A model generated the notes under the pieces. The model did no database searches, had not been told where the DNA came from, and saw only the letters and a list, made by a program, of their open reading frames with translations. A DNA stretch of 64,000 bases, taken from Paracoccaceae bacterium. GTDB taxonomy: Bacteria; Pseudomonadota; Alphaproteobacteria; Rhodobacterales; Rhodobacteraceae. Made by a program: the position numbers and the translations under genes. The stretch lies in contig JANQRE010000015.1 in NCBI GenBank assembly GCA_028284705.1, positions 1-64,000 of the forward strand. Direction: 5' to 3'. Of this stretch, positions 1 through 64,000 are shown piece after piece (position 1 is the stretch's first letter; every line of letters starts with the position of its first letter).

Positions 1-73
1 GCTCCGGCGGTAGGGATCGAACCTACGACCAATTGATTAACAGTCAACTGCTCTACCGCTGAGCTACGCCGGA
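1..73 (-). tRNA. tRNA-Asn(GTT), cut at its CCA end
   Basis: On the minus strand a full cloverleaf begins TCCGGCG (acceptor) and closes with CGCCGGA plus a G discriminator. The anticodon loop reads CTGTTAA, giving anticodon GTT (asparagine). The T arm has the usual GGTTCGATCC. The window edge cuts the terminal CCA after its first C, so the 3' end is just outside. It lies downstream of, and on the same strand as, the MBL-fold gene. Confidence 0.95.
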
Positions 74-135
74 ACGGTTCGCGCCGTATAGCAAGGCGAG
101 ATTCGCTCGGCAAGAGGGTTTGCGCGGTCTGCGGG

Positions 136-1044
136 TCAGTTTTTTGCAAAGCGCGCAGTGGGAGAAATCTCACCATCTGCCCGCACGATTTTCCGCAAAG
201 TCAGGTCGATCAAATGCGCCAGAACGTTGCGCTCGGCGGCGGGCCAGAGCGCCTCATCGACATCCGTATAAATCGCGCGTGTCAGGTCTTGTGGCGTGCG
301 GGGCGTGCTGAGCGCGTCGAGGATTTGCGCCTCGCGCATGCGGCGGTGTTGTAGGAGCTCGTCCACGCGCTCGGCGGGGGTTTCAATCGCATCGCCATGG
401 CCCGGATAATAGATTTTGTCGCCTTTTCGGTTCTGCAGTTTTGTCAAAGACGCCATGAAATCTGTCAGATGACCATCAGGCGGGGACACCATGGATGTGG
501 CCCAGCCCATGACGTGATCGCCGGTGAAAACCACACGTTTGGCATCCCAGGCAAAGCAGAGATGGTTGCCCATATGGCCCGGTGTATGGATTGCCTCGAG
601 TGCCCAGTTTGAGCCCCTAACCACATCACCATCACGCAACATCTCATCTGGGAGGAAGGTCTCGTCGCGCCCCTCGCCACCGCCCAGATCGGGCAAACCC
701 TCCATCACCGCGGCGCGTCCGGTGTAGCTCGATCCAAACCCGTAAACGCGCGCACCGGTGATCTGCGCAAGTGCCATCGCCAGGGGCGAATGATCGGCAT
801 GGCTGTGGGTCACGAGGATATGGCTGATGCGCTGCTCGGCGTTCAATGCGCCGAGGATCGCATCGAGATGCGCCTGATCAGGCGGACCGGGATCGATGAC
901 CGCCAGATCGCGGGTGCCCACAAGATAGGTGTTGGTGCCGCGATAGGTCATCGGCGAGGGGTTGGGTGCCAGAAGTCGCCGGAGCCCCTGAAACAGGTAA
1001 TCCGTTTCGCCAGGGATAGCATTATTGGTCACCCGCGTGGCCAT
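136..1044 (-). CDS. MBL-fold metallo-hydrolase (LACTB2/glyoxalase II-like)
   Basis: 302 aa. The metallo-beta-lactamase signature THSHADH lies at residues 79-85 (H80, H82, D84, H85). Further ligands are H157 (HTPGHMG), D176 (FTGDH) and H216 (YPGHGD), so a complete dinuclear metal site is present. The C-terminal ~70 residues after the hydrolase domain look like the winged-helix tail of LACTB2-type proteins. The family hydrolyses thioesters, phosphodiesters or RNA; the substrate here cannot be told. No signal peptide, so cytosolic. Starts are divergent from the sensor kinase gene, 42 bp apart. Confidence 0.85.
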   Translation of the reverse strand: MATRVTNNAIPGETDYLFQGLRRLLAPNPSPMTYRGTNTYLVGTRDLAVIDPGPPDQAHLDAILGALNAEQRISHILVTHSHADHSPLAMALAQITGARVYGFGSSYTGRAAVMEGLPDLGGGEGRDETFLPDEMLRDGDVVRGSNWALEAIHTPGHMGNHLCFAWDAKRVVFTGDHVMGWATSMVSPPDGHLTDFMASLTKLQNRKGDKIYYPGHGDAIETPAERVDELLQHRRMREAQILDALSTPRTPQDLTRAIYTDVDEALWPAAERNVLAHLIDLTLRKIVRADGEISPTARFAKN

Positions 1045-1086
1045 ACCCCTTTTCCTTTACAACACCGCCCCTTAACGTCCCCGAAC

Positions 1087-2427
1087 ATGGCACAGTTTTC
1101 GATCAAACGCTATCTGCCCCGCGGGCTCTACGGTCGCGCCGCGCTGATCCTGCTTGTGCCGATCATCACCCTGCAAATTGTTGTGTCGCTCGCCTTTATC
1201 CAGCGTCTTTACGAAGGTGTGACCGAGCAGATGACGCAGAATATCACCGTGGGCTTGGCCATTCTGGTTGATATTGTGGAGGAGGCTGAGACCCTGGAAG
1301 AGGCGCAGGCGCAACTGGCACCGATGGCGCAGGCTTTGAGCATTCGCGCCGATCTGCCGGGGGAGACTGTCGCGGACATGCGGGCGTTTTACGACCTCTC
1401 AGGGCGGGTGATGGGGCAGGTCTTGCGGGCGCGATTTGCCGATGTCTCAGGGATCGACCTCTATTCGGACGACAAACTGGTGACGTTGAGCCTCGACACC
1501 GCCAAAGGGCCTATGCTGGTGGAGTTTTCCCGTCGCCGGGTCTCGGCCGCCAATCCGCACCAGCTTCTGGTCTGGATGGTGGCCACGGGTGTGTTGATGA
1601 CGGTGATCGCCTATCTTTTCCTACGCAATCAGTTGCGCCCGATCCGGCGCTTGGCACGTGCGGCGGAGGCCTTCGGCAAGGGCGACGTGGTGAAATACCA
1701 CCCCGGCGGAGCGACGGAGGTTCGCGCCGCGGGCAATGCGTTTCTCAACATGCGATCTCGGATTGAGCGCCAGATCGAACAACGCACCTTGATGCTGTCA
1801 GGGGTCAGTCACGACCTGCGCACGCCGGTGACGCGCCTAAAGCTCGGGCTCTCGATGCAGCCGGACACGCCTGAAATCGCGGCCCTGCAGGAAGATGCCG
1901 ATGAGATGGAGCGGCTCATTGGGACTTTTCTTGATTTCGCGCGGCTCGATGCGGTGGAAGACCTTGAAAATGTTGATCTATCAGAGTTCGTGCGCGTGGC
2001 GGCTGAGAATGTCCGCGGCACCGGAAAAGAGGTTGATCTGCGACTGCCTGACGGACCGGGACCTGAGAAAAAGCTGCGCCCGATCGCGATGGGACGTGCC
2101 TTGGAGAACCTGATTTCCAACGCGGTGCGGTACGGGAAGCGCGCTGTGGTCACGCTCGAGGTTCTGGAAACCTCCTTACGCATCCGCGTCGAGGACGATG
2201 GGCCCGGCATACCCGCTGAGAAGCGCGAAGAAGCGCTGAAACCCTTCGCGCGGCTCGATGCATCGCGCAATCAGAACCAAGGCAGCGGGGTGGGCCTTGG
2301 GCTCGCCATCGCTGCCGATGTTGTGCGCTCCCATGGCGGCACCTTGCGGCTGGCGGAAAGCGCGCTTTTGGGAGGGCTTTGTGCCGATATCGTGTTGCCA
2401 CGGCGGCGGGGTCACCGCAGATACTGA
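1087..2427 (+). CDS. EnvZ-like sensor histidine kinase
   Basis: 446 aa from the ATG at 1087; in-frame codons further upstream lie over the opposite-strand MBL gene and are not used. Membrane segments are at about 19-40 and 159-179 with a ~115-residue periplasmic loop between, then a HAMP linker (180-232). The H-box GVSHDLRTP puts the phospho-acceptor at H242, followed by an HATPase domain with N (ENLISNAV), DDGPGIP and GVGLGLA boxes. This is the OmpR-family EnvZ/RstB type. No response regulator gene is adjacent in the window, so the partner must be elsewhere. No strong Shine-Dalgarno is seen. Confidence 0.85.
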   Translation: MAQFSIKRYLPRGLYGRAALILLVPIITLQIVVSLAFIQRLYEGVTEQMTQNITVGLAILVDIVEEAETLEEAQAQLAPMAQALSIRADLPGETVADMRAFYDLSGRVMGQVLRARFADVSGIDLYSDDKLVTLSLDTAKGPMLVEFSRRRVSAANPHQLLVWMVATGVLMTVIAYLFLRNQLRPIRRLARAAEAFGKGDVVKYHPGGATEVRAAGNAFLNMRSRIERQIEQRTLMLSGVSHDLRTPVTRLKLGLSMQPDTPEIAALQEDADEMERLIGTFLDFARLDAVEDLENVDLSEFVRVAAENVRGTGKEVDLRLPDGPGPEKKLRPIAMGRALENLISNAVRYGKRAVVTLEVLETSLRIRVEDDGPGIPAEKREEALKPFARLDASRNQNQGSGVGLGLAIAADVVRSHGGTLRLAESALLGGLCADIVLPRRRGHRRY

Positions 2428-2519
2428 GGCGCAGGAAATTGCCCAATCCGAAAACCCGGCAGGGGTGGATATATGCTCCCAACCTTCTTTGGCCCCGCGA
2501 CGTTGCTTGTGAAAAGTGA

Positions 2520-2596
2520 TGGTAGGCCCGGCAGGACTTGAACCCGCAACCAAAGCGTTATGAGCGCTCTGCTCTAACCAATTGAGCTACAGGCCC
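2520..2596 (-). tRNA. tRNA with CAT anticodon, probably tRNA-Ile2 (lysidine type)
   Basis: 77 nt with encoded CCA. The anticodon loop is CTCATAA, anticodon CAT. It is not initiator tRNA: there is no C1-A72 mismatch and no GGG/CCC anticodon stem. The acceptor stem carries C4-G69 and C5-G68, which are known positive determinants for TilS, and the CTCATAACGCTTTGGT stretch resembles E. coli tRNA-Ile2. I therefore prefer Ile2, decoding AUA after lysidine modification, over elongator Met; an automatic caller may label it Met. Confidence 0.85.
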
Positions 2597-2710
2597 CCAA
2601 TGGTCGTGGAATTGGGAGTATCACGGGCACGGGCTGCGTCAAGCGCCGGTTGCTGCCGGGGGTTCGATCTAGTATCGCGACACCAAGCAAAAAGGGGGCT
2701 GAGTCTTCAG

Positions 2711-3763
2711 ATGAGCAACGCGGGCAAGAACGGTCTGTCCTATGCGGATGCGGGCGTGGATATCGATGCGGGCAACGAGTTGGTCGAACGCATCAAGCCC
2801 GCTGCGAAACGCACGACCCGATCGGGCGTCATGTCTGGTCTCGGCGGTTTTGGGGCGATGTTCGATCTGAAGGCTGCGGGCTATACCGATCCGATCCTGG
2901 TAGGGGCCACGGATGGTGTCGGCACCAAGCTGCGCATCGCCATCGACACTGGACATGTGGATTCCGTGGGCATCGATTTGGTCGCGATGTGTGTGAATGA
3001 TCTGGTGTGCCAAGGCGCTGAGCCATTGTTTTTCCTTGATTATTTTGCCACAGGAAAGCTGGATGTCGATACAGCTGCGCGCATCGTCGAGGGCATCGCC
3101 GAAGGATGCCAACGCGCCGGTTGTGCTTTGATCGGGGGAGAGACGGCAGAAATGCCGGGCATGTATCCGCCGGGTGATTTTGATCTGGCGGGTTTTTCGG
3201 TCGGCGCGATGGAACGTGGACAATCGCTGCCCGATGGCGTCTCGAATGGGGATGTACTGTTGGGGCTGGCCTCCGATGGGGTGCATTCGAACGGCTACAG
3301 TCTTGTGCGCAAAATCGTCGAGCAAAGCGGCCTCGGCTGGGATGCGCCTTGCCCCTGGGGCGAGGGCACGCTTGGAGCGGCGCTTTTGACGCCGACTGCA
3401 CTCTATATCAAAGGGCCATTGCTGGTGATGAAAGTGGGTGGGGCGATCCATGCTCTGGCGCATATCACCGGCGGTGGTCTGACCGAGAACCTGCCGCGCG
3501 CGCTGCCGGACGGGCTCGGCGCGGAGATCGATCTGAATGCCTGGGACCTGCCGCCTGTGTTTGGGTGGCTCGCCAAGGAAGGCGGGTTGGCCGAGGCCGA
3601 GATGCTGAAAACCTTCAATTGCGGGATCGGCATGGTCGCAATTGTGCCGGAAGCAAAGGTCGAGATCGCAACGGGTTTCCTCGCGCAGGGCGGTCACGAG
3701 GTGACGTCGATCGGGCAAGTTGTTGAGGGCGCGGGCGTTTCCTACAAAGGCAATCTGGCTTGA
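2711..3763 (+). CDS. purM: Phosphoribosylformylglycinamidine cyclo-ligase (AIR synthetase)
   Basis: 350 aa from the ATG at 2711, preceded by an AGGGGG stretch ~12 nt upstream. It catalyses ATP-dependent ring closure of FGAM to AIR, step five of purine synthesis. The N-terminal half has the AIRS nucleotide-binding stretch [10 protein letters not shown] and the metal-site region [11 protein letters not shown]; the C-terminal half has the [12 protein letters not shown] motif. Length is normal for PurM. It is the first gene of a purM-purN pair and lies just downstream of, and opposite to, the CAT tRNA. Confidence 0.97.
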
Positions 3764-4383
3764 AGCGGGTCGTCATTCTGATCTCTGGCGGCGGCTCCAA
3801 TATGGTGGCGCTGTGCGAGAGTATGGTGCGCGATCACCCGGCGCGGCCCGTATTGGTCCTGGCCAATTCCGAGGATGCTGGTGGGCTTCGCAAAGCTGCT
3901 GATATGGGTATCGACACCGCGGTCGTCGATCATCGCCCCTTTGCGGGCGATCGCGTGGCCTTCGAGGAGAAACTCATCGAGACCATCGACCCTTACACCC
4001 CCGACATCATTTGCCATGCGGGTTTCATGCGCATCCTGACGGAGCACTATGTGACCCACTACGCCGGTCGCATGCTCAACATTCATCCCTCTTTGCTGCC
4101 CAAGTATACCGGGCTCAACACCCATGCCCGCGCGTTGGAGGCGGGAGACACGGAAGCGGGCTGTACTGTGCATGAAGTGACAGCGCTTCTCGATGACGGT
4201 CCGATCCTGGGGCAGGGCACAGTTCCGATCTTGCCGGATGACACGCCGGATACGCTTGCCTCACGGGTTCTCAAGATGGAACACCAGCTCTACCCGGCGG
4301 TGCTGCGCCGCTTCGCGGAGGGCGATAAAACCCAAGTGACGTTGCGTGATCCCACTCTTCCCATTTCCGCACACCGCGCGTAA
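3760..4383 (+). CDS. purN: Phosphoribosylglycinamide formyltransferase
   Basis: 207 aa. It transfers a formyl group from 10-formyl-THF to GAR. The N-terminus [14 protein letters not shown] and the catalytic region GFMRIL...HPSLLPKY...GCTVHEV match GART, including the family Asn/His/Asp catalytic set (N of MLNIHPS, H of HPSLLP, D of LDDGPI). The start is a TTG at 3760 that overlaps the purM stop as TTGA. No upstream ATG exists in frame and the next ATG would remove the glycine-rich loop. Coupled translation with purM is therefore likely. Confidence 0.95.
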
Positions 4384-4434
4384 AAAGGACCGACGCGGGG
4401 GCGTGTGACAAGAAGAAACAAGAAGACCCGGCCC

Positions 4435-5595
4435 ATGAGAACACTCACCACGACCGAGGATCTGGCTGCCTTTTGCGAGATGGCCAAACGCCACCCTTAT
4501 GTGACGGTCGATACCGAATTCCTGCGGGAACGCACCTATTATGCCAAGCTCTGCCTTGTGCAGCTTGCTGTGCCGTCTGAGGATGAGGGCAGTGCCGTGC
4601 TGGTCGACCCGATTGAGGGCGCGGACATGTCTCTTGAGCCGCTCTACGACCTCTTTCGCGACGAGAATGTGGTGAAAGTCTTCCACGCCGCGCGTCAGGA
4701 TCTCGAGATCTTCTATGTCGAAGGTGGCGTGATCCCGGCCCCGCTTTTTGACACGCAAGTGGCCGCGATGGTCTGCAATTTCGGTGAGCAGGTGGGCTAC
4801 GAGACGCTGGTGCGCAAGATTGCCAAAGCATCTATCGACAAGACCTCGCGCTTCACCGATTGGTCTCGCCGCCCGCTGACCGAGGCGCAAAAAAGCTACG
4901 CGCTGGCGGATGTGACCCATCTGCGGGTGATCTATGAATATCTTGCGAAGCGGCTGGAGCGCACCAAGCGCAAACCCTGGGTCGATGAGGAGATGGCGAT
5001 CCTGCGCGACCCGGGTACTTATGTGGTGGACCCGGACGAGGCCTGGCGGCGTCTCAAAGTGCGCACCACCGCGCCGAAATTCCTCGCCATCGTGCGGGAA
5101 CTGGCCAAGTTCCGTGAGACATATGCAAAAGAGCGCAACATCCCGCGAAACCGGATTTTCAAGGATGACGCGCTGTTGGAATTGGCTTCAACCAAACCGC
5201 AATCGGGCAAGGACCTTGGGAAATCGCGACTGCTCTTGCGCGAGGCGCGGCGCGGCGAGATCGCAGATGGGATTTTGAAAGCTGTGAAAGCCGGGGTCGA
5301 GTGCCCGAAAGAGGACTGGCCGAAGGTTCCGCCGCAAAAGGACAAAAGTCAGATCAACGCGGCATTGGCCGACTTGCTGAGGGTGTTGCTGAAGGCGAAA
5401 GCCCAGGAGGTCGGCGTGGCACAGAAGCTGATCGCCACAGCGTCCGAGCTCGACGAGATCGCAATGGGCGAGCGCGAGCTTCTGTCGCTGAAGGGCTGGC
5501 GGAAGGAAGCTTTCGGGGGGGACGCCTTGCGGCTCTGCAATGGCGAGCTGGCGCTGACAGCAGAAGGATCGAACGTGCGGATCATTGAGCTTTGA
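4435..5595 (+). CDS. rnd: Ribonuclease D
   Basis: 386 aa from the ATG at 4435; a GTG 30 nt upstream is possible but would add residues not typical of the family. The DEDDy exonuclease domain has D26 and E28 (VDTEF), the HAARQDLEIF motif with the second Asp, and YALADVTHL with the catalytic Tyr/Asp. A first HRDC domain (about 205-285) and a weaker second follow. The enzyme trims tRNA 3' ends. It stands alone after purN (51 nt gap) and its stop is followed by the AT-rich intergenic region. Confidence 0.95.
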   Translation: MRTLTTTEDLAAFCEMAKRHPYVTVDTEFLRERTYYAKLCLVQLAVPSEDEGSAVLVDPIEGADMSLEPLYDLFRDENVVKVFHAARQDLEIFYVEGGVIPAPLFDTQVAAMVCNFGEQVGYETLVRKIAKASIDKTSRFTDWSRRPLTEAQKSYALADVTHLRVIYEYLAKRLERTKRKPWVDEEMAILRDPGTYVVDPDEAWRRLKVRTTAPKFLAIVRELAKFRETYAKERNIPRNRIFKDDALLELASTKPQSGKDLGKSRLLLREARRGEIADGILKAVKAGVECPKEDWPKVPPQKDKSQINAALADLLRVLLKAKAQEVGVAQKLIATASELDEIAMGERELLSLKGWRKEAFGGDALRLCNGELALTAEGSNVRIIEL

Positions 5596-5873
5596 GGTTT
5601 TCGGGACAGTTCTTGTTCTACGTGTCCACATAAATCACGCACTGGTTCCTTTTGCGTGCACATCCCGCCTGATCACCTCCGCCATCCTCTGAAACCAAGC
5701 CTTTCCAGACCCTTAAGCCTGATAAAATTTTAAGAGAAAACGGCCACATTTAGGTGTGAGCTGCGGCCTTACCACGATCTGTGCTGGATTAAGGCGTTCA
5801 CAGTTTTAAAATTTTTAAACGAGGTAACCGTTCGTTAAATCTGTCCAGAGGGCCGCCTTTAGCGATACCGCGA
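5596..5873. other. 278-bp AT-rich intergenic region between rnd and the lipoprotein gene
   Basis: No ORF or RNA gene is supported here; both flanking genes end into it. It is distinctly more AT-rich than its surroundings. It holds TAAAATTTTAA at 5723-5733 and TAAAATTTTTAAACG at 5807-5821, the latter followed at 5823-5830 by GGTAACCG. The same motif pair recurs before prfB. GTAA-N7-TTAA at the right end resembles a degenerate CtrA box, but this is weak. Confidence 0.6.
5807..5830 (+). repeat. Intergenic motif copy A: TAAAATTTTTAAA plus GGTAA
   Basis: TAAAATTTTTAAACG is followed, after A, by GGTAACCG. The first 15 bases are identical to 28058-28072, and GGTAACCG recurs at 28086-28093. A minus-strand copy with the same 3-nt spacing to GGTAA lies at 27952-27972. 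The function is unknown; it could be a protein-binding site or promoter element. Confidence 0.5.
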
Positions 5874-6344
5874 TCAGCGCCGAACACTGCGTTGGTTCAG
5901 GCGCCCGACAACCGTGATGGTGCGTATCCCCTGCAGACGCGCTGTTGAAATAGCGGCGCCGACGATGATCTCACGCGATTGTTGCGTGCCCTGACGCCGC
6001 TGCTCCAAGGGCGGCGCCACGCGGAATTCGAGGATCAGCCGGGATGGGTCAGGGTCGTCGCGCCGCACCAGCGAAGCATCCCAAAAGCCTTGCGTCGGCG
6101 GCAGCCCAACGGCACGGATGATCGCACCCTCAGGGGTCGGATCGACGTTCAACGACACCACTTGCTCCACATACCGGCGCGAGTCGTTCACAAAATCGGT
6201 CGGTGCAGGTTCGGCCGTCTCCTCGCGGGAGCGACCAAACCAGTTGAACGGGTTCAGGCGTGAATCGCGGATGCGTCCACAGCCTGAGAGAGCACCCATG
6301 GCGGCGAGCGATACCAAAAGCCCGCGTCTCGTCATTTTAGCCAT
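5874..6344 (-). CDS. Small predicted lipoprotein, conserved type
   Basis: 156 aa. The N-terminus is basic (MAKMTRRG), then a hydrophobic stretch ends in the lipobox LSGC (Cys22), so it should be exported and lipid-anchored; M4 is an alternative start. After a proline/charged linker the rest (about 50-156) is soluble with alternating beta-type sequence (GAIIRAVGLPPTQGFWDA, RLILEFRVAPP, TITVVGRLNQR). I do not recognise a named domain. Its start is divergent from sufE (125 bp apart). Confidence 0.7.
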   Translation of the reverse strand: MAKMTRRGLLVSLAAMGALSGCGRIRDSRLNPFNWFGRSREETAEPAPTDFVNDSRRYVEQVVSLNVDPTPEGAIIRAVGLPPTQGFWDASLVRRDDPDPSRLILEFRVAPPLEQRRQGTQQSREIIVGAAISTARLQGIRTITVVGRLNQRSVRR

Positions 6345-6469
6345 TTGCTGCCCCTCGTGGTCTTGCCTTGGGTTTGATGAATACAGCGCCTGTGGGCACT
6401 TGAAAAGGGCAGGCTGGACCTCCCCACAGGGCCGCGCTAGGTGAGGCGCAGCAGATGGCGGAGCACGGT

Positions 6470-6880
6470 ATGGCGCAAGAGGCCTTTGAAGAGCTGGTGG
6501 AGACGTTCGAATTCCTCGAGGATTGGGAGGACCGCTATCGTCATGTCATCGAGCTGGGCAAAGCGATGGAGCCGCTGGATGACGCCTTGAAGGTGCCCGC
6601 GACCAAGGTCGAAGGCTGTGCCAGCCAGGTCTGGCTGCATCCGCGGATCGAGGGCGGGACATTCGATTTCGACGGCGAGAGCGACGCCATGATCGTGCGC
6701 GGTCTCATCGCCGTGCTCAAAACCCTCTATGGCGGTCTGCCGATTGCTGAGGTGGTGCGCACCGATGCGGCCTCCGAACTCGCCCGCCTCGGCCTGCATG
6801 ACCACCTCTCCGCGCAACGCTCCAACGGACTGCGCGCCATGGTGGAGCGCATTCGAGAGACCGCGGCAGCTCACGCCTGA
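6470..6880 (+). CDS. sufE: SufE-family Fe-S cluster assembly sulfur acceptor
   Basis: 136 aa from the ATG at 6470, which has GGAG six nt upstream; an in-frame ATG at 6455 would add five residues. SufE takes persulfide sulfur from the cysteine desulfurase SufS and hands it to the Suf scaffold. The family core is clear: DWEDRYRHVIELGK near the start and the active-site loop VEGCASQVWL with Cys50 (Cys51 in E. coli SufE). It is not next to other suf genes here. Its stop overlaps the convergent DUF1638 gene by 10 nt. Confidence 0.93.
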   Translation: MAQEAFEELVETFEFLEDWEDRYRHVIELGKAMEPLDDALKVPATKVEGCASQVWLHPRIEGGTFDFDGESDAMIVRGLIAVLKTLYGGLPIAEVVRTDAASELARLGLHDHLSAQRSNGLRAMVERIRETAAAHA

Positions 6881-7494
6881 CTACGTAACGCCTCCGCCAA
6901 ATCCCCATAGCCAGTAAAGCGACGCTCAAAGCGCAGCCCGAGCGCGTCAGCGCATTCCTGTGCTTTGGCGTCCAAGGCTGGGTCATCGGTCTGCGCCAGA
7001 TAGACAAGCGCTTCGTAATGCTCGAAATACATGTCGCGCAGCTCGGGATGGCGGTCTAGTCCGAGGGGCTTTGTCACAAAGGCATCGAACTGACGCACCA
7101 GGAAATCGGTGAGATAAAACGCCGTCATCTCGCCCCGCGCTTCGAACGCCTCATTGCCGTCGAAAAAGGAATAACAATGGGGACCCGCGACCATCTCCAC
7201 GCCGAGCCGCTCACAAGCCGCTTGCAATTGCCCGCCAGTCCCGCAATCGGCGTAGACCACGAAAATCTTCTCATAATCGCTGCGGTGTTTCGCGACAGCC
7301 TCTTCAACGGCGGGTGTGATCTTTTCGGGATGGTTGTGATAGATCGCGGGCAGGCATTGCAGGTCCATATGATCCCAACCATTGGCCTCGATCACGGCGA
7401 GGATTTCACGCGCCAACGCGCCGCAAGCCAGCAGCAGAACCTGGCCGGACCCAGTCTTCGAAAAACCGCTTTCGGTGAGTGTTGCGTCTTCCAT
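6871..7494 (-). CDS. DUF1638 domain protein
   Basis: 207 aa, soluble. The start VLLLACGALAREI and the central IFVVYADCGTGGQL...MVAGPHCYSFFDG stretch are typical of DUF1638, a family of unknown function commonly found beside corrinoid methyltransferase genes. Conserved Cys, His and Asp residues (C24, D88, C89, H108, C109 approximately) suggest a metal or cofactor site. It is the last gene of a minus-strand run: corrinoid protein, membrane protein, DUF1638. Assignment to the family is from recall of its motifs, not a search. Confidence 0.75.
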   Translation of the reverse strand: MEDATLTESGFSKTGSGQVLLLACGALAREILAVIEANGWDHMDLQCLPAIYHNHPEKITPAVEEAVAKHRSDYEKIFVVYADCGTGGQLQAACERLGVEMVAGPHCYSFFDGNEAFEARGEMTAFYLTDFLVRQFDAFVTKPLGLDRHPELRDMYFEHYEALVYLAQTDDPALDAKAQECADALGLRFERRFTGYGDLAEALRSQA

Positions 7495-7546
7495 GAACCC
7501 ATGATGACGGGTTTGCCCGAAGGGTACAGGTCAAAAACGTCGCTTC

Positions 7547-9424
7547 TCAGCCCAAAAGGTTCAACAGTTGCGTGACAGCGGTCGGGGCAATCAACGGCAG
7601 GAATTGCAGAAGTCGCTTATAGCCTTCGGCCTTCATCAACTCCTGAAAACTGCCACCCTGATTGGCGCCGCCGCGGATCAGTGCGAATTTGGTCTCGTCG
7701 AAGCCAAGATGGCGTACCAGCATACGGTCGCTATCCCGGAACGCCCTGTCGCGGCGTTTCTGTTTCTGGGCCTTATCCCTTTTCTTCTTTGCCTTCTCCG
7801 CTTCCGCTTGAGTTGGACCGGGCTCAAGGGGGTGGGTCTGGCTGATCAGATTACCATCCTTATCGACGGTTTTGACGCTCCACGGCATCGCAGTTGAACT
7901 CGACGCTGCGCTTGAGGAGCTTTCCGCCTTCTCTGCGGCATCGGCTGCGTTGACATAAGGGATCAGCCGTTGTTGGCCCCAGCCATACATGCACGCCAGA
8001 AGGGCGGAATAAATCAGACCGACGCACAGCAGATAGCTTTTGAACGCCTCTTCGCGCGCCCCGGACAGCGTGGCATCGCCGCTCCCATATGTCCCGCTGA
8101 TCCAGTGGGACCAGATCGAGATGAAGATCAATGCCACCACGAGAACCGCAGCCGCAGCGCTGCAAAGTGTGATGATCGCATCGCGCAAGTCCTCGGGGCT
8201 GATGCTGTGGTCAAGATCGCGTCGCCGCAGATGCATTTTTCTTTCTTTGAACAGGGTATTGGCACGTTTCCGCAGCTCCAGCCAAAGCTCGGAATTGGTG
8301 GTAGGCGCAGGCAGGTCCGCAGTCACAACTTTTGCCGAGCCTGTCTTCATGGCTTGTGCGTTAGCGTAGCCGACATCTTTGTTCTCGCGCCGTTTGTGCT
8401 CGTCAAACAAATCGCGCAGCGCATAAAACCGATGCGCCAGTTTTTCAGCCTTGAGCGGTGAGAGGTAGGGTTCTGAATAGATCTGCACCGCAAGAGCGGT
8501 CGTCCCGATAGTCATCGTTAACACTGCGGAGATGAGCGGAAGGAGCCATCCCCAATGGGGTTTGATGACTTCTGGAACATTCGCAAGAACCGGCAATCTT
8601 TCCATCGCGAAAAGTGTGAATTCAACGCCTGCAACGGCGCAAATCGTCAAGATGATCGCCGGGGTCACATGGACCAGGCGCCGCACTGTCTCTTCGCTGC
8701 GCACATAGGTCAGTGCCATCGCCGCCGGGCTTGCAGCAATTGAAGCCACAACCGTCCACATCATCACCGCGAAGGGAGAGGAGCCCGCACCCGCCGCAAC
8801 AGCGTGAGTGATGGCAGCGACCGCAATGATCAGGAGTGTCCCGGTCAGATAGGCCACAAGCGTCAGTTGGGATTGCGGCAGGTACAGGCCGTCTCGCGGC
8901 AAATGATATCGCATATCCTCGACATTCCAGCGCCAGAAGCGCAGCGTCACCCGGACTTGCGTGAAGAGCACAAGACATAGGATCGCCAGAAACGCTGCGA
9001 GGCCCAACAGAAACGGCATTTCCTTCTGATAAGCTTTCAGTTTTTTGTAGCGATCCGTCTTCTTCGCCGCAGCTTCGACCAGTTTTGCCTCCGCCGCTGT
9101 CGCCTTCTCAAGCGCCTCCGGTCCGCAATTCGGCGGTTTGCTGCAGAGAGAGACCAGCCCTTTCAGACTGTTTTCCTTGATGCTGCCGGGAATGGTTTCA
9201 ACCGCGTCGCTGGGTTTGCCCTCCAGTCTGGCATCCTCAAACGGGAACAAAAACGCCGCCCCAACGGGGGCAAAAACTGCGGCAAATGCCAGGGCAATGA
9301 TGGCGATGAAACTGCGAAGATAACGCCAATCTGCGGACCGTGTTGCCGGTGCCATGGCTGCATGAGCTTTCTCGAAGAAAGCATCAATTGCGTCCTCCGT
9401 TGTCGGAATCTTCTCTCGTTCCAT
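7547..9424 (-). CDS. Large multi-pass membrane protein of unknown function
   Basis: 625 aa; I do not recognise it. Predicted membrane helices lie at about 37-60, 136-156, 188-210, 218-240, 253-274, 291-313, 417-440 and 464-483. Between helices six and seven is a ~100-residue charged cytoplasmic-type segment. A Ser/Ala-rich stretch (497-513) and a very Lys/Arg-rich coil (540-566) precede a hydrophobic C-terminus. It lies between the corrinoid-protein gene and the DUF1638 gene, same strand, with gaps of 65 and 52 nt. A 7-bp-arm dyad (9432-9461) sits just before its start. Confidence 0.7.
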   Translation of the reverse strand: MEREKIPTTEDAIDAFFEKAHAAMAPATRSADWRYLRSFIAIIALAFAAVFAPVGAAFLFPFEDARLEGKPSDAVETIPGSIKENSLKGLVSLCSKPPNCGPEALEKATAAEAKLVEAAAKKTDRYKKLKAYQKEMPFLLGLAAFLAILCLVLFTQVRVTLRFWRWNVEDMRYHLPRDGLYLPQSQLTLVAYLTGTLLIIAVAAITHAVAAGAGSSPFAVMMWTVVASIAASPAAMALTYVRSEETVRRLVHVTPAIILTICAVAGVEFTLFAMERLPVLANVPEVIKPHWGWLLPLISAVLTMTIGTTALAVQIYSEPYLSPLKAEKLAHRFYALRDLFDEHKRRENKDVGYANAQAMKTGSAKVVTADLPAPTTNSELWLELRKRANTLFKERKMHLRRRDLDHSISPEDLRDAIITLCSAAAAVLVVALIFISIWSHWISGTYGSGDATLSGAREEAFKSYLLCVGLIYSALLACMYGWGQQRLIPYVNAADAAEKAESSSSAASSSTAMPWSVKTVDKDGNLISQTHPLEPGPTQAEAEKAKKKRDKAQKQKRRDRAFRDSDRMLVRHLGFDETKFALIRGGANQGGSFQELMKAEGYKRLLQFLPLIAPTAVTQLLNLLG

Positions 9425-9489
9425 ACTAAAATACCCTGGCCCCTAAAATGCGGTCAGGGTAATCTCATATCCCTTGCTCAGGCAAGAAT

Positions 9490-10194
9490 TTAGCCAGCGG
9501 CCAACTGGTTGTGCTTGCGCGCCATGAACTCTTTGGCCGTTTCCACAGCGACGGCAGCATCCCGGCAATAGGCGTCAGCCCCGATGGCCTTGCCGAACTC
9601 CTCGTTCAAGGGCGCGCCACCGACGAGCACGGTGTAATCGTCGCGAATGCCTTTCTCGACCAGCGTGTCGATCACGACCTTCATATAAGGCATCGTGGTG
9701 GTAAGCAGGGCGGACATGCCAAGAATATCTGGCTGCTCGTTTTCTAGCGCTTCGAGATAGGCTTCGACCGCGTTGTTGATGCCAAGATCAACAATTTCAA
9801 AGCCCGCGCCCTCCATCATCATCGACACAAGGTTCTTGCCGATATCGTGGATGTCGCCCTTCACGGTGCCGATCACCATCTTGCCGACCCGCGGCGCGCC
9901 GGTCTCAGCCAGAAGCGGTTTCAGGATCGCCATGCCGCCCTTCATCGCGTTGGCGGCGAGCAGCACTTCCGGCACGAAGAGGATGCCGTCCCGGAAGTCG
10001 TTCCCGACGATGGTCATGCCGCCCACAAGCGCCTTGGTGAGGATGTCATAGGGCTCCCATCCGCGTTCCAGCAGAATGTTCACGCCTTCCTCGATCTCTT
10101 CCTTGAGACCGTCATAGAGGTCGTCGAACATCTGTTCGACGAGTTCCTCATCGTTCAGCTCCGACAGGACGATATCGTCTTCTTCTTCGGACAT
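9490..10194 (-). CDS. Corrinoid (B12-binding) protein, MtbC/MtgC-like
   Basis: 234 aa from the ATG at 10194, which has GGAGG nine nt upstream; further upstream in-frame sequence is leader. The N-terminal helical cap (residues ~10-100) has the methyltransferase-associated B12-binding fold. The cobalamin domain follows with DIHDIG at 114-119, whose H116 ligates cobalt, then SALLTTT and GGAPLN. Such proteins carry a methyl group between a substrate methyltransferase and a THF or thiol methyltransferase. Neither an MtbB/MttB/MtgB partner nor an activating ATPase is encoded in this window, though Bmt is nearby. Confidence 0.92.
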   Translation of the reverse strand: MSEEEDDIVLSELNDEELVEQMFDDLYDGLKEEIEEGVNILLERGWEPYDILTKALVGGMTIVGNDFRDGILFVPEVLLAANAMKGGMAILKPLLAETGAPRVGKMVIGTVKGDIHDIGKNLVSMMMEGAGFEIVDLGINNAVEAYLEALENEQPDILGMSALLTTTMPYMKVVIDTLVEKGIRDDYTVLVGGAPLNEEFGKAIGADAYCRDAAVAVETAKEFMARKHNQLAAG

Positions 10195-10314
10195 CTTGGC
10201 TTTCCTCCAAAACACAGGCAGCCCGCAGGTTGCAGTCACGTTATGCCGTTTTGTCGCAGGGGTCACGCGACGATAGCGACACCTCCTATTCAAAGACCGA
10301 CGAAACTTGCAAAT

Positions 10315-10329
10315 GTTCTTATTTTGTTC
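10315..10329 (+). promoter_or_regulatory. LexA (SOS) box before the radical SAM gene
   Basis: GTTC at 10315-10318, seven bases (TTATTTT), GTTC at 10326-10329: an exact match to the alphaproteobacterial LexA motif GTTC-N7-GTTC. It lies 12 bp before the ATG at 10341, so bound LexA would block initiation. The identical spacing occurs before uvrA in this window. Confidence 0.8.
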
Positions 10330-10340
10330 CAATCTGAATT

Positions 10341-11423
10341 ATGGCTGTTCAGAAGACCCCATTTGATCCTCAGGCGCGTGGACGTGCGGCGCTGTCAAAT
10401 CGGGACAACCGCTTTGAACGGTTGGAAAAATTCCTTGAGGCGGATGGATGGGATTTGGGGGAAGATGCGCCCGTTCTACGCACCGAAACCCGCATCGAGA
10501 GCCCGCGAAAGATCATCACACGCAATACTTCCCCTGATCTCGATTTTGACCGCTCGATCAACCCCTATCGCGGCTGTGAGCACGGGTGCATATACTGCTT
10601 CGCGCGGCCCTCCCATGCCTATCTCGGCCTCTCGCCCGGGCTCGATTTCGAGACGCGACTGCTCGCCCGCCCAACGGCCCCCGAACTGCTCGCCAAAGAG
10701 CTGTCATCGCCGCGCTACCAACCCAAGACGCTCGCCATCGGCACCAATACCGACGCCTACCAACCCATCGAGCGCAGCCACCGGATCATGCGGCAATGCC
10801 TGCGCGTGTTGCAGGAGTTTCGGCATCCCGTCGCCATCGTCACAAAAGGCAGCCTGATTGAGCGTGATATCGACATCCTGAGCGATCTAGCCGCCCAAGG
10901 TCTGACTCGGGTCGGCATTTCTGTCACCACGCTCGACCGCGATCTCGCGCGCAAGATGGAACCCCGCGTGCCGTCCCCGGAACGCCGCCTAGAGACCATC
11001 CGAAAGCTTTCGGAGGCGGGGATCCCCGTGCGTGTCATGGCCTCGCCGATGATCCCGGGCCTGTCGTCCCATGAGCTGGAGAGCATTCTCGCCGCGGCAA
11101 AAGACGCCGGGGCGCAAGCCGCAAGTGCAATCCTGCTGCGGCTGCCCCGGGAGGTTGCGGACCTCTTCGAGGAATGGCTGCACACCCATTTCCCGGAGCG
11201 GTGCAACGGCGTGTTGCGCAAAATGCGGGCGATGCATGGCGGCGATCTCTACGATCCGCAATTCGGCAGGCGCATGGTGGGCGAGGGGCCCGAGGCAGAG
11301 CTTTTGCAACACCGCCTTGCCCTGGCGCGCAAGCGTTTGGGGCTCGCGGATCGGCTCGCGCCCTTGCGCACGGACCTGTTCCGCGTGCCACCCAAACCGG
11401 GTGATCAATTGTCGCTGTTTTAG
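10341..11423 (+). CDS. PA0069-family (SplB-like) radical SAM protein
   Basis: 360 aa. The radical SAM motif is C79-x3-C83-x2-C86 in NPYRGCEHGCIYCFARP, placing it in COG1533, the spore photoproduct lyase-related group. Later motifs KTLAIGTNTDAYQPIE and GISVTTLD fit the partial TIM barrel. The biochemical role of the PA0069 group is not established; a DNA-repair link is suggested here by the LexA box immediately upstream. The gene is divergent from the corrinoid-protein gene. Its TAG stop overlaps the bmt stop by four nt. Confidence 0.88.
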   Translation: MAVQKTPFDPQARGRAALSNRDNRFERLEKFLEADGWDLGEDAPVLRTETRIESPRKIITRNTSPDLDFDRSINPYRGCEHGCIYCFARPSHAYLGLSPGLDFETRLLARPTAPELLAKELSSPRYQPKTLAIGTNTDAYQPIERSHRIMRQCLRVLQEFRHPVAIVTKGSLIERDIDILSDLAAQGLTRVGISVTTLDRDLARKMEPRVPSPERRLETIRKLSEAGIPVRVMASPMIPGLSSHELESILAAAKDAGAQAASAILLRLPREVADLFEEWLHTHFPERCNGVLRKMRAMHGGDLYDPQFGRRMVGEGPEAELLQHRLALARKRLGLADRLAPLRTDLFRVPPKPGDQLSLF

Positions 11424-12439
11424 GCGGCGGAGCGGCGGCGGCGATTGCGGCGCGCGGGGCCCGCACCGGAGGCCTCGCCCGTGCCGTCATCGGCGGAGGA
11501 AAACTCCCCCAAAGCGGAGGAAATCGCCTCTAGCGTCGGTTTCGGTCCACGCGGACGGGTCTCCAGAGCTTCACGCATCTGGCGGAGATGCTCCGGCGTG
11601 GTGCCGCAACAGCCGCCGATAATCTTCGCACCAGCATCACGAGCCAGACAGGCATAATCGGCCATCAGTTCCGGCGTGCCATCGTAGTGAATATGCCCAT
11701 CATGGTATTTTGGGATACCGGCATTGCCTTTCGCGATCACGTATTTAGGCGTCTCACCGAAGCCCAGGATCGTGCGCAGAAGGTCTGCGGACCCGACACC
11801 GCAATTCGCGCCAAAGGCAAGAGGTGCGTGGCTGAGGCGTTCGACTTTCGCCGCCATTTGCGGGGCGGTGATGCCCATCATCGTGCGGCCCGCGGTGTCG
11901 AAGCTCATCGTGCCGCTCCAGGGCATATCGGCAAGTTTCGCGGCCTCGGCGGCGGCTTTGTACTCCTCCCAGGCGGAGATTGTCTCGACCCAGAGCACAT
12001 CGGCACCGCCCGCTTTCAGACCCTCGGCCTGTTCATGGAACATCTCAACAGCCAATTCATGGGTCAATTCGCCCATCGGGGCCATGATCTCGCCGGTCGG
12101 GCCCATGGAGCCCGCGACGACCACTGGGCGGTCTGCGGCATCGGCGACTTCGCGGCCAATCTCCGCGGCGAGTTTTGACAACTCAAATGCGCGGGCCTCG
12201 GCGCTGTGCAGTTTCAGGCGGGAGGCATTGGAGCCAAAGGAATTGGTGAGGAAAAGGTCGCTGCCCGCATTTACCGGGCCGGAATAGAGCGCCTTGATCT
12301 TCTCGGGGTGATTGGCGTTCCACAGTTCCGGCGCATCGCCAGAGGAGAGCCCCATGTTGAAAAGCTCGGTGCCCGTTGCGCCATCGGCAAGAATCCAGTC
12401 GCGGTCTGCCAACAATTTTGTGAAAGTATTGGATGTCAT
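11420..12439 (-). CDS. bmt: Betaine-homocysteine S-methyltransferase
   Basis: 339 aa from the ATG at 12439, with GAGGTGAT about eight nt upstream. The homocysteine S-methyltransferase barrel is shown by LADGATGTELF near the start, the zinc ligand C213 (GANCGVG) and the C277-C278 pair (GGCCGTTPEH). It makes methionine and dimethylglycine from homocysteine and glycine betaine, linking osmolyte breakdown to methionine synthesis. The tail after residue 320 is Arg-rich and probably disordered. A striking palindrome lies 59 bp upstream of the start. Confidence 0.88.
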   Translation of the reverse strand: MTSNTFTKLLADRDWILADGATGTELFNMGLSSGDAPELWNANHPEKIKALYSGPVNAGSDLFLTNSFGSNASRLKLHSAEARAFELSKLAAEIGREVADAADRPVVVAGSMGPTGEIMAPMGELTHELAVEMFHEQAEGLKAGGADVLWVETISAWEEYKAAAEAAKLADMPWSGTMSFDTAGRTMMGITAPQMAAKVERLSHAPLAFGANCGVGSADLLRTILGFGETPKYVIAKGNAGIPKYHDGHIHYDGTPELMADYACLARDAGAKIIGGCCGTTPEHLRQMREALETRPRGPKPTLEAISSALGEFSSADDGTGEASGAGPARRNRRRRSAA

Positions 12440-12497
12440 CGGGGGTATCACCTCACTCGCGCGTCTCACGCGCATGACACGCGCGCGATGATGATAC

Positions 12498-12529
12498 AAA
12501 TTCATAATTTGCATGAAGATTATGAATTT
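12498..12529. promoter_or_regulatory. Long perfect palindrome upstream of bmt (candidate operator)
   Basis: AAATTCATAAT (12498-12508) and its exact reverse complement ATTATGAATTT (12519-12529) are separated by ten bases. It is the only AT-rich stretch between the bmt start (12439) and the terminator of the DUF1476 gene, so it most likely lies in the bmt promoter. It could be an operator for a dimeric repressor of methionine-cycle genes, or an RNA hairpin in the leader. No known SAM or SAH riboswitch consensus was recognised. Confidence 0.6.
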
Positions 12530-12531
12530 AG

Positions 12532-12568
12532 TGCAAAACGGCGATCCGAAGAAACCTTAGGATCGCCG
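12532..12568 (-). terminator. Rho-independent terminator of the DUF1476 gene
   Basis: Nine-bp arms CGGCGATCC (12539-12547) and GGATCGCCG (12560-12568) form a stem with a 12-nt loop. Read on the minus strand the stem is followed by TTTTGC. It lies 24 nt past the stop of the DUF1476 gene. Confidence 0.8.
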
Positions 12569-12592
12569 CGCAACAGTTTGATATTGGTAGAT

Positions 12593-12913
12593 TTAGTCGC
12601 TGACTTCCGACATGATCTGCGCTTTCGCCTCAGCCAAAAGCGATTTCATTTTCTCGCGGATTTCGCCCTCGTTGGATTTGTCACCCAAATCGCCGGAGAC
12701 TTTGCGAAACACGTCCTCGTCGCCCGCCTCTTCGAAATCGGCCTTCACGACGTCCTTGGCATAGGCCTCGGCCTCATCGCCGGATTTGCCCATCACGCCA
12801 GCCGCCCAGAGGCCCAGAAGCTTATTGCGGCGCGCCTCCGCCTTGAACTGCATCTCGGCATCATGGGCATATTTGTTCTCAAACGCATTTTCGCGATCGT
12901 CAAATGTCGACAT
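12593..12913 (-). CDS. ATPase inhibitor subunit zeta (DUF1476)
   Basis: 106 aa from the ATG at 12913, preceded by GGAAGG. The sequence [18 protein letters not shown], with [14 protein letters not shown] following, is characteristic of DUF1476, shown in Paracoccus denitrificans to be the zeta subunit that inhibits ATP hydrolysis by F1-ATPase. The N-terminal segment is the inhibitory part in that protein. It is all-helical and cytosolic. The gene is monocistronic, divergent from purC, and closed by its own terminator. Confidence 0.88.
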
Positions 12914-13064
12914 CAGGGCCTTCCCGTCAGAGGTTTCGTTAAGCTTGATATGCCCATCTGCGGGCTGTGATACAAGGGGACAAAGGGCCTCGCTTGTCTT
13001 GGGCAGAGCCAAAGTCTATAGGGGCGCATTGACCCCGAGTCCCATTTGGACAGAAAGTGAGCCC

Positions 13065-13826
13065 ATGGCGCGGCGCAAGAAGATCTACGAAGGCAAGGCG
13101 AAAACGCTTTATGAGGGGCCGGAGCCCGGCACGCTGGTGCAGTATTTCAAGGATGATGCCACGGCCTTCAATGCTGAGAAACGCGATGTGATCGAAGGCA
13201 AGGGTGTGTTGAACAATCGCCTGTCGGAATTCTTCATGACCGGGCTCAGCCAGATCGGCGTGCCGAACCATTTCCTCAAGCGGATCAATATGCGCGAACA
13301 GCTCATCCGAGCGGTGGAAATCATCCCGCTCGAGGTCATCGTGCGCAACTATGCCGCCGGGTCCATGGCCAAGCGCCTGGGGTTGGAAGAGGGCGTGGTG
13401 CTGCCGCGCCCCATCGTTGAATTTTCCTACAAAAACGATGATTTGGGCGATCCTCTGGTGCCGGAAGAGTATATCATCGCGTTTGGGTGGGCCTCCCAGC
13501 AGGACCTCGATGACATGGTCGCGCTTGCCCTGCGGGTAAACGATTTCCTGTCCGGCGTGATGTATGGCGTCGGCATCAAACTGATCGATTTTAAAATTGA
13601 GATCGGGCGCCACTATGAGGGCGATTTCCAGCGGCTGATCGTGGCCGATGAAATCTCCCCGGACTCATGTCGTCTCTGGGATATCGAGACCAATGAGAAG
13701 CTCGACAAGGACGTGTTCCGGCGCGATCTGGGTTCGCTCACCGACGCTTATACCGAAGTGGCCACACGTCTTGGCGTGATGCCCAAAAATGCGGCTCCGA
13801 TGGTGAAGCCGACCCTGATCAACTGA
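13065..13826 (+). CDS. purC: SAICAR synthetase
   Basis: 253 aa from the ATG at 13065; earlier in-frame codons overlap the opposite DUF1476 gene and are not used. It joins aspartate to CAIR. Family motifs are [13 protein letters not shown] at the start, [28 protein letters not shown] and the ATP/metal region [11 protein letters not shown]...[12 protein letters not shown]. It leads a run purC, rraB-like gene, purS, purQ with overlapping or near-touching ends. purL, the partner of purS and purQ, is not in the window. Confidence 0.97.
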
Positions 13827-14200
13827 TGTTCCGGGCCTTGCTCAGACGTCTTCTGGGTGGCCCGAAAAAGCCTGTGATCATGGGCAGTCCCTCTGCCAAT
13901 GCGCTGGTGCGCAAAGAGATGAGGAAAAGCGGCGATGACGGCACGGCGGAGCGGCTGGTGCGTCATCTCGCCTATCCGAAATCAGAAGCCAGCGCCTCGA
14001 CCTTCGAGGTTTTTGACTTTCTGGGCCAGTTTGACCTTGTCTTGTCCGAGACGGGCTTCCAAAACGGCATTCAATTCGAACATCGCAGTGAGGTGGCGTC
14101 CGAGGCGTTCGACACCTTCACATCGCGGCTGTTTGATGAGTTGAACGCCATGGGCTGGCGCTATGACGGCTGGGAATGTGGGATCGTGAAGGGCTATTGA
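13826..14200 (+). CDS. RraB-like RNase E inhibitor family protein
   Basis: 124 aa. The ATG overlaps the purC stop (TGATG), so translation is coupled. The region 36-122 follows the RraB pattern: an acidic start (DDGTAERLVRHLAY), a central FDFLGQFDLVLSETGF and the diagnostic ending WRYDGWECGIV. In E. coli RraB binds RNase E and lowers its activity. The first 30 residues are basic and differ from enteric RraB. The rne gene lies 4.6 kb downstream on the same strand. The family call rests on motif recall only. Confidence 0.65.
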   Translation: MFRALLRRLLGGPKKPVIMGSPSANALVRKEMRKSGDDGTAERLVRHLAYPKSEASASTFEVFDFLGQFDLVLSETGFQNGIQFEHRSEVASEAFDTFTSRLFDELNAMGWRYDGWECGIVKGY

Positions 14201-14218
14201 GGCCCCAAGGAGAGCAGA

Positions 14219-14449
14219 ATGAAAGCACGGGTACATGTGATGCTGAAAAACGGGGTGCTGGACCCGCAAGGGGAGGCCGTGCGCCACGCGCTGGGCTCGC
14301 TGGGCTTTGACGGGGTCGAGGGGGTCCGGCAGGGCAAAGTGATCGATCTCGACCTCGCCGATGGCACGTCAGAGGCCACCGTGAAGGAGATGTGCGAGAA
14401 GCTGCTCGCCAACACAGTCATCGAATCCTATCAGATCGAGATATCGTGA
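14219..14449 (+). CDS. purS: Phosphoribosylformylglycinamidine synthase subunit PurS
   Basis: 76 aa, normal for PurS, with AAGGAG seven nt before the ATG. The sequence MKARVHVMLKNGVLDPQG followed by a GFDGVEGVRQGK stretch and KLLANTVIESYQIE is diagnostic. PurS bridges PurL and the glutaminase PurQ in the three-part FGAM synthase. It overlaps purQ by one nt (TGATG). Confidence 0.95.
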   Translation: MKARVHVMLKNGVLDPQGEAVRHALGSLGFDGVEGVRQGKVIDLDLADGTSEATVKEMCEKLLANTVIESYQIEIS

Positions 14450-15117
14450 TGCGCGCCGGTGTGATCGTTTTTCCCGGCTCGAATTGTGATCGGGACCTCG
14501 CCGAGGGGTTCAAGGCTGCGGGCGCCGATGTGACCATGATCTGGCATAAGGAGACCGCTTTGCCGGACGGTCTCGATATCATCGGTGTGCCGGGCGGGTT
14601 TTCCTTTGGGGACTACCTGCGTTGCGGGGCCATTGCCGCGCAATCGCCTATTTCTAAGGCAGTTGCTGAATTTGCAGGCAAAGGTGGATATGTCCTCGGC
14701 ATCTGCAATGGCTTCCAAATCTTGTGCGAAACCGGCCTTCTGCCAGGCGTGTTGATGCGCAACGCTACCTTGAAGTTTATCTGCCGAAATCAAGGGCTTG
14801 AAGTGGTGACTTCAAGTAGCAATTTCACCTCAAACTACAAGGTCGGGCAGTCCATCGAAATCCCCATTGCCCATCATGACGGCAACTATTCCGCCGATCC
14901 CGAGCTCTTGGCGCAACTCAAAGCCGAAGATCGCATCGCCTTCCGCTATCTCGACAACCCAAATGGCTCTGCGGCTGACATCGCAGGCATTCTGTCGGAA
15001 AATCGCCGTGTCCTGGGAATGATGCCACATCCGGAGCGGGCGGTGTCAGGGCAGCAGGGCTGTGAGGATGGTCTGGCGATGTTCAAGTCGCTCGCAGAGG
15101 CGCTTGTGGCGGCATAA
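14449..15117 (+). CDS. purQ: Phosphoribosylformylglycinamidine synthase subunit PurQ
   Basis: 222 aa from the ATG at 14449 that overlaps the purS stop. This is the class I glutaminase subunit that supplies ammonia to PurL. The nucleophile is C86 in GICNGFQIL; the His/Glu of the triad are in MMPHPERAV near the C-terminus. The N-terminus MRAGVIVFPGSNCDRD is typical. It ends the purine run; dctB follows after 52 nt. Confidence 0.96.
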   Translation: MRAGVIVFPGSNCDRDLAEGFKAAGADVTMIWHKETALPDGLDIIGVPGGFSFGDYLRCGAIAAQSPISKAVAEFAGKGGYVLGICNGFQILCETGLLPGVLMRNATLKFICRNQGLEVVTSSSNFTSNYKVGQSIEIPIAHHDGNYSADPELLAQLKAEDRIAFRYLDNPNGSAADIAGILSENRRVLGMMPHPERAVSGQQGCEDGLAMFKSLAEALVAA

Positions 15118-15169
15118 AACCGCCGAGGCCAAACTTGAGCGCCCCTGCGCTTGGGCCTAGACTTGCGCC

Positions 15170-16957
15170 ATGAAAGCCACGGTTCGATCTTCGTTGTTCC
15201 GAACGCCGCGCGCCCGCCTTTGGGCGGTGCGGGTGCTGGTGATTACGTTGATCATCCTGGCTGTCGCGACCATTTGGGTCTCAAATATCTGGCTTACCGC
15301 GCGGTTTACCGAGACCACGAAGAACCGCGCGGAATTGCGCGCAGCGCTCTACTCCGGTGCCATCACCAGCGAGTTGAAGCGTCACCAGATCGTCCCGCTG
15401 CTGCTGTCGCGCGACCCGTTCATGGTCACAGCGCTGAATTCCGGTGATTTCACCGCGACGTCGCAGCGTTTGATCTCATTTGCCGAGGATATTGGCGCCT
15501 CAGGACTGCGGCTGATGGACATAGAAGGCCGGGTCGTGGCGTCGTCCGATCGCAACCAGTTGGGCCAGAACCTGCGTGGAGAACCCTATGTGGTGGATGC
15601 CCTGCGCAGTAACGACACCGTCTTCACGGTGCAGGAACTTGAAAGCGGCGCCTTCCAGTTCACCTATTCGCGCCGGGTCGAGTTTGAGAAGGAAGGCCTC
15701 GGCGTCGTCGTGGTCGATGTGGATTTGCAGCAGTTTGAGTCCCGTTGGCGGTCTCCGACCGAGGCCGTGCTGATTGCCGACAGTGGAGGCCGGATCATCA
15801 TCGCCTCCGACCCGCGCTGGCGCGGCAAAACGGTTGAAGAAGCGATTGCAACGACCGCGCCGCTCTCCGCGATCCGGCGCGCGATTGAAGCGACTGGGGG
15901 GTATTTCGATTTCACCCGGCATGACGCGGTGTTTCGCGGCGAAGCGGTGATGCGCACTGACAGCCGGATCAACTTCCGCGGCTGGCGGCTTACATCTTTC
16001 AGTTCCTACGCCTCCGTGCGGGAGCGGGTGAATGGCGTGCTGGCCATCGAGATCATGGTCTTTGCGATCCTGCTGGCACTGGCCTTCTACGTGCTATCGC
16101 GGCGCGCGCAGTCGGAGGCAGGGTTCTTCCGCCGCGAGAGTGCGGAACTCAGAGTTTTGAATGCGCGGCTCTCCAGCGAGATTGCTGAGCGCAAGAAAGT
16201 TCAGAAAAACCTCGAAGTGGCCGAACAATCGCTGGCGCAATCGCAGAAACTTGCTGCTTTGGGCGAAATGTCGGCGGCGGTAAGCCATGAATTGAACCAG
16301 CCATTGGCCGCGATGAAGACCTATCTGGCCGGCGCGAAGCTGTTGTTGCAGCGCAAGCGGCCCGAAGAGGCACAAAGCTCCTTCCAGCGGATCGACGATC
16401 TGATCGAACGCATGGGTGCCATCACCAAGCAGCTGAAATCCTATGCCCGCAAGGGCGGTGATGATTTCGAAGTGGTCGATCTGCGCGACGCCGTGCGCGC
16501 GTCGCTCTCGATCATGGAACCACAGTTGAAACGCCGCACGGTGCGGATGATTTCCACAATGCCAGAAGGCCCAGTGCCGGTCTGGGCAGACCGCGTGCGG
16601 CTGGAGCAAGTGATTATCAACCTGATCCGAAACGCATTGGACGCGACAAAACCTGTCCAGGACCCCCAGGTCGACGTGCTGGTCGCCCATGGGGAAACCG
16701 CCACCCTGACGGTGCGCGACAATGGGGCAGGGCTCGAAAATCTCGATGAGCTCTTCGAGCCGTTCTACACAACGAAACAACCCGGGGAAGGGGTTGGTCT
16801 GGGGCTTGCAATCAGTTCCGGGATCGTCAGCGATCTTGGCGGCACGCTCACGGCCCGTAACGGTCAAGCGGGTGGGGCTGTATTTGAGATGCAGTTGCCC
16901 CTACATGACGAAACAGCTAGCGCGGCGGCGACCGAGATCGCCCCGGCAGCGGAATAA
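15170..16957 (+). CDS. dctB: DctB-type C4-dicarboxylate sensor histidine kinase
   Basis: 595 aa. Membrane segments at about 20-43 and 289-308 enclose a ~245-residue periplasmic double-PAS sensor of the DctB kind, with LRLMDIEGRVVASSD and a second VLIADSGGRIIIASDP repeat. After a coiled linker the H-box LGEMSAAVSHELNQPLAAM carries H373; N, G1 (DNGAGL) and G2 (GVGLGLAIS) boxes follow. In rhizobia DctB senses succinate and phosphorylates DctD to induce dicarboxylate uptake. No dct transporter genes are in the window. dctD follows after 17 nt. Confidence 0.88.
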   Translation: MKATVRSSLFRTPRARLWAVRVLVITLIILAVATIWVSNIWLTARFTETTKNRAELRAALYSGAITSELKRHQIVPLLLSRDPFMVTALNSGDFTATSQRLISFAEDIGASGLRLMDIEGRVVASSDRNQLGQNLRGEPYVVDALRSNDTVFTVQELESGAFQFTYSRRVEFEKEGLGVVVVDVDLQQFESRWRSPTEAVLIADSGGRIIIASDPRWRGKTVEEAIATTAPLSAIRRAIEATGGYFDFTRHDAVFRGEAVMRTDSRINFRGWRLTSFSSYASVRERVNGVLAIEIMVFAILLALAFYVLSRRAQSEAGFFRRESAELRVLNARLSSEIAERKKVQKNLEVAEQSLAQSQKLAALGEMSAAVSHELNQPLAAMKTYLAGAKLLLQRKRPEEAQSSFQRIDDLIERMGAITKQLKSYARKGGDDFEVVDLRDAVRASLSIMEPQLKRRTVRMISTMPEGPVPVWADRVRLEQVIINLIRNALDATKPVQDPQVDVLVAHGETATLTVRDNGAGLENLDELFEPFYTTKQPGEGVGLGLAISSGIVSDLGGTLTARNGQAGGAVFEMQLPLHDETASAAATEIAPAAE

Positions 16958-16974
16958 GAAGCAAGGATACCTCA

Positions 16975-18306
16975 ATGTCGAGCGCTCTGAAAATCGCAAT
17001 TGTCGATGACGAACAGGACATGCGTCAGTCGATCAGCCAATGGCTGGCTCTCTCGGGCTACGATACTGAGACTTTCTCCAGTGCCGAGGATGCGTTGAAG
17101 AATATCGGCAACAATTATCCCGGGATCGTGGTTTCCGACATCAAGATGCCGGGCATGGACGGGATGCAGTTCCTGAAACGCCTGATGAGCCAGGATTCTG
17201 CCCTCCCGGTGATCATGATCACCGGCCATGGCGATGTGCCGATGGCGGTTGAGGCGATGCGCGTGGGTGCTTTTGATTTTCTGGAGAAGCCCTTCAATCC
17301 CGACCGGATGACCGAACTGGCCAAACGCGCCACGGTGGATCGGCGTCTGACGCTGGACAATCGGGCTCTGCGCAAGGAGCTGTCAGATGGCTCGGCCCTG
17401 ATGAAAAAACTCATCGGTTCCTCGCCCGCAATGGAGCGCCTGCGGGAGGACATCCTTGATCTCGGGCAAGCTGATGGCCATGTGCTGATCGATGGTGAGA
17501 CGGGCTCGGGCAAGACGCTCACCGCCCATGCCTTGCATGCCGTTGGGCCACGCGCGGGCAAGAAATTCGTGATGCTCTCCTGTGCCGCCTACGATGAGGC
17601 GGCGCTTGCGGCGAAACTCTTTGAGCCGGTCGATAGCGGTGACACACTGCCTTTGGTCGAAGAGGCTCGCGGCGGCACGCTAGTGCTGGAAGATATCGAG
17701 GCCCTGCCGGGCACGTTGCAGGCTCGGCTCCTGCAATTCATCAACGAGCAGGGCAGCCCGGCGGAGACGCGGATCATTGCGATCTGTAACAATCAGGAGC
17801 CGGACAAGACCTGCGAGGACCTGATCCGCTCTGACCTGTTCTACCGTCTGGCCGCGATGCGGATCACAACACCGCCACTGCGGCAACGGGGTGAGGATGT
17901 GCTGACGCTCTTCAATCGCTTTGCCGAGCAGTTCGCCGAGGATTATGGCTCCGATGCGCCAGAAGTGTCTGCGCAGGAAGCAGCGCAGCTTTTGCAGGCT
18001 CCCTGGCCTGGCAATGTGCGGCAGTTGATCAATATTGCTGAGCGGGCCGTTTTGCAGAACCGCAGAGGGTCTGGCTCGATTGCGTCGCTTCTGATGGCTG
18101 ATAATGACGAGATGGGACCGGTGGTAACCACCGAAGGCAAACCCTTGAAGGAATATGTCGAAGCCTTTGAGCGCATGCTCATCGACAATACGATGCGTCG
18201 CCACAAGGGCTCGATTGCCTCGGTCATGGAAGAGCTTTGCCTGCCGCGCCGGACGCTGAACGAGAAAATGGCGAAATACGGGCTGCAACGCTCCGATTAC
18301 CTCTGA
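16975..18306 (+). CDS. dctD: DctD-like response regulator lacking the sigma-54 GAFTGA loop
   Basis: 443 aa; AAGGA lies eight nt before the ATG. Receiver domain with phospho-acceptor D55 (SDIKMPGMDG), AAA+ domain with Walker A GETGSGKT (174-181), arginine-finger region RSDLFYRL (285-292), and a Fis-type helix-turn-helix at about 409-436. Two things are odd. The segment after KLF (~214-230), where GAFTGA should be, is shortened and has no such motif. Walker B reads LVLEDIE, not LFLDEIG. It is therefore unlikely to drive sigma-54 promoters in the usual way. Confidence 0.85.
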   Translation: MSSALKIAIVDDEQDMRQSISQWLALSGYDTETFSSAEDALKNIGNNYPGIVVSDIKMPGMDGMQFLKRLMSQDSALPVIMITGHGDVPMAVEAMRVGAFDFLEKPFNPDRMTELAKRATVDRRLTLDNRALRKELSDGSALMKKLIGSSPAMERLREDILDLGQADGHVLIDGETGSGKTLTAHALHAVGPRAGKKFVMLSCAAYDEAALAAKLFEPVDSGDTLPLVEEARGGTLVLEDIEALPGTLQARLLQFINEQGSPAETRIIAICNNQEPDKTCEDLIRSDLFYRLAAMRITTPPLRQRGEDVLTLFNRFAEQFAEDYGSDAPEVSAQEAAQLLQAPWPGNVRQLINIAERAVLQNRRGSGSIASLLMADNDEMGPVVTTEGKPLKEYVEAFERMLIDNTMRRHKGSIASVMEELCLPRRTLNEKMAKYGLQRSDYL

Positions 18307-18790
18307 GGCATCGCAATCCAGCGGAGGCGCTGCCGCGCCACATCTATTCAACGTGAGGGCGACCGTGACGCATTGCTGCAGCGCGGCGAAACTTGCGGAT
18401 TGTAAAGCGCAGGTAAAACACCTTATGTGTGCAGAACGGCTCGGTGCGCGGAAGATCGCGCATTGATCCGGGAGAGTTTCACTGCCGATACGCACGCAAT
18501 GAGATCATTGGCATGCGGCGACAGGATTAACGGACCGTCTCACCGGTCCAAGAGCCGCCGGATTTATCTCAAGCGGCACAAAGAGTTGGCACGGGCACCG
18601 GACAAGGGTGACCACGTGTCGGAGAAAACGCGATGCAACGCGCAGGGGACAGACAAATAGCGTGTGATCGGCCTGAGGCCGACGCAAGCGCATGTCTTTC
18701 TCGTCAGGCGCACATCGCCCTTACAAGACATTCCCGTAAGTCAGGACCGCCTGGACAGGCGCGTCTCTTGCGCGGATGCAAACGGAAAAC
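18307..18790 (+). promoter_or_regulatory. Long rne leader (484 bp without a gene)
   Basis: No convincing ORF on either strand. The stretch separates dctD from rne and holds small hairpins: GGACCG/CGGTCC (18532-18549) and CGGCC/GGCCG (18669-18681). In E. coli a long structured rne 5' UTR lets RNase E autoregulate its own mRNA; this leader is of comparable length, so a similar role is inferred, not shown. No promoter could be assigned with confidence. Confidence 0.5.
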
Positions 18791-21454
18791 ATGGCAAAGA
18801 AGATGCTTATCGATGCCACCCACCCGGAGGAAACCCGGGTCGTGGTGGCCAATGGAAACAAGGTCGAGGAGTTCGACTTTGAATCCGAAAACAAACGCCA
18901 GCTCGCTGGCAATATCTATCTCGCAAAAGTAACACGGGTCGAGCCGTCGCTACAGGCGGCTTTCGTGGATTATGGCGGCAACCGGCACGGGTTTCTGGCT
19001 TATTCGGAGATCCATCCCGACTACTATCAAATACCAGTCGCTGATCGCGAGGCGCTGATCGCCGAGGAACTGGCCTATGCTGAGGCGATGGCGAAAGAGG
19101 AAGACGAGGAGAAACCGCGCAAATCACGGTCTCGTTCGCGCTCCCGATCCCGCTCGAAGGCGGCCAAATCGGACACTCAGGATGCGGTAACAAGCGCCGA
19201 GGCCACGGGCGGAATGGATGTCATCGACCTCGATGAAGGGGACGAGGACGAGGTAGAAGTCTCCGAAGGCGTCGCGACTTCGCCGATGGAAACCGTGCCA
19301 GAGACACCGGTTGAAACACCTGCAGCGGGTGAAGAAACGGAGGATGACGAAGCCTCCAGGGACGAACCGACCTCTGAGGCGGAGGATCAGGCCGAAGAGG
19401 CCGAGCCCGCCACGAGCGAGGAGACCAGTGAGGAAGCTGGCGAGGACGAGAGCGACGAGGAAGAGGGGTCGGAAGATGACGGCATCGAATCCGTCGCCCA
19501 GGAGGATGTCTCCGAGGAGATCGCCCGTCCGCGCAAGCCGCGGCCCAAGCGCTATAAAATCCAGGAAGTCATCAAGGTCCGGCAAATTCTCCTGGTGCAG
19601 GTCGTCAAGGAAGAGCGCGGCAACAAAGGCGCCGCTCTGACCACTTACTTGTCGCTCGCAGGTCGCTACTGTGTGCTGATGCCCAACACCGCCCGCGGTG
19701 GCGGCATCTCCCGCAAGATCACCAATGCCGCTGACCGCAAGAAACTGAAAGAGATTGCCTCGGAGATCGACGTGCCGAAAGGCGCGGGCCTGATCGTGCG
19801 CACCGCGGGCGCAAAACGTACCAAGACCGAGATCAAGCGCGACTACGAATATCTGCAGCGGCAATGGGAGCAGATCAGGGAACTGACGCTGAAATCCATC
19901 GCGCCTGCGCCGATCTATGAAGAGGGCGATCTGATCAAACGCTCGATCCGTGACCTCTATAATCGCGAGATCGATGAGGTGCTGATCGAGGGCGAAACGG
20001 GCTACCGGACCGCCAAGGACTTCATGAAAATGATCATGCCGTCCCATGCCAAGAACGTGAAGCTTTACAGCGATCCCATGCCGCTTTTTGCGCGCCATCA
20101 GGTGGAGAGCTACCTGTCCGGTATGTTCAACCCCACGGTGCAACTGCCCTCGGGCGGCTATATCGTGATCGGCATTACTGAGGCGCTGGTTGCGGTTGAT
20201 GTGAACTCGGGTCGGGCCACCAAGGAAGGCTCGATTGAGCAGACCGCTCTGAAAACCAATCTCGAAGCGGCGGAAGAAGTGGCCCGCCAGATGCGCCTGC
20301 GTGACCTCGCGGGTCTCATTGTGATCGACTTCATCGATATGGAAGAGCGTCGTAACAACAATGCCGTTGAAAAGCGTCTGAAAGAGAAGCTGAAAACCGA
20401 CCGTGCCCGCATTCAGGTGGGCCGTATCTCCGGCTTCGGCCTGTTGGAGATGTCCCGCCAGCGTCTGCGCCCTGGCATGCTGGAGGCCACCACCCAGGCC
20501 TGTCCGAGTTGCCACGGCACTGGGCTCATCCGCTCCGATGACAGCCTTGCGCTCACGATCCTGCGCCAGCTCGAAGAAGAAGGCACGCGGCGGCGAACCA
20601 AAGAGGTACTGCTGAAAGCGCCGGTCAATGTGATCAACTATCTCTTCAACACCAAACGCGAACATGTGGCCGAGATCGAGGCGCGCTACGGCATGTCGAT
20701 CCGCATGGAGGCCGACCCGCATAAGGTAAGCCCGGATTTCGAGATCGAGAAGTTCAAGACCGCGACCCGCAATGTTGCCGCGCAGTCGAACAACATCGTC
20801 TCGATGGATAGCGTTGACCTGTCGGACTACGAACCCGATGAGGAGGAGACAGACGCGCCAGAGGCCGCCAACGAAGACGAACAGCCGAAGAAGAAGCGTC
20901 GTCGTCGCCGCGGTGGACGCGGGCGTTCCCGCAATAAAACCCGCGAGGAGAGTGGCGAGGCGCAACAGGCCGAGGCGGTCCCGGAAGGGAGCGAAGAGGT
21001 GCCTGCCGAGGAGCCCGCACCCGAGGCTGAGGAGAAACCGAAGAAATCCACGCGCTCGCGGTCAAAGAAAAAGGACGATGACGCGACCGAGGAGACCTCG
21101 GAAGAGAAGCCGAAGAAGCGCACCCGCACCAGCCGGTCCAAGAAGAAGGACGCCGCTGAGGAGGCTGTGTCGGAGGACGCCACGACAACCGAGGAAGAGG
21201 CCAAGCCCAAGAAGACGACCCGGTCCCGGCGCAAGAAGGCCGACGCGGAGCCTGCGGAAGAGGCGGTGGAGGCCAAGGACGAGAAGCCCGCGCCGAAAAA
21301 GCGCAGCACCAGCCGGTCGAAGAAGAAGGACGAGCCCGCGCCGGAAGCGGAAAAGTCTGAGCCGGAGCCTGCCATGGCCGCGGCAGAGGCCCCGAAAGAC
21401 GAGGCACCTGACAAGCCCAAGCGCAAAGGCTGGTGGTCACTCGGACGCTCTTGA
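18791..21454 (+). CDS. rne: Ribonuclease E
   Basis: 887 aa from the ATG at 18791 (MAKKMLIDA), the usual start in this group; an ATG five codons earlier is less likely. The S1 domain begins at ~35 and is interrupted by a ~150-residue Arg/Ser- then Glu-rich insertion (about 98-255), resuming at RYKIQEVIKVRQ. The DNase I-like and 5'-sensor regions follow, with the Zn-link CPSCHGTG near 570. The C-terminal ~200 residues are a disordered Lys/Glu scaffold with RSKKKD repeats ending WWSLGRS. It initiates mRNA decay and rRNA processing in the degradosome. Confidence 0.95.
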   Translation: MAKKMLIDATHPEETRVVVANGNKVEEFDFESENKRQLAGNIYLAKVTRVEPSLQAAFVDYGGNRHGFLAYSEIHPDYYQIPVADREALIAEELAYAEAMAKEEDEEKPRKSRSRSRSRSRSKAAKSDTQDAVTSAEATGGMDVIDLDEGDEDEVEVSEGVATSPMETVPETPVETPAAGEETEDDEASRDEPTSEAEDQAEEAEPATSEETSEEAGEDESDEEEGSEDDGIESVAQEDVSEEIARPRKPRPKRYKIQEVIKVRQILLVQVVKEERGNKGAALTTYLSLAGRYCVLMPNTARGGGISRKITNAADRKKLKEIASEIDVPKGAGLIVRTAGAKRTKTEIKRDYEYLQRQWEQIRELTLKSIAPAPIYEEGDLIKRSIRDLYNREIDEVLIEGETGYRTAKDFMKMIMPSHAKNVKLYSDPMPLFARHQVESYLSGMFNPTVQLPSGGYIVIGITEALVAVDVNSGRATKEGSIEQTALKTNLEAAEEVARQMRLRDLAGLIVIDFIDMEERRNNNAVEKRLKEKLKTDRARIQVGRISGFGLLEMSRQRLRPGMLEATTQACPSCHGTGLIRSDDSLALTILRQLEEEGTRRRTKEVLLKAPVNVINYLFNTKREHVAEIEARYGMSIRMEADPHKVSPDFEIEKFKTATRNVAAQSNNIVSMDSVDLSDYEPDEEETDAPEAANEDEQPKKKRRRRRGGRGRSRNKTREESGEAQQAEAVPEGSEEVPAEEPAPEAEEKPKKSTRSRSKKKDDDATEETSEEKPKKRTRTSRSKKKDAAEEAVSEDATTTEEEAKPKKTTRSRRKKADAEPAEEAVEAKDEKPAPKKRSTSRSKKKDEPAPEAEKSEPEPAMAAAEAPKDEAPDKPKRKGWWSLGRS

Positions 21455-21469
21455 GATCGAACTTCAGAG

Positions 21470-21494
21470 ACGGCGCTTCAGCGCCGTTTCTTTT
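21470..21494 (+). terminator. rne terminator
   Basis: ACGGCGC (21470-21476), loop TTCA, GCGCCGT (21481-21487), then TTCTTTT. The stop codon of the convergent M48 protease gene lies in the loop, so the hairpin may serve transcripts from both sides, though only the plus strand has a T run. Confidence 0.8.
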
Positions 21495-22815
21495 GGGTCC
21501 GTTCGGCACGCTTGGCATATTGCAGCACATCTTCGGCGCGAAGCCAGCCCGCCGAGCCGCGCGGCAATTGCCCGATGGCGCGTTTCGCGTGCAACTGCGC
21601 GTCCTTGAAGCGTCCAATCACCGCATAGCGCTCCGCCGTCGCGGCAGAGGCCAGACCTGGCTGGCCGTTCTTGGCATGAGCGACGGCAAGATCGCGCAGA
21701 AGGTTCGGATCGCCGGGATCGAGGGAACGCGAGCGGATCAGCGTCTTCAAGGCCTGCGCATTGGATTGCCGCGTGTTCTGCGCCAGAAGCGCGCGGCCCA
21801 GACCGGCGAGGATTAAGCCTTCGTTGCGCAACAGACCGGCTGCCGTCTGATAACTCGCCACCGCCGCCCCGGGATTGCCGCTTTCCAGCAGTACCTGGCC
21901 CTTCAATTCATGATAGAACGGATCACGCGGGCGCATCTGTAACAGCCGGTTCAACTCCGACAACGCTTTGTTCGGATTGGGCTGTCGATGATAGGCCACC
22001 GCCCGGCGCAGCGTTGCCATCTCGCCTTTGCCCTTGGCCGCAGAACCGCGCAGAATGGCGCGCGGATTGCCCAAGAACCCATCGAGCTTCGCCCGCATCC
22101 GCGCGTACCAATAGGTCGTGGCCGCGGGCGGCTCCTTGGCATTATTTTTTAGGCCAGCAGCATAGCCTTTCACGGCGCGCAGGCGGTCACGGGTGAGGGG
22201 ATGAGTACGTGCATAAGGGTCCTGTCGCCCGGGGCGCAGCGCCTCTTGTCCGCGAAAGAGCTCCAATACATCAAGCATTGCCGATGGGCTGATCCCGGCG
22301 CGCGACAGGTATCGCAATGCAGATTGATCCGCCGAGGCCTCTTCGGCCCGGGTATGGGCAAAGAACAGCCGCTGGGCCGAACTGGCGCCGCCTGCGGCCA
22401 AGCCGATGCCCGCTTCTCCGGCGCCACTCGCGGTCGCAATTGCCCCGAGCGCGATGCTAATCGCGGTGAGCCGACTGGCGGCCCGTGCATTCGAGGCGCG
22501 GCGTGTCAGGTGACCGCCGGTGATATGCGCCACTTCATGGGCCAGAACCGCCTGCAGCGCTTCAGGGCTTTTCAGCCGTCGGATCAGGCTCGAGGTGATA
22601 AAGATGTGGCGGCTGTCGGTGACAAAGGCGTTCAGTGTGTTGTCACGGATCACGAGGATGCGGATGCGGTTCGAGCCGACACCCGCTGCATTCAGGACCG
22701 GTCGCGCGAGCTGCTTCAACGCTTGTTCGATCTCTGCATCGCGAATGATCGTGGCCGCTGGGCTGGCCAGCGTCGTGATCACCAAGAGAAGGGCGGCGAG
22801 AAAGGCTCTGGGCAT
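21478..22815 (-). CDS. M48-family metalloprotease with TPR tail (BepA-like)
   Basis: 445 aa. Signal peptide about 1-21 (MPRAFLAALLLVITTLASPA). The zinc site is HEVAH in VLAHEVAHITGGH (HExxH) with the distal Glu in the EEASADQSAL region. From ~270 on the sequence is helical and TPR-like (ALSELNRLLQMRPRDPFYHELKGQVLLE). This matches periplasmic BepA/YfgC, which degrades or chaperones misassembled outer-membrane proteins. It is convergent with rne and divergent from the aminotransferase gene. Confidence 0.9.
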   Translation of the reverse strand: MPRAFLAALLLVITTLASPAATIIRDAEIEQALKQLARPVLNAAGVGSNRIRILVIRDNTLNAFVTDSRHIFITSSLIRRLKSPEALQAVLAHEVAHITGGHLTRRASNARAASRLTAISIALGAIATASGAGEAGIGLAAGGASSAQRLFFAHTRAEEASADQSALRYLSRAGISPSAMLDVLELFRGQEALRPGRQDPYARTHPLTRDRLRAVKGYAAGLKNNAKEPPAATTYWYARMRAKLDGFLGNPRAILRGSAAKGKGEMATLRRAVAYHRQPNPNKALSELNRLLQMRPRDPFYHELKGQVLLESGNPGAAVASYQTAAGLLRNEGLILAGLGRALLAQNTRQSNAQALKTLIRSRSLDPGDPNLLRDLAVAHAKNGQPGLASAATAERYAVIGRFKDAQLHAKRAIGQLPRGSAGWLRAEDVLQYAKRAERTQKKRR

Positions 22816-22866
22816 CCAGATGCGCTCCGGTTAGCTAGGGGTCGGGCGCAAGTCTGAGAGGAAGCC

Positions 22867-24009
22867 ATGCGGAATTCAACCCGGTCGGAGGTCGATCCGT
22901 TCATTGTGATGGATGTGATGGAACAGGCGCGCCGTCTGGAGGCAGCTGGGCGTCACATCATCCACATGGAAGTGGGCCAGCCCGGAACGCCTGCGCCGAA
23001 AGCGGCGCGCGACCGGTTGGCGGCGGCTATGGATCAGGATGCGCTGGGCTACACCGTGTCGCTCGGCCTGCCGGAGCTGCGAGCCGGCATCGCGCGGCTC
23101 TATGCCGACTGGTATGGCGTCGATCTGAACCCGGACCGGGTGATTGTCACGGGTGGTTCCTCGGCGGCTTTTGTCCTGGCCTTCACGGCCTATTTCGATG
23201 CGGGGCAGCGGGTAGGCGTGACCGAGCCCGGCTACCCGTCCTACAGGCAGATCCTGAAAGCGCTCGACCTGAAACCGGTCGGCATCCCGACCCATCACGA
23301 CAGCCGCCACGTGCCCGACCCGAGCGGCTTGGGGCTGGATGGGTTGATCGTGGCCTCACCGGCCAATCCGACCGGCACAATGCTAGGCCGCGCGGAACTG
23401 GCGGGCCTGATGGCGACGTGTGCCGAGGAGGGGATTACCTTCATTTCCGATGAAATTTATCACGGGCTACACTTTGAGGACCGCGCCGTCTCAGCGCTGG
23501 AAATCGGCGACGAGGTCTGCGTGATTAACTCCTTCTCCAAGTATTTCTCCATGACCGGCTGGCGGCTGGGCTGGATGGTGGTACCCGAGGCGGATGTGCG
23601 CCGGATCGAACGTTTGGCGCAGAACATGTTCATCTGCGCGCCTCACGCGGCGCAGGTGGCGGCGCTTGGCGCCCTGGAGGCGCGGGAGGAGACCGAAGCC
23701 ATGCGCGCGGTCTATGCCGAGAACCGCAAATTGATGCTGGAGGGCCTGCCGAAGGCCGGGTTCGACCGGATCGCGCCGCCCGATGGGGCGTTCTACATCT
23801 ATGCCGATGTTGGTCATCTGACGGAGGATTCGCTGGCATTCGCCTCCGAAATCCTCAATGCGGCGGGCGTTGCGGTGACGCCGGGGCTCGATTTCGACCC
23901 GGTGCGCGGGCACAAAACGCTGCGCTTTTCCTATGCACGGGCGACGGAGGATATCGTGGAGGGGTTGAAGCGTCTCGAAGCCCATATGGCGACGAAGATT
24001 TCCGTTTAG
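22867..24009 (+). CDS. PLP-dependent class I/II aminotransferase
   Basis: 380 aa; GAGGAAG before the ATG. PLP lysine in SFSKYFSMTGWRLGW, the SPANPTGT Asn motif, FISDEIYHGL with the Asp that pairs with the PLP pyridine N, and the C-terminal Arg in LRFSYA. It is in the aspartate/alanine aminotransferase fold group (AspC/AlaT-like). The substrate cannot be decided from sequence; it is not within a recognisable biosynthetic operon. amiC follows after 67 nt. Confidence 0.85.
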   Translation: MRNSTRSEVDPFIVMDVMEQARRLEAAGRHIIHMEVGQPGTPAPKAARDRLAAAMDQDALGYTVSLGLPELRAGIARLYADWYGVDLNPDRVIVTGGSSAAFVLAFTAYFDAGQRVGVTEPGYPSYRQILKALDLKPVGIPTHHDSRHVPDPSGLGLDGLIVASPANPTGTMLGRAELAGLMATCAEEGITFISDEIYHGLHFEDRAVSALEIGDEVCVINSFSKYFSMTGWRLGWMVVPEADVRRIERLAQNMFICAPHAAQVAALGALEAREETEAMRAVYAENRKLMLEGLPKAGFDRIAPPDGAFYIYADVGHLTEDSLAFASEILNAAGVAVTPGLDFDPVRGHKTLRFSYARATEDIVEGLKRLEAHMATKISV

Positions 24010-24076
24010 GTTCCGGGCGATTCTCGGTTAGAGTGCCGGGAACAACAACCGGGATATCCGGGTCTTACAGGCGGTT

Positions 24077-25276
24077 ATGACCAGAGTTTTGATGATCCTT
24101 GCGGCAGTTCTCTGCCTTTGCGCTCCTGCTTTCGGGCAGGAGTTGCGGGCGCTGGCCCGGCTTTTGCCGGAGGCGTCCGGGGTCGAGGACACCCGAGATG
24201 GGGTCGCGGTCACGCTCGCGATCACTCAGGCCGTGCCCTATCGCGTTGTGACTTTGGACGCTCCGAAGCGCGTTGCCATCGATTTTCGCGAGGTTGCCTT
24301 TGAAGCGACCGCGAAGGACATTCTACGCTCCGAAAAAGTCACCGATCTGCGCACCGGGCGCATTGCGCCGGGCTGGTCGCGACTGGTTCTGGATCTGGCC
24401 GCGCCGATGAAAGTGGACCTCGCAGGCATGGTGACCGATCCTGCAGAAGGTGACGCGGTCATTCAGGTGACCCTGTCGGAGGCCACGGTAGAGGAGTTCG
24501 CGGCTGCTGTCGCGCTTTCCTCGGACGATCTGGTGGCGCTGGCCGCATCCGAGACGCCACCGGCTTCCGACAAGCCACGGCCTGTCATTGTTCTCGATCC
24601 CGGTCACGGCGGGGTTGATCCCGGAGCGGAACGCGATGGGATCAAGGAAGCCGATCTGATGCTGATCTTCGCGCGGGAACTGCGGGAAATTCTCGTGCGG
24701 TCAGGACGTTACGACGTGGTCCTCACACGCGAAGAGGACGTCTTTGTCTCGCTGCCCGCACGGGTGTCCATCGCCCGTGCCGTGGAGGGTGATCTTTTCC
24801 TGTCGCTCCACGCCGATGCCTTGGCAGAGGGCCGTGCAACCGGCACAACGATCTATACGCTCTCGGACCGAGCGTCCGACAAGGCCAGTGCCGCACTGGC
24901 CGAACGGCAGGATCGGCAGGACATCTTGGCCGGTGTTGATCTGCGCGCGCAGGATGATGAGATCGCCACGGTGCTGATGGATTTGGCCCGCGCCCGCACG
25001 CATCCGCGCTCTGACGCGGTGGCCGACTTTCTGGTGGAAGGCTTGCGGGACAGTCTCGGCAAATTGCACAAACGCCCACGCTTGACTGCCGGCTTTTCGG
25101 TGCTGAAAGCACCCGATATCCCATCGGTGCTAATTGAACTGGGGTTCATGTCCTCCAAAGCCGATCTCGACAATCTGATGAACCCTGACTGGCGGGTGAA
25201 GGCCGCGCAAGGCGTGCTGAAAGCTGTCGATGCCTGGCATCTGGACGAGTTGGCGCGCCGGGAGGCAGGGCAATGA
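24077..25276 (+). CDS. amiC: N-acetylmuramoyl-L-alanine amidase (AmiC type)
   Basis: 399 aa. Signal peptide about 1-21 ending AFGQE. An AMIN domain (about 45-135) should target it to the septum or peptidoglycan; an Amidase_3 domain follows from ~170, with zinc ligands in LDPGHGGVDPGAE, the EADL Glu, SLHADA His, and the catalytic Glu in LIELGFMS. It cleaves the amide between MurNAc and the stem peptide during cell separation. It lies 94 nt before the PBP1A gene on the same strand, a common pairing. Confidence 0.92.
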   Translation: MTRVLMILAAVLCLCAPAFGQELRALARLLPEASGVEDTRDGVAVTLAITQAVPYRVVTLDAPKRVAIDFREVAFEATAKDILRSEKVTDLRTGRIAPGWSRLVLDLAAPMKVDLAGMVTDPAEGDAVIQVTLSEATVEEFAAAVALSSDDLVALAASETPPASDKPRPVIVLDPGHGGVDPGAERDGIKEADLMLIFARELREILVRSGRYDVVLTREEDVFVSLPARVSIARAVEGDLFLSLHADALAEGRATGTTIYTLSDRASDKASAALAERQDRQDILAGVDLRAQDDEIATVLMDLARARTHPRSDAVADFLVEGLRDSLGKLHKRPRLTAGFSVLKAPDIPSVLIELGFMSSKADLDNLMNPDWRVKAAQGVLKAVDAWHLDELARREAGQ

Positions 25277-25370
25277 GATTTGCCCACTCACACAAGCGTG
25301 AAACCGCCACGAATCTCAAGCTCCAAGCTTTGACCTGCGCGCAGCGTCCAAGTATATGTGAGCTCAATAA

Positions 25371-27914
25371 GTGCAGGTGGTGCCCGTGATCCTTCGTGCG
25401 ATCCTTTCCTTTTTCGGTTCGATCTTCAGCCTGATTTGCATCGGGGCTGTTGGTGTGGCCGTGTTGGTGGGTGCGATTTTCTACATGTATGGCCGCGATC
25501 TGCCGAACCATGAGCAGCTTGCGCAATACACGCCGCCGACGATCAGTCGGATTTATTCCGGCCATGGCGAGTTGATCGACGAATTCGCGCAGGAGCGCCG
25601 TCTCTTTGCGCCTGCCGACACGATCCCGCCACTTGTGAAAAACGCCTTCATCTCTGCGGAGGACAAGTATTTCTACACCCATAAGGGTTACGACCCGCTC
25701 GGTATGGCGAAAGCTGCTTTGGATGCGGCCCAAGGGGGGCGGCTTCGTGGCGCCTCCACCATCACCCAGCAGGTGATGAAGAACTTCCTGCTTGGCGGTG
25801 AACGCTCAGCAGAGCGGAAAATCAAGGAACTGATCCTCGCGGCCCGGATCGAGCAGACCTTGGATAAAGACAAAATCCTGGAGCTTTACCTCAACGAGAT
25901 TTTCCTCGGTCAGAACAGTTTCGGTGTCGCCGCAGCGGCGCAGACCTATTTCAACAAAACTCTGGCGCAATTGACGGTCGAAGAAGCGGCTTACCTCGCT
26001 GTGCTCCCGAAAGCGCCGTCGAATTATCACCCCGTGCGTCATGCAGAGCGTGCGATCTCGCGCCGCAACTTCGTGCTGCGGGAGATGTATGAGAACGGCT
26101 ATATCGAGAAAGCGGCCTATGAAGAGGCGAAGGAGCGGCCATTGATGACCGTTCAGACCGGTGACTACGAGCCGTTCAAAAAGCAACTGCCGGACCGCGA
26201 CTATTTCACCGATGAAATTCGCCGGCAATTGTCGAAGGATTTTGGCGAAGACGAGTTCTTTGGCGGTGGCCTGACAGTGCGCGCAACCGTGGATCGCGAG
26301 TTGCAGGATGAAGCGGCGCTGGAATTGCGCCGCGCGTTGGAGACTTACGACCGCAGGCAAGGCGTCTTTCACCGGGTGAGAACGACGTTGACGCCCGAGC
26401 ACTTGAACGGCGAGGGCGGCTGGCGCAAGGCGGTCGATGACACCGTCTTCCCGCGTGATATCGACGGCTGGGATATTGCGGTGGTTCTGGGCTTTGAGGG
26501 CGCGGATGCGATCATCGGGATCGAAGGCGTTGAAGAGCAGGGTCGGATCACCGGTGAAGATGTGAAATGGGCGCGTCCGCGTCAGGAGGATGGCAGTCTC
26601 GGCAAACGTCTCGCCGATGCGTCAAATCTCTTGACGGTCGGCGACATGATCCATGTGAAGGCAGGCGAAGATGGCACTTGGTCTTTGCGGCAAATCCCGG
26701 AAGTCCAGGGTGGCTTCATGGCGATGGACGTGAACACGGGGCGTGTTCTGGCGATGCAGGGCGGTTACTCGTACCAGCACTCGGTTTTCAACCGCGCAAC
26801 CCAGGCGACGCGACAGCCGGGCTCTTCGTTTAAGCCATTTGTTTATGCTGCCGCGCTTGATTCCGGTTTCGCGCCGAACACGATCGTCGTGGATGCACCC
26901 ATTGAGATCAACACACCGCAAGGCCTGTGGCGCCCGAAAAACGCGTCCAACAAGTTCTACGGACCGACGCCCGTGCGCACAGGCATCGAGCAATCGCGGA
27001 ACCTGATGACCATCCGGTTGGCGCAGGAGATCGGCATGGACACCGTGGCGTCCTATGCGGAGCGGTTTGGGGTTTATGACGATATGAACCCGTTCCTGTC
27101 GAACGCGCTCGGCGCGCAGGAATCGACGCTCTACAAAATGGTCGCCGCCTACGCGATGTTCGCCAATGGCGGTGAGCGTGTGGAGCCGACGCTTGTGGAC
27201 CGCGTGCAGGACCGTTGGGGCCGCACGGTTTACCGCCATGACCGGCGCATCTGCAATGATTGCCAACTGGCCTCGCTGGACCCAAATTTTGCGCCCGCCA
27301 TCGTGTCGAACCGCGAGCGAGTGATGGATGCTGTGACCGCCTATCAGCTGACCTCGATGATGACCGGCGTGGTGGACCGGGGCACGGCGTCGCGGACTGT
27401 AAACCTACCGGTGCCGACTGCCGGCAAGACCGGCACGACGAATGACTCCAAGGATGTCTGGTTCATCGGCTTCACCTCGAACATCGTGGCAGGCTGCTAT
27501 ATCGGCCATGACCGTCCGCGCAATATGGGTCGTGGCGCGTCGGGTGGCGGCATGTGCGGCCCTGTCTTCAACAGCTTTATGAAGAAGGCCATTCGGAAAT
27601 ATGGCGGCGGTAAGTTTGAAGTCCCGCCCGGTGGGTATTTCGTGAAGATCGACCGGTTCTCGGGAGCGATCCTGCCCGAAAACGCATCAGGCCCGCACGT
27701 GGTGTTGGAGTATTTCCGCGAAGGCGAAGAGCCGACCTACGGGCTCGGTGCGATCCTGGATGGTGGGTTCGCCATGGGCTCGAACCTCAACCTCTTCAGT
27801 CGTGGAGAGAGCGATGTGACGGCGGTGACGCAAGTGACAACGTCGACTGGCAAGAGGGCTGTAATCCCAAAACGAGCGAATTTCGGCACCCTGAGTGCGG
27901 GGGGCCTTTACTAG
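25371..27914 (+). CDS. mrcA: Penicillin-binding protein 1A
   Basis: 847 aa; GTG start at 25371, with another GTG-rich choice two codons on. One membrane anchor at ~12-36. The glycosyltransferase domain has the EDKYFYTHKG motif and RGASTITQQVMKN; the OB-like insertion follows. The transpeptidase has SSFK (nucleophile near residue 484) and KTGTTND (near 686). It polymerises and crosslinks peptidoglycan. Adjacent amiC and, further on, the bactofilin/M23 genes make this a cell-wall-rich part of the window. Confidence 0.95.
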   Translation: MQVVPVILRAILSFFGSIFSLICIGAVGVAVLVGAIFYMYGRDLPNHEQLAQYTPPTISRIYSGHGELIDEFAQERRLFAPADTIPPLVKNAFISAEDKYFYTHKGYDPLGMAKAALDAAQGGRLRGASTITQQVMKNFLLGGERSAERKIKELILAARIEQTLDKDKILELYLNEIFLGQNSFGVAAAAQTYFNKTLAQLTVEEAAYLAVLPKAPSNYHPVRHAERAISRRNFVLREMYENGYIEKAAYEEAKERPLMTVQTGDYEPFKKQLPDRDYFTDEIRRQLSKDFGEDEFFGGGLTVRATVDRELQDEAALELRRALETYDRRQGVFHRVRTTLTPEHLNGEGGWRKAVDDTVFPRDIDGWDIAVVLGFEGADAIIGIEGVEEQGRITGEDVKWARPRQEDGSLGKRLADASNLLTVGDMIHVKAGEDGTWSLRQIPEVQGGFMAMDVNTGRVLAMQGGYSYQHSVFNRATQATRQPGSSFKPFVYAAALDSGFAPNTIVVDAPIEINTPQGLWRPKNASNKFYGPTPVRTGIEQSRNLMTIRLAQEIGMDTVASYAERFGVYDDMNPFLSNALGAQESTLYKMVAAYAMFANGGERVEPTLVDRVQDRWGRTVYRHDRRICNDCQLASLDPNFAPAIVSNRERVMDAVTAYQLTSMMTGVVDRGTASRTVNLPVPTAGKTGTTNDSKDVWFIGFTSNIVAGCYIGHDRPRNMGRGASGGGMCGPVFNSFMKKAIRKYGGGKFEVPPGGYFVKIDRFSGAILPENASGPHVVLEYFREGEEPTYGLGAILDGGFAMGSNLNLFSRGESDVTAVTQVTTSTGKRAVIPKRANFGTLSAGGLY

Positions 27915-27951
27915 GCGTTCACTTTCCGGTCCGGATTTCGTTTCTAAACCC

Positions 27952-27972
27952 TTACCAAGTTTAAAAATTTTA
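27952..27972 (-). repeat. Intergenic motif copy C (minus strand)
   Basis: Read on the minus strand: TAAAATTTTTAAA, three bases, GGTAA. The spacing is the same as at 5807-5827. It lies ~40 bp after the mrcA stop. Confidence 0.45.
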
Positions 27973-28057
27973 AAGGCGCCCAGGTTTGGATTCGACCGCG
28001 GTGCTGCGATTTGGGGCTTGCGCGACCTCTAATGATTGTCCCAAACCTATCCCCGTC

Positions 28058-28093
28058 TAAAATTTTTAAACGGCGTTAGAACTTTGGTAACCG
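28058..28093 (+). repeat. Intergenic motif copy B
   Basis: TAAAATTTTTAAACG at 28058-28072, identical to 5807-5821, then 13 bases, then GGTAACCG at 28086-28093. It lies 72 bp before the prfB ATG. Confidence 0.45.
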
Positions 28094-28164
28094 CCACTTG
28101 CTCCCACCTTGCATCCCGCATATCAAAATCCGACCCCAGCAGGTTCAACAAGGTTACCCCTCCA

Positions 28165-29288
<1,124 letters not shown>

Positions 29289-29292
<4 letters not shown>

Positions 29293-30773
29293 GCGACCGC
29301 CTTCTTGATCTGCCCGCGCGCGATCCAAGCGACGAGTGCTCCGGCCAGACAGAAAGCGCAGGAAATCCAGGCGACGGTGACAAAGGCGGCATTGCTCGCG
29401 GATGCATGACCAGCCGCCTCGGTGACGGACCCGAAGCTCTCAGTCCCGCCTGCCGCACCGTAGACCACGGCGACAACACTACCCATGGCGGCCACAGCGA
29501 TGAGACCCGCCATCCGGGTCACGGCGTTGTTGATGCCGGATGCGGTGCCGGTCGATTTGGAATTCACCGATCCCATCACTGCCGTGCTCAAAGGCGCCAC
29601 GGCCAGCCCCATACCGATGCCTTGCAGGCACATGGCCGGCATCACGGCGGTCCAGAAATTCTGACTCGGGATCACCAATGCCAAAGCGCCGTAGCCTGTG
29701 GCCAGGACGAGCGAACCGATGATCATCAGAAGCATCGGACCATAGCGATCCGCGAGGCGGCCTGATAGGCCCGACAACATGGCGATGAAAATCGAGAGTG
29801 GGGCGAAGGCTGCCGCGGTTTCGATCTCGGTCACGCCCCAACCGGCGATCACCGTCATCGGCAGGTAGAACAGGATCGCGGAAAAGGCGAAATAGATGAA
29901 GAAGCTGACGAGGTTGGCCGCTGAAAAGCCGAAATTGCGGAATAAACCCAGCGGCATCATCGGGTGCGGAGAGCGTTTCTCGACCAGAATGAAAGCAGCC
30001 AGGGCCAGCAGCCCGGCAGCACCGTATAGTGCGTTGCGCGGCCCGAAGCCTTCGCCATGTTCAGCACCAGTGAGCGCGAATGCGACAAGACCCAGCCCCA
30101 ATGTGGCCAGCAGTGCGCCAGGCACATCCACGCCGCGTTCGGGCTGAGCCGGATCTTGGGTAACATGGCGGAAAAGCAGCAGCAGTGCGATGCCGCCAAG
30201 CGGCAGGTTGATCGCGAAAATCCAACGCCAGATCTCAGGGCCGCCAAACGTCATCGCCACACCGCCGATGATCGGCCCTAAAGCTGCTGTGATGGCGGAG
30301 AATGCGGCCCATATGCCGATCGCGCGTCCGCGTTCGCTTTCAGGATAGGCGCGTCCGATCAGCGCCAAAGAGCCGGGCACCATGAGCGCCGCCCCAAAGC
30401 CTTGGGCCGCGCGTGCGGCGATCAGCATGTCGGCGCTGGACGCAAAGGCGCAGACCATGGACGCGGCCACAAAAATGCCAATGCCAATTCCAAAGACGCG
30501 CACGAGGCCGAAACGATCTCCCGCAGCGCCGCCCACCAAAATGAGGGAGGACAACGCCAGCATATAGGCGTTGGAAATCCACTGCGCCTGGACAAGGGTG
30601 CCATCCAACGAGGCTCGCATACTCGGCAAAGCTATCGCCACCATGGACCCGTCGATAAATCCGAGGGAAGAGGCGAGAATAGCGGTTACTAAAATAAATT
30701 TGCGCGCCTCGGGGGCACATAAAGAATGCGGCCCCACCCGCGTATCGGCGGTTGGGGCCATAATGTCAGTCAT
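29289..30773 (-). CDS. MFS drug-efflux-type transporter (DHA2/EmrB-like, 14 helices)
   Basis: 494 aa. Hydrophobic segments fit about 14 membrane helices. [16 protein letters not shown] in the first helix region is the DHA2 family motif, and [14 protein letters not shown] is the MFS loop 2-3 motif. It is likely a proton-driven exporter; the substrate is unknown. The ATG at 30773 lies three nt after the bactofilin stop, so it may be co-transcribed with the M23-bactofilin pair, an unusual partner. Confidence 0.85.
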
Positions 30774-30776
30774 TCG

Positions 30777-31319
30777 TTAGCTTTTTGCTGCTGCTGGTTT
30801 CGGAGCAGGTGCCGGGGCAGGGGCGGGCGCAACCGCCGGCTTGCTGGCACCGGTGTTCAATGGATCGTCCTGACGCTGCACGGAGCCTTCGAAATGGGCG
30901 CCGGATTCAATGGCGATCGTTTTGTGAATGATGTCGCCTTCCACGCGGGCGGTGGAGGTCAGACGCACTTTCAGGCCGCGTACACGACCCACCACGCGAC
31001 CATTGACGACCACGTCATCAGCGACGATCTCGCCCTTGATCGTGGCAGTCTCGCCGACGGTCAGAAGATGGGCGCGGATATCGCCCTCAACAGTGCCTTC
31101 AACCTGGATATCGCCGGTGGTCTTGAGATTGCCGGTAATCGTCAGATCCGTCGATAGGGTCGAGGGCGGCGCTTTCGGCTTCGGTGCCGAAGTTGAAGAG
31201 AATTCCGGTTTCGGTGTCGGGGCAGATGTGGGTGCCGCAGTCACCGGTTTGGATGCCGAGTTGTCAGCCTCCGTAGAGGTTGTCGACCCGGATTCGTTGA
31301 TTTTGCTTTTAGAAAACAT
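30777..31319 (-). CDS. Bactofilin (polymer-forming cytoskeletal protein)
   Basis: 180 aa. The N-terminal ~52 residues and the C-terminal ~25 (Ala/Pro/Lys-rich) are low complexity and flank a right-handed beta-helix core (about 55-155), with repeats such as LKTTGDIQVEGTVEGDIRA, TIKGEIVADDVVVNGRVVG and ARVEGDIIHKTI. Bactofilins self-assemble without nucleotide and scaffold wall enzymes. Its start overlaps the M23 peptidase gene by 11 nt, the known bactofilin/LytM pairing seen in shape control. Confidence 0.93.
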   Translation of the reverse strand: MFSKSKINESGSTTSTEADNSASKPVTAAPTSAPTPKPEFSSTSAPKPKAPPSTLSTDLTITGNLKTTGDIQVEGTVEGDIRAHLLTVGETATIKGEIVADDVVVNGRVVGRVRGLKVRLTSTARVEGDIIHKTIAIESGAHFEGSVQRQDDPLNTGASKPAVAPAPAPAPAPKPAAAKS

Positions 31320-32676
31320 CGCGTCCTGCCTTGATGTAGGTCATTGGGTTAACGGGCTTTCCGCCGATCCGGACCTCATAGTGGAGATGGACCCCGGTTA
31401 CCCGGCCAGTCGCTCCCATATCAGCAATCCGGTCTCCGCGCGAGACCCTTTGACCTACTTTTACCCTGATTCGAGAATTATGGGCATAGCGGGTTTCAAT
31501 ACCAAACGCGTGTTGGACCTTCACAAGACGACCGTAGCCCGACTGCCAGCCGGCATGGGTGACAACACCATCAGCGGTCGCATAGATCGGCGTTCCCGAG
31601 CGACCGGCGAAATCAACGCCAGCATGCATGCGGGTGCCCGCACCTTTCGGATCGCGGCGATAGCCAAAACCTGAAGTGAAGCGGAAGGCGCCTTTTACCG
31701 GCATGGCAACGGGTGTTTTGTCGGCCGCGATACGGAAGAGGTTGATACGGTCGAGTTCTTTCAGGATGCGGTTGGCACGCTTGGTTGTCGGGTCATCCAC
31801 GGTCGTACCGCCGGATGTGGACATCGCGGCAGGGAGCAGGGGACCGCCCTGACCCGAATAGCCACGGCGCACTTGCTCAATGATTGACTCGGTCGGCATG
31901 CCAGCAGCGCGGAACATCTTGTCGAGCGGCTCCAGCGATACGGTCACAGCGTCCTCAAGCCGGCGGAAAATGCGGTCATTGCGATCTTCGTGCATTTGCA
32001 GCGTGAAGCGCAATTCATCGGCAGCAGCTTTTTCGGCCTCGGCCTTCGCTGCCATCGCGTCACGTTCTTTGGCGGTTTGCTGCAACGCATCGGTCAGGAA
32101 GTTCACCGACCCATCGACCGGTGACGCACCACGGGCGAGCAGGATGCCTTCTTCGCCCTCAGCGCCTTCGATCTGCGCCAGCAGGCTTTCGGTTTCACCG
32201 CGCGCCGCGTCACGCTCTTTCATTGTTTTGCGGAGCGTGGTCTGGATAACTTCGATGCCGGTCTCAAGCTCGGAACGGCCATCTTCCGAGGCCAGAAGCT
32301 CGGACTGCATTTCGGAGATCTGTTTCAGCGCGACGTTGAACCGCTCTTGCGCGGCAGCCGCTTCGGCGGCCCTGAGATCGCGCTCCCCGCTCAGAGCATT
32401 GAGGCGGGCTTCGTAAATCGCGCGCTCACGTTGGGCTTGCTCGCGCGCGTTCCCGGCGCTGATCGCATCCATCAGGAAAACCGAGGTCAGAATGATCGTC
32501 CAGGCGACCATGACCGCAGTTCCGCCAAGGATCGCCGCGATTGTCGTGGGTCGCAGCCGGATGAAACGCGTGCCGCTGTCAGATTTCAGAAAAAGTCGTT
32601 GCTCCGGGAGCCTGCGCTCCAACATCGCATTCAGCTTGTCGAGTAGTCGCGTTTTCACGTGTTTTTGTCCCGCCAT
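31309..32676 (-). CDS. M23 (LytM) peptidase with coiled coil
   Basis: 455 aa. A cytoplasmic N-terminus is followed by one membrane helix (~47-70), a long periplasmic coiled coil (about 75-235), and a C-terminal M23 domain with zinc motifs HAGVDFAG (HxxxD) and VHLHYEVR (HxH). All ligands are present, so an active DD- or DL-endopeptidase is predicted, unlike degenerate EnvC/NlpD types. It overlaps the bactofilin gene by 11 nt; the two proteins probably work together on cell shape. Confidence 0.92.
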   Translation of the reverse strand: MAGQKHVKTRLLDKLNAMLERRLPEQRLFLKSDSGTRFIRLRPTTIAAILGGTAVMVAWTIILTSVFLMDAISAGNAREQAQRERAIYEARLNALSGERDLRAAEAAAAQERFNVALKQISEMQSELLASEDGRSELETGIEVIQTTLRKTMKERDAARGETESLLAQIEGAEGEEGILLARGASPVDGSVNFLTDALQQTAKERDAMAAKAEAEKAAADELRFTLQMHEDRNDRIFRRLEDAVTVSLEPLDKMFRAAGMPTESIIEQVRRGYSGQGGPLLPAAMSTSGGTTVDDPTTKRANRILKELDRINLFRIAADKTPVAMPVKGAFRFTSGFGYRRDPKGAGTRMHAGVDFAGRSGTPIYATADGVVTHAGWQSGYGRLVKVQHAFGIETRYAHNSRIRVKVGQRVSRGDRIADMGATGRVTGVHLHYEVRIGGKPVNPMTYIKAGRDVF

Positions 32677-32828
32677 GTCCCGTTCCCAATCGGCATGCGC
32701 AGTCTCCCCAGCCCGTCACATGTCCCGATGTCCTTAGACAACGTGTCGAATCACTGCAAGCGTGTTGGTTAAATCCGCGGCAAGAAGACCTGTTTAGCCC
32801 TTGTTTTGGCAGGATTTCGCCGATTTTT

Positions 32829-33629
32829 CTACCTCACGGCAGCCGGTGTCTCTGACAGCGGCCAGTAGAAGTCCGGCGGCAGGCCCGCTTCGGCACGTTT
32901 TTCCTCGTTGAACGGCGGTTTCAGGGTCGAATGAAAGTAGCGTTTCACAAGCGTATGGAAGACCTGTTTCGGGTCCAGATTGTGCCGCCCGCAGAGGAAA
33001 TGAAACCACTTTGATCCGTAGGCCACGTGACCGACTTCCTCTGCATAGATCACTTCCAGCGCCGCGACCGTTTGCTCGTCCTTGGCCTGCTGGAAGAGCT
33101 TGATCATACTTGGTGTCACATCGAGGCCGCGGGCCTCAAGCACCATTGGAACAACCGCCAATCGCCCCATGATGTCGGTCGCGGTGTCTTCCGCAGCGCG
33201 CCACATTCCGGCATGGGCGTCGAGGTCACCATAAGCCATGTCATAGCTCGCAAGGCATTCGGATAAGAGCATGAAATGTTTGGATTCCTCATCGGCTGCT
33301 TTCACCCAATCGTCGTAAAAACCAAGTGGAAATTCCGTACCGGGAAAGCGCGCGATGATGTCCCAATGCAGATCAATCGCGTTCAGTTCGATGTGGGCGA
33401 TGGCATGTAGCATCGCCGCGCGCCCCTCTGGCGTGCCGGGTTTGCGCTTCGGCACATCGCGTGGATCAAGCAGTGCGGGACGCTCCGGTCGGGCAGGGCG
33501 GTCAGGTGGTGTGGCTTGACCAAGCTCTGCCTCTCCGACCGCGCGCATCTCTCGCCAAAGCGCGGCGTTGCTGCGGGAGGTCTGCGCCTTGGTGGTCGCA
33601 TCGGCGGTGGTCAGAACCTCCACCGCCAT
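32829..33629 (-). CDS. Ferritin-like DUF455 protein
   Basis: 266 aa from the ATG at 33629. A GTG at 33650 that overlaps the bcp stop as GTGA is a real alternative (273 aa) and would couple translation. Helical; repeated Glu/His pairs in AHIELNAIDLHWD, ADEESKHF and YAEEVGHV fit a diiron ferritin-like site. DUF455 has no settled function; tRNA-modifying MiaE is a distant relative. It lies downstream of a peroxiredoxin, which hints at oxidative stress. Confidence 0.8.
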   Translation of the reverse strand: MAVEVLTTADATTKAQTSRSNAALWREMRAVGEAELGQATPPDRPARPERPALLDPRDVPKRKPGTPEGRAAMLHAIAHIELNAIDLHWDIIARFPGTEFPLGFYDDWVKAADEESKHFMLLSECLASYDMAYGDLDAHAGMWRAAEDTATDIMGRLAVVPMVLEARGLDVTPSMIKLFQQAKDEQTVAALEVIYAEEVGHVAYGSKWFHFLCGRHNLDPKQVFHTLVKRYFHSTLKPPFNEEKRAEAGLPPDFYWPLSETPAAVR

Positions 33630-33646
33630 CTCTCTTAAGCGTCGGT

Positions 33647-34108
33647 TCACAATGCTTGTGCTGCCTCCAGCACGGCCTCCACATGTCCCGGCACGCGGAC
33701 CTTGCGCCATTCACCGACGATTTTGCCTGTGCCATCGATCAGAAAGGTCGAGCGTTCGATGCCCATATAGGTCTTGCCATACATGCTCTTTTCCTTCCAC
33801 ACGCCATAGCGCTCGCAGACATCGCTGACTTCGTCGGAGGCCAGAACAACGGACAGAGAATGTTTGTCGCGAAACTTGTCGTGCTTTTTCACGCTATCCT
33901 TCGAAATGCCGATCACCACACAGTTGGCGGCTGCGAAGTCTGAGCCCAGTTCGGTGAAACCGATGGCCTCCTTGGTGCAGCCCGGCGTATCATCTTTGGG
34001 ATAGAAATAAACCACGACAGCTTTGGGTCTGAGGCCGGAGAGACTCACTTCGCCACCTCCGTCGCGAGGAAGGGTGAAATCTGGAGCGGTTTCGCCTAAA
34101 GTTGCCAT
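33647..34108 (-). CDS. bcp: Thioredoxin-dependent peroxiredoxin (BCP/PrxQ)
   Basis: 153 aa from the ATG at 34108; a GTG six codons upstream is less likely. The peroxidatic Cys44 is in YPKDDTPGCTKEA. The resolving Cys at +5 that E. coli BCP has is absent here (Ile49); C63 or C98 could serve, or the protein may be 1-Cys. It reduces organic and hydrogen peroxides. It leads a minus-strand pair with the DUF455 gene. Confidence 0.93.
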   Translation of the reverse strand: MATLGETAPDFTLPRDGGGEVSLSGLRPKAVVVYFYPKDDTPGCTKEAIGFTELGSDFAAANCVVIGISKDSVKKHDKFRDKHSLSVVLASDEVSDVCERYGVWKEKSMYGKTYMGIERSTFLIDGTGKIVGEWRKVRVPGHVEAVLEAAQAL

Positions 34109-34198
34109 GAAAAGATGCGCCTTCACCTGAAGTTAAGATGTCACCAAGATTAGGGCGCGATAAAGAAAGTCAAAGTGGCGGGCGAGAGAGCGCATAGA

Positions 34199-37100
34199 AT
34201 GGCGCCGAAAGACAAAAGCGAAACGGATGAGACGGAGGTTGATGCCGCCGAGGATGCATCTGTGTCTGCGGCTCCGGACGACACCGTTGAGGCGGAGGTA
34301 AGCGCGTCCGAGGCGGTGGACGAAGACGAGCCAGGAAAACCGGTCAAGCCGCGCGGGCGCAAGCGTCGCGGTGCTTGGCGGGTGTTCACGGCGACCTGTG
34401 CCTTGGGATTGGCCTTTCTTGTCGCCGTGATCGTGGTCTCGCTTCTGTCGATGATGGGCCGCACCGTGGCCCTGCCGGAGATTGCTGTTGAGCGGATCGA
34501 GCGGCAGTTGAACGCGCAGATGGACGGCCCCTCCATCCGGGTGCGCCATGTCCAGATCGGCCTTCATGACAGTGCCTATCGCCCGACGGTAGACCTCAAG
34601 GGTGTGTCCTTCTGGGACGAGGATGACAAACGCATTCTGGCCCTGCCGAGCCTGCGCACCAAGCTTGACACGTCGGAGCTGTTGCTCGGTCGATTGGCGC
34701 TGGAAACGCTGGAACTGGATGGGGGGCTGATCCGCCTTGAGCGCGACGAAAACGGCAGTCTGCAATTAGCGCTTGGCGCCGATCTGGCGGAGGGGGCTGA
34801 GATTGGCTCCATCGGCGACATGCTTGCGATCATTGATCGCGTCTTCGCGGATGAGGCGCTGCGCGAATTGGAAGAAGTGCGCGCCCAAGGCATCACGTTG
34901 CAGGTGCGCGACCGGCGCGATGGCCGCACGGTGACGGTGCGCGACGGCGCGATGCAGATCGTCAATACCGAGCGGCTGGTGGCTGGCACGGTGCGGTTTG
35001 ATCTGTCGATGGATGCGGGGATCGAGGGGTCATTGGTCCTGTCGCTGGAGCGACCCAAGGGCATCGAAGGCGCGCGTTTCCAGGCGCAGTTTCAGGACAT
35101 TTCCACCCGCGATCTGGCGGGGCAGGTGGCGGCACTAAACTGGCTTGGTGCTGTTGATGCGCCTGTCTCGGGGGCGCTGTCGACTGAGATCGGTGATGCG
35201 GAGGGCGTGCTGGCATTGGCGGGTACGCTTGATATCGGCAAGGGCGTCCTGCGCCCCGCAGAGCAAGCCAAACCGGTGCATTTCAACTCCGCCAAAACCT
35301 ATGTCAGGTTCGAGCGCGCGACCGGGCGGTTGCATCTCGACTCGATTGAGCTTGATGCGCCGGAGATGCGCCTTCGGGGGTCCGGTCACGCCGATCTGAT
35401 GGATTTCGCCGCGGGCATTCCACAGACCCTGCTTGGACAGTTGCGCTTCACCGATATCAAACTCGATCCGGAAGGGATTTTCGAAAACCCGGTGACTTTC
35501 GCAAGCGGTGCGCTCGATATCCGATATCGCCCACAAGCGCTCGATCTCGATGTCGGGCAGTTGGTGCTGGAGAATGAGGGCGCGCAGATCGTCACAAACG
35601 GCGCGATTTCCGTTGAGGAGAAGGGCTGGGCAGTCAGCCTCGACAGCGCGATCGGAGAAATTGAGCCTGACAAACTGATGGCGCTGTGGCCCACCAGTGC
35701 CGTCCGAGCAACCCGCGATTGGCTGACCACAAATGTGAACTCTGGCAAGTTGCAGCGTGCTGCGGCTGCACTGCGTCTGACACCTGGTGAGCCGATCAAC
35801 TCGTCGGTGACGTTCAACTTTCAGAACGCCGATGTGCAGTTCATCAAAACCCTGCCGCCGATCCGCGGGGGACAAGGCTTCGCGTCCATCTCATCCAATG
35901 GGTTTTTCCTGAAACTTGAACGCGGCGGGATCACTCTGCCGGAGCGCGGCCTGATCGATGCCAGCGGTTCGATCATGGAAATCCGCGATCTCTCCGTGCG
36001 TCACCCGCTTGGCGAGTTTGATCTCGCGCTACGGGCCACCATCCCGGACGCTTTGGCGCTCCTCGATGAGAAGCCATTCGAATTCCTCCAGAAATCCGAT
36101 CTCACGCCGGATATCGTGACCGGGCGCGCCGATATCTCTGCGCAGATTTCCTTCCCGTTGATCAAAGCGCTGAAGCTGAAGGATATCGAGTATCAGGTTG
36201 CGGCTGACCTTATGGAGGTGCGCTCAGAGACACTGATTGAGGGGCGGGTCCTTGCATCCGATGCCATGACGCTTGCCGCGGGCGATGGCCGGTTGAGCAT
36301 CACAGGCGCCGCCACGCTCGATGACATCCCGCTCAATGTGACCTGGTCCCGAACTCTTGGGGAGGAGGCGGACAACACCTCCCGCGTGGAAGGCACGATC
36401 GAACTGTCTCAACGAGCACTCCGGGCGTTCAATGTCGCATTGCCCGAGGGCAGCGTCTCTGGCGCGTCGCAGGCGCAGATCGCGTTTGATCTGGTGAAAG
36501 GAGAGCCGCCGCTAATCAAGCTGACCTCTGATTTGCGAGGACTGGCGATGCGCATCGACGCGCTTGGCTGGAGCAAGGGTCGGAATACGGGCGGCAAGCT
36601 CGATCTCGAAGTCGTCATGGGCGAGGTGCCTGATATCCGGACATTGTCGGTTGAAGCGGCAGGGCTGACCGCACGCGGTGATGTGGTTCTGCGTCCCGGC
36701 GGAGGTTTTGAGCGCGCCATCTTCCGACCGTTGCGGGTTGCCGGGAAACTCAACTCGACGGTCGAAGTGATCGGACGCGGTGCGAACCGTCCGGTGAGGC
36801 TTGTCGTTCAGGGTGGCACGATTGACGTGCGCAAATTCGGCGTGACATCGGGGCGTCCGGGAGGCGGAGGGCCACCCCTTGAACTCGCGGTGGAGCGTGT
36901 GATCATCACCGACAGCATCGCGCTCGACAGTTTCCGCGGGAAATTCAGCAATGATCGCGGGTTGGACGGCAATTTCACCGGTCGCTTGAATGGGCAGACG
37001 CAGGTCAATGGTGTTGTTGTCCCGACGAATCGCGGCCTTGCTTTCCGGGTGCAATCCCAAAATGGCGGCGGCGTGCTGCGATCCTCGGGTGTGTTTCGAA

Positions 37101-37615
37101 ACGCCAGTGGCGGCGCGCTGGACCTGACACTTCAACCCAATGGCCGCCCCGGGCAATTCAACGGCTCTCTCAAAATTACCAATACACGGGTAAAAAAAGC
37201 CCCCGCTCTGGCTGATCTTCTCTCGGCCTTGAGCGTCGTCGGATTGCTGGAACAACTCTCCGGAGACGGCATTCTATTCGGTAATGTTCAGGCCAACTTC
37301 CTGCTGTCTTCCCAGGGCATTACGCTTCGAAACTCAAGTGCGGTTGGCGCATCCATGGGCATTTCCATGGAGGGTGTGTACGACACGGAGAGACGCCGCA
37401 TGGATATGCAAGGCGTCGTGTCGCCGATCTACGCGGTGAACGGTCTTTTTGGTGCGCTGTTCTCACCGCGTCGGGGGGAAGGCTTGTTCGGCTTCAATTA
37501 CCGCTTGCGCGGGGCTGCGGATAATCCACAAGTGCAGGTGAATCCTCTGTCGGTTCTGACCCCGGGCGTCTTCCGGGAAATCTTCCGACAACCGCCGCCG
37601 AGACTGCAAAACTGA
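34199..37615 (+). CDS. YhdP/AsmA-like envelope protein (DUF3971)
   Basis: 1138 aa from the ATG at 34199 with GAGAGAG ~9 nt upstream. An acidic cytoplasmic N-terminus (1-55) and a basic patch precede one membrane helix (64-86). The rest is a long periplasmic beta-rich rod with many LxLxxGxLxxxxL-type repeats, and an AsmA-like C-terminal portion. YhdP/TamB proteins bridge inner and outer membranes and carry phospholipid outward. It is divergent from bcp and 11 nt before queA. Confidence 0.83.
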
Positions 37616-37626
37616 CCGCGCCACCC

Positions 37627-38673
37627 ATGAAACTCGACGATTTCGACTTCGAATTGCCGGAGCATCTGATTGCGACACGACCGGTGTCACCGCGCTCCTC
37701 GGCGAAACTGCTGTTTGCAGACGGTGATCAAGTCACAGATCGTCATGTCTATGATTTGCCGGATATTTTTCGCGCGGGCGACGTTCTGGTTCTGAACGAT
37801 ACCAAAGTCTTGCCCGCGCGGCTGACCGGCATCCGGCGACGCGGTGAGGCCGAGGCAAAGATTGAAATCACATTGCTCAGCCCTGATCCCGATGGTCGCT
37901 GGCAGGCGCTCGTGAAGCCCCTGCGGAAGGTGAAGGAGGGCGAGCGGGTCGAGATCGGATCGGGTTGTGCCGCCATCTTGGAGGCCAAATCCGACGGTCA
38001 GGCCCTGTTTTCCTTTGATCTCGATGGCATGGAATTGGGTGAGGCGCTGGAACGGTTCGGCGCCATGCCGCTGCCGCCCTATATCTCGGCGAAGCGTCCC
38101 GCCGATGCCCGCGACAGGACCGATTATCAGACGGTATTCGCGCGCCGGGATGGCGCGGTGGCCGCACCGACCGCCAGCTTGCACTTCGAGCCGGAACTTC
38201 TTGAAAAACTGAGAGAAAGAGGCGTTGAGTTTATCCACGTCACGCTGCATGTCGGCGCAGGCACGTTTTTGCCGGTCAAAGTCGAAGACATCACAACCCA
38301 CAAGATGCATGCCGAATGGGGAGAGATTACACCCGCCGCAGCAGCGGCGCTTGCAAAGGCAAAATCCGAAGGGCGCCGGGTGATCCCGATCGGAACCACG
38401 GCGCTTCGGCTCATCGAGACCGCCGCACAGGGTGGAGAGATCAAGCCATGGATCGGCGAGACCGACATTTTCATCTATCCCGGCTTCGAATTTCAGGTCG
38501 CGGACGGGCTGATGACCAATTTTCACCTGCCAAAATCGACGCTGATGATGCTCGTCTCTGCCCTCATGGGCAAAGCGCGGATCGAACGTATCTACGACCA
38601 TGCCATCGCCGAGAACTACCGCTTCTTCTCCTATGGCGATTCCTCTCTTCTATTCCCGCCAACGTCCGATTGA
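37627..38673 (+). CDS. queA: S-adenosylmethionine:tRNA ribosyltransferase-isomerase
   Basis: 348 aa, usual length. It transfers the ribosyl part of SAM to preQ1-tRNA to give epoxyqueuosine. Motifs: [14 protein letters not shown] at the start, [11 protein letters not shown], the central [11 protein letters not shown], and [19 protein letters not shown] near the C-terminus. No other queuosine genes are in the window. It follows the YhdP-like gene by 11 nt and has only a weak ribosome site. Confidence 0.96.
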
Positions 38674-38763
38674 GACATTCGTCTTGTCGCTTTCAGAGGG
38701 TTTTCGCCTGACCGTCTGTGAGACAGGCTGACCCGACGGCCAAGGCTCTCAAGGAGTTTCATC

Positions 38764-40059
38764 ATGTGGAAAGTGTTTCTTGCTGCCTGGTCTCTGCTTC
38801 TGGGCATGATGCTTTTGCAGATCGGCAACGGTTTGCAGGGCTCGCTCATGGGGGTGCGTGGGGCGATTGAGGGGTTCTCAACCTTCGAACTTTCAATGGT
38901 CACATCCGCTTATTTTGTTGGGTTTTTGGGCGGTTCGCGACTGACGCCGGAGTTCATTCGCCGGGTGGGACATGTGCGGGTCTTTGCAGCGCTCGGGTCG
39001 TTCATTTCGGCGGCGCTCATCCTTTATCCGGTCGCGACTTATGTGTGGGCCTGGGTGCTCTTGCGCGTGATCATCGGCTTCTGTTTCTCCGGGGTCTATG
39101 TCACCGCCGAAAGCTGGCTGAACAACGCGTCCTCCAACGAGACCCGCGGCCAGACCTTGTCGCTTTATATGATCGTGCAGATGGTTGGCATTGTTGCCGC
39201 CCAGGGCTTGCTCAATGTCGCTGATCCTGCCGGGTTCACGCTGTTTGTGATCCCGTCCGTCTTGGTCTCGATCAGCTTCGCTCCGATCTTGCTGTCGGTC
39301 GTGCCGACCCCGGCCTTCGAGACAAATCAGAACATGACCCTGAGACAGCTCTACAACAGCTCGCCGCTTGGTTTTGTGGGTATGTTCCTGCTCGGCGGTG
39401 TGTTTTCAGCGCAATTCGGCATGTCCGCGGTCTATGCCACGCAAATTGGCATGACCGTGCGAGAAATCTCGATCTTTGTCTCTGCGATCTTTGTCGGCGC
39501 GGTTGTGTTGCAATACCCAATTGGCTGGGTGTCGGATCGGATGGACAGACGCCAGGTCATCATGGCGACCGGTGTCATCGGGGCTCTGGCTTGTGCAATT
39601 GCCTGGGGGTCTGGTGGGCATTTCAACACGCTTCTGGCTTGCGCCTTCGTGTTGGGTGGGATGACCAACCCGCTCTATGGTCTGCTGATCGCCTATACCA
39701 ACGATTATCTCGAGCCGGACGATATGGCAGGGGCCTCGGGCGGGCTTTTGTTTGTCAACGGGCTCGGGGCCATCGCAGGCCCGATCATCACCGGTTGGAC
39801 AATGTCACAATTCGGGCCGCAGATGTTCTGGGCCTTCATTGTCCTGCTGATGTCCGCAACCGCCGCCTATGCGGCCTATCGGATGACGCAGCGGGCCTCG
39901 GCCTATGCGGAGGACGATGATTACGAGGCCGTTCCGCTGGCGCCGATGGGCATGAGTTCGACCGCCGCCGCTTTCGATGCGATGCAGGAATATTATGCCG
40001 AAGCGGCGGAGGACATCGCGGATTTGTCATCTTCTGAAACGGAAGGTGAGCAGCGATAG
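38764..40059 (+). CDS. MFS transporter
   Basis: 431 aa with AAGGAG seven nt before the ATG. Twelve hydrophobic segments are visible, with the MFS loop SDRMDRRQ between helices eight and nine. A ~45-residue acidic cytoplasmic tail (from ~390) follows the last helix. The N-terminal half (WKVFLAAWSLLLGMMLLQIGNGLQG) resembles the YcaD/CynX-like group, but no substrate can be named. It stands between queA and the DUF924 gene. Confidence 0.82.
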   Translation: MWKVFLAAWSLLLGMMLLQIGNGLQGSLMGVRGAIEGFSTFELSMVTSAYFVGFLGGSRLTPEFIRRVGHVRVFAALGSFISAALILYPVATYVWAWVLLRVIIGFCFSGVYVTAESWLNNASSNETRGQTLSLYMIVQMVGIVAAQGLLNVADPAGFTLFVIPSVLVSISFAPILLSVVPTPAFETNQNMTLRQLYNSSPLGFVGMFLLGGVFSAQFGMSAVYATQIGMTVREISIFVSAIFVGAVVLQYPIGWVSDRMDRRQVIMATGVIGALACAIAWGSGGHFNTLLACAFVLGGMTNPLYGLLIAYTNDYLEPDDMAGASGGLLFVNGLGAIAGPIITGWTMSQFGPQMFWAFIVLLMSATAAYAAYRMTQRASAYAEDDDYEAVPLAPMGMSSTAAAFDAMQEYYAEAAEDIADLSSSETEGEQR

Positions 40060-40146
40060 CGCAATTTCCCCTTGCGTCACGCAACCCTATTTGTAACGGT
40101 TTTCTAACAACTTGGGGGCAAACCGATAAAGGGGAAACGGTAGGCC

Positions 40147-40725
40147 ATGGCAACACCTGAGGACATTCTGGCCTTTTGGCTGGACGAGATCGGCGAAACG
40201 GGCTGGTACAAACAGGACGACGCGCTCGACCAAGACATCCGCGACAGATTTATGAGCACATGGGAGCGCGCCGCAGAGGGCGCCTATTCCATGTGGATGA
40301 CCTATCCCTCAGGCGTGTTGGCATACCTGATCCTGACCGATCAATTCCCGCGCAACATGTTCCGAGGGTCGCCAAAGGCCTTTTCCACCGACAAGGCGGC
40401 TCTGGCGGTGGCGAAGATGGCGATTGCCAAGAAATGGGACCAGAAGATCGATGAACCGGCGCGGCAATTCTTTTTCCTGCCGCTGATGCATTCAGAGTGC
40501 ATCTCCGATCAGGAACGCTGCGTGCGCCTGCTTTTGACACGGATGCCGGACACGGGCCCGACCAATCTTCTCCACGCAAAGGCCCATCGCGACGTGATCC
40601 GCAAGTTTGGTCGTTTCCCGTTCCGCAATGATGCGTTGTCACGCCCTCACACGGATCCGGAACGCGCGTTTCTGGAGAACGGTGGCTATGGGGCCACGGT
40701 TGAAGCCGTTCGACAATCTGCCTGA
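40147..40725 (+). CDS. DUF924 family protein
   Basis: 192 aa, soluble and helical, TPR-like. The start ILAFWLDE and the motifs LTDQFPRNMFRG and FFFLPLMHSE are diagnostic of DUF924, a family with no proven role. The 87-bp upstream gap is AT-rich with a TTGTAACGG...TTTCTAAC stretch that may hold the promoter. Confidence 0.88.
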   Translation: MATPEDILAFWLDEIGETGWYKQDDALDQDIRDRFMSTWERAAEGAYSMWMTYPSGVLAYLILTDQFPRNMFRGSPKAFSTDKAALAVAKMAIAKKWDQKIDEPARQFFFLPLMHSECISDQERCVRLLLTRMPDTGPTNLLHAKAHRDVIRKFGRFPFRNDALSRPHTDPERAFLENGGYGATVEAVRQSA

Positions 40726-40774
40726 GGCGCAACTCTTCACAGCATGTTAGGCTTTGGTCCGTTAGTTTGACCTT

Positions 40775-41503
40775 ATGATCCGGTTTGGAGGGTACGCTGT
40801 GCGCGGTTTCTATGCGGTTTTGTTTAGTCTTTTCCTTGCGTTGAGCCAGATTGTGCCGGGGGAGGCTATGGCCTCCGGCGAGCGTGGTCCGGTTCTGATG
40901 ATCGGCGACTCCATGTTTGCCTGGAACCGCGTACGTGGCGGCGGTGTGGGGCGCAATCTACAGAAAGAATTGGGCGTCAAAGTCCGCGATCACTCACGCA
41001 CAGGTGCCCACTTGACGATCGCTGGCGCTGGTGACGGAGACCCGTTCGCTGACATTCGCAAGCAATATCTGGAAGGCGATTGGGACTGGGTCGTGATCAA
41101 TGGCGGCGCGAATGATCTGCTGTTTGAATGCGGCTGCGGCAAATGTGGACGGGTGATGAAAGAGATGGTCACCGCTGATCTGCAACAGGGCGCGCTGATC
41201 GATCTGATCCGGGCGGCGCGCGCCGATGGCGCCAAGATCATGCTGGTGGGCTATCACACGGGTTACGCTCGAGGACATTTCTTCTCCGGCTGTCGGCAGG
41301 ATGTCACCGAACTGGTCGCGCGCTATCGGGAATTGGCGAAACGCAATGACGACATCTACTTTGTGTCTGCACGCGACGCGCTCGATGCCAATAATCGCCG
41401 CCATTTTGCACTCGACCGGGTGCATCCCTCGCGCAAAGGTTCGCAACGTATCGCGAAACTGATCGCGCTTGGGATCGAGGCAGCGGACGCAGCAGCCAAC
41501 TAG
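40775..41503 (+). CDS. SGNH/GDSL-family hydrolase, exported
   Basis: 242 aa. Signal peptide about 1-33 (ending AMASG). Block I GDSM gives the nucleophile S46, block III is GGANDL, block V is DRVHPS with D214 and H217, so the catalytic set is intact. A CGCGKCG cysteine cluster (~117-123) and a later Cys may form disulfides. It probably acts on an ester or acetyl group in the periplasm; the substrate is unknown. Confidence 0.85.
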   Translation: MIRFGGYAVRGFYAVLFSLFLALSQIVPGEAMASGERGPVLMIGDSMFAWNRVRGGGVGRNLQKELGVKVRDHSRTGAHLTIAGAGDGDPFADIRKQYLEGDWDWVVINGGANDLLFECGCGKCGRVMKEMVTADLQQGALIDLIRAARADGAKIMLVGYHTGYARGHFFSGCRQDVTELVARYRELAKRNDDIYFVSARDALDANNRRHFALDRVHPSRKGSQRIAKLIALGIEAADAAAN

Positions 41504-41565
41504 CCATGCATGCGACGCAAAGCGGAGCGTCAGAATAGCGCGTTGTACCTCCGGAGCGGTGCAGG

Positions 41566-41583
41566 TAGTTTAGCTTTAAACTA
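41566..41583 (+). promoter_or_regulatory. AT-rich inverted repeat before lpdA
   Basis: TAGTTTA (41566-41572), GCTT, TAAACTA (41577-41583), then TTTTTGG. It could end the SGNH hydrolase transcript (hairpin plus T run) or be an operator for lpdA, whose ribosome site starts 18 nt further on. The arms are all A/T but for one G/C pair, so a terminator would be weak. Confidence 0.45.
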
Positions 41584-41613
41584 TTTTTGGACAGATGCCC
41601 GGAGGCAAGAAAT

Positions 41614-43011
<1,398 letters not shown>

Positions 43012-43017
43012 AACCGT

Positions 43018-43053
43018 TCAGACGTGGCAAGCCTGCCGCGTCTGACGATTTTT
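43018..43053 (+). terminator. lpdA terminator
   Basis: TCAGACG plus TGGCA (43018-43029), loop AGCC, TGCCG plus CGTCTGA (43034-43045): a 12-bp stem with one G-T pair, followed by CGATTTTTT. It lies seven nt past the stop. Confidence 0.9.
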
Positions 43054-43122
43054 TCCCGAGCCGTCTGGTCTATCCGCGCCGCTGCCTGCACGCTGTCCAA
43101 AAAGACCTTGCAGGAGGCAGCG

Positions 43123-43686
43123 GTGACAAAGTTCTACAATCGGGTGGTCGCCAAACGCACGACACAGAAGTGGATCCAGGCGCTTGGGCCGGAAAAGATG
43201 CACGCCGCGGAGATCTCCGGCAATCGCGGCGATAAATGGAAATTCGCCAGCCTCACCCGCTACCAATACCCCGAATATGATATCTGCGCGGATCCGTTCA
43301 CGGATGAGAACGGTGATGTGGTCCAACATGATATTTTCCTTGCGGATCAGGTCTGGGAGCATCTGGATTTTCCCTACCGCGCGACGCGAAACATCCATGA
43401 AATGCTGAAGCCGGGCGGGTATTTCTGGCTCGCCACGCCGTTTTACGTCCGGTATCACCCCGCGCCGCATGACAATTCCCGCTGGAGCGCACGCGGGCTG
43501 AAGAACCTGCTCATCGAATGCGGGTTTGAGGCCGATAAAATCCGGTCTGAACAATGGGGCAACCGCGAATGCGCAAAACGCGAGATGGGGCGACGCTGGG
43601 CAGTTTTTGAGCGCGGTGTCGACTCTCTGGAGAACGACCCGGACTTCCCCGTGATGTCCTGGGCGCTCGCACAGAAGGCCGGATAG
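43123..43686 (+). CDS. Class I SAM-dependent methyltransferase
   Basis: 187 aa from the GTG at 43123, which has a perfect AGGAGG five nt upstream; earlier in-frame codons overlap the lpdA terminator. The C-terminal half of the Rossmann fold is clear: DQVWEHLDFPYRATRNIHEMLKPG and GGYFWLATPF (motifs post-I to III), but the glycine loop of motif I is not obvious. The substrate is unknown. The gene follows the lpdA terminator and so has its own promoter or read-through. Confidence 0.75.
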   Translation: MTKFYNRVVAKRTTQKWIQALGPEKMHAAEISGNRGDKWKFASLTRYQYPEYDICADPFTDENGDVVQHDIFLADQVWEHLDFPYRATRNIHEMLKPGGYFWLATPFYVRYHPAPHDNSRWSARGLKNLLIECGFEADKIRSEQWGNRECAKREMGRRWAVFERGVDSLENDPDFPVMSWALAQKAG

Positions 43687-43742
43687 CGGACGCAGGCGAA
43701 AAAGCAATTGACCTCCCCGGCCATGCGGCAGAGGGAGGGCGC

Positions 43743-44876
43743 ATGGACACCCGCACCAATTGGCTGCTGATCTGGCTCCTGCTTCTGGCGGGTCTTTTCG
43801 CGGCAGCGCAGTTTGGCAAGCTGACGCTCGCGCTTGGGCCTTTGATCGAAGTTTACGGCAGCGCTGCCGCCTGGCTGATTTCCATTGTCGGCGTGGTTGG
43901 CATCCTGTTCGGCGCGGTGGCGGGTGCCCTCGTCACGCGTATAGGGCTGGCCCGCGCTTTGTTGGGGGCGCTTATGCTCGGCGGGGCGGTGTCAGTTGTG
44001 CAGGCAAGCCTGCCTGATACCAACGTCCTCGCGCTGCTCCGGGTCGTCGAAGGCTTTTCCCATCTCGCCATCGTGGTTGCCTGCCCAACCTTGATGTCGG
44101 CCCATTCCAGTGATCGGGATCGTCCCGTTGTGATGGGCATCTGGGCGGCCTTCTTCGGGATTTCGCTGGCGTTAACGGCACTGATCATGCCGTCGCTCTT
44201 AAGCTTGGGTGGCCTGTCGGTCGTGTTTATCGCCCACGGCGCTGGTTTGTTCATCTGCGCAGGCTTGCTCTTGCCGGTTTTGCCGAAGAAACGGATCGCC
44301 GAAGCGCCGCGAAAAATCGCCTATCTCTCTGAACATAAAGAGATTTACGGCTCCGCCCGGCGCTTGCTGCCCGGTGGCGGGTTCGTCTTTTATACAATCC
44401 TCTACATCGCACTGATCGCGGTCTTGCCAGGACTGTTGAACCTGCCTGTCTGGGCGATCTCGGCCATCCCGCTCCTGTCGCTGACCGGCACATTCGCCGC
44501 CGGGTTCCTCGCGCGCAGTATCGAGCCGGTCTGGATTTCAGCCGCAGGCTTTCTCGCCTCGGCCACTCTGATGATAACCGTGGCGATAATGCCCAACGGC
44601 GCGGCGCAGATCGCCGTTCTCCTGACGCTCTTTGCTCTGATGGGTCTGATCCCCGGCGCCTGTTTTGCCTCCATTCCGCATTACAATCGCGACCTGACGG
44701 ATCGCGCCCGTGCAACAGGTGGCATCGCGCAATTGGGCAATGTGGGCACGACCACTGGTACCCCGATCTTTGTTGCCGCGGCGCAGGGCGGAATTTGGGG
44801 CGTGACGGGCGCGCTGGTCGTCTTCTGCTCGCTTGGCATCGCGGTTCTCTGCGCATTGTGGCTGCGGGTAAAATAA
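43743..44876 (+). CDS. MFS transporter (CynX/NimT-like)
   Basis: 377 aa; AGGGAGGG just before the ATG. About 12 hydrophobic segments; GALVTRIGLARAL is the loop 2-3 motif in a divergent form. It resembles small 12-helix MFS proteins of the cyanate/nitroimidazole group but the substrate cannot be named. It ends 90 bp before uvrA, whose SOS box lies in that gap. Confidence 0.8.
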   Translation: MDTRTNWLLIWLLLLAGLFAAAQFGKLTLALGPLIEVYGSAAAWLISIVGVVGILFGAVAGALVTRIGLARALLGALMLGGAVSVVQASLPDTNVLALLRVVEGFSHLAIVVACPTLMSAHSSDRDRPVVMGIWAAFFGISLALTALIMPSLLSLGGLSVVFIAHGAGLFICAGLLLPVLPKKRIAEAPRKIAYLSEHKEIYGSARRLLPGGGFVFYTILYIALIAVLPGLLNLPVWAISAIPLLSLTGTFAAGFLARSIEPVWISAAGFLASATLMITVAIMPNGAAQIAVLLTLFALMGLIPGACFASIPHYNRDLTDRARATGGIAQLGNVGTTTGTPIFVAAAQGGIWGVTGALVVFCSLGIAVLCALWLRVK

Positions 44877-44886
44877 ATCTGTGGAT

Positions 44887-44901
44887 GTTCCGCAAATGTT
44901 C
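44887..44901 (+). promoter_or_regulatory. LexA (SOS) box before uvrA
   Basis: GTTC (44887-44890), CGCAAAT, GTTC (44898-44901): exact GTTC-N7-GTTC. It lies 65 bp before the uvrA ATG. uvrA is a known member of alphaproteobacterial LexA regulons. Confidence 0.88.
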
Positions 44902-44966
44902 CGGTATGGCTATGGAACCTCTGACTTGCACCCCTATCTTGCAAGCTCTGATGTTTCGGGTGGATC

Positions 44967-47831
44967 ATGGCTGAGCTGAAAAAGATCGAAGTGCGCGGCG
45001 CGCGCGAGCACAATCTGAAATCGGTGGATGTCGATATTCCGCGCGATGAGCTAGTCGTGATCACTGGTCTGTCGGGGTCGGGCAAATCCTCGCTGGCGTT
45101 TGATACGATCTATGCGGAGGGGCAGCGGCGTTACGTCGAGTCGCTCTCTGCCTATGCTCGCCAATTCCTCGATATGATGGAAAAGCCGGATGTGGACCAC
45201 ATCGCGGGTCTGTCACCGGCGATTTCCATTGAGCAGAAAACGACCTCCAAGAACCCGCGCTCCACGGTCGGCACGGTGACCGAAATTTACGACTACATGC
45301 GGCTACTCTTTGCCCGCGCCGGCACACCGTATTCGCCAGCCACAGGTGAGCCGATTGAGGCCCAACAGGTCCAGGACATGGTCGATCGGGTCATGGAGAT
45401 GGAGGAGGGCACGCGCGGCTACCTGCTCGCCCCGATCATCCGAGACCGGAAAGGTGAATATCGCAAGGAATTTCAGGAGCTTGCGAAGCAGGGCTTTCAA
45501 CGCGTGAAGGTCGATGGGGAGTTCTATGAGCTGGAAAACCCACCAACCCTCGACAAGAAATTCCGCCATGCCATCGATGTGGTCGTGGACCGGATCGTTG
45601 TGCGCGAGGGCTTGGAGACACGGCTGGCCGATAGTTTCCGCACCGCGCTCGATCTGGCCGATGGGATCGCGGTTCTGGAGACCGCGCCGAAGGATGATAC
45701 CGAGCCTGAACGTATCACCTTCTCGGAAAACTTCGCTTGTCCAGTCTCGGGCTTCACGATCCCAGAGATCGAACCGCGCCTCTTCTCCTTCAACGCACCA
45801 TTCGGAGCGTGCCCGTCCTGTGACGGCCTCGGTGTAGAACTCTTCTTCGACGAACGTCTCGTGGTGCCCGATGCCTCGCTGAAACTCTTTGATGGCGCGC
45901 TTGCGCCGTGGCGGAAGGGAAAATCCCCGTATTTCCTGCAAACCATTGAAGCCATTGCGAAACATTACGAGTTCGACAAAAACACGCCGTGGAAAGACCT
46001 GCCGAAATTCGTCCAGCAGGTCTTCCTGTATGGCTCCGGCGATGAGGACATTCTCTTCCGCTATGACGAGGGCGGACGTGTCTATCAGGTGACCCGTGCC
46101 TTCGAAGGCGTGATCCCGAATATGGAGCGGCGCTATCGCGAAACCGATTCCAGTTGGATCCGCGAGGAGTTTGAGCGCTACCAGAACAACCGTCCCTGCG
46201 GCACCTGTGATGGCTATCGCCTGAAGCCTGAGGCGCTCGCCGTGAAAATCGCTGGTCTGCATATCGGCGAGGTGGTGCAGATGTCGATCAGGGAGGCCTA
46301 TGTCTGGTGCGAAAGTGTGCCCGAGAGCCTGACGGCGCAGAAAAACGAAATCGCGCGCGCGATCCTGAAGGAAATTCGCGAGCGGCTTGGATTTTTGAAC
46401 AATGTTGGCCTCGAATACCTGACCCTTAGTCGCAACGCGGGCACGTTATCGGGCGGTGAAAGCCAGCGGATCAGGCTGGCCAGCCAGATCGGGTCCGGGC
46501 TGACGGGCGTGCTCTATGTGCTCGATGAGCCTTCCATCGGGCTGCATCAGCGGGACAATGACCGACTGCTCACGACCCTGAAAAACCTGCGGGATCAGGG
46601 CAACACGGTGATCGTTGTGGAACATGATGAGGAGGCCATTCGCGAGGCCGACTATGTGTTCGACATCGGCCCCGGAGCAGGGGTGCATGGTGGCGAGATT
46701 GTCGCGCATGGACCTCCCACCGAGATCGCAGCAAATCCTAAGTCGATTACGGGCGATTACCTTATGGGACGCCGCGAAATCTCGGTTCCGACCGAGCGCC
46801 GCAAAGGCAACAAGAAGAAAGTCCGGGTCAAGAAGGCGACCGGCAACAACCTGCAAAACGTCACCGTCGATTTTCCTCTGGGCAAATTTGTCTGCGTGAC
46901 CGGCGTGTCCGGTGGGGGAAAATCCACGCTGACCATCGAGACGCTATTTAAGACCGCCTCGATGCGTCTCAACGGGGCGCGGCAGACGCCCGCGCCCTGC
47001 GAAACTATCGAGGGTCTGGAGCATCTCGACAAGGTCATCGACATCGACCAACGGCCAATCGGGCGTACGCCACGCTCGAACCCAGCAACTTACACCGGCG
47101 CTTTCACCCCGATCCGCGATTGGTTCGCCGGCCTGCCGGAGTCGAAGGCGCGGGGGTACAAGCCGGGGCGTTTTTCGTTCAACGTTAAAGGTGGGCGCTG
47201 TGAGGCCTGCCAGGGCGATGGTGTCATCAAGATCGAGATGCATTTCCTGCCGGATGTCTACGTCACCTGCGAGACCTGCAATGGCGCGCGCTACAACCGC
47301 GAGACCCTGGAAATTAAGTTTAAAGGCAAGAGCATAGCGGACGTTCTTGATATGACTGTTGAGGACGCACAGGAGTTCTTCAAGGCGGTGCCCAGCATTC
47401 GCGAGAAGATGGATGCCCTGATGCGTGTGGGGCTCGGTTATATCAAGGTCGGCCAACAGGCGACCACGCTGTCGGGTGGTGAAGCGCAACGAGTGAAGCT
47501 GTCAAAAGAGCTGTCAAAACGCTCCACCGGACGGACGCTTTATATCCTCGACGAACCCACCACAGGCCTGCATTTCGAAGACGTACGCAAACTGCTCGAA
47601 GTGCTGCATGAGCTCGTTGAAGGTGGCAACACAGTGATCGTGATCGAGCACAATCTCGATGTCGTCAAGACCGCCGACCATATCATCGACATCGGCCCCG
47701 AAGGCGGTGATGGCGGTGGCAAGATCGTCGCCACCGGCACACCGGAAAAGGTGGCCGAAGTCAAAGAAAGCTATACAGGTCAATATCTTGGCCCGATGCT
47801 GGCCGCCAAGAAGAAAGTCGCGGCGGAGTAG
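44967..47831 (+). CDS. uvrA: Excinuclease ABC subunit A
   Basis: 954 aa. Two ABC ATPase halves: Walker [11 protein letters not shown] near residue 33 and [10 protein letters not shown] near 650; signatures [12 protein letters not shown] and [15 protein letters not shown]. Zinc-binding CxxC pairs: CPSCDG with CGTCDG in the first half, CEACQG with CETCNG in the second. It finds helix-distorting damage with UvrB in nucleotide excision repair. Control by LexA is supported by the box upstream. Confidence 0.98.
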
Positions 47832-47832
47832 C

Positions 47833-48249
47833 ATGGCACGAACCCCGTTCGAAGATCCGAACATAGAGGCCGCCTTTCGCGGCTTTTCGGATGAGCTTCG
47901 TGATGACTTCCTGTCGCTCCGTGAGATGATCTTTGATGTGGCGAACGAAACCGACGGGATTGATGGCCTTGAGGAGAGCCTCAAATGGGGTCAGCCTTCA
48001 TATCGCCCCAAAGCGCGGTTCGGAACGGCCGTCCGGCTCGGCATTGGAAAAACCGGTGGTCCTGCATTGCTCACGCATTGTCAGACGCGCGTGTTGCATG
48101 ATTTCCGGACGGCGTTCCCGGATAGCTTTCACTACGACGGCAATCGCGGGCTCGAACTGACCGACGCGACAAAAGGTAAGCACGAGGAATTGCGTCTCTT
48201 CATACGCTCGGCGCTCACCTACAGGCAGGACAAAGCCAAAGTGGCGTGA
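47833..48249 (+). CDS. DUF1801 domain protein
   Basis: 138 aa from the ATG at 47833, one nt after the uvrA stop, so probably co-transcribed with it. The motif LEESLKWGQPSYRPK is typical of the DUF1801 (YdhG-like) fold. No function is known; if read from the uvrA promoter it would be SOS-induced. It converges with the DUF2189 gene (seven nt gap). Confidence 0.8.
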   Translation: MARTPFEDPNIEAAFRGFSDELRDDFLSLREMIFDVANETDGIDGLEESLKWGQPSYRPKARFGTAVRLGIGKTGGPALLTHCQTRVLHDFRTAFPDSFHYDGNRGLELTDATKGKHEELRLFIRSALTYRQDKAKVA

Positions 48250-48256
48250 GGGCTCG

Positions 48257-49120
48257 TCAGGTGGGTCTGACGACCGCTCGGCGATAGAGATGCCAGGTCG
48301 CGTGGCCCAGAACCGGAAGCGCGACGACCATCCCAAGAAATAGTGTCAAGACGCTCAAACCCAACAGAATGACGACAATCGCGCCCCATGCCGCGACCGT
48401 AGTCGGATTGCGGCGAGAGACTTCCAGCGAGGTCGCGACGGCAACCGGCAGGCCCACCCTTCGGTCGATCAGGAGCGGGAAAGATATGATCGTCATCGCC
48501 AAAACCATGGCGGCTAGGACGAACCCAATGCCGGAGCCGACAATCAGCATTGTCCAGCCCGCGCCGGTCGAGAAAATGTCGCCCATGAAGGCCAAAAGGG
48601 ACGCTGGCGGCTCAGGCCCAAGCGTCACGGCGTAGAGCGACAGAGCGACTCCGATCCAGATCAGGAACGTAACGGTCAGAAAGAACGCAAGCGCCAGAAT
48701 GGGGATGAGCGAGGGCGACTCGATGATTTTGAACGCCGAATTCCAATGCGTGGCTTCTTCGCGCTCGCGTCGGCGGCTCAGCTCGTAAAGGCCGATCGCT
48801 GCCACGGGGCCCAGTAGGGCGAAGCCAGAAATCAGTGGAAAGATGAGCGGTAGAAGATCGCGATTGAACGCGATCCAGGTCAGTGCAAGCCCGATCACCG
48901 GGTAGACGAGCACGATGAAAATGACATCCGTTCGAAGGTGCAGGAAATCGTCGAAACCGGCCCGCAGGGCTTCTCGCAGGTCGGCGGTCGTGATGTCTCG
49001 AAGTTCAATTGGGCGCTGATCAATGCCGCCCATTTCCTCAGTGCCGTCACCGATAAATCTGGAGCCGCGCTCAAACAGCCGCGCGGTCCAGGACAGGGGA
49101 TTTCCGATTGTCTTGGCCAT
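48257..49120 (-). CDS. DUF2189 integral membrane protein
   Basis: 287 aa from the ATG at 49120, with GAGG five nt upstream. After a cytoplasmic N-terminus (RPIELRDITTADLREALRAGFDDF) six or so membrane helices follow, about 78-97, 100-125, 151-175, 195-225, 245-270. The arrangement and the LDLR-type start match DUF2189, of unknown function, often near cytochrome oxidase genes. Here it lies downstream of the hydrolase-OsmC gene, same strand, 148 nt apart. Confidence 0.8.
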   Translation of the reverse strand: MAKTIGNPLSWTARLFERGSRFIGDGTEEMGGIDQRPIELRDITTADLREALRAGFDDFLHLRTDVIFIVLVYPVIGLALTWIAFNRDLLPLIFPLISGFALLGPVAAIGLYELSRRREREEATHWNSAFKIIESPSLIPILALAFFLTVTFLIWIGVALSLYAVTLGPEPPASLLAFMGDIFSTGAGWTMLIVGSGIGFVLAAMVLAMTIISFPLLIDRRVGLPVAVATSLEVSRRNPTTVAAWGAIVVILLGLSVLTLFLGMVVALPVLGHATWHLYRRAVVRPT

Positions 49121-49268
49121 GGTCACCTCTCGCGTCTCAGTTGCAGGGTATCGCTGCACCGGGTTCGCGAGTTATGCCGCCGCACTTCCGTGACCCGGGC
49201 ACCCCTCATCATACCTCAAAACCGGGTTTTATCCTAATGACGCCCCGGACGCGTCTCTGACAGGCCGA

Positions 49269-50477
49269 CTAATCAGCCAGTATGGTCTTGATTTCAGACG
49301 AGCTTTCCAGCGTCTTGTGCACCGGGCATTTGTCGGCAATTTCGAGCAGTCGCGCGCGCTGCTCCTCCGTCAGGTCGCCTTCAAGGTGGATTTTCCGTTC
49401 GAAGGTATCGATCTTGGAATGTCCACCATCTGCATCCTGTGCGTGCATCGCATCATGCTTGATATCCACCGTGACCTTCGTCAGCGGCCATTTCTTGCGC
49501 CGCGCATACATGCGGATTGTCATGGACGTGCAGGCCCCCAGACCGGCGGAGAGAAAGCCATAGGGCGTCATGCCTTTGTTCGTGCCGCCATAGGCCAAGG
49601 GCTCGTCCGCATAGGCGTGATGCTCTCGGGTATTCACATCCTGCAAGAAGCCTTCCGGGTCTGCTTCCGCGACACGAACAATACCTTCGGGTGCGCCAAT
49701 AGGAGGGGCAGGTGGGCGCAGATCGATATATTTCGTGGCCCAGGCGGAAATGACATCCGCCGCATATTCCGCATCGGCGGGCCGAGTGATCAGGTGATCG
49801 GCATCGCACAGCGTGATGAAGCTTTTGGGATGTTTGGCATGCAGGAAAATCTGCGTGGCATTCTCGATGCCGACAATGTCGTCGAGAGGCGCATGCAGCA
49901 CCAGCAGCGCGCGTTTGAGGTTCGAGATCGACGGGCCCAGTTTTTCGGCGGAGACGTTCTCGACGAAATCCCGACCAATCCGAATGGGCCGCCCACCCAA
50001 CTGCACTTCACAGACGCCTTGCGCCTTGATGTCGTCAAGCGCGTCGGCAAAGTTATGCGTCACGTGGTCGGGATCGAAGGGCGCACCAATAGTCGTGACT
50101 GCTTTGACTGACGGCAGTTGTTCGGCGGCGCGCAGAACTGCTGCGCCACCCAGAGAGTGACCGATTAGAAGGTCCGGCGCCATGCCACGTTTTGTCAGCT
50201 CTTCCGAGGCGAGGACCAGATCGCGCACATTGGACGAGAAGGTGGTGTTCTCAAACTCACCCTCAGAGTGCCCCAGCCCGGTGAAATCAAACCGCAGGAC
50301 CGCAAACCCCATGGCGGTCAGTCGCTGCGAGATACGCTTCGCGGCGGGGATATCCTTTGAGCAGGTAAAGCAATGCGCAAAGAGAGCGGTTGCCAGCACC
50401 GGCCCATCCGGGAGATCGAGGCGGCCAGCCAAAGGATCACCGGAATGACCGGTGAATGTCAGTTTTTCCATGCTCAT
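49269..50477 (-). CDS. Alpha/beta hydrolase-OsmC fusion protein
   Basis: 402 aa from the ATG at 50477 (a second ATG two codons on). The N-terminal ~250 residues are an alpha/beta hydrolase with the nucleophile elbow GHSLGG and the late His in DADHLI. The C-terminal ~140 are an OsmC/Ohr domain with the peroxidatic Cys of LGACTSMTIRMYA and a second in DKCPVHKTLES. OsmC proteins reduce organic hydroperoxides; the fusion suggests release and reduction of lipid peroxides, but this is inference. Fused forms are known in proteobacteria. Confidence 0.9.
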   Translation of the reverse strand: MSMEKLTFTGHSGDPLAGRLDLPDGPVLATALFAHCFTCSKDIPAAKRISQRLTAMGFAVLRFDFTGLGHSEGEFENTTFSSNVRDLVLASEELTKRGMAPDLLIGHSLGGAAVLRAAEQLPSVKAVTTIGAPFDPDHVTHNFADALDDIKAQGVCEVQLGGRPIRIGRDFVENVSAEKLGPSISNLKRALLVLHAPLDDIVGIENATQIFLHAKHPKSFITLCDADHLITRPADAEYAADVISAWATKYIDLRPPAPPIGAPEGIVRVAEADPEGFLQDVNTREHHAYADEPLAYGGTNKGMTPYGFLSAGLGACTSMTIRMYARRKKWPLTKVTVDIKHDAMHAQDADGGHSKIDTFERKIHLEGDLTEEQRARLLEIADKCPVHKTLESSSEIKTILAD

Positions 50478-50595
50478 GCGACCGTCCCTCGCGAGTTTTG
50501 TCGTGCAGATGCCGTGCAAATCATGACGTGCAGGTGGAAACGCCTCAACCGCTTAGCCAGTAAAGTCACGAGATGGTGAGCGAAGGCGAAGGATT

Positions 50596-51489
50596 GTGAA
50601 AGGAAAGGTGCGAGGCGTTGTCTTATTGGCCGCTTTTTTCGTGACGGTGGCCTCCTTTCTGGGTTTTCTGCACCCGGCGGGGGACAGTTTCGCCGTTTTC
50701 CGCAGGCCGATTGCAGCTTTTCTATTGCTTGCTGCTCTGTTTGCGTCAGGACGAACGCAAGGTCTCGCCGTCATTTTTGCTGCGGTCAGCATGTCGAGCA
50801 CCGTTGCGTGGCGGCAAGACGGTCCGGAGGAGATGACTATCTATGTTCGCAACCTTCTGGCCGACAACACCCAGATCGAGAGAATCGCAGCAGAGATTGA
50901 AGCGAGGTCGCCCGAAATTGTTGCTTTGCAAGAGGTGTCCAAACACAACCGTGCATTGCTAAAGCGTCTTGCCGGCACCTATCCACACCAACATTTCTGC
51001 CATTTCTCCGACTGGTCCGGTATGGCGATTTTGAGCAAAACGGCAGCGACCGAACAGGGACGCTGCTCGGCTACACGTGGTCTAGCCGCCATGCCTATCA
51101 AACACGCCAACAAGACGCTTTGGGCGGTTTCAGTCCACCTCCATTTGCCATGGCCTTTGCAGGATGGTGGACCACTTGATGATTTCGTTTCTTTTCTTGG
51201 TGACTTGGATGGGCCAAGAGTGTTGGCGGGCGACTTCAACATGGTGCATTGGGGATATGCCCCGCGAAAGCTGGCGCGTTCAGTCGGGGTCACGCGAGCG
51301 ACTGGATCCGGGCCGACTTTTCGTGTTGCGCGCCATATTTGGGTCGCGATTGATCACGTTTACGCCCCCGGCGGGGGGCGAGCAGAGCGTTTGCCCAAGT
51401 TTGGATCGGACCATCATGGGCTTCTCGCTCGCGTGTCGCTGTCAACTAGTGAAGTCGCCCATAAAATCCCATCCGCTCCTCATCGGTGA
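50596..51489 (+). CDS. Endonuclease/exonuclease/phosphatase-family membrane protein
   Basis: 297 aa; GTG start with GAAGG just upstream. Two or three N-terminal hydrophobic segments (about 8-25, 37-50, 55-70) precede an EEP domain: VRNLLADN, IVALQEVS (catalytic Glu), VSVHLHLPWP, LAGDFNMVHW (Asp-x-Asn) and SDHHGL (Asp-His). The set matches membrane-anchored EEP proteins of unknown substrate. Its last 44 nt overlap the convergent oxygenase gene, which is unusual; a true stop further upstream was not found. Confidence 0.78.
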   Translation: MKGKVRGVVLLAAFFVTVASFLGFLHPAGDSFAVFRRPIAAFLLLAALFASGRTQGLAVIFAAVSMSSTVAWRQDGPEEMTIYVRNLLADNTQIERIAAEIEARSPEIVALQEVSKHNRALLKRLAGTYPHQHFCHFSDWSGMAILSKTAATEQGRCSATRGLAAMPIKHANKTLWAVSVHLHLPWPLQDGGPLDDFVSFLGDLDGPRVLAGDFNMVHWGYAPRKLARSVGVTRATGSGPTFRVARHIWVAIDHVYAPGGGRAERLPKFGSDHHGLLARVSLSTSEVAHKIPSAPHR

Positions 51490-52234
51490 ACCACGCGCCG
51501 GGGTAATCATAGTAGGTCATGACGGTGATGATGCGTCGTTTCGGGCCTTTGGGTGGGGTCACGCGATGGGCGGTATTCACGCCCTTGAAAACGTTCAGCG
51601 TGCCAGGTTCGACATCGAGCAATTGCACCTGATCGTCTTCGCCCGTCAGAAGCTTCGCCACGCCGTCGTAATTGGGATCGTCGGCGGATCGCAGGTCGGA
51701 CCGGTACTCAAAACCACCGCCGATCTCCGGCTTTTGTAAGAGCAGCGTTACGGTGAATTGTGAGCGGTCAAAATGCCAGTTCAGCGCTTCACCTTCGTGA
51801 TAGGCCATCACGTTGAACGCTGCGAGCTGATCGGCCATGGGATAAAGCGGACCGGTCTCCATGACATCGGCTAGAAAGCGCGGCAGGGCGGGGTCGTAGT
51901 AAAGTTGCGCGACAGGCGTGTCTTGCAAAAGATCGCCGCAGAGCGTGTGGTTCGTCGTGTTGAGTTCGCGTAGGGCAGGGTGATCGGGGTCGAGGCCCGG
52001 GATTTCCTTTTTGAAGTAGATGTTGTGGGCGCGCTGATGGGTGAAGCTTTTCTCTGCCCAAAGAGGTTCAGCGGCGGCCAGCGTTTCGGCGATCGCTTCA
52101 GATTTCAGAAATCCATGCAGGTTGAACATGCCCGTCGCGTTCATCTCGTTCCGGCACCGGGCCACAAGCGCTTCACGCTCCGGCCCATCTCGATGGATTG
52201 GGAAGAGATGCGTTTCTATCAGGTCTTCAATCAT
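51446..52234 (-). CDS. BesD/HalD-like Fe(II)/2-oxoglutarate oxygenase
   Basis: 262 aa from the ATG at 52234, overlapping the cupin stop as ATGA. The jelly-roll core reads FNVMAYHEGEALNWHFDRSQF and VEPGTLNVFKGVNTAHRV. The iron triad is H154, D156 and H223, with an Arg near 233 for 2-oxoglutarate. This fold group includes the free-amino-acid radical halogenases BesD/HalB-E. Those have Gly in place of the Asp so chloride can bind; here Asp is kept, so hydroxylation, not halogenation, is predicted. It is third in the dddP operon. Confidence 0.8.
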   Translation of the reverse strand: MIEDLIETHLFPIHRDGPEREALVARCRNEMNATGMFNLHGFLKSEAIAETLAAAEPLWAEKSFTHQRAHNIYFKKEIPGLDPDHPALRELNTTNHTLCGDLLQDTPVAQLYYDPALPRFLADVMETGPLYPMADQLAAFNVMAYHEGEALNWHFDRSQFTVTLLLQKPEIGGGFEYRSDLRSADDPNYDGVAKLLTGEDDQVQLLDVEPGTLNVFKGVNTAHRVTPPKGPKRRIITVMTYYDYPGAWFTDEERMGFYGRLH

Positions 52235-52815
52235 AACTCTGTCTTGGCTGTGTAGTGGTAGCTGTCGGTCGAGACATCGCCGCGCCAGACATAGATCGAC
52301 ATGAAGGCCTGGTCGGTCGATTTTGTACCATGCGGCGTGAAAGAGGGATGATGCGCGCGCGCACCGGGGCCAAGTGCGTTGAAGGCACCGTCCCCGGACT
52401 TCCAATGTCCGACACCTGCCAACATTACAAAGACCTCCTCCGCCGCATGAGTGCGGATGCCATATTCGACGCCGGGCAGGAACCCGTAAAGCCCGATGCG
52501 GAATTGTTCAGACGGCAGAAACCCGTCCGGGCCGATCAGTTCCACATGCAGCTTGTGAATGCTATGGGCGATATAGGTGGGGTCGTCCGAGGTCTGTGGC
52601 GGGGCCCAGGGCAGGGGCGTTGCCGCGATGTCTCGACAGACCGGGTGGGCATCTGGGTCCTGCAGCACATCCAGCATTGCATTCGGCAAGGGTGCGGTGT
52701 CGCGGGCGAGGTCTGGCAGATCGGACGACATCAGCGCTGCCCTGGCCGTCTTTTCGATCTCTAAGTCTCCGTCGAGAGCTTCGGCAAGTCCCAAGGAGAG
52801 CCTTGCGAGCGTCAT
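52231..52815 (-). CDS. DddQ/DddL-like cupin with altered active site
   Basis: 194 aa, the length of DddQ. The region 104-180 follows DMSP-lyase cupins: a Tyr (Y118), then R121-T-H123-A-A-E-E127-V-F129, then H162 in SFTPHGT, and W177 in VWRG. The family motif is HxH-x3-ExY...H. So the first His is Arg and the catalytic Tyr is Phe, while H123, E127 and H162 are intact. It starts four nt after the dddP stop. A lyase with changed chemistry, a related activity, or a non-catalytic relative are all possible. Confidence 0.72.
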   Translation of the reverse strand: MTLARLSLGLAEALDGDLEIEKTARAALMSSDLPDLARDTAPLPNAMLDVLQDPDAHPVCRDIAATPLPWAPPQTSDDPTYIAHSIHKLHVELIGPDGFLPSEQFRIGLYGFLPGVEYGIRTHAAEEVFVMLAGVGHWKSGDGAFNALGPGARAHHPSFTPHGTKSTDQAFMSIYVWRGDVSTDSYHYTAKTEL

Positions 52816-52819
52816 CCGG

Positions 52820-54163
52820 TCAGGCCTCGCCCATCAGGGCCGGGTCGAACGGGTATTTTGTCAGGTTTTCATACCCATTCTCAGTGATCAGCACTTGGTC
52901 TTCGAGCTTGATCGAGAAATCGCCACCCACTTCGCCCGCCAGAACCTCCACGCAAAGCGTCATGCCCGGCTCCAGCGCGTAGTCAAACGCGCCCGGCACC
53001 GCCTTGTCGGGGTAGGCCACCAGCGGCCATTCATCACACAAGCCCACCCCATGCATCAGGCAGCCATATTTCTGCGCCTGAAACTTGTCGTGCAGTTTAT
53101 GACAATTCGCGGTCAGTTCCGGGATCGTCACGCCGGGCCTCAGCATCTCCATATTGGTCATGATGTGTTCGACCGAGTGCTTCATGGCGTCGATCATGTC
53201 CTGTCGGGGTTTTTGGTCGCCGACCCACCATGTCCGCGAGATATCGCAGCAGATGCCGTAAGCGCCGACCAGATCGGTATCGAAGGCGATGATCTCGTTG
53301 TTCTGGGTCACCCGAGGGCCGCATTCCTGAAACCATGGGTTGGTGCGTTGGCCGGAGGCAAGAAGCCGCGTCTCGATCCATTCACCGCCGCGCTTGATGT
53401 TTTCGGCATGTAGAACCGCCCAGATGTCATCCTCGGTCACGCCACCCTTTGGCACTTCCGTGCGGGCAAACTCCTCCATCGGATAGATCGCCATCTCGCA
53501 AGCATGGCAGGCGGCGCGCATGGCGAGTATCTCATCCGGGCCTTTCACGGACCGTGACTTTTCCGTGCATTCCTCGCCCTCCATGATCTCGAAGCCCTGC
53601 GCTTCCAGCGCGCGCAGCCCATGCAGCATGATCTTGTCGACACCGAGCCGTTTGTTGCCGCTGCCATGGTCCTCGATCAGCACCCGCACTTCGTTGGCAA
53701 AGACATCTGCCGCCACATCCGTTTTGTCGCCGCGGTCGAAATAGAAGAGGTCCGCGCCGGAGCGCTGTTCCCGCACCAGGGGGTTGAATTTGCTTAAGAA
53801 AGGCGAGTTCTTGTAGTCCCACATCACCATATAGCCATCGGCACAAAGCAGAAGCGCGCGGAACGGATTATGCGTGTTCCAAAGCTGCATATTGGTGGAA
53901 TCCGAGGCGTAGCGGATGTTCAACGGATCGAAGACCAAGAGCCCGCCCCAATCGCGATCAACAATATGCTGCGTCAGACGTTTCCAGCGGTATTCGCGCA
54001 TCTTGGCAAGGTTGGGCAGTTCCAGCCCTGCCGCCGCCCATTCATCGAAGGCCAGTTGTGGGGGGCCGATTTCAATGCGGTCATTGTCGTTTGGTGTACC
54101 GTCACCCAGTGTTGCTCCCTTTGAGGGATCGATTTTCCGACCGTCGCGATAATGCTGGTTCAT
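52820..54163 (-). CDS. dddP: DMSP lyase DddP
   Basis: 447 aa, full length. M24 (creatinase/aminopeptidase P) fold. It cleaves dimethylsulfoniopropionate to DMS and acrylate. The N-terminus NQHYRDGRKIDPSKGATLG is typical of roseobacter DddP. The binuclear metal ligands known for DddP fall at exactly the expected positions: D295, D297, D307, H371, E406 and E421. It is first of a minus-strand operon with the cupin and oxygenase genes, and divergent from the DUF3445 gene (96 bp between starts). Confidence 0.95.
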   Translation of the reverse strand: MNQHYRDGRKIDPSKGATLGDGTPNDNDRIEIGPPQLAFDEWAAAGLELPNLAKMREYRWKRLTQHIVDRDWGGLLVFDPLNIRYASDSTNMQLWNTHNPFRALLLCADGYMVMWDYKNSPFLSKFNPLVREQRSGADLFYFDRGDKTDVAADVFANEVRVLIEDHGSGNKRLGVDKIMLHGLRALEAQGFEIMEGEECTEKSRSVKGPDEILAMRAACHACEMAIYPMEEFARTEVPKGGVTEDDIWAVLHAENIKRGGEWIETRLLASGQRTNPWFQECGPRVTQNNEIIAFDTDLVGAYGICCDISRTWWVGDQKPRQDMIDAMKHSVEHIMTNMEMLRPGVTIPELTANCHKLHDKFQAQKYGCLMHGVGLCDEWPLVAYPDKAVPGAFDYALEPGMTLCVEVLAGEVGGDFSIKLEDQVLITENGYENLTKYPFDPALMGEA

Positions 54164-54217
54164 CGCTTGTCTCCCCGTGGTCTTTTGTCCAAGGATGAGC
54201 GGGGCAAAAGGCTCGAT

Positions 54218-54234
54218 GCCGTTCTGAAAACGGC
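54218..54234. promoter_or_regulatory. Short dyad in the dddP / DUF3445 divergent promoter region
   Basis: GCCGTT (54218-54223), five bases, AACGGC (54229-54234), lying between the divergent starts at 54163 and 54260. It may be an operator; six-bp arms can arise by chance. Confidence 0.3.
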
Positions 54235-54259
54235 CAATTCACGCCGCTTTTGGAGCGAA

Positions 54260-55006
54260 ATGCACGAAATCTGTCAGAAACGCTTGAGATTTGCGCCCTG
54301 GCTGGAGGAAAAATCCCGCCGGTTGCCCGGGGTTATGCCGCTTGAGATGGCAGATTGGCTGCAGGTGGATGAGGCTTTCGACGCGCAGATCGCGGAGAAG
54401 GCGCGGCTTCTTCGCGCTTGCCGCGAAGAGGTTCTGCAGACCTCACCACAAGCGCAAGCCTCTGCTGAAGAACTCCTTGCGCTGGCCACCAAACACAGCG
54501 AGGCGGTCCCGCACGGGAGCGATGAGCCGCTCGCAAAGCTCGCAACCTTCACGCAAGAGGATTTCTGCATCCTGCAAAAACAAGGGGACGAACATGTCCT
54601 GACCGCCGCGCTCCTCTGTTTTCCGGCCAGTTGGACCCTGGCGGAGAAGTTCCTGCGGCCTTTGACAGTAATCCACGACCCCGTCGCGCCCTACACCGAT
54701 GATATCGCCAAACGCGTGCAACGGCTTTTCGATGCGGTGCGCCCGGATCGCCCGCTCTGGCGCGCCAATGCGTTGCGCTATTCCGACCCGACACTCTTTC
54801 AACCGCGGCGCTATGGCGAGAACCGCGATCATCCGGAGGAGGGCGGCTATATCCGCTCCGAACGCCAATCGATCCTGCGCCTGCCGGAAACCGATGCGGT
54901 GGTCTTCTCGATCCACACCACCGTGATCCCCGAAAGCGCCTTGACGCCTGAGCAAGCGGCTGGTTTGCAGAAGCACCCGATCATCCATGCCAGCGAGGAT
55001 GCATGA
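54260..55006 (+). CDS. DUF3445 / heme-dependent oxidative N-demethylase-like protein
   Basis: 248 aa from the ATG at 54260, with GGAG four nt upstream; in-frame codons before it would overlap the dddP start. The sequence RLPGVMPLEMADWLQVDEAFDAQ and the later CFPASWTLAEKF...IHDPVAPY...LWRANALRY with RSERQSILRLPET are typical of DUF3445, whose studied members are heme-dependent amine N-demethylases (dimethylamine monooxygenase type). The other subunits are absent here, so the substrate is open. The methyltransferase gene follows with an ATGA overlap. Confidence 0.8.
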   Translation: MHEICQKRLRFAPWLEEKSRRLPGVMPLEMADWLQVDEAFDAQIAEKARLLRACREEVLQTSPQAQASAEELLALATKHSEAVPHGSDEPLAKLATFTQEDFCILQKQGDEHVLTAALLCFPASWTLAEKFLRPLTVIHDPVAPYTDDIAKRVQRLFDAVRPDRPLWRANALRYSDPTLFQPRRYGENRDHPEEGGYIRSERQSILRLPETDAVVFSIHTTVIPESALTPEQAAGLQKHPIIHASEDA

Positions 55007-56196
55007 GCGACCAAGTGAAGTCTCAGTATGAGGCCTTTCCCTATCCCGAGCGTGACCCCAAGGATGAGAAGAAGCGCCTGATCACAGGTTCGCCCTCGCA
55101 CCCGCTGGAGATGGATCATTTCCTCTGGGCCGGGCAGCGGGATTGGTCCGCGCCGATCAAAATCTTGGTGGCTGGGGGCGGTACTGGCGATGCGCTTATT
55201 CAACTTGCACAAACGCTCACAAACGCCCGAAAAAAATACGAAATCACCTATATCGACCTCTCCACGGCGTCGCGCGCCATCGCGGAAAAACGCGCCAAGG
55301 CGCGCAATTTGAAACGTATTGAGTTTGTCACCGGCTCGCTCCTTGATGCACCGGAGATGGGGGAATTTGACTACATCGACTGCTGTGGGGTCCTTCACCA
55401 TCTGCCTGAGCCGCAAGAGGGGTTCAACGCGCTCTCGCAGGCCCTGAAACCTGATGGCGGCATCGGCCTCATGGTCTACGCGCCTTACGGGCGGTCAGGT
55501 GTGTACCCGCTGCAGGAGGCGTTCAACGCACTTTACAGCGATCTCAGTCCGGAGGACCGCCTGAAGGCCGCAAGCCAGGTCTTCAACCGCCTCCCGCCAA
55601 CCCACCAGTTCAAGACGAACCCCCATGTTGGCGACCACAAGACGGGCCCTGCCGGGTTCTATGATTTGCTCCTGCATTCGACGGACCAACCTTTTACAAT
55701 CAAAGCACTACGCGCCACTCTTGAAGTGGCAGGCCTTCAGATGACCGGCACTCCACACGCGCTGCAATATGATCTCTCGCGGTTTCTGGGTCAGGTGCCT
55801 AGGGAGCTGGACGAAGCAGAACAGATGGCAATTGCCGAGAAGCTCGACGGCACCATCAAACACCATGTCATCTATGCACGTCGCAAGGACGGGTCTGCGC
55901 CCGGTCGGGCCAGCGGCACGGATACTGATATCCCGCATCTGCGCGGCATCAAACCCGGGGTTCTGGCGCAAAACGTGGCCCAAAAGCAGGAAATCTCGAT
56001 CACGCTTTTCGGCACACCGTTCAAAATCCCGGTGCCGAAGGAAGCAGCACCGATTATCGCCGCGATTGACGGTCGCACTGATATCGCAACCCTGCGACGA
56101 ACGACGGATCCAATCCTATGGCCCAAGCTCTGGCCGGGATTGGAGCAGGAATTGCTACGGTTTGGACTGATGGTATACTCGCACCTTTTGCGATGA
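55003..56196 (+). CDS. Class I SAM-dependent methyltransferase with C-terminal extension
   Basis: 397 aa; ATGA overlap with the DUF3445 gene, so coupled. The N-terminal ~180 residues are a methyltransferase: VAGGGTGDALIQLA (motif I), YIDLS (acidic end of beta 2), and DYIDCCGVLHHLPEPQEGF. The remaining ~200 residues hold a second, unrecognised domain ending RFGLMVYSHLLR, perhaps winged-helix-like. The N-terminus YEAFPYPERDP is typical of this conserved architecture. The substrate is unknown. Confidence 0.83.
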   Translation: MSDQVKSQYEAFPYPERDPKDEKKRLITGSPSHPLEMDHFLWAGQRDWSAPIKILVAGGGTGDALIQLAQTLTNARKKYEITYIDLSTASRAIAEKRAKARNLKRIEFVTGSLLDAPEMGEFDYIDCCGVLHHLPEPQEGFNALSQALKPDGGIGLMVYAPYGRSGVYPLQEAFNALYSDLSPEDRLKAASQVFNRLPPTHQFKTNPHVGDHKTGPAGFYDLLLHSTDQPFTIKALRATLEVAGLQMTGTPHALQYDLSRFLGQVPRELDEAEQMAIAEKLDGTIKHHVIYARRKDGSAPGRASGTDTDIPHLRGIKPGVLAQNVAQKQEISITLFGTPFKIPVPKEAAPIIAAIDGRTDIATLRRTTDPILWPKLWPGLEQELLRFGLMVYSHLLR

Positions 56197-56296
56197 ATTT
56201 AAGGCACATTGTCCCTAAATCGGAAACAATCCGCCTAGCCGAAAGCCGGCACACCTGATAGATTGTGGAAAATTCAAAACAAGAGGGCAGCCCCAA

Positions 56297-56821
56297 ATGG
56301 CGAAGACTCCGAGCAAATCCAGCAGTGCGGCAAAAAGCAAAACGGCGGCAAAGAAATCCGCGGCCAGCAAGGCGAAAGCGGTCGCAAAACCGAAAACTGC
56401 GCCCAAAAAGCCAAAGACTGTGACGGCGAAAGCGCCGAGCAAGGCGGCTTCCCTGCGTTCCAAGACCAAGGCGGTTTCGGCCCGCCCCACCGCGGCGCGC
56501 AAAGCCGTCGCCAAGCCAAGGCTTGTCGCGGTTGACAGCGCGACGCCAAACAAAGAGCTGAAGAAAAAGGAACTGATCGACCGCATCATCGCGGAAAGCG
56601 GGATGAAGCGTGGCGAGGTGCGCACCGCTCTCGATGCGACGATGACGGTGCTGCGTCAGGCGCTCCGAGAAGGCAATGATCTTTCAATCGCTCCCTTGGG
56701 CAAGATCAAGATCGCGCGGGAGAAAGAGACACCAAACGGCAAGCTCGTTGTCTGCCGGGTCAAATTGAAAGACCCCGATACCGATGCGCGCAAGGACCCA
56801 CTTGCGAAGCCAGCAGAGTAG
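56297..56821 (+). CDS. HU-family DNA-binding protein with Lys/Ala-rich N-terminal tail
   Basis: 174 aa. Residues 1-~80 are a Lys/Ala/Pro tail like eukaryotic histone H1 (many AKK and KPK repeats). Residues ~85-170 are an HU/IHF fold: KKELIDRIIAESGMKRGEVRTALDA, then PLGKIKIARE and the beta arm. Such tailed HU proteins compact DNA. It follows the methyltransferase gene by 100 nt and precedes tRNA-Val. Confidence 0.88.
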   Translation: MAKTPSKSSSAAKSKTAAKKSAASKAKAVAKPKTAPKKPKTVTAKAPSKAASLRSKTKAVSARPTAARKAVAKPRLVAVDSATPNKELKKKELIDRIIAESGMKRGEVRTALDATMTVLRQALREGNDLSIAPLGKIKIAREKETPNGKLVVCRVKLKDPDTDARKDPLAKPAE

Positions 56822-56840
56822 GGCTAAAGGCTGCGGCCAC

Positions 56841-56916
56841 GGGCGATTAGCTCAGTTGGTAGAGCACAGTGTTCACATCGCTGGGGTCACTGGTTCGAAT
56901 CCAGTATCGCCCACCA
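56841..56916 (+). tRNA. tRNA-Val(CAC)
   Basis: 76 nt with encoded CCA. Acceptor GGGCGAT/ATCGCCC; anticodon loop TTCACAT gives CAC (valine). The 17 bases beginning two bases before the CCA (CCACCACCGTCGCTTTT) are identical to the second duplicated flank of tRNA-Val(TAC) 1.8 kb away. Confidence 0.96.
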
Positions 56917-56999
56917 CCGTCGCTTTTGAAGAGAAGCCGATGGACCCCCGTTCAATCCCCTCAAGCGGCGCGCGCTTTCGCGGTGCGCGCGGGACGCGC

Positions 57000-57137
57000 T
57001 CAACTCAAATGCGCGCGTCTGCATTGCGGATCGGACAGGCAGCGCAGGTGGTCTTTCAGCCGCATCGTCTCCAACTCGTCACGCAGATGCGCGGGAAATA
57101 CCGGCTCTTGCTTCTTCTTTGCTGTAAAGGGCCACAT
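57000..57137 (-). CDS. Small ORF, 45 aa, second gene of a SoxR-linked pair
   Basis: Starts MWPFTAKKKQEPVFPAHL and ends HLRCLSDPQCRRAHLS; charged, with two Cys, no membrane helix. The ATG at 57137 is five nt after the stop of the 53-aa ORF, with GGTGAG just upstream. I do not recognise it. Support is the operon-like spacing and the SoxR-type promoter in front of the pair; homology is untested. Confidence 0.45.
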   Translation of the reverse strand: MWPFTAKKKQEPVFPAHLRDELETMRLKDHLRCLSDPQCRRAHLS

Positions 57138-57142
57138 GATGC

Positions 57143-57304
57143 TCACCACAGTTCCGGTTTCTGAGAGGGTTGCGGTGGCAGCGGCGTCATCCCAAGATCA
57201 CGCGCCATATGTGGATCGCGTCGAACCTCATCGAGCGACTTGCGATCCGGGCCGCCGCGGAAAAGGCGGCGCAGCGCAGCCTGCGATATCGGTAATCTGG
57301 GCAT
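57143..57304 (-). CDS. Small ORF, 53 aa, divergent from soxR
   Basis: The ATG at 57304 has AAGGAG seven nt upstream, a strong site. The protein starts MPRLPISQAALRRLF, is basic, and has a DPHMARDLGM stretch that resembles the end of DUF1127 proteins (…RDIGL). DUF1127 membership is only a suggestion. It lies directly behind a SoxR operator with a -35 element TTGACC at 57365-57370 and 19 bp to CAGGGT, so it is the most likely SoxR target here. Confidence 0.6.
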   Translation of the reverse strand: MPRLPISQAALRRLFRGGPDRKSLDEVRRDPHMARDLGMTPLPPQPSQKPELW

Positions 57305-57348
57305 CTGAAATCTCCTTGTCTTCGCATCGGGATACAGGCACCCTGCTT

Positions 57349-57366
57349 CCTCAAGCTCACTTGAGG
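57349..57366. promoter_or_regulatory. SoxR operator
   Basis: CCTCAAG (57349-57355), CTCA, CTTGAGG (57360-57366): an 18-bp perfect-arm dyad matching the E. coli soxS operator in both arms. It lies between the soxR ATG (57376) and the divergent 53-aa ORF. On the minus strand it sits in a 19-bp spacer between TTGACC and CAGGGT, the over-long spacing that SoxR corrects when oxidised. It also covers the soxR ribosome site region, suggesting autoregulation. Confidence 0.88.
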
Positions 57367-57375
57367 TCAAGCGAA

Positions 57376-57843
57376 ATGGCAAAAAAAGTTGTACCCAATG
57401 ATCTGAGCGTCGGCGAGATGGCCAAACGCGCGGGCGTGCCAGTTTCGACGCTGCATTATTATGAGGCCGAAGGGCTCATTGAGAGTTGGCGCACGCCCGC
57501 CAATCACCGCCGATATGATCGTCGCGAGTTGCGCCGGGTGGCGCTCATCCGCATCGCGCAGACGCTTGGCATCCCTTTGGCGGAGATCGCAGAAGTTCTG
57601 GACCGCGTGCCCCGCGGCAAAACGGTCAATGCCGCCGTCTGGCGCGAAGCAGGGGAGCATTGGGCCGAAGCGCTCGATGATCGTATCGAACTGCTCTTGC
57701 GTTTGCGGGACAATCTGGGCCATTGCATCGGCTGCGGTTGTCTCTCGGTCGAGAACTGTCCGCTCTACAACAAGGACGATGCGCTTGGAGCGAACGGGCC
57801 CGGCGCGCGCCGCTGGCTCGGTGAGCCTGAGGAACGCGAGTGA
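57376..57843 (+). CDS. soxR: Redox-sensing MerR-family activator SoxR
   Basis: 155 aa from the ATG at 57376. MerR helix-turn-helix at the N-terminus (LSVGEMAKRAGVPVSTLHYYEAEGLI), a dimer helix, then the [2Fe-2S] cluster motif CIGCGCLSVENC (CxxCxCx5C). Oxidation of the cluster by redox-cycling compounds or superoxide activates target promoters. Its operator is directly upstream. The histidine phosphatase gene follows one nt after the stop. Confidence 0.95.
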   Translation: MAKKVVPNDLSVGEMAKRAGVPVSTLHYYEAEGLIESWRTPANHRRYDRRELRRVALIRIAQTLGIPLAEIAEVLDRVPRGKTVNAAVWREAGEHWAEALDDRIELLLRLRDNLGHCIGCGCLSVENCPLYNKDDALGANGPGARRWLGEPEERE

Positions 57844-57844
57844 C

Positions 57845-58432
57845 ATGGCTGATTTTCCCGAACTTCTGATCCTGCGCCATGGCGAAACCGAATGGAATCG
57901 CGATGGCCGGATGCAAGGGGCGCTCGATTCACCTCTGACGCCGATGGGTGAAGCTCAGGCCCGGGCGCAGAACAAGATCCTGCGCGCGTTCAAACCCTTC
58001 GGATGGCCGGCCTTTGTCAGCACCCAGGGCCGCGCCCAATCCACAGCGCGGATCGCGCTCTCTGGTGTCTGCACGGATTTTGCCTCCACGGATGAGTTGG
58101 TTGAGATCGGCGTCGGTCGCTGGTCGGGCAAGAAACGCGCGGATATTGTCAAGCAGCTCCCGGCAGATGTGCGGATTGAAGAAACCCCTGATGGTGCAAT
58201 CGCGCTTTATGAATACGCGCCGGGCGGCGAAGGGTTCGAGGGGCTGCGCGAAAGGGTCATCGGTTTTCTGGCCGGTTTGCCGGGGCCGTCGATCCTTGTG
58301 ACCCACGGCATCACCAGCCGTATGCTGCGGGCTGTGATCCTGGGACTGAACAATGACCAGTTGGGCGAATTGCCCGGCGGGCAGGGCGTGGTTTATCACA
58401 TGAAAGACGGCACACAGACGCGCCTCGAATAG
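57845..58432 (+). CDS. Histidine phosphatase (phosphoglycerate mutase-like) family protein
   Basis: 195 aa from the ATG at 57845, one nt after the soxR stop. The RHGETEWN motif (phospho-His near residue 12), STQGRAQSTA with the catalytic Arg, ELVEIGVGRWSG, and LVTHGITSRML with the second His. This is the broad-specificity phosphatase group (CobC/GpmB-like). Tight coupling to soxR suggests joint expression but not a shared function. Confidence 0.87.
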   Translation: MADFPELLILRHGETEWNRDGRMQGALDSPLTPMGEAQARAQNKILRAFKPFGWPAFVSTQGRAQSTARIALSGVCTDFASTDELVEIGVGRWSGKKRADIVKQLPADVRIEETPDGAIALYEYAPGGEGFEGLRERVIGFLAGLPGPSILVTHGITSRMLRAVILGLNNDQLGELPGGQGVVYHMKDGTQTRLE

Positions 58433-58477
58433 GGCTTGAAAAGCCCGGGCGCGGTCGGGTAAGACACGGGCTCGGAT

Positions 58478-58641
<164 letters not shown>

Positions 58642-58707
58642 CAGGTGCCATCGGTCGCGCGCAAAAGATGGCCCGACCGACGCCCGTCGCCTCTGGCGCC
58701 AGTCTGG

Positions 58708-58826
58708 GTCGGGAGTTCGAGCCTCTCACGACCCACCACCGTCGCTTTTGGAAGAAAAGCTGACGGAAGATTTCTCCGTACATCGCAGGCGGCAGTCGCT
58801 TTTGCGCAGAAAATGCGATGAGAGCC
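58708..58826 (+). repeat. Tandem duplication copy 2 (orphan tRNA-Val 3' end)
   Basis: Offset 185 bp from copy 1. It holds the T arm, acceptor strand and CCA of tRNA-Val(TAC) but no 5' half: the bases before it do not form D or anticodon arms, so it is a tRNA remnant. The interval 58554-58928 holds no protein gene; its opposite-strand ORFs are by-products of the repeat. Confidence 0.85.
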
Positions 58827-58928
58827 TCTACACCCCACATCCCCGCACAAACCTTCTGCGAGCACAGGGAGTAGCCAAACGCGCGCTAGCCCCTATTTTC
58901 AGGCTCAACAGATACAAGGAGCCTCGAC

Positions 58929-59867
58929 ATGAGCTGGAACCCCGCCCTTGATCCGCATTGCCCAACCGGCGATGAAGTGGATGCGATTGAGACCGTCATA
59001 ATCCCGCGTGCCCGTGATCTGGGTGGCTTTGAAGTGCGCCGCGCCTTGCCGGCACCGAAGCGCCAGATGGTGGGGCCGTTCATCTTCTTCGATCAGATGG
59101 GCCCCGCGGAATTCCTGCCGTCGCGGGGCATGGACGTCCGTCCGCACCCCCATATCGGCCTTGCGACGATCTCCTATCTCTATCGCGGTCGCATGCATCA
59201 TCGCGACAGCCTCGGCACCGACAGCTGGATTGAGCCGGGTGCAGTGAACTGGATGGTGGCAGGGCACGGCATCACCCATTCTGAGCGCACGGATGATGAG
59301 ACACAAAAAGATCCGATGCCCTTCTTCGGTATCCAGACCTGGGTCGCGCTGCCGGAGAAAAACGAGGACGATCCGGCCTATTTCGAACACGCGCCCGTGG
59401 AAGCTCTACCGTTCATTGAGGCCGAGGGCAAAGAGGTGCGTCTGATCCTCGGCGATGCCTATGGCGAACGCGCGCCGGTGAAGACAGCCTCGGAGATGTT
59501 TTATGCCGATGCGGTGCTGCAAGCCGGAGCGGCACTTCCGCTTCCCGACAACCATGAAGACCGCGGGGTTTATGTGGTCGAAGGCAGCGTTGACATTGGC
59601 CATCAGAGCTTCGAGGCTGGCCAGATGATGGTGTTTCGACCCGGCGATAAACTGAGCCTGAGAGCAGGTGCGCAAGGCGCGCGCGTGATGCTGCTTGGCG
59701 GCGCGACGCTGGAGGGCCCGCGCCATATCTGGTGGAATTTCGTGGCCTCGTCGAAGGAGAAAATCGACGCCGCGAAAGAGGCGTGGCGGGCAGGGGATTG
59801 GGAAAACGGACGCTTCCAGTTGCCGCCCGGCGATGATCAGGACTTCATCCCGGCACCCGGGCGATGA
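58929..59867 (+). CDS. Pirin family protein
   Basis: 312 aa; AAGGAG before the ATG. Bicupin. The metal site is in RPHPHIGLATISYLYRG and MHHRDSLG of the N-terminal cupin, with the later Glu/His in GHGITHSER. Bacterial pirins include quercetinases and a regulator of pyruvate dehydrogenase; which applies is unknown. Length and C-terminal pirin_C domain (about 180-290) are normal. Confidence 0.92.
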   Translation: MSWNPALDPHCPTGDEVDAIETVIIPRARDLGGFEVRRALPAPKRQMVGPFIFFDQMGPAEFLPSRGMDVRPHPHIGLATISYLYRGRMHHRDSLGTDSWIEPGAVNWMVAGHGITHSERTDDETQKDPMPFFGIQTWVALPEKNEDDPAYFEHAPVEALPFIEAEGKEVRLILGDAYGERAPVKTASEMFYADAVLQAGAALPLPDNHEDRGVYVVEGSVDIGHQSFEAGQMMVFRPGDKLSLRAGAQGARVMLLGGATLEGPRHIWWNFVASSKEKIDAAKEAWRAGDWENGRFQLPPGDDQDFIPAPGR

Positions 59868-59874
59868 CCGCAAT

Positions 59875-60369
59875 ATGAGAATACGTCCCGCCCAGCTCGG
59901 CGATCTGCAGGCGATCTGTGCCTTGCATATCCGCTCCTGGCGGGACGCTTATGCCGGCATTCTGCCGCAGGACTATCTCGATGAGACGATCGAGAGCGAT
60001 CTAGGCGCGAAATGGGGGCGGTTAGGCCTGACGGATATCAATCTCGTGGCCGAGATCGACACCGAAGATGGTGCTGAACTCGTCGGGTTTGCGGTTGTGC
60101 AGATGGACAATCCTGAGGGCCCGTATCTGGATAATTTCCACGTTGATCCTGCGCATCGCGACATGGGGCTGGGCCATGCGATCTTCAACGGTCTGCGCAT
60201 GCAGTTGCGCATGCGCGGCGCGTCGACGCTCTGGCTCACGGTTATGGATGCCAATCAGGCTGCACGGCGGTTCTACGTCTCGATGGGCGGGCAGGAATCG
60301 GCGCCCTATATCGAGGAATTCTGTGGCGCGCGGGTGGGCTTTCGCAAAGTGCATTTCGACCGGCTGTGA
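59875..60369 (+). CDS. GNAT-family N-acetyltransferase
   Basis: 164 aa from the ATG at 59875, seven nt after the pirin stop. IRPAQLGDLQAICALH at the start, the acetyl-CoA loop VDPAHRDMGLGHAIFNGL (Q/RxxGxG/A pattern), and DANQAARRFYVSMGG. The substrate is unknown; likely co-transcribed with the pirin gene. Confidence 0.87.
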   Translation: MRIRPAQLGDLQAICALHIRSWRDAYAGILPQDYLDETIESDLGAKWGRLGLTDINLVAEIDTEDGAELVGFAVVQMDNPEGPYLDNFHVDPAHRDMGLGHAIFNGLRMQLRMRGASTLWLTVMDANQAARRFYVSMGGQESAPYIEEFCGARVGFRKVHFDRL

Positions 60370-60458
60370 TGCCTCTCAGGCTTCGGTGAAATTTTCACAC
60401 CAATGCCACCCGTGCCGCTTGACGGAGCGGTGGGGAGCCGCTAATTGACCCTTCACGC

Positions 60459-60535
60459 GCGGTTGTAGCTCAGTTGGTTAGAGTACCGGCCTGTCACGCC
60501 GGGGGTCGCGGGTTCGAGCCCCGTCAACCGCGCCA
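60459..60535 (+). tRNA. tRNA-Asp(GTC)
   Basis: 77 nt with encoded CCA. Acceptor GCGGTTG/CAACCGC, G discriminator; anticodon stem CCGGC/GCCGG with loop CTGTCAC, anticodon GTC. A GCGCC-TTGC-GGCGC hairpin (60563-60576) with T6 at 60583-60588 follows. Confidence 0.96.
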
Positions 60536-60562
60536 CTTTTCCTCCACATGTAATTCAAATGA

Positions 60563-60588
60563 GCGCCTTGCGGCGCCCACCATTTTTT
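60563..60588 (+). terminator. Possible tRNA-Asp terminator
   Basis: GCGCC (60563-60567), loop TTGC, GGCGC (60572-60576), then CCACCA and six T. The T run is six bases from the stem, so it is imperfect. Confidence 0.5.
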
Positions 60589-60610
60589 GATTCCGCGACG
60601 GCGTCGTCGT

Positions 60611-60817
60611 TCAGCTCTTGCTCAGCGGGCAGGTGCTGAGACCAAGGATCGAATAGACCGGGCAGCTTTTCATAAAAGCCGTGGCCAGCGGGATGATGCC
60701 GATCAGGAAGAGCCAGCGATAGGAGGCCTCGGGCAGGGCGAAAAACGCGATCAAAAGGGCGACGCCCAGGATGATGCGTAAGGCGCGATCGACGGTGCCG
60801 ACATTTTCTTTGAACAT
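60611..60817 (-). CDS. DUF2892 small membrane protein
   Basis: 68 aa from the ATG at 60817, with GAGGAT ~8 nt upstream. The start MFKENVGTVDRALRIILG and the two helices (about 13-30, 33-52), then KSCPVYSILGLSTCP, are typical of DUF2892, found alone or at the end of YgaP rhodaneses. It lies 71 nt after the Crp/Fnr gene on the same strand, with a palindrome in between. Confidence 0.85.
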   Translation of the reverse strand: MFKENVGTVDRALRIILGVALLIAFFALPEASYRWLFLIGIIPLATAFMKSCPVYSILGLSTCPLSKS

Positions 60818-60878
60818 GGGGTTTATCCTCTGGTTTTTGGAATTTGCGCCGAGGATAAAGCGCCGCGCGTGCTCCGTC

Positions 60879-60893
60879 TGTGACTTGGTCACA
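60879..60893. promoter_or_regulatory. Crp/Fnr-like palindrome before DUF2892
   Basis: TGTGAC (60879-60884), TTG, GTCACA (60888-60893), overlapping the stop of the Crp/Fnr gene and 62 nt before the DUF2892 start. The half-sites look like CRP (TGTGA/TCACA), but the spacer is five, not six, so the match is imperfect. Confidence 0.45.
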
Positions 60894-61551
60894 AACCGCC
60901 GTCAGAGGCGATTTCGGCCAATTGCGCGCGATCGGCGAGGCAGACCGCACCGCGCTCAAGGCGCACGATCCCGCGTTTCTCCCAAGCGTTCAGGCGGCGG
61001 GAGATCACCTCCCGCGCCGAGCCGATCCGTGTGGCCAGCTCCTCATGGGTGGCATCGATGCGGTCGGTGCCTTTCGCATCACGCAGCAGGGCCGCAGCCA
61101 GCCGCGCCTCTACCTTGAGGAACGACAGCTCCTCCATCAGATGCATCATCGATTGCACCCGGTCCGCGAAAGCCGCGAAGACCTTGGAGCGAAACGCCTC
61201 GGAGGCCGCAAGCAGGCTGAGAAACTCGGTTTGCGGCAGCAGCACGAGGCGCGAGGATTCGGTCGCCACCGCCTCCGCCGAATAATCCTTCTCGCCGCCC
61301 AGAAGGCCAAGCGTGGACTGGATGCAGGACTGCCCCGGCGCCACACGATAGAGCAAGAGATCGCGCCCGGTCGGCCCGGACAGCCGGACATCCACGACAC
61401 CTGCGAGCACGATCACATAGCCTTTCACCGCGTCGCCTGGCTGAAACAGGGTTGTGCCCGACGGCACCTCCATCGGGGTCAGCCGGTCCAGCCGGTCCCG
61501 CGCCGCGGCATCGAGTGCCGCGAAATCCGGGGTCTCGGCGGTCCAGCCCAT
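60889..61551 (-). CDS. Crp/Fnr-family transcriptional regulator
   Basis: 220 aa from the ATG at 61551, one nt after the mmsB stop (TGAGATG). Cyclic-nucleotide-binding-like barrel (about 15-125), long dimer helix, and helix-turn-helix 169-192 with R180, E181 and R185, the CRP-type recognition residues. No cluster of Fnr cysteines (only C76 and C204), so not an oxygen-sensing Fnr. The effector is unknown. Its position after mmsB may simply be read-through. Confidence 0.88.
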   Translation of the reverse strand: MGWTAETPDFAALDAAARDRLDRLTPMEVPSGTTLFQPGDAVKGYVIVLAGVVDVRLSGPTGRDLLLYRVAPGQSCIQSTLGLLGGEKDYSAEAVATESSRLVLLPQTEFLSLLAASEAFRSKVFAAFADRVQSMMHLMEELSFLKVEARLAAALLRDAKGTDRIDATHEELATRIGSAREVISRRLNAWEKRGIVRLERGAVCLADRAQLAEIASDGGL

Positions 61552-61552
61552 C

Positions 61553-62425
61553 TCAGCCGCGACGGCGCGAAACAAAACGCGGCAACATCGCAGAGAAGTC
61601 TTTGTCGCCCGCGCCTTCCTCTTCGACGAAGGTGGCGTAGAGTTCCGTCGCCGCCTGACCCATCGGCGTGTCCGCATCGACGGCTTGCGCCGCCTGCTGG
61701 CTGAGCCGCAAATCCTTCAGCATCAGCGCGGCTGCAAAACCCGGCTTGTAGTCGTTGTCCGCGGGGCTTTCCGGGCCCACGCCTTGGGCCGGGCAATAGG
61801 CGTTCATCGTCCAGCTATAGCCCGACGAGGTCGAGACCACGTCGAACATCTTCTGCCGGTCGAGGCCGAGTTTGTCGGCCAGGGCAAAGGCCTCGCAGGT
61901 GCCGATCATGGTCACGCCGAGGATCATGTTGTTGCAGATCTTCGCCGCCTGACCATTGCCCGAGGGCCCACAATGCACCGCCTTTTGGCCCATGATCTCG
62001 AACAGCGGCGCAACTTTCGCGAACGCTTCGTCCGAGCCCCCCGCCATGAAGGTCAGCGTGCCCGCCGCCGCGCCGCCAATGCCGCCCGAAACCGGCGCAT
62101 CGACGGCCAGGCAGCCCGCGCTTTCGGCCTCTGCGGCCACGGCGCGTGCGCTTTCGACATCGACCGTTGAGCAATCCAGCAGCACCGCGCCTTGCGCCAT
62201 CGTCGGCAGGACCTCGGCCGCCACGGCCCGCAGGATCGCGCCATTGGGCAACATGGTCAGCACCACATCTGCGCCGCTGGCCGCCTCCGCCGCCGAGGCC
62301 GCGCTCGCCACACCGTCGGGGCAGGGGGCCACCGTGTCGAACCCCACCACCTCATGGCCCGCCGCGACGAGGTTTGCCGCCATCGGCGCGCCCATATTTC
62401 CCAGACCCACAAACCCGATCTTCAT
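61553..62425 (-). CDS. mmsB: 3-Hydroxyisobutyrate dehydrogenase
   Basis: 290 aa. NAD motif GFVGLGNMGAPMA, substrate-binding DAPVSGGIGGAAAGTLTFMAGG, catalytic Lys in GNGQAAKICNNM. It oxidises 3-hydroxyisobutyrate to methylmalonate semialdehyde in valine degradation. It overlaps the HIBCH gene by four nt (ATGA), placing it third in the operon. Confidence 0.93.
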   Translation of the reverse strand: MKIGFVGLGNMGAPMAANLVAAGHEVVGFDTVAPCPDGVASAASAAEAASGADVVLTMLPNGAILRAVAAEVLPTMAQGAVLLDCSTVDVESARAVAAEAESAGCLAVDAPVSGGIGGAAAGTLTFMAGGSDEAFAKVAPLFEIMGQKAVHCGPSGNGQAAKICNNMILGVTMIGTCEAFALADKLGLDRQKMFDVVSTSSGYSWTMNAYCPAQGVGPESPADNDYKPGFAAALMLKDLRLSQQAAQAVDADTPMGQAATELYATFVEEEGAGDKDFSAMLPRFVSRRRG

Positions 62426-63456
62426 GGCATCTCCTCCCAGTTCAGCGGCTCTTCCAGCGGCAAAAGCATGTGTGTCACCTCCATCATCGGCACCTCTTCG
62501 ATGCCCTCATGCGCCCAGGCAGGGTTGCGGTCACGGTCGATGATGGCGGCGCGGATGCCTTCGATGAAATCGCCCTGTTTGACCGCGCGCGCGGTGTAGC
62601 GGAACTCCTGATCCAGCGCCTGACGGATCGAACCGGCCGAGCGCAGCCGGTGCAGGATTTGCACCGCGCAGTGGCAGGCGAGCGGGGCTTTCCCTGTCAA
62701 CGTACTCAGAGTCTTCTCGGCAAATTCCGAGCCATCCGCCTTTAGGGCGCGCACGATATCGGACGCCGTGTCGCCGCCGAAATTGGCGCTGATGGTGTCC
62801 TCCAGCGCCTGCAATTTCCCCGGTGGCGGGTCCTGCGGGCGCAGCGTTTCGGGGTCACCGGTCTTTATCAGCTCCGCTTTGGCGCTCTCCCAGCGCTTCT
62901 CGGGCAGAAAGAGATCGGCAAAACCTACGTGGATCGCATCCGCCGCCGCCATGCGGGCGCCGGTCAGGGCGAGGTAATAGCCAAGTTTGCCCGGCGCCAA
63001 AGCCAGCATCAGCGAGCCGCCCACATCCGGCACCAGCCCGATCCCACATTCCGGCATGGCGATCTGCGAGCTTTCGCCGACGATGCGATGGGTGCCGTGA
63101 CAACCGATGCCCACACCCCCGCCCATGGTGAAGCCTTGCAGGAAGCTCACCACCGGTTTGGGATACTCGAAAATCTTGGCGTTCAGGCGGTATTCATCGC
63201 GCCAGAACCTGCGGCCATATTCATAATCGCCGCGCTGCCCGGAGGCATACATGTCGGCAATATCGCCGCCCGAGCAGAAGGCGCGGTCACCTTCGGCATC
63301 GAGCAGCACCAGCGCGACATCGTCATCATTGCGCCAGCCATCCAGCGCTGCCTCAATCGCCAGCACCATGTCATAGGTCAGCGCATTCAGCGCGTCCGGG
63401 CGCTGCAGCGTGATCCGCCCGGCGCGGCCTTCGATGCGGATGGAGATATCGCTCAT
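62422..63456 (-). CDS. 3-Hydroxyisobutyryl-CoA hydrolase (enoyl-CoA hydratase/isomerase family)
   Basis: 344 aa, longer than hydratases and right for HIBCH. Crotonase oxyanion motifs AFCSGGDIADMY and FLQGFTMGGGVGIG, then MPECGIGLVPDVGGSLML typical of HIBCH. It releases free 3-hydroxyisobutyrate from its CoA ester. It overlaps the acyl-CoA dehydrogenase gene by four nt at its start and mmsB by four at its end. Confidence 0.92.
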   Translation of the reverse strand: MSDISIRIEGRAGRITLQRPDALNALTYDMVLAIEAALDGWRNDDDVALVLLDAEGDRAFCSGGDIADMYASGQRGDYEYGRRFWRDEYRLNAKIFEYPKPVVSFLQGFTMGGGVGIGCHGTHRIVGESSQIAMPECGIGLVPDVGGSLMLALAPGKLGYYLALTGARMAAADAIHVGFADLFLPEKRWESAKAELIKTGDPETLRPQDPPPGKLQALEDTISANFGGDTASDIVRALKADGSEFAEKTLSTLTGKAPLACHCAVQILHRLRSAGSIRQALDQEFRYTARAVKQGDFIEGIRAAIIDRDRNPAWAHEGIEEVPMMEVTHMLLPLEEPLNWEEMP

Positions 63457-64000
63457 GACACCATGCTGCGCGCGACGATGAGGCGCATGATCTCATTGGT
63501 GCCTTCGAGGATCTGGTGCACACGCAGGTCACGCACGATTTTCTCGATTCCATAATCGGCCAGATAGCCGTAGCCGCCATGCAGTTGCAGGCAGTCATTG
63601 GCGACGCGCGACCCGGTTTCGGTGCAGAACTTTTTGGCCATGGCACAGGCCTTGGTGGCGTCCGGGGCGCCGGTGTCAAGCTTCCAGGCGGCCTGCCGGA
63701 GCAGGGTGCGGGCGGCGGTCATCTCGATCTCCATGTCGGCGAGGCGGAATTGCAGCGCCTGGAACTGGTCGATGGATGTCCCGAAGGCCTTGCGCTCGGC
63801 CATATAGGCCAGCGTCTTGTCGAGCGCCGATTGCGCGGCGCCAAGCGAGCAGGCCGAGATGTTGAGCCGCCCACCATCGAGCCCCGCCATCGCGTAGGAA
63901 AATCCACGGCCCTCGTCGCCCAGCAGGTGTCCGGCGGGGATTTTGCAATCATCCATCTGCACCTGACGGGTCGGTTGCGACCGCCAGCCCATCTTGTCCT
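63453..64000 (-). CDS. Acyl-CoA dehydrogenase, partial (likely isobutyryl-CoA dehydrogenase)
   Basis: The 3' ~182 codons; the gene runs past the window. The C-terminal helical domain of acyl-CoA dehydrogenases: GLDGGRLNISACSLGAAQSALD, ERKAFGTSIDQFQALQFRLADM, LHGGYGYLADYGIEKIVRD, and HQILEGTNEIMR with the catalytic-loop Glu. Operon position before HIBCH and mmsB points to isobutyryl-CoA as substrate (valine route). Confidence 0.9.
   Translation of the reverse strand, partial: DKMGWRSQPTRQVQMDDCKIPAGHLLGDEGRGFSYAMAGLDGGRLNISACSLGAAQSALDKTLAYMAERKAFGTSIDQFQALQFRLADMEIEMTAARTLLRQAAWKLDTGAPDATKACAMAKKFCTETGSRVANDCLQLHGGYGYLADYGIEKIVRDLRVHQILEGTNEIMRLIVARSMVS

Follow-up and report, generated by a model that had tools for sequence, protein, structure and literature searches.

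The closest described relatives of this locus are the DddP lyase loci of roseobacters, the cupin lyases DddQ, DddK, DddW and DddL, the halogenases BesD, HalB and HalD together with the BesD hydroxylase homologue 7jsd, and the gene clusters for betaine demethylation and catabolism. We compared them with the window, a stretch of 64,000 nt from a marine Paracoccaceae bacterium. The window has a true DddP and the conserved flanks of the roseobacter loci (OsmC-hydrolase, HODM, methyltransferase and uvrA), but a cupin gene and an oxygenase gene are inserted directly after dddP. The cupin falls into the Pfam family of DddQ, DddK, DddW and DddL (PF16867), but has Arg in place of the first metal-binding His and Phe in place of the catalytic Tyr. 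The oxygenase shares the fold of BesD, HalB, HalD and 7jsd, but it is 13-19% identical to its fold matches and its family has betaine-type gene neighbours; its H-x-D iron motif sets it apart from the three halogenases. Relatives of the betaine-cluster genes (MttB; the Rieske proteins CntA, GbcA and Stc2; the HpbD epimerase) recurrently adjoin the oxygenase family elsewhere, but none adjoins the oxygenase of the window. In the literature searched, we found no 2OG oxygenase with a role in betaine catabolism clusters and, as the first-pass annotation had stated, no pathway joining DddP to a BesD/HalD-type oxygenase. The features of the locus are as follows.

49269-50477, minus strand: alpha/beta hydrolase-OsmC fusion (Pfam)
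51446-52234, minus strand: BesD/HalD-fold Fe(II)/2OG oxygenase, 262 aa (PF23169, invariant columns of alignments A1 and A2, model and fold search)
52231-52234, minus strand: cupin/oxygenase overlap of 4 nt, ATGA (ORF coordinates)
52231-52815, minus strand: cupin of the PF16867 (DMSP_lyase) family, 194 aa (PF16867, 5cu1 alignment, 20 relatives aligned)
52816-52819, minus strand: dddP/cupin gap of 4 nt (ORF coordinates)
52820-54163, minus strand: dddP, DMSP lyase DddP by sequence, 447 aa, M24 fold (NF043017, 4rzy, residue check)
54152-55006, plus strand: HODM_asu-like gene, divergent from dddP (PF11927, 152.9 bits)

The coordinates confirmed that dddP, the cupin gene and the oxygenase gene are intact frames of one strand, 4 nt apart at the first junction and overlapping by 4 nt at the second; the cupin stop codon occupies 52231-52233 and the oxygenase ATG 52232-52234. 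The earlier claim of a single transcript therefore stands as far as the operon-like arrangement is concerned, from which we infer co-transcription itself; a promoter and terminator scan of the locus gave matches at chance level. In the genus, dddP is usually followed directly by the OsmC-hydrolase fusion, which lies within 200 nt of it in 16/18 congener loci; in the window, the cupin, the oxygenase and an EEP ORF stand between the two. The HODM_asu-like gene was present at 13/18 congener dddP loci, and its translation probably begins at an ATG within the ORF, which would leave a short divergent promoter region.

DddP scored 897.5 bits against NCBIfam NF043017 (cut-off 600) and aligned over its whole length to the solved DddP structure 4rzy with an E-value of 2.4e-271. 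The residue check found all six metal ligands, at the positions that we take to be theirs, which bears out the annotation of a complete enzyme. The catalytic Tyr366 and Asp377 of DddP (PMC4108388) were also present. By these sequence criteria, the product is a genuine DddP, the enzyme that breaks down DMSP, a sulfur compound of algae.

The cupin scored 39.9 bits against PF16867 (cut-off 27), and its similarity to 5cu1, 4b29 and 4la2 was weak. Its motif reads R121-x-H123-x3-E127-x-F129, compared with H-x-H-x3-E-x-Y in DMSP-lyase cupins. In particular, the alignments with 5cu1 and the 20 relatives place Arg121 at the first His of the H-x-H-x3-E...H metal site of DddQ-type lyases, and Phe129 occupies the position of the catalytic DddK Tyr64, whose role is described in PMC10686828. 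Because it lacks this His and this Tyr, the cupin is probably no second lyase but an accessory or ligand-binding protein; the label "DddQ-like" thus holds for family relationship and should not be extended to lyase function. The cupin had no match in 20 other dddP loci, some of them short (18 congeners and 2 other genera), and the neighbours of its paralogues (GatB, a peptidase and others) gave no functional clue.

As evident from both profile and structure, the first-pass assignment of the oxygenase to the BesD/HalD type was sound. The protein scored 46.7 bits against Pfam PF23169 HalD (cut-off 26) and matched HalB in a profile comparison (E 1.7e-7), and its AlphaFold model (pLDDT 94.2) had HalD, BesD, HalB and 7jsd as best fold matches (Foldseek E of about 1e-12 to 1e-13). 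The double-stranded beta-helix carries the iron triad H154-x-D156...H223 (HFD...H), and the H-x-D part, H154-F-D156, was invariant in 25/25 rows of alignment A2. The BesD/HalD halogenases, in contrast, are taken here to have Gly or Ala where the iron-binding Asp would be, leaving no carboxylate ligand; with Asp156 in this position, the oxygenase should hydroxylate rather than halogenate. Between the oxygenases of the window and of G006, a genome of the same genus, dN was 0.19 and dS was 1.95, the latter near saturation; the gene is under purifying selection.

The dddP-cupin-oxygenase order occurred in this genome only among the 20 other dddP loci, 134 oxygenase loci (window included) and 27 new loci of an order sample (some repeats, for 45 matches in 44 genomes). 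The first-pass annotation had itself named occurrence in a single genome as refuting its operon, and for the three-gene order this is what was found. A tight dddP-oxygenase junction did recur, so that it is known from three genomes in all: the window, with the cupin between, and, as a pair without the cupin, G006, with a 1-nt overlap (TGATG), and G200 of another genus, with a 1-nt gap (TGA-G-ATG). The dN and dS values and the recurrence of the junction in two other genomes indicate that the association is more than chance. The G200 oxygenase contains an in-frame stop (TAG). In the oxygenase tree, the window grouped with G006 (100/100) and G200 with G024 (95/88). Forcing the dddP-linked oxygenases into a single clade cost 48.7 log-likelihood units; with p 0.10 in the AU test, however, a single origin is not rejected on formal grounds, and two independent origins are not claimed.

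The oxygenase was found in 46/394 genomes of the family, and DddP exceeded its cut-off in 45/46 of these versus 172/348 genomes without the oxygenase (p 8e-12); the DddP rows per genome were complete for this sample, and adjacency of the two genes in it was judged from the oxygenase loci. However, a paralogous oxygenase in the same 394 genomes had DddP in 49/52, which did not differ from 45/46 (p 0.62); the co-occurrence thus reflects lineage or habitat and was dropped as specific evidence for a link to dddP.

To describe the neighbours of the family elsewhere, the 134 oxygenases were reduced to 128 distinct ones (6 duplicates of genes already counted were removed), and markers were located by tblastn with marker proteins in place of cruder ORF calling, loci cut by contig ends being kept in the counts. 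An M24 gene lay within 2.6 kb of 36/128 distinct close oxygenases (33 DddP-like and 3 true DddP only), and a DddP-like gene stood directly downstream on the same strand in 29; the paralogous oxygenase had such an M24 gene at 0/7 loci. A divergent LysR gene accompanied 57/128 oxygenases and was lacking in 71/128. The remaining neighbours included MttB, GbcA/CntA-like Rieske, DAO-GcvT, MR_MLE and GntR-DHDPS-ALDH-DAO genes. The label "other" was given to 48/128 oxygenases with no label marker within 2.6 kb, and it disregards ALDH, SBP_bac_5 and more distant markers, so that loci such as L137 fall there. The family also occurs in soil and plant bacteria. Judged by gene content, these neighbours speak more for N-betaines, and some resemble pathways for proline betaine rather than for sulfonium compounds; with MttB, Rieske and DAO-GcvT genes among them, they fit the earlier suggestion that the substrate is a sulfonium or betaine compound. 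The suggestion that the operon handles acrylate-linked products found no support.

We propose, with a probability of roughly one half, that the oxygenase is an Fe(II)/2OG enzyme that hydroxylates a small onium zwitterion carrying methyl groups, and that, from its place in the dddP transcription unit, it acts either on DMSP or on a betaine consumed alongside it. The proposal draws on the tight dddP-oxygenase junctions, the purifying selection, the pairing with DddP-like M24 genes, the betaine-demethylation neighbours and the BesD-hydroxylase fold with H-x-D; because related oxygenases often lie beside a DddP cousin or betaine-degrading genes, it points to an uncharacterised oxidation of DMSP-like compounds. 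The substrate would be a quaternary-ammonium betaine or the corresponding sulfonium compound, and the oxygenase may have moved in this lineage into the dddP unit from a LysR-controlled setting, often beside a DddP-like M24 gene in relatives. The most likely chemistry would be C-H hydroxylation at a carbon attached to the onium centre, either in the chain or in a methyl group. The hydroxy-onium should then collapse spontaneously to DMS or an amine plus an aldehyde (malonate semialdehyde from DMSP) or, alternatively, to formaldehyde and a demethylated product, giving an oxidative route parallel to the DddP elimination to acrylate. TauD and other 2OG enzymes cleave by hydroxylating beside a leaving group; the likeness lies in this proposed chemistry, and TauD belongs to a different 2OG subfamily. 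Several observations count against the proposal: the dddP-linked form is confined to three genomes, one with the in-frame TAG; label markers and divergent LysR genes are often lacking (48/128 and 71/128); the paralogue matches the dddP co-occurrence; and the neighbours elsewhere lean towards N-betaines.

A possible but less probable explanation is that the oxygenase, together with the cupin, entered an insert-accepting slot behind dddP, is expressed from the dddP promoter and acts on an unrelated betaine, for example of the proline type, with no link to DMSP. Other genomes carry additional DNA at the dddP/OsmC junction (about 2.7 kb in G008, about 2.1 kb in G051), many relatives stand alone, paired with a divergent LysR gene, and neighbours elsewhere resemble proline/hydroxyproline-betaine catabolism; yet the 1-nt junctions in two other genomes and the repeated linkage of the family to DddP-like M24 genes exceed what a random insert would give. 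That the cupin is a working second lyase of the DddQ type, which would put two DMSP lyases in the locus and give the oxygenase an accessory part, is very improbable: its PF16867 score and weak similarity to the three structures speak for it, but Arg121, Phe129 and the lack of a match in the other dddP loci speak against it.

It is likewise very improbable that the oxygenase supplies the missing oxidative decarboxylation of DMSHB to DMSP. This step would yield the DddP substrate, and PMC11306096 describes the enzyme as unidentified in most bacteria with the activity. However, the chemistry would be unusual for a BesD/HalD fold, members of the family are found next to N-betaine genes and in bacteria of soil and plants, and DsyD, the only known DMSHB decarboxylase domain according to PMC11306096, is PF04115, for which reason it was rejected as a homologue. 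A halogenase like BesD or HalD has practically no likelihood; the fold and Pfam family are shared, but the carboxylate ligand, which halogenases lack, is kept in every A2 row. Returning to the proposed hydroxylase, a bolder version, which we consider unlikely, would make the oxygenase and an M24 enzyme of DddP type the two parts of a catabolic module for onium betaines, found widely in Alphaproteobacteria and not described so far. With true DddP as partner, DMSP itself would be oxidised in it by TauD-like hydroxylation beside sulfur, yielding DMS plus malonate semialdehyde (or else formaldehyde plus methylmercaptopropionate). If true, this would be an O2/2OG-dependent DMSP route bypassing acrylate. 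Found time and again with DddP or a DddP-like sister enzyme, the predicted hydroxylase offers a concrete candidate, amenable to cloning, for a so far undescribed oxidation of DMSP or of marine betaines.

The DddP-like M24 proteins were about 39% identical to DddP and kept Tyr366 and Asp377 in 31/31 readable loci (2/33 lacked coverage of the site). Away from the oxygenase, MttB adjoined DddP-like genes in 3/15 such loci checked. A sister group that keeps the catalytic Tyr and Asp and lies beside MttB and the oxygenase calls for caution in metagenome dddP counts and offers a lead on the kinship between DddP and betaine enzymes. At L116, hutU/hutH/hutI lie beside the oxygenase-M24 pair; these hut genes are canonical and probably chance neighbours, and a histidine or ergothioneine substrate was set aside. 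At L042, an aromatic-lyase-family gene with a frame break lies between the oxygenase and M24 genes.

The gene order, strand, 4-nt gap and 4-nt overlap described in the first-pass annotation were reproduced in the window, which lies on contig 39 of its genome. The features of the unit are as follows.

52820-54163, minus strand: dddP, a true DddP (NF043017, 897.5 bits against a cut-off of 600; 4rzy, E 2.4e-271)
52231-52815, minus strand: cupin gene (Pfam match, PF16867)
51446-52234, minus strand: oxygenase gene (PF23169, above the Pfam cut-off; match to 2OG-FeII_Oxy_3 below its own cut-off)

The gap separated dddP from the cupin gene and the overlap, ATGA, joined the cupin and oxygenase genes, and the three genes formed a real, tight unit. 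Comparison with relatives supported the oxygenase start at 52234 and disfavoured a longer TTG open reading frame (ORF). From the junctions alone, we infer that the three genes would be co-transcribed; a scan for promoter and terminator motifs returned chance-level matches only. Between the window and a congener, G006, the dN/dS was approximately 0.1 for both oxygenase and dddP (with dS near saturation), which suggests that both are kept by selection. An endonuclease/exonuclease/phosphatase (EEP)-family ORF (50596-51489, plus strand) was convergent to the oxygenase gene and shared 44 nt with the 3' end of that gene; G006 had no space for this ORF, as 163 nt separated its oxygenase and OsmC-hydrolase matches.

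DddP scored above the cut-off in 20 of the 21 genomes of the genus, and the window's genome had no further match to the model at E 0.001. The OsmC-hydrolase gene followed dddP within 200 nt in 16 of 18 congener dddP loci; 2.7 kb separated the two in G008, and the G004 locus had no OsmC match. The oxygenase gene alone stood between them in G006; in the window the cupin gene, the oxygenase gene and the EEP-family ORF did so. The cupin match was absent from all 20 other dddP loci checked, some of which were short. A conserved dddP-cupin-oxygenase order, as raised in the first-pass annotation, was not borne out; within the sets searched, the three-gene form was private to the window's genome. Close oxygenases (E 1e-70) were present in six of the 21 genus genomes, dddP-linked in two, and in 46 of 394 family genomes sampled at almost one per genus. 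In G200, from another genus, the oxygenase gene began 1 nt after dddP in the same OsmC/HODM setting, with one TAG in its frame; the one G200 congener searched had no oxygenase match at E 1e-60. An order sample covered 390 genomes, of which 44 contained matches; 27 new loci, repeats among them, were inspected, and no dddP-linked oxygenase was found except in G200 and the window. The oxygenase tree favoured two origins of the dddP link, and the AU test did not reject one. Co-occurrence with dddP was dropped as specific evidence after a control found it unspecific.

Divergent from dddP were two plus-strand genes (54152-56196), one HODM_asu-like (haem N-demethylase alpha-like) and the other for a methyltransferase. 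HODM lay beside dddP in 13 of 18 congener loci, and many congeners kept both genes, possibly another amine/onium link at dddP loci. One genome, G024 (L040:1247-10743), had two genes that passed the DddP cut-off, with 643 and 744 bits, plus a LysR-oxygenase-DddP-like M24 set within about 10 kb.

The window unit brings to light a wider association of oxygenase, M24 and betaine genes. We gathered 134 oxygenase loci (128 distinct), with oxygenases 46-100% identical to that of the window. Among the 128, a divergent LysR gene lay upstream in 57, and a DddP-like M24 gene was located within 2.6 kb in 33; in 29 of these it came immediately after the oxygenase gene in the same orientation. Three had true DddP in the same orientation, within 700 nt upstream. 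Other neighbours within 2.6 kb were DAO-GcvT (10), Rieske (6), SBP_bac_5 (6), ALDH (6), MR_MLE (5), FA_desaturase-like (4) and MttB (2), and 48 loci carried no label marker. By our arithmetic for three such M24 genes in a 4-Mb genome, chance adjacency is well under 1%, and a small control of seven paralogous-oxygenase loci (L048-L050, L056-L058 and L061) contained no such M24 gene. This association, which links a BesD-fold hydroxylase family to M24 enzymes of the DddP type and to betaine genes, is apparently undescribed. Among the papers listed in searches of literature that included few subscription papers, we found no account of dddP paired with a 2-oxoglutarate dioxygenase or oxygenase, and no such enzyme in work on BesD/HalD or on betaine/2OG enzymes.

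The DddP-like M24 proteins were approximately 39% identical to DddP and scored under its cut-off (e.g., 379 bits). Tyr366 and Asp377 were present in all 31 oxygenase-linked proteins with the site covered (two of 33 lacked coverage there). The six metal ligands were likewise kept, save one Asn at 307. A broader alignment (27 rows: four DddP and 23 others) had Tyr366 in 27 and Asp377 in 23, with Gly at 377 in L044, L053, L054 and L060. PMC4108388 puts forward Asp377 as the base, with Tyr366 as the alternative; the Gly residue hints that the L053, L054 and L060 enzymes may be hydrolases rather than lyases. These three M24 genes adjoin more distant oxygenases (33-34%). Three of 15 DddP-like loci checked, with no oxygenase nearby, had M24 adjoining MttB (L179:2984-5778, L180:6667-9173 and L177:6462-10610, two with a LysR gene); such pairs are likely a betaine module without the oxygenase.

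An AlphaFold2 model built from the 25-row alignment A2 (pLDDT 94.2, pTM 0.90) matched HalD (7u6h, 2.4e-13), BesD (6nie, 4.4e-13), HalB (7u6i, 5.3e-13) and a hydroxylase homologue (7jsd, 1.2e-12) in Foldseek; the window oxygenase is predicted to share their fold. H154, D156, R157 and H223 were invariant in both oxygenase alignments, A1 and A2. Since the iron motif contains an Asp, the family should hydroxylate.

The Mesorhizobium pWSM1497 cluster contained LysR, MttB-family, Ldh-family dehydrogenase, oxygenase, Rieske and ABC binding protein genes. The nearest solved structure to the Rieske neighbour in L148 was carnitine monooxygenase, followed by 3vca/4qup; we take 3vca to be Stc2, the stachydrine demethylase. 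For a Mesorhizobium MR_MLE neighbour (L147), the best match was 4mgg; 2rdx, 4e8g/4izg and 4h2h also matched, the last ones presumably being HpbD, hydroxyproline-betaine epimerase; a second MR_MLE (L161) matched the same structures weakly. In Rhodobacteraceae IMCC1909, an oxygenase-GntR-DHDPS-ALDH-MttB-DAO operon (L137:7998-14884), most of whose layout is common to Planktomarina MAGs L097 and L138, has a gene set that resembles hydroxyproline catabolism, suggesting a hydroxyproline-betaine-like pathway; curated models gave no hydroxyproline-catabolism name to the proteins of these three loci. Such neighbours mark methylated-betaine use but prove no substrate. Most likely, the oxygenase oxidises a methylated onium zwitterion. 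The sulfonium or betaine substrate proposed earlier fits the betaine neighbours elsewhere in the family; DMSP itself is a possible substrate only. The window's own genome had six MttB-family genes (contigs 4, 19, 35, 45, 47 and 48), so betaine/methylamine demethylation appears prominent there.

We did not class the window cupin as a DMSP lyase, since its motif, R-T-H-A-A-E-E-V-F, has R and F at the H and Y positions of 5cu1 (H-Q-H-P-A-E-E-I-Y). DddK has ligands His56, His58, Glu62 and His96 and base Tyr64, according to PMC10686828. The R...F form occurred in several relatives, including those on contig 28 of the window's genome and in G006, G008, G017 and G056, and R...Y in G047 and G029. The contig 28 gene, a second PF16867 cupin (L275:6559-7245; R-x-H...F), has related loci with housekeeping-type neighbours, such as gatB in L278.
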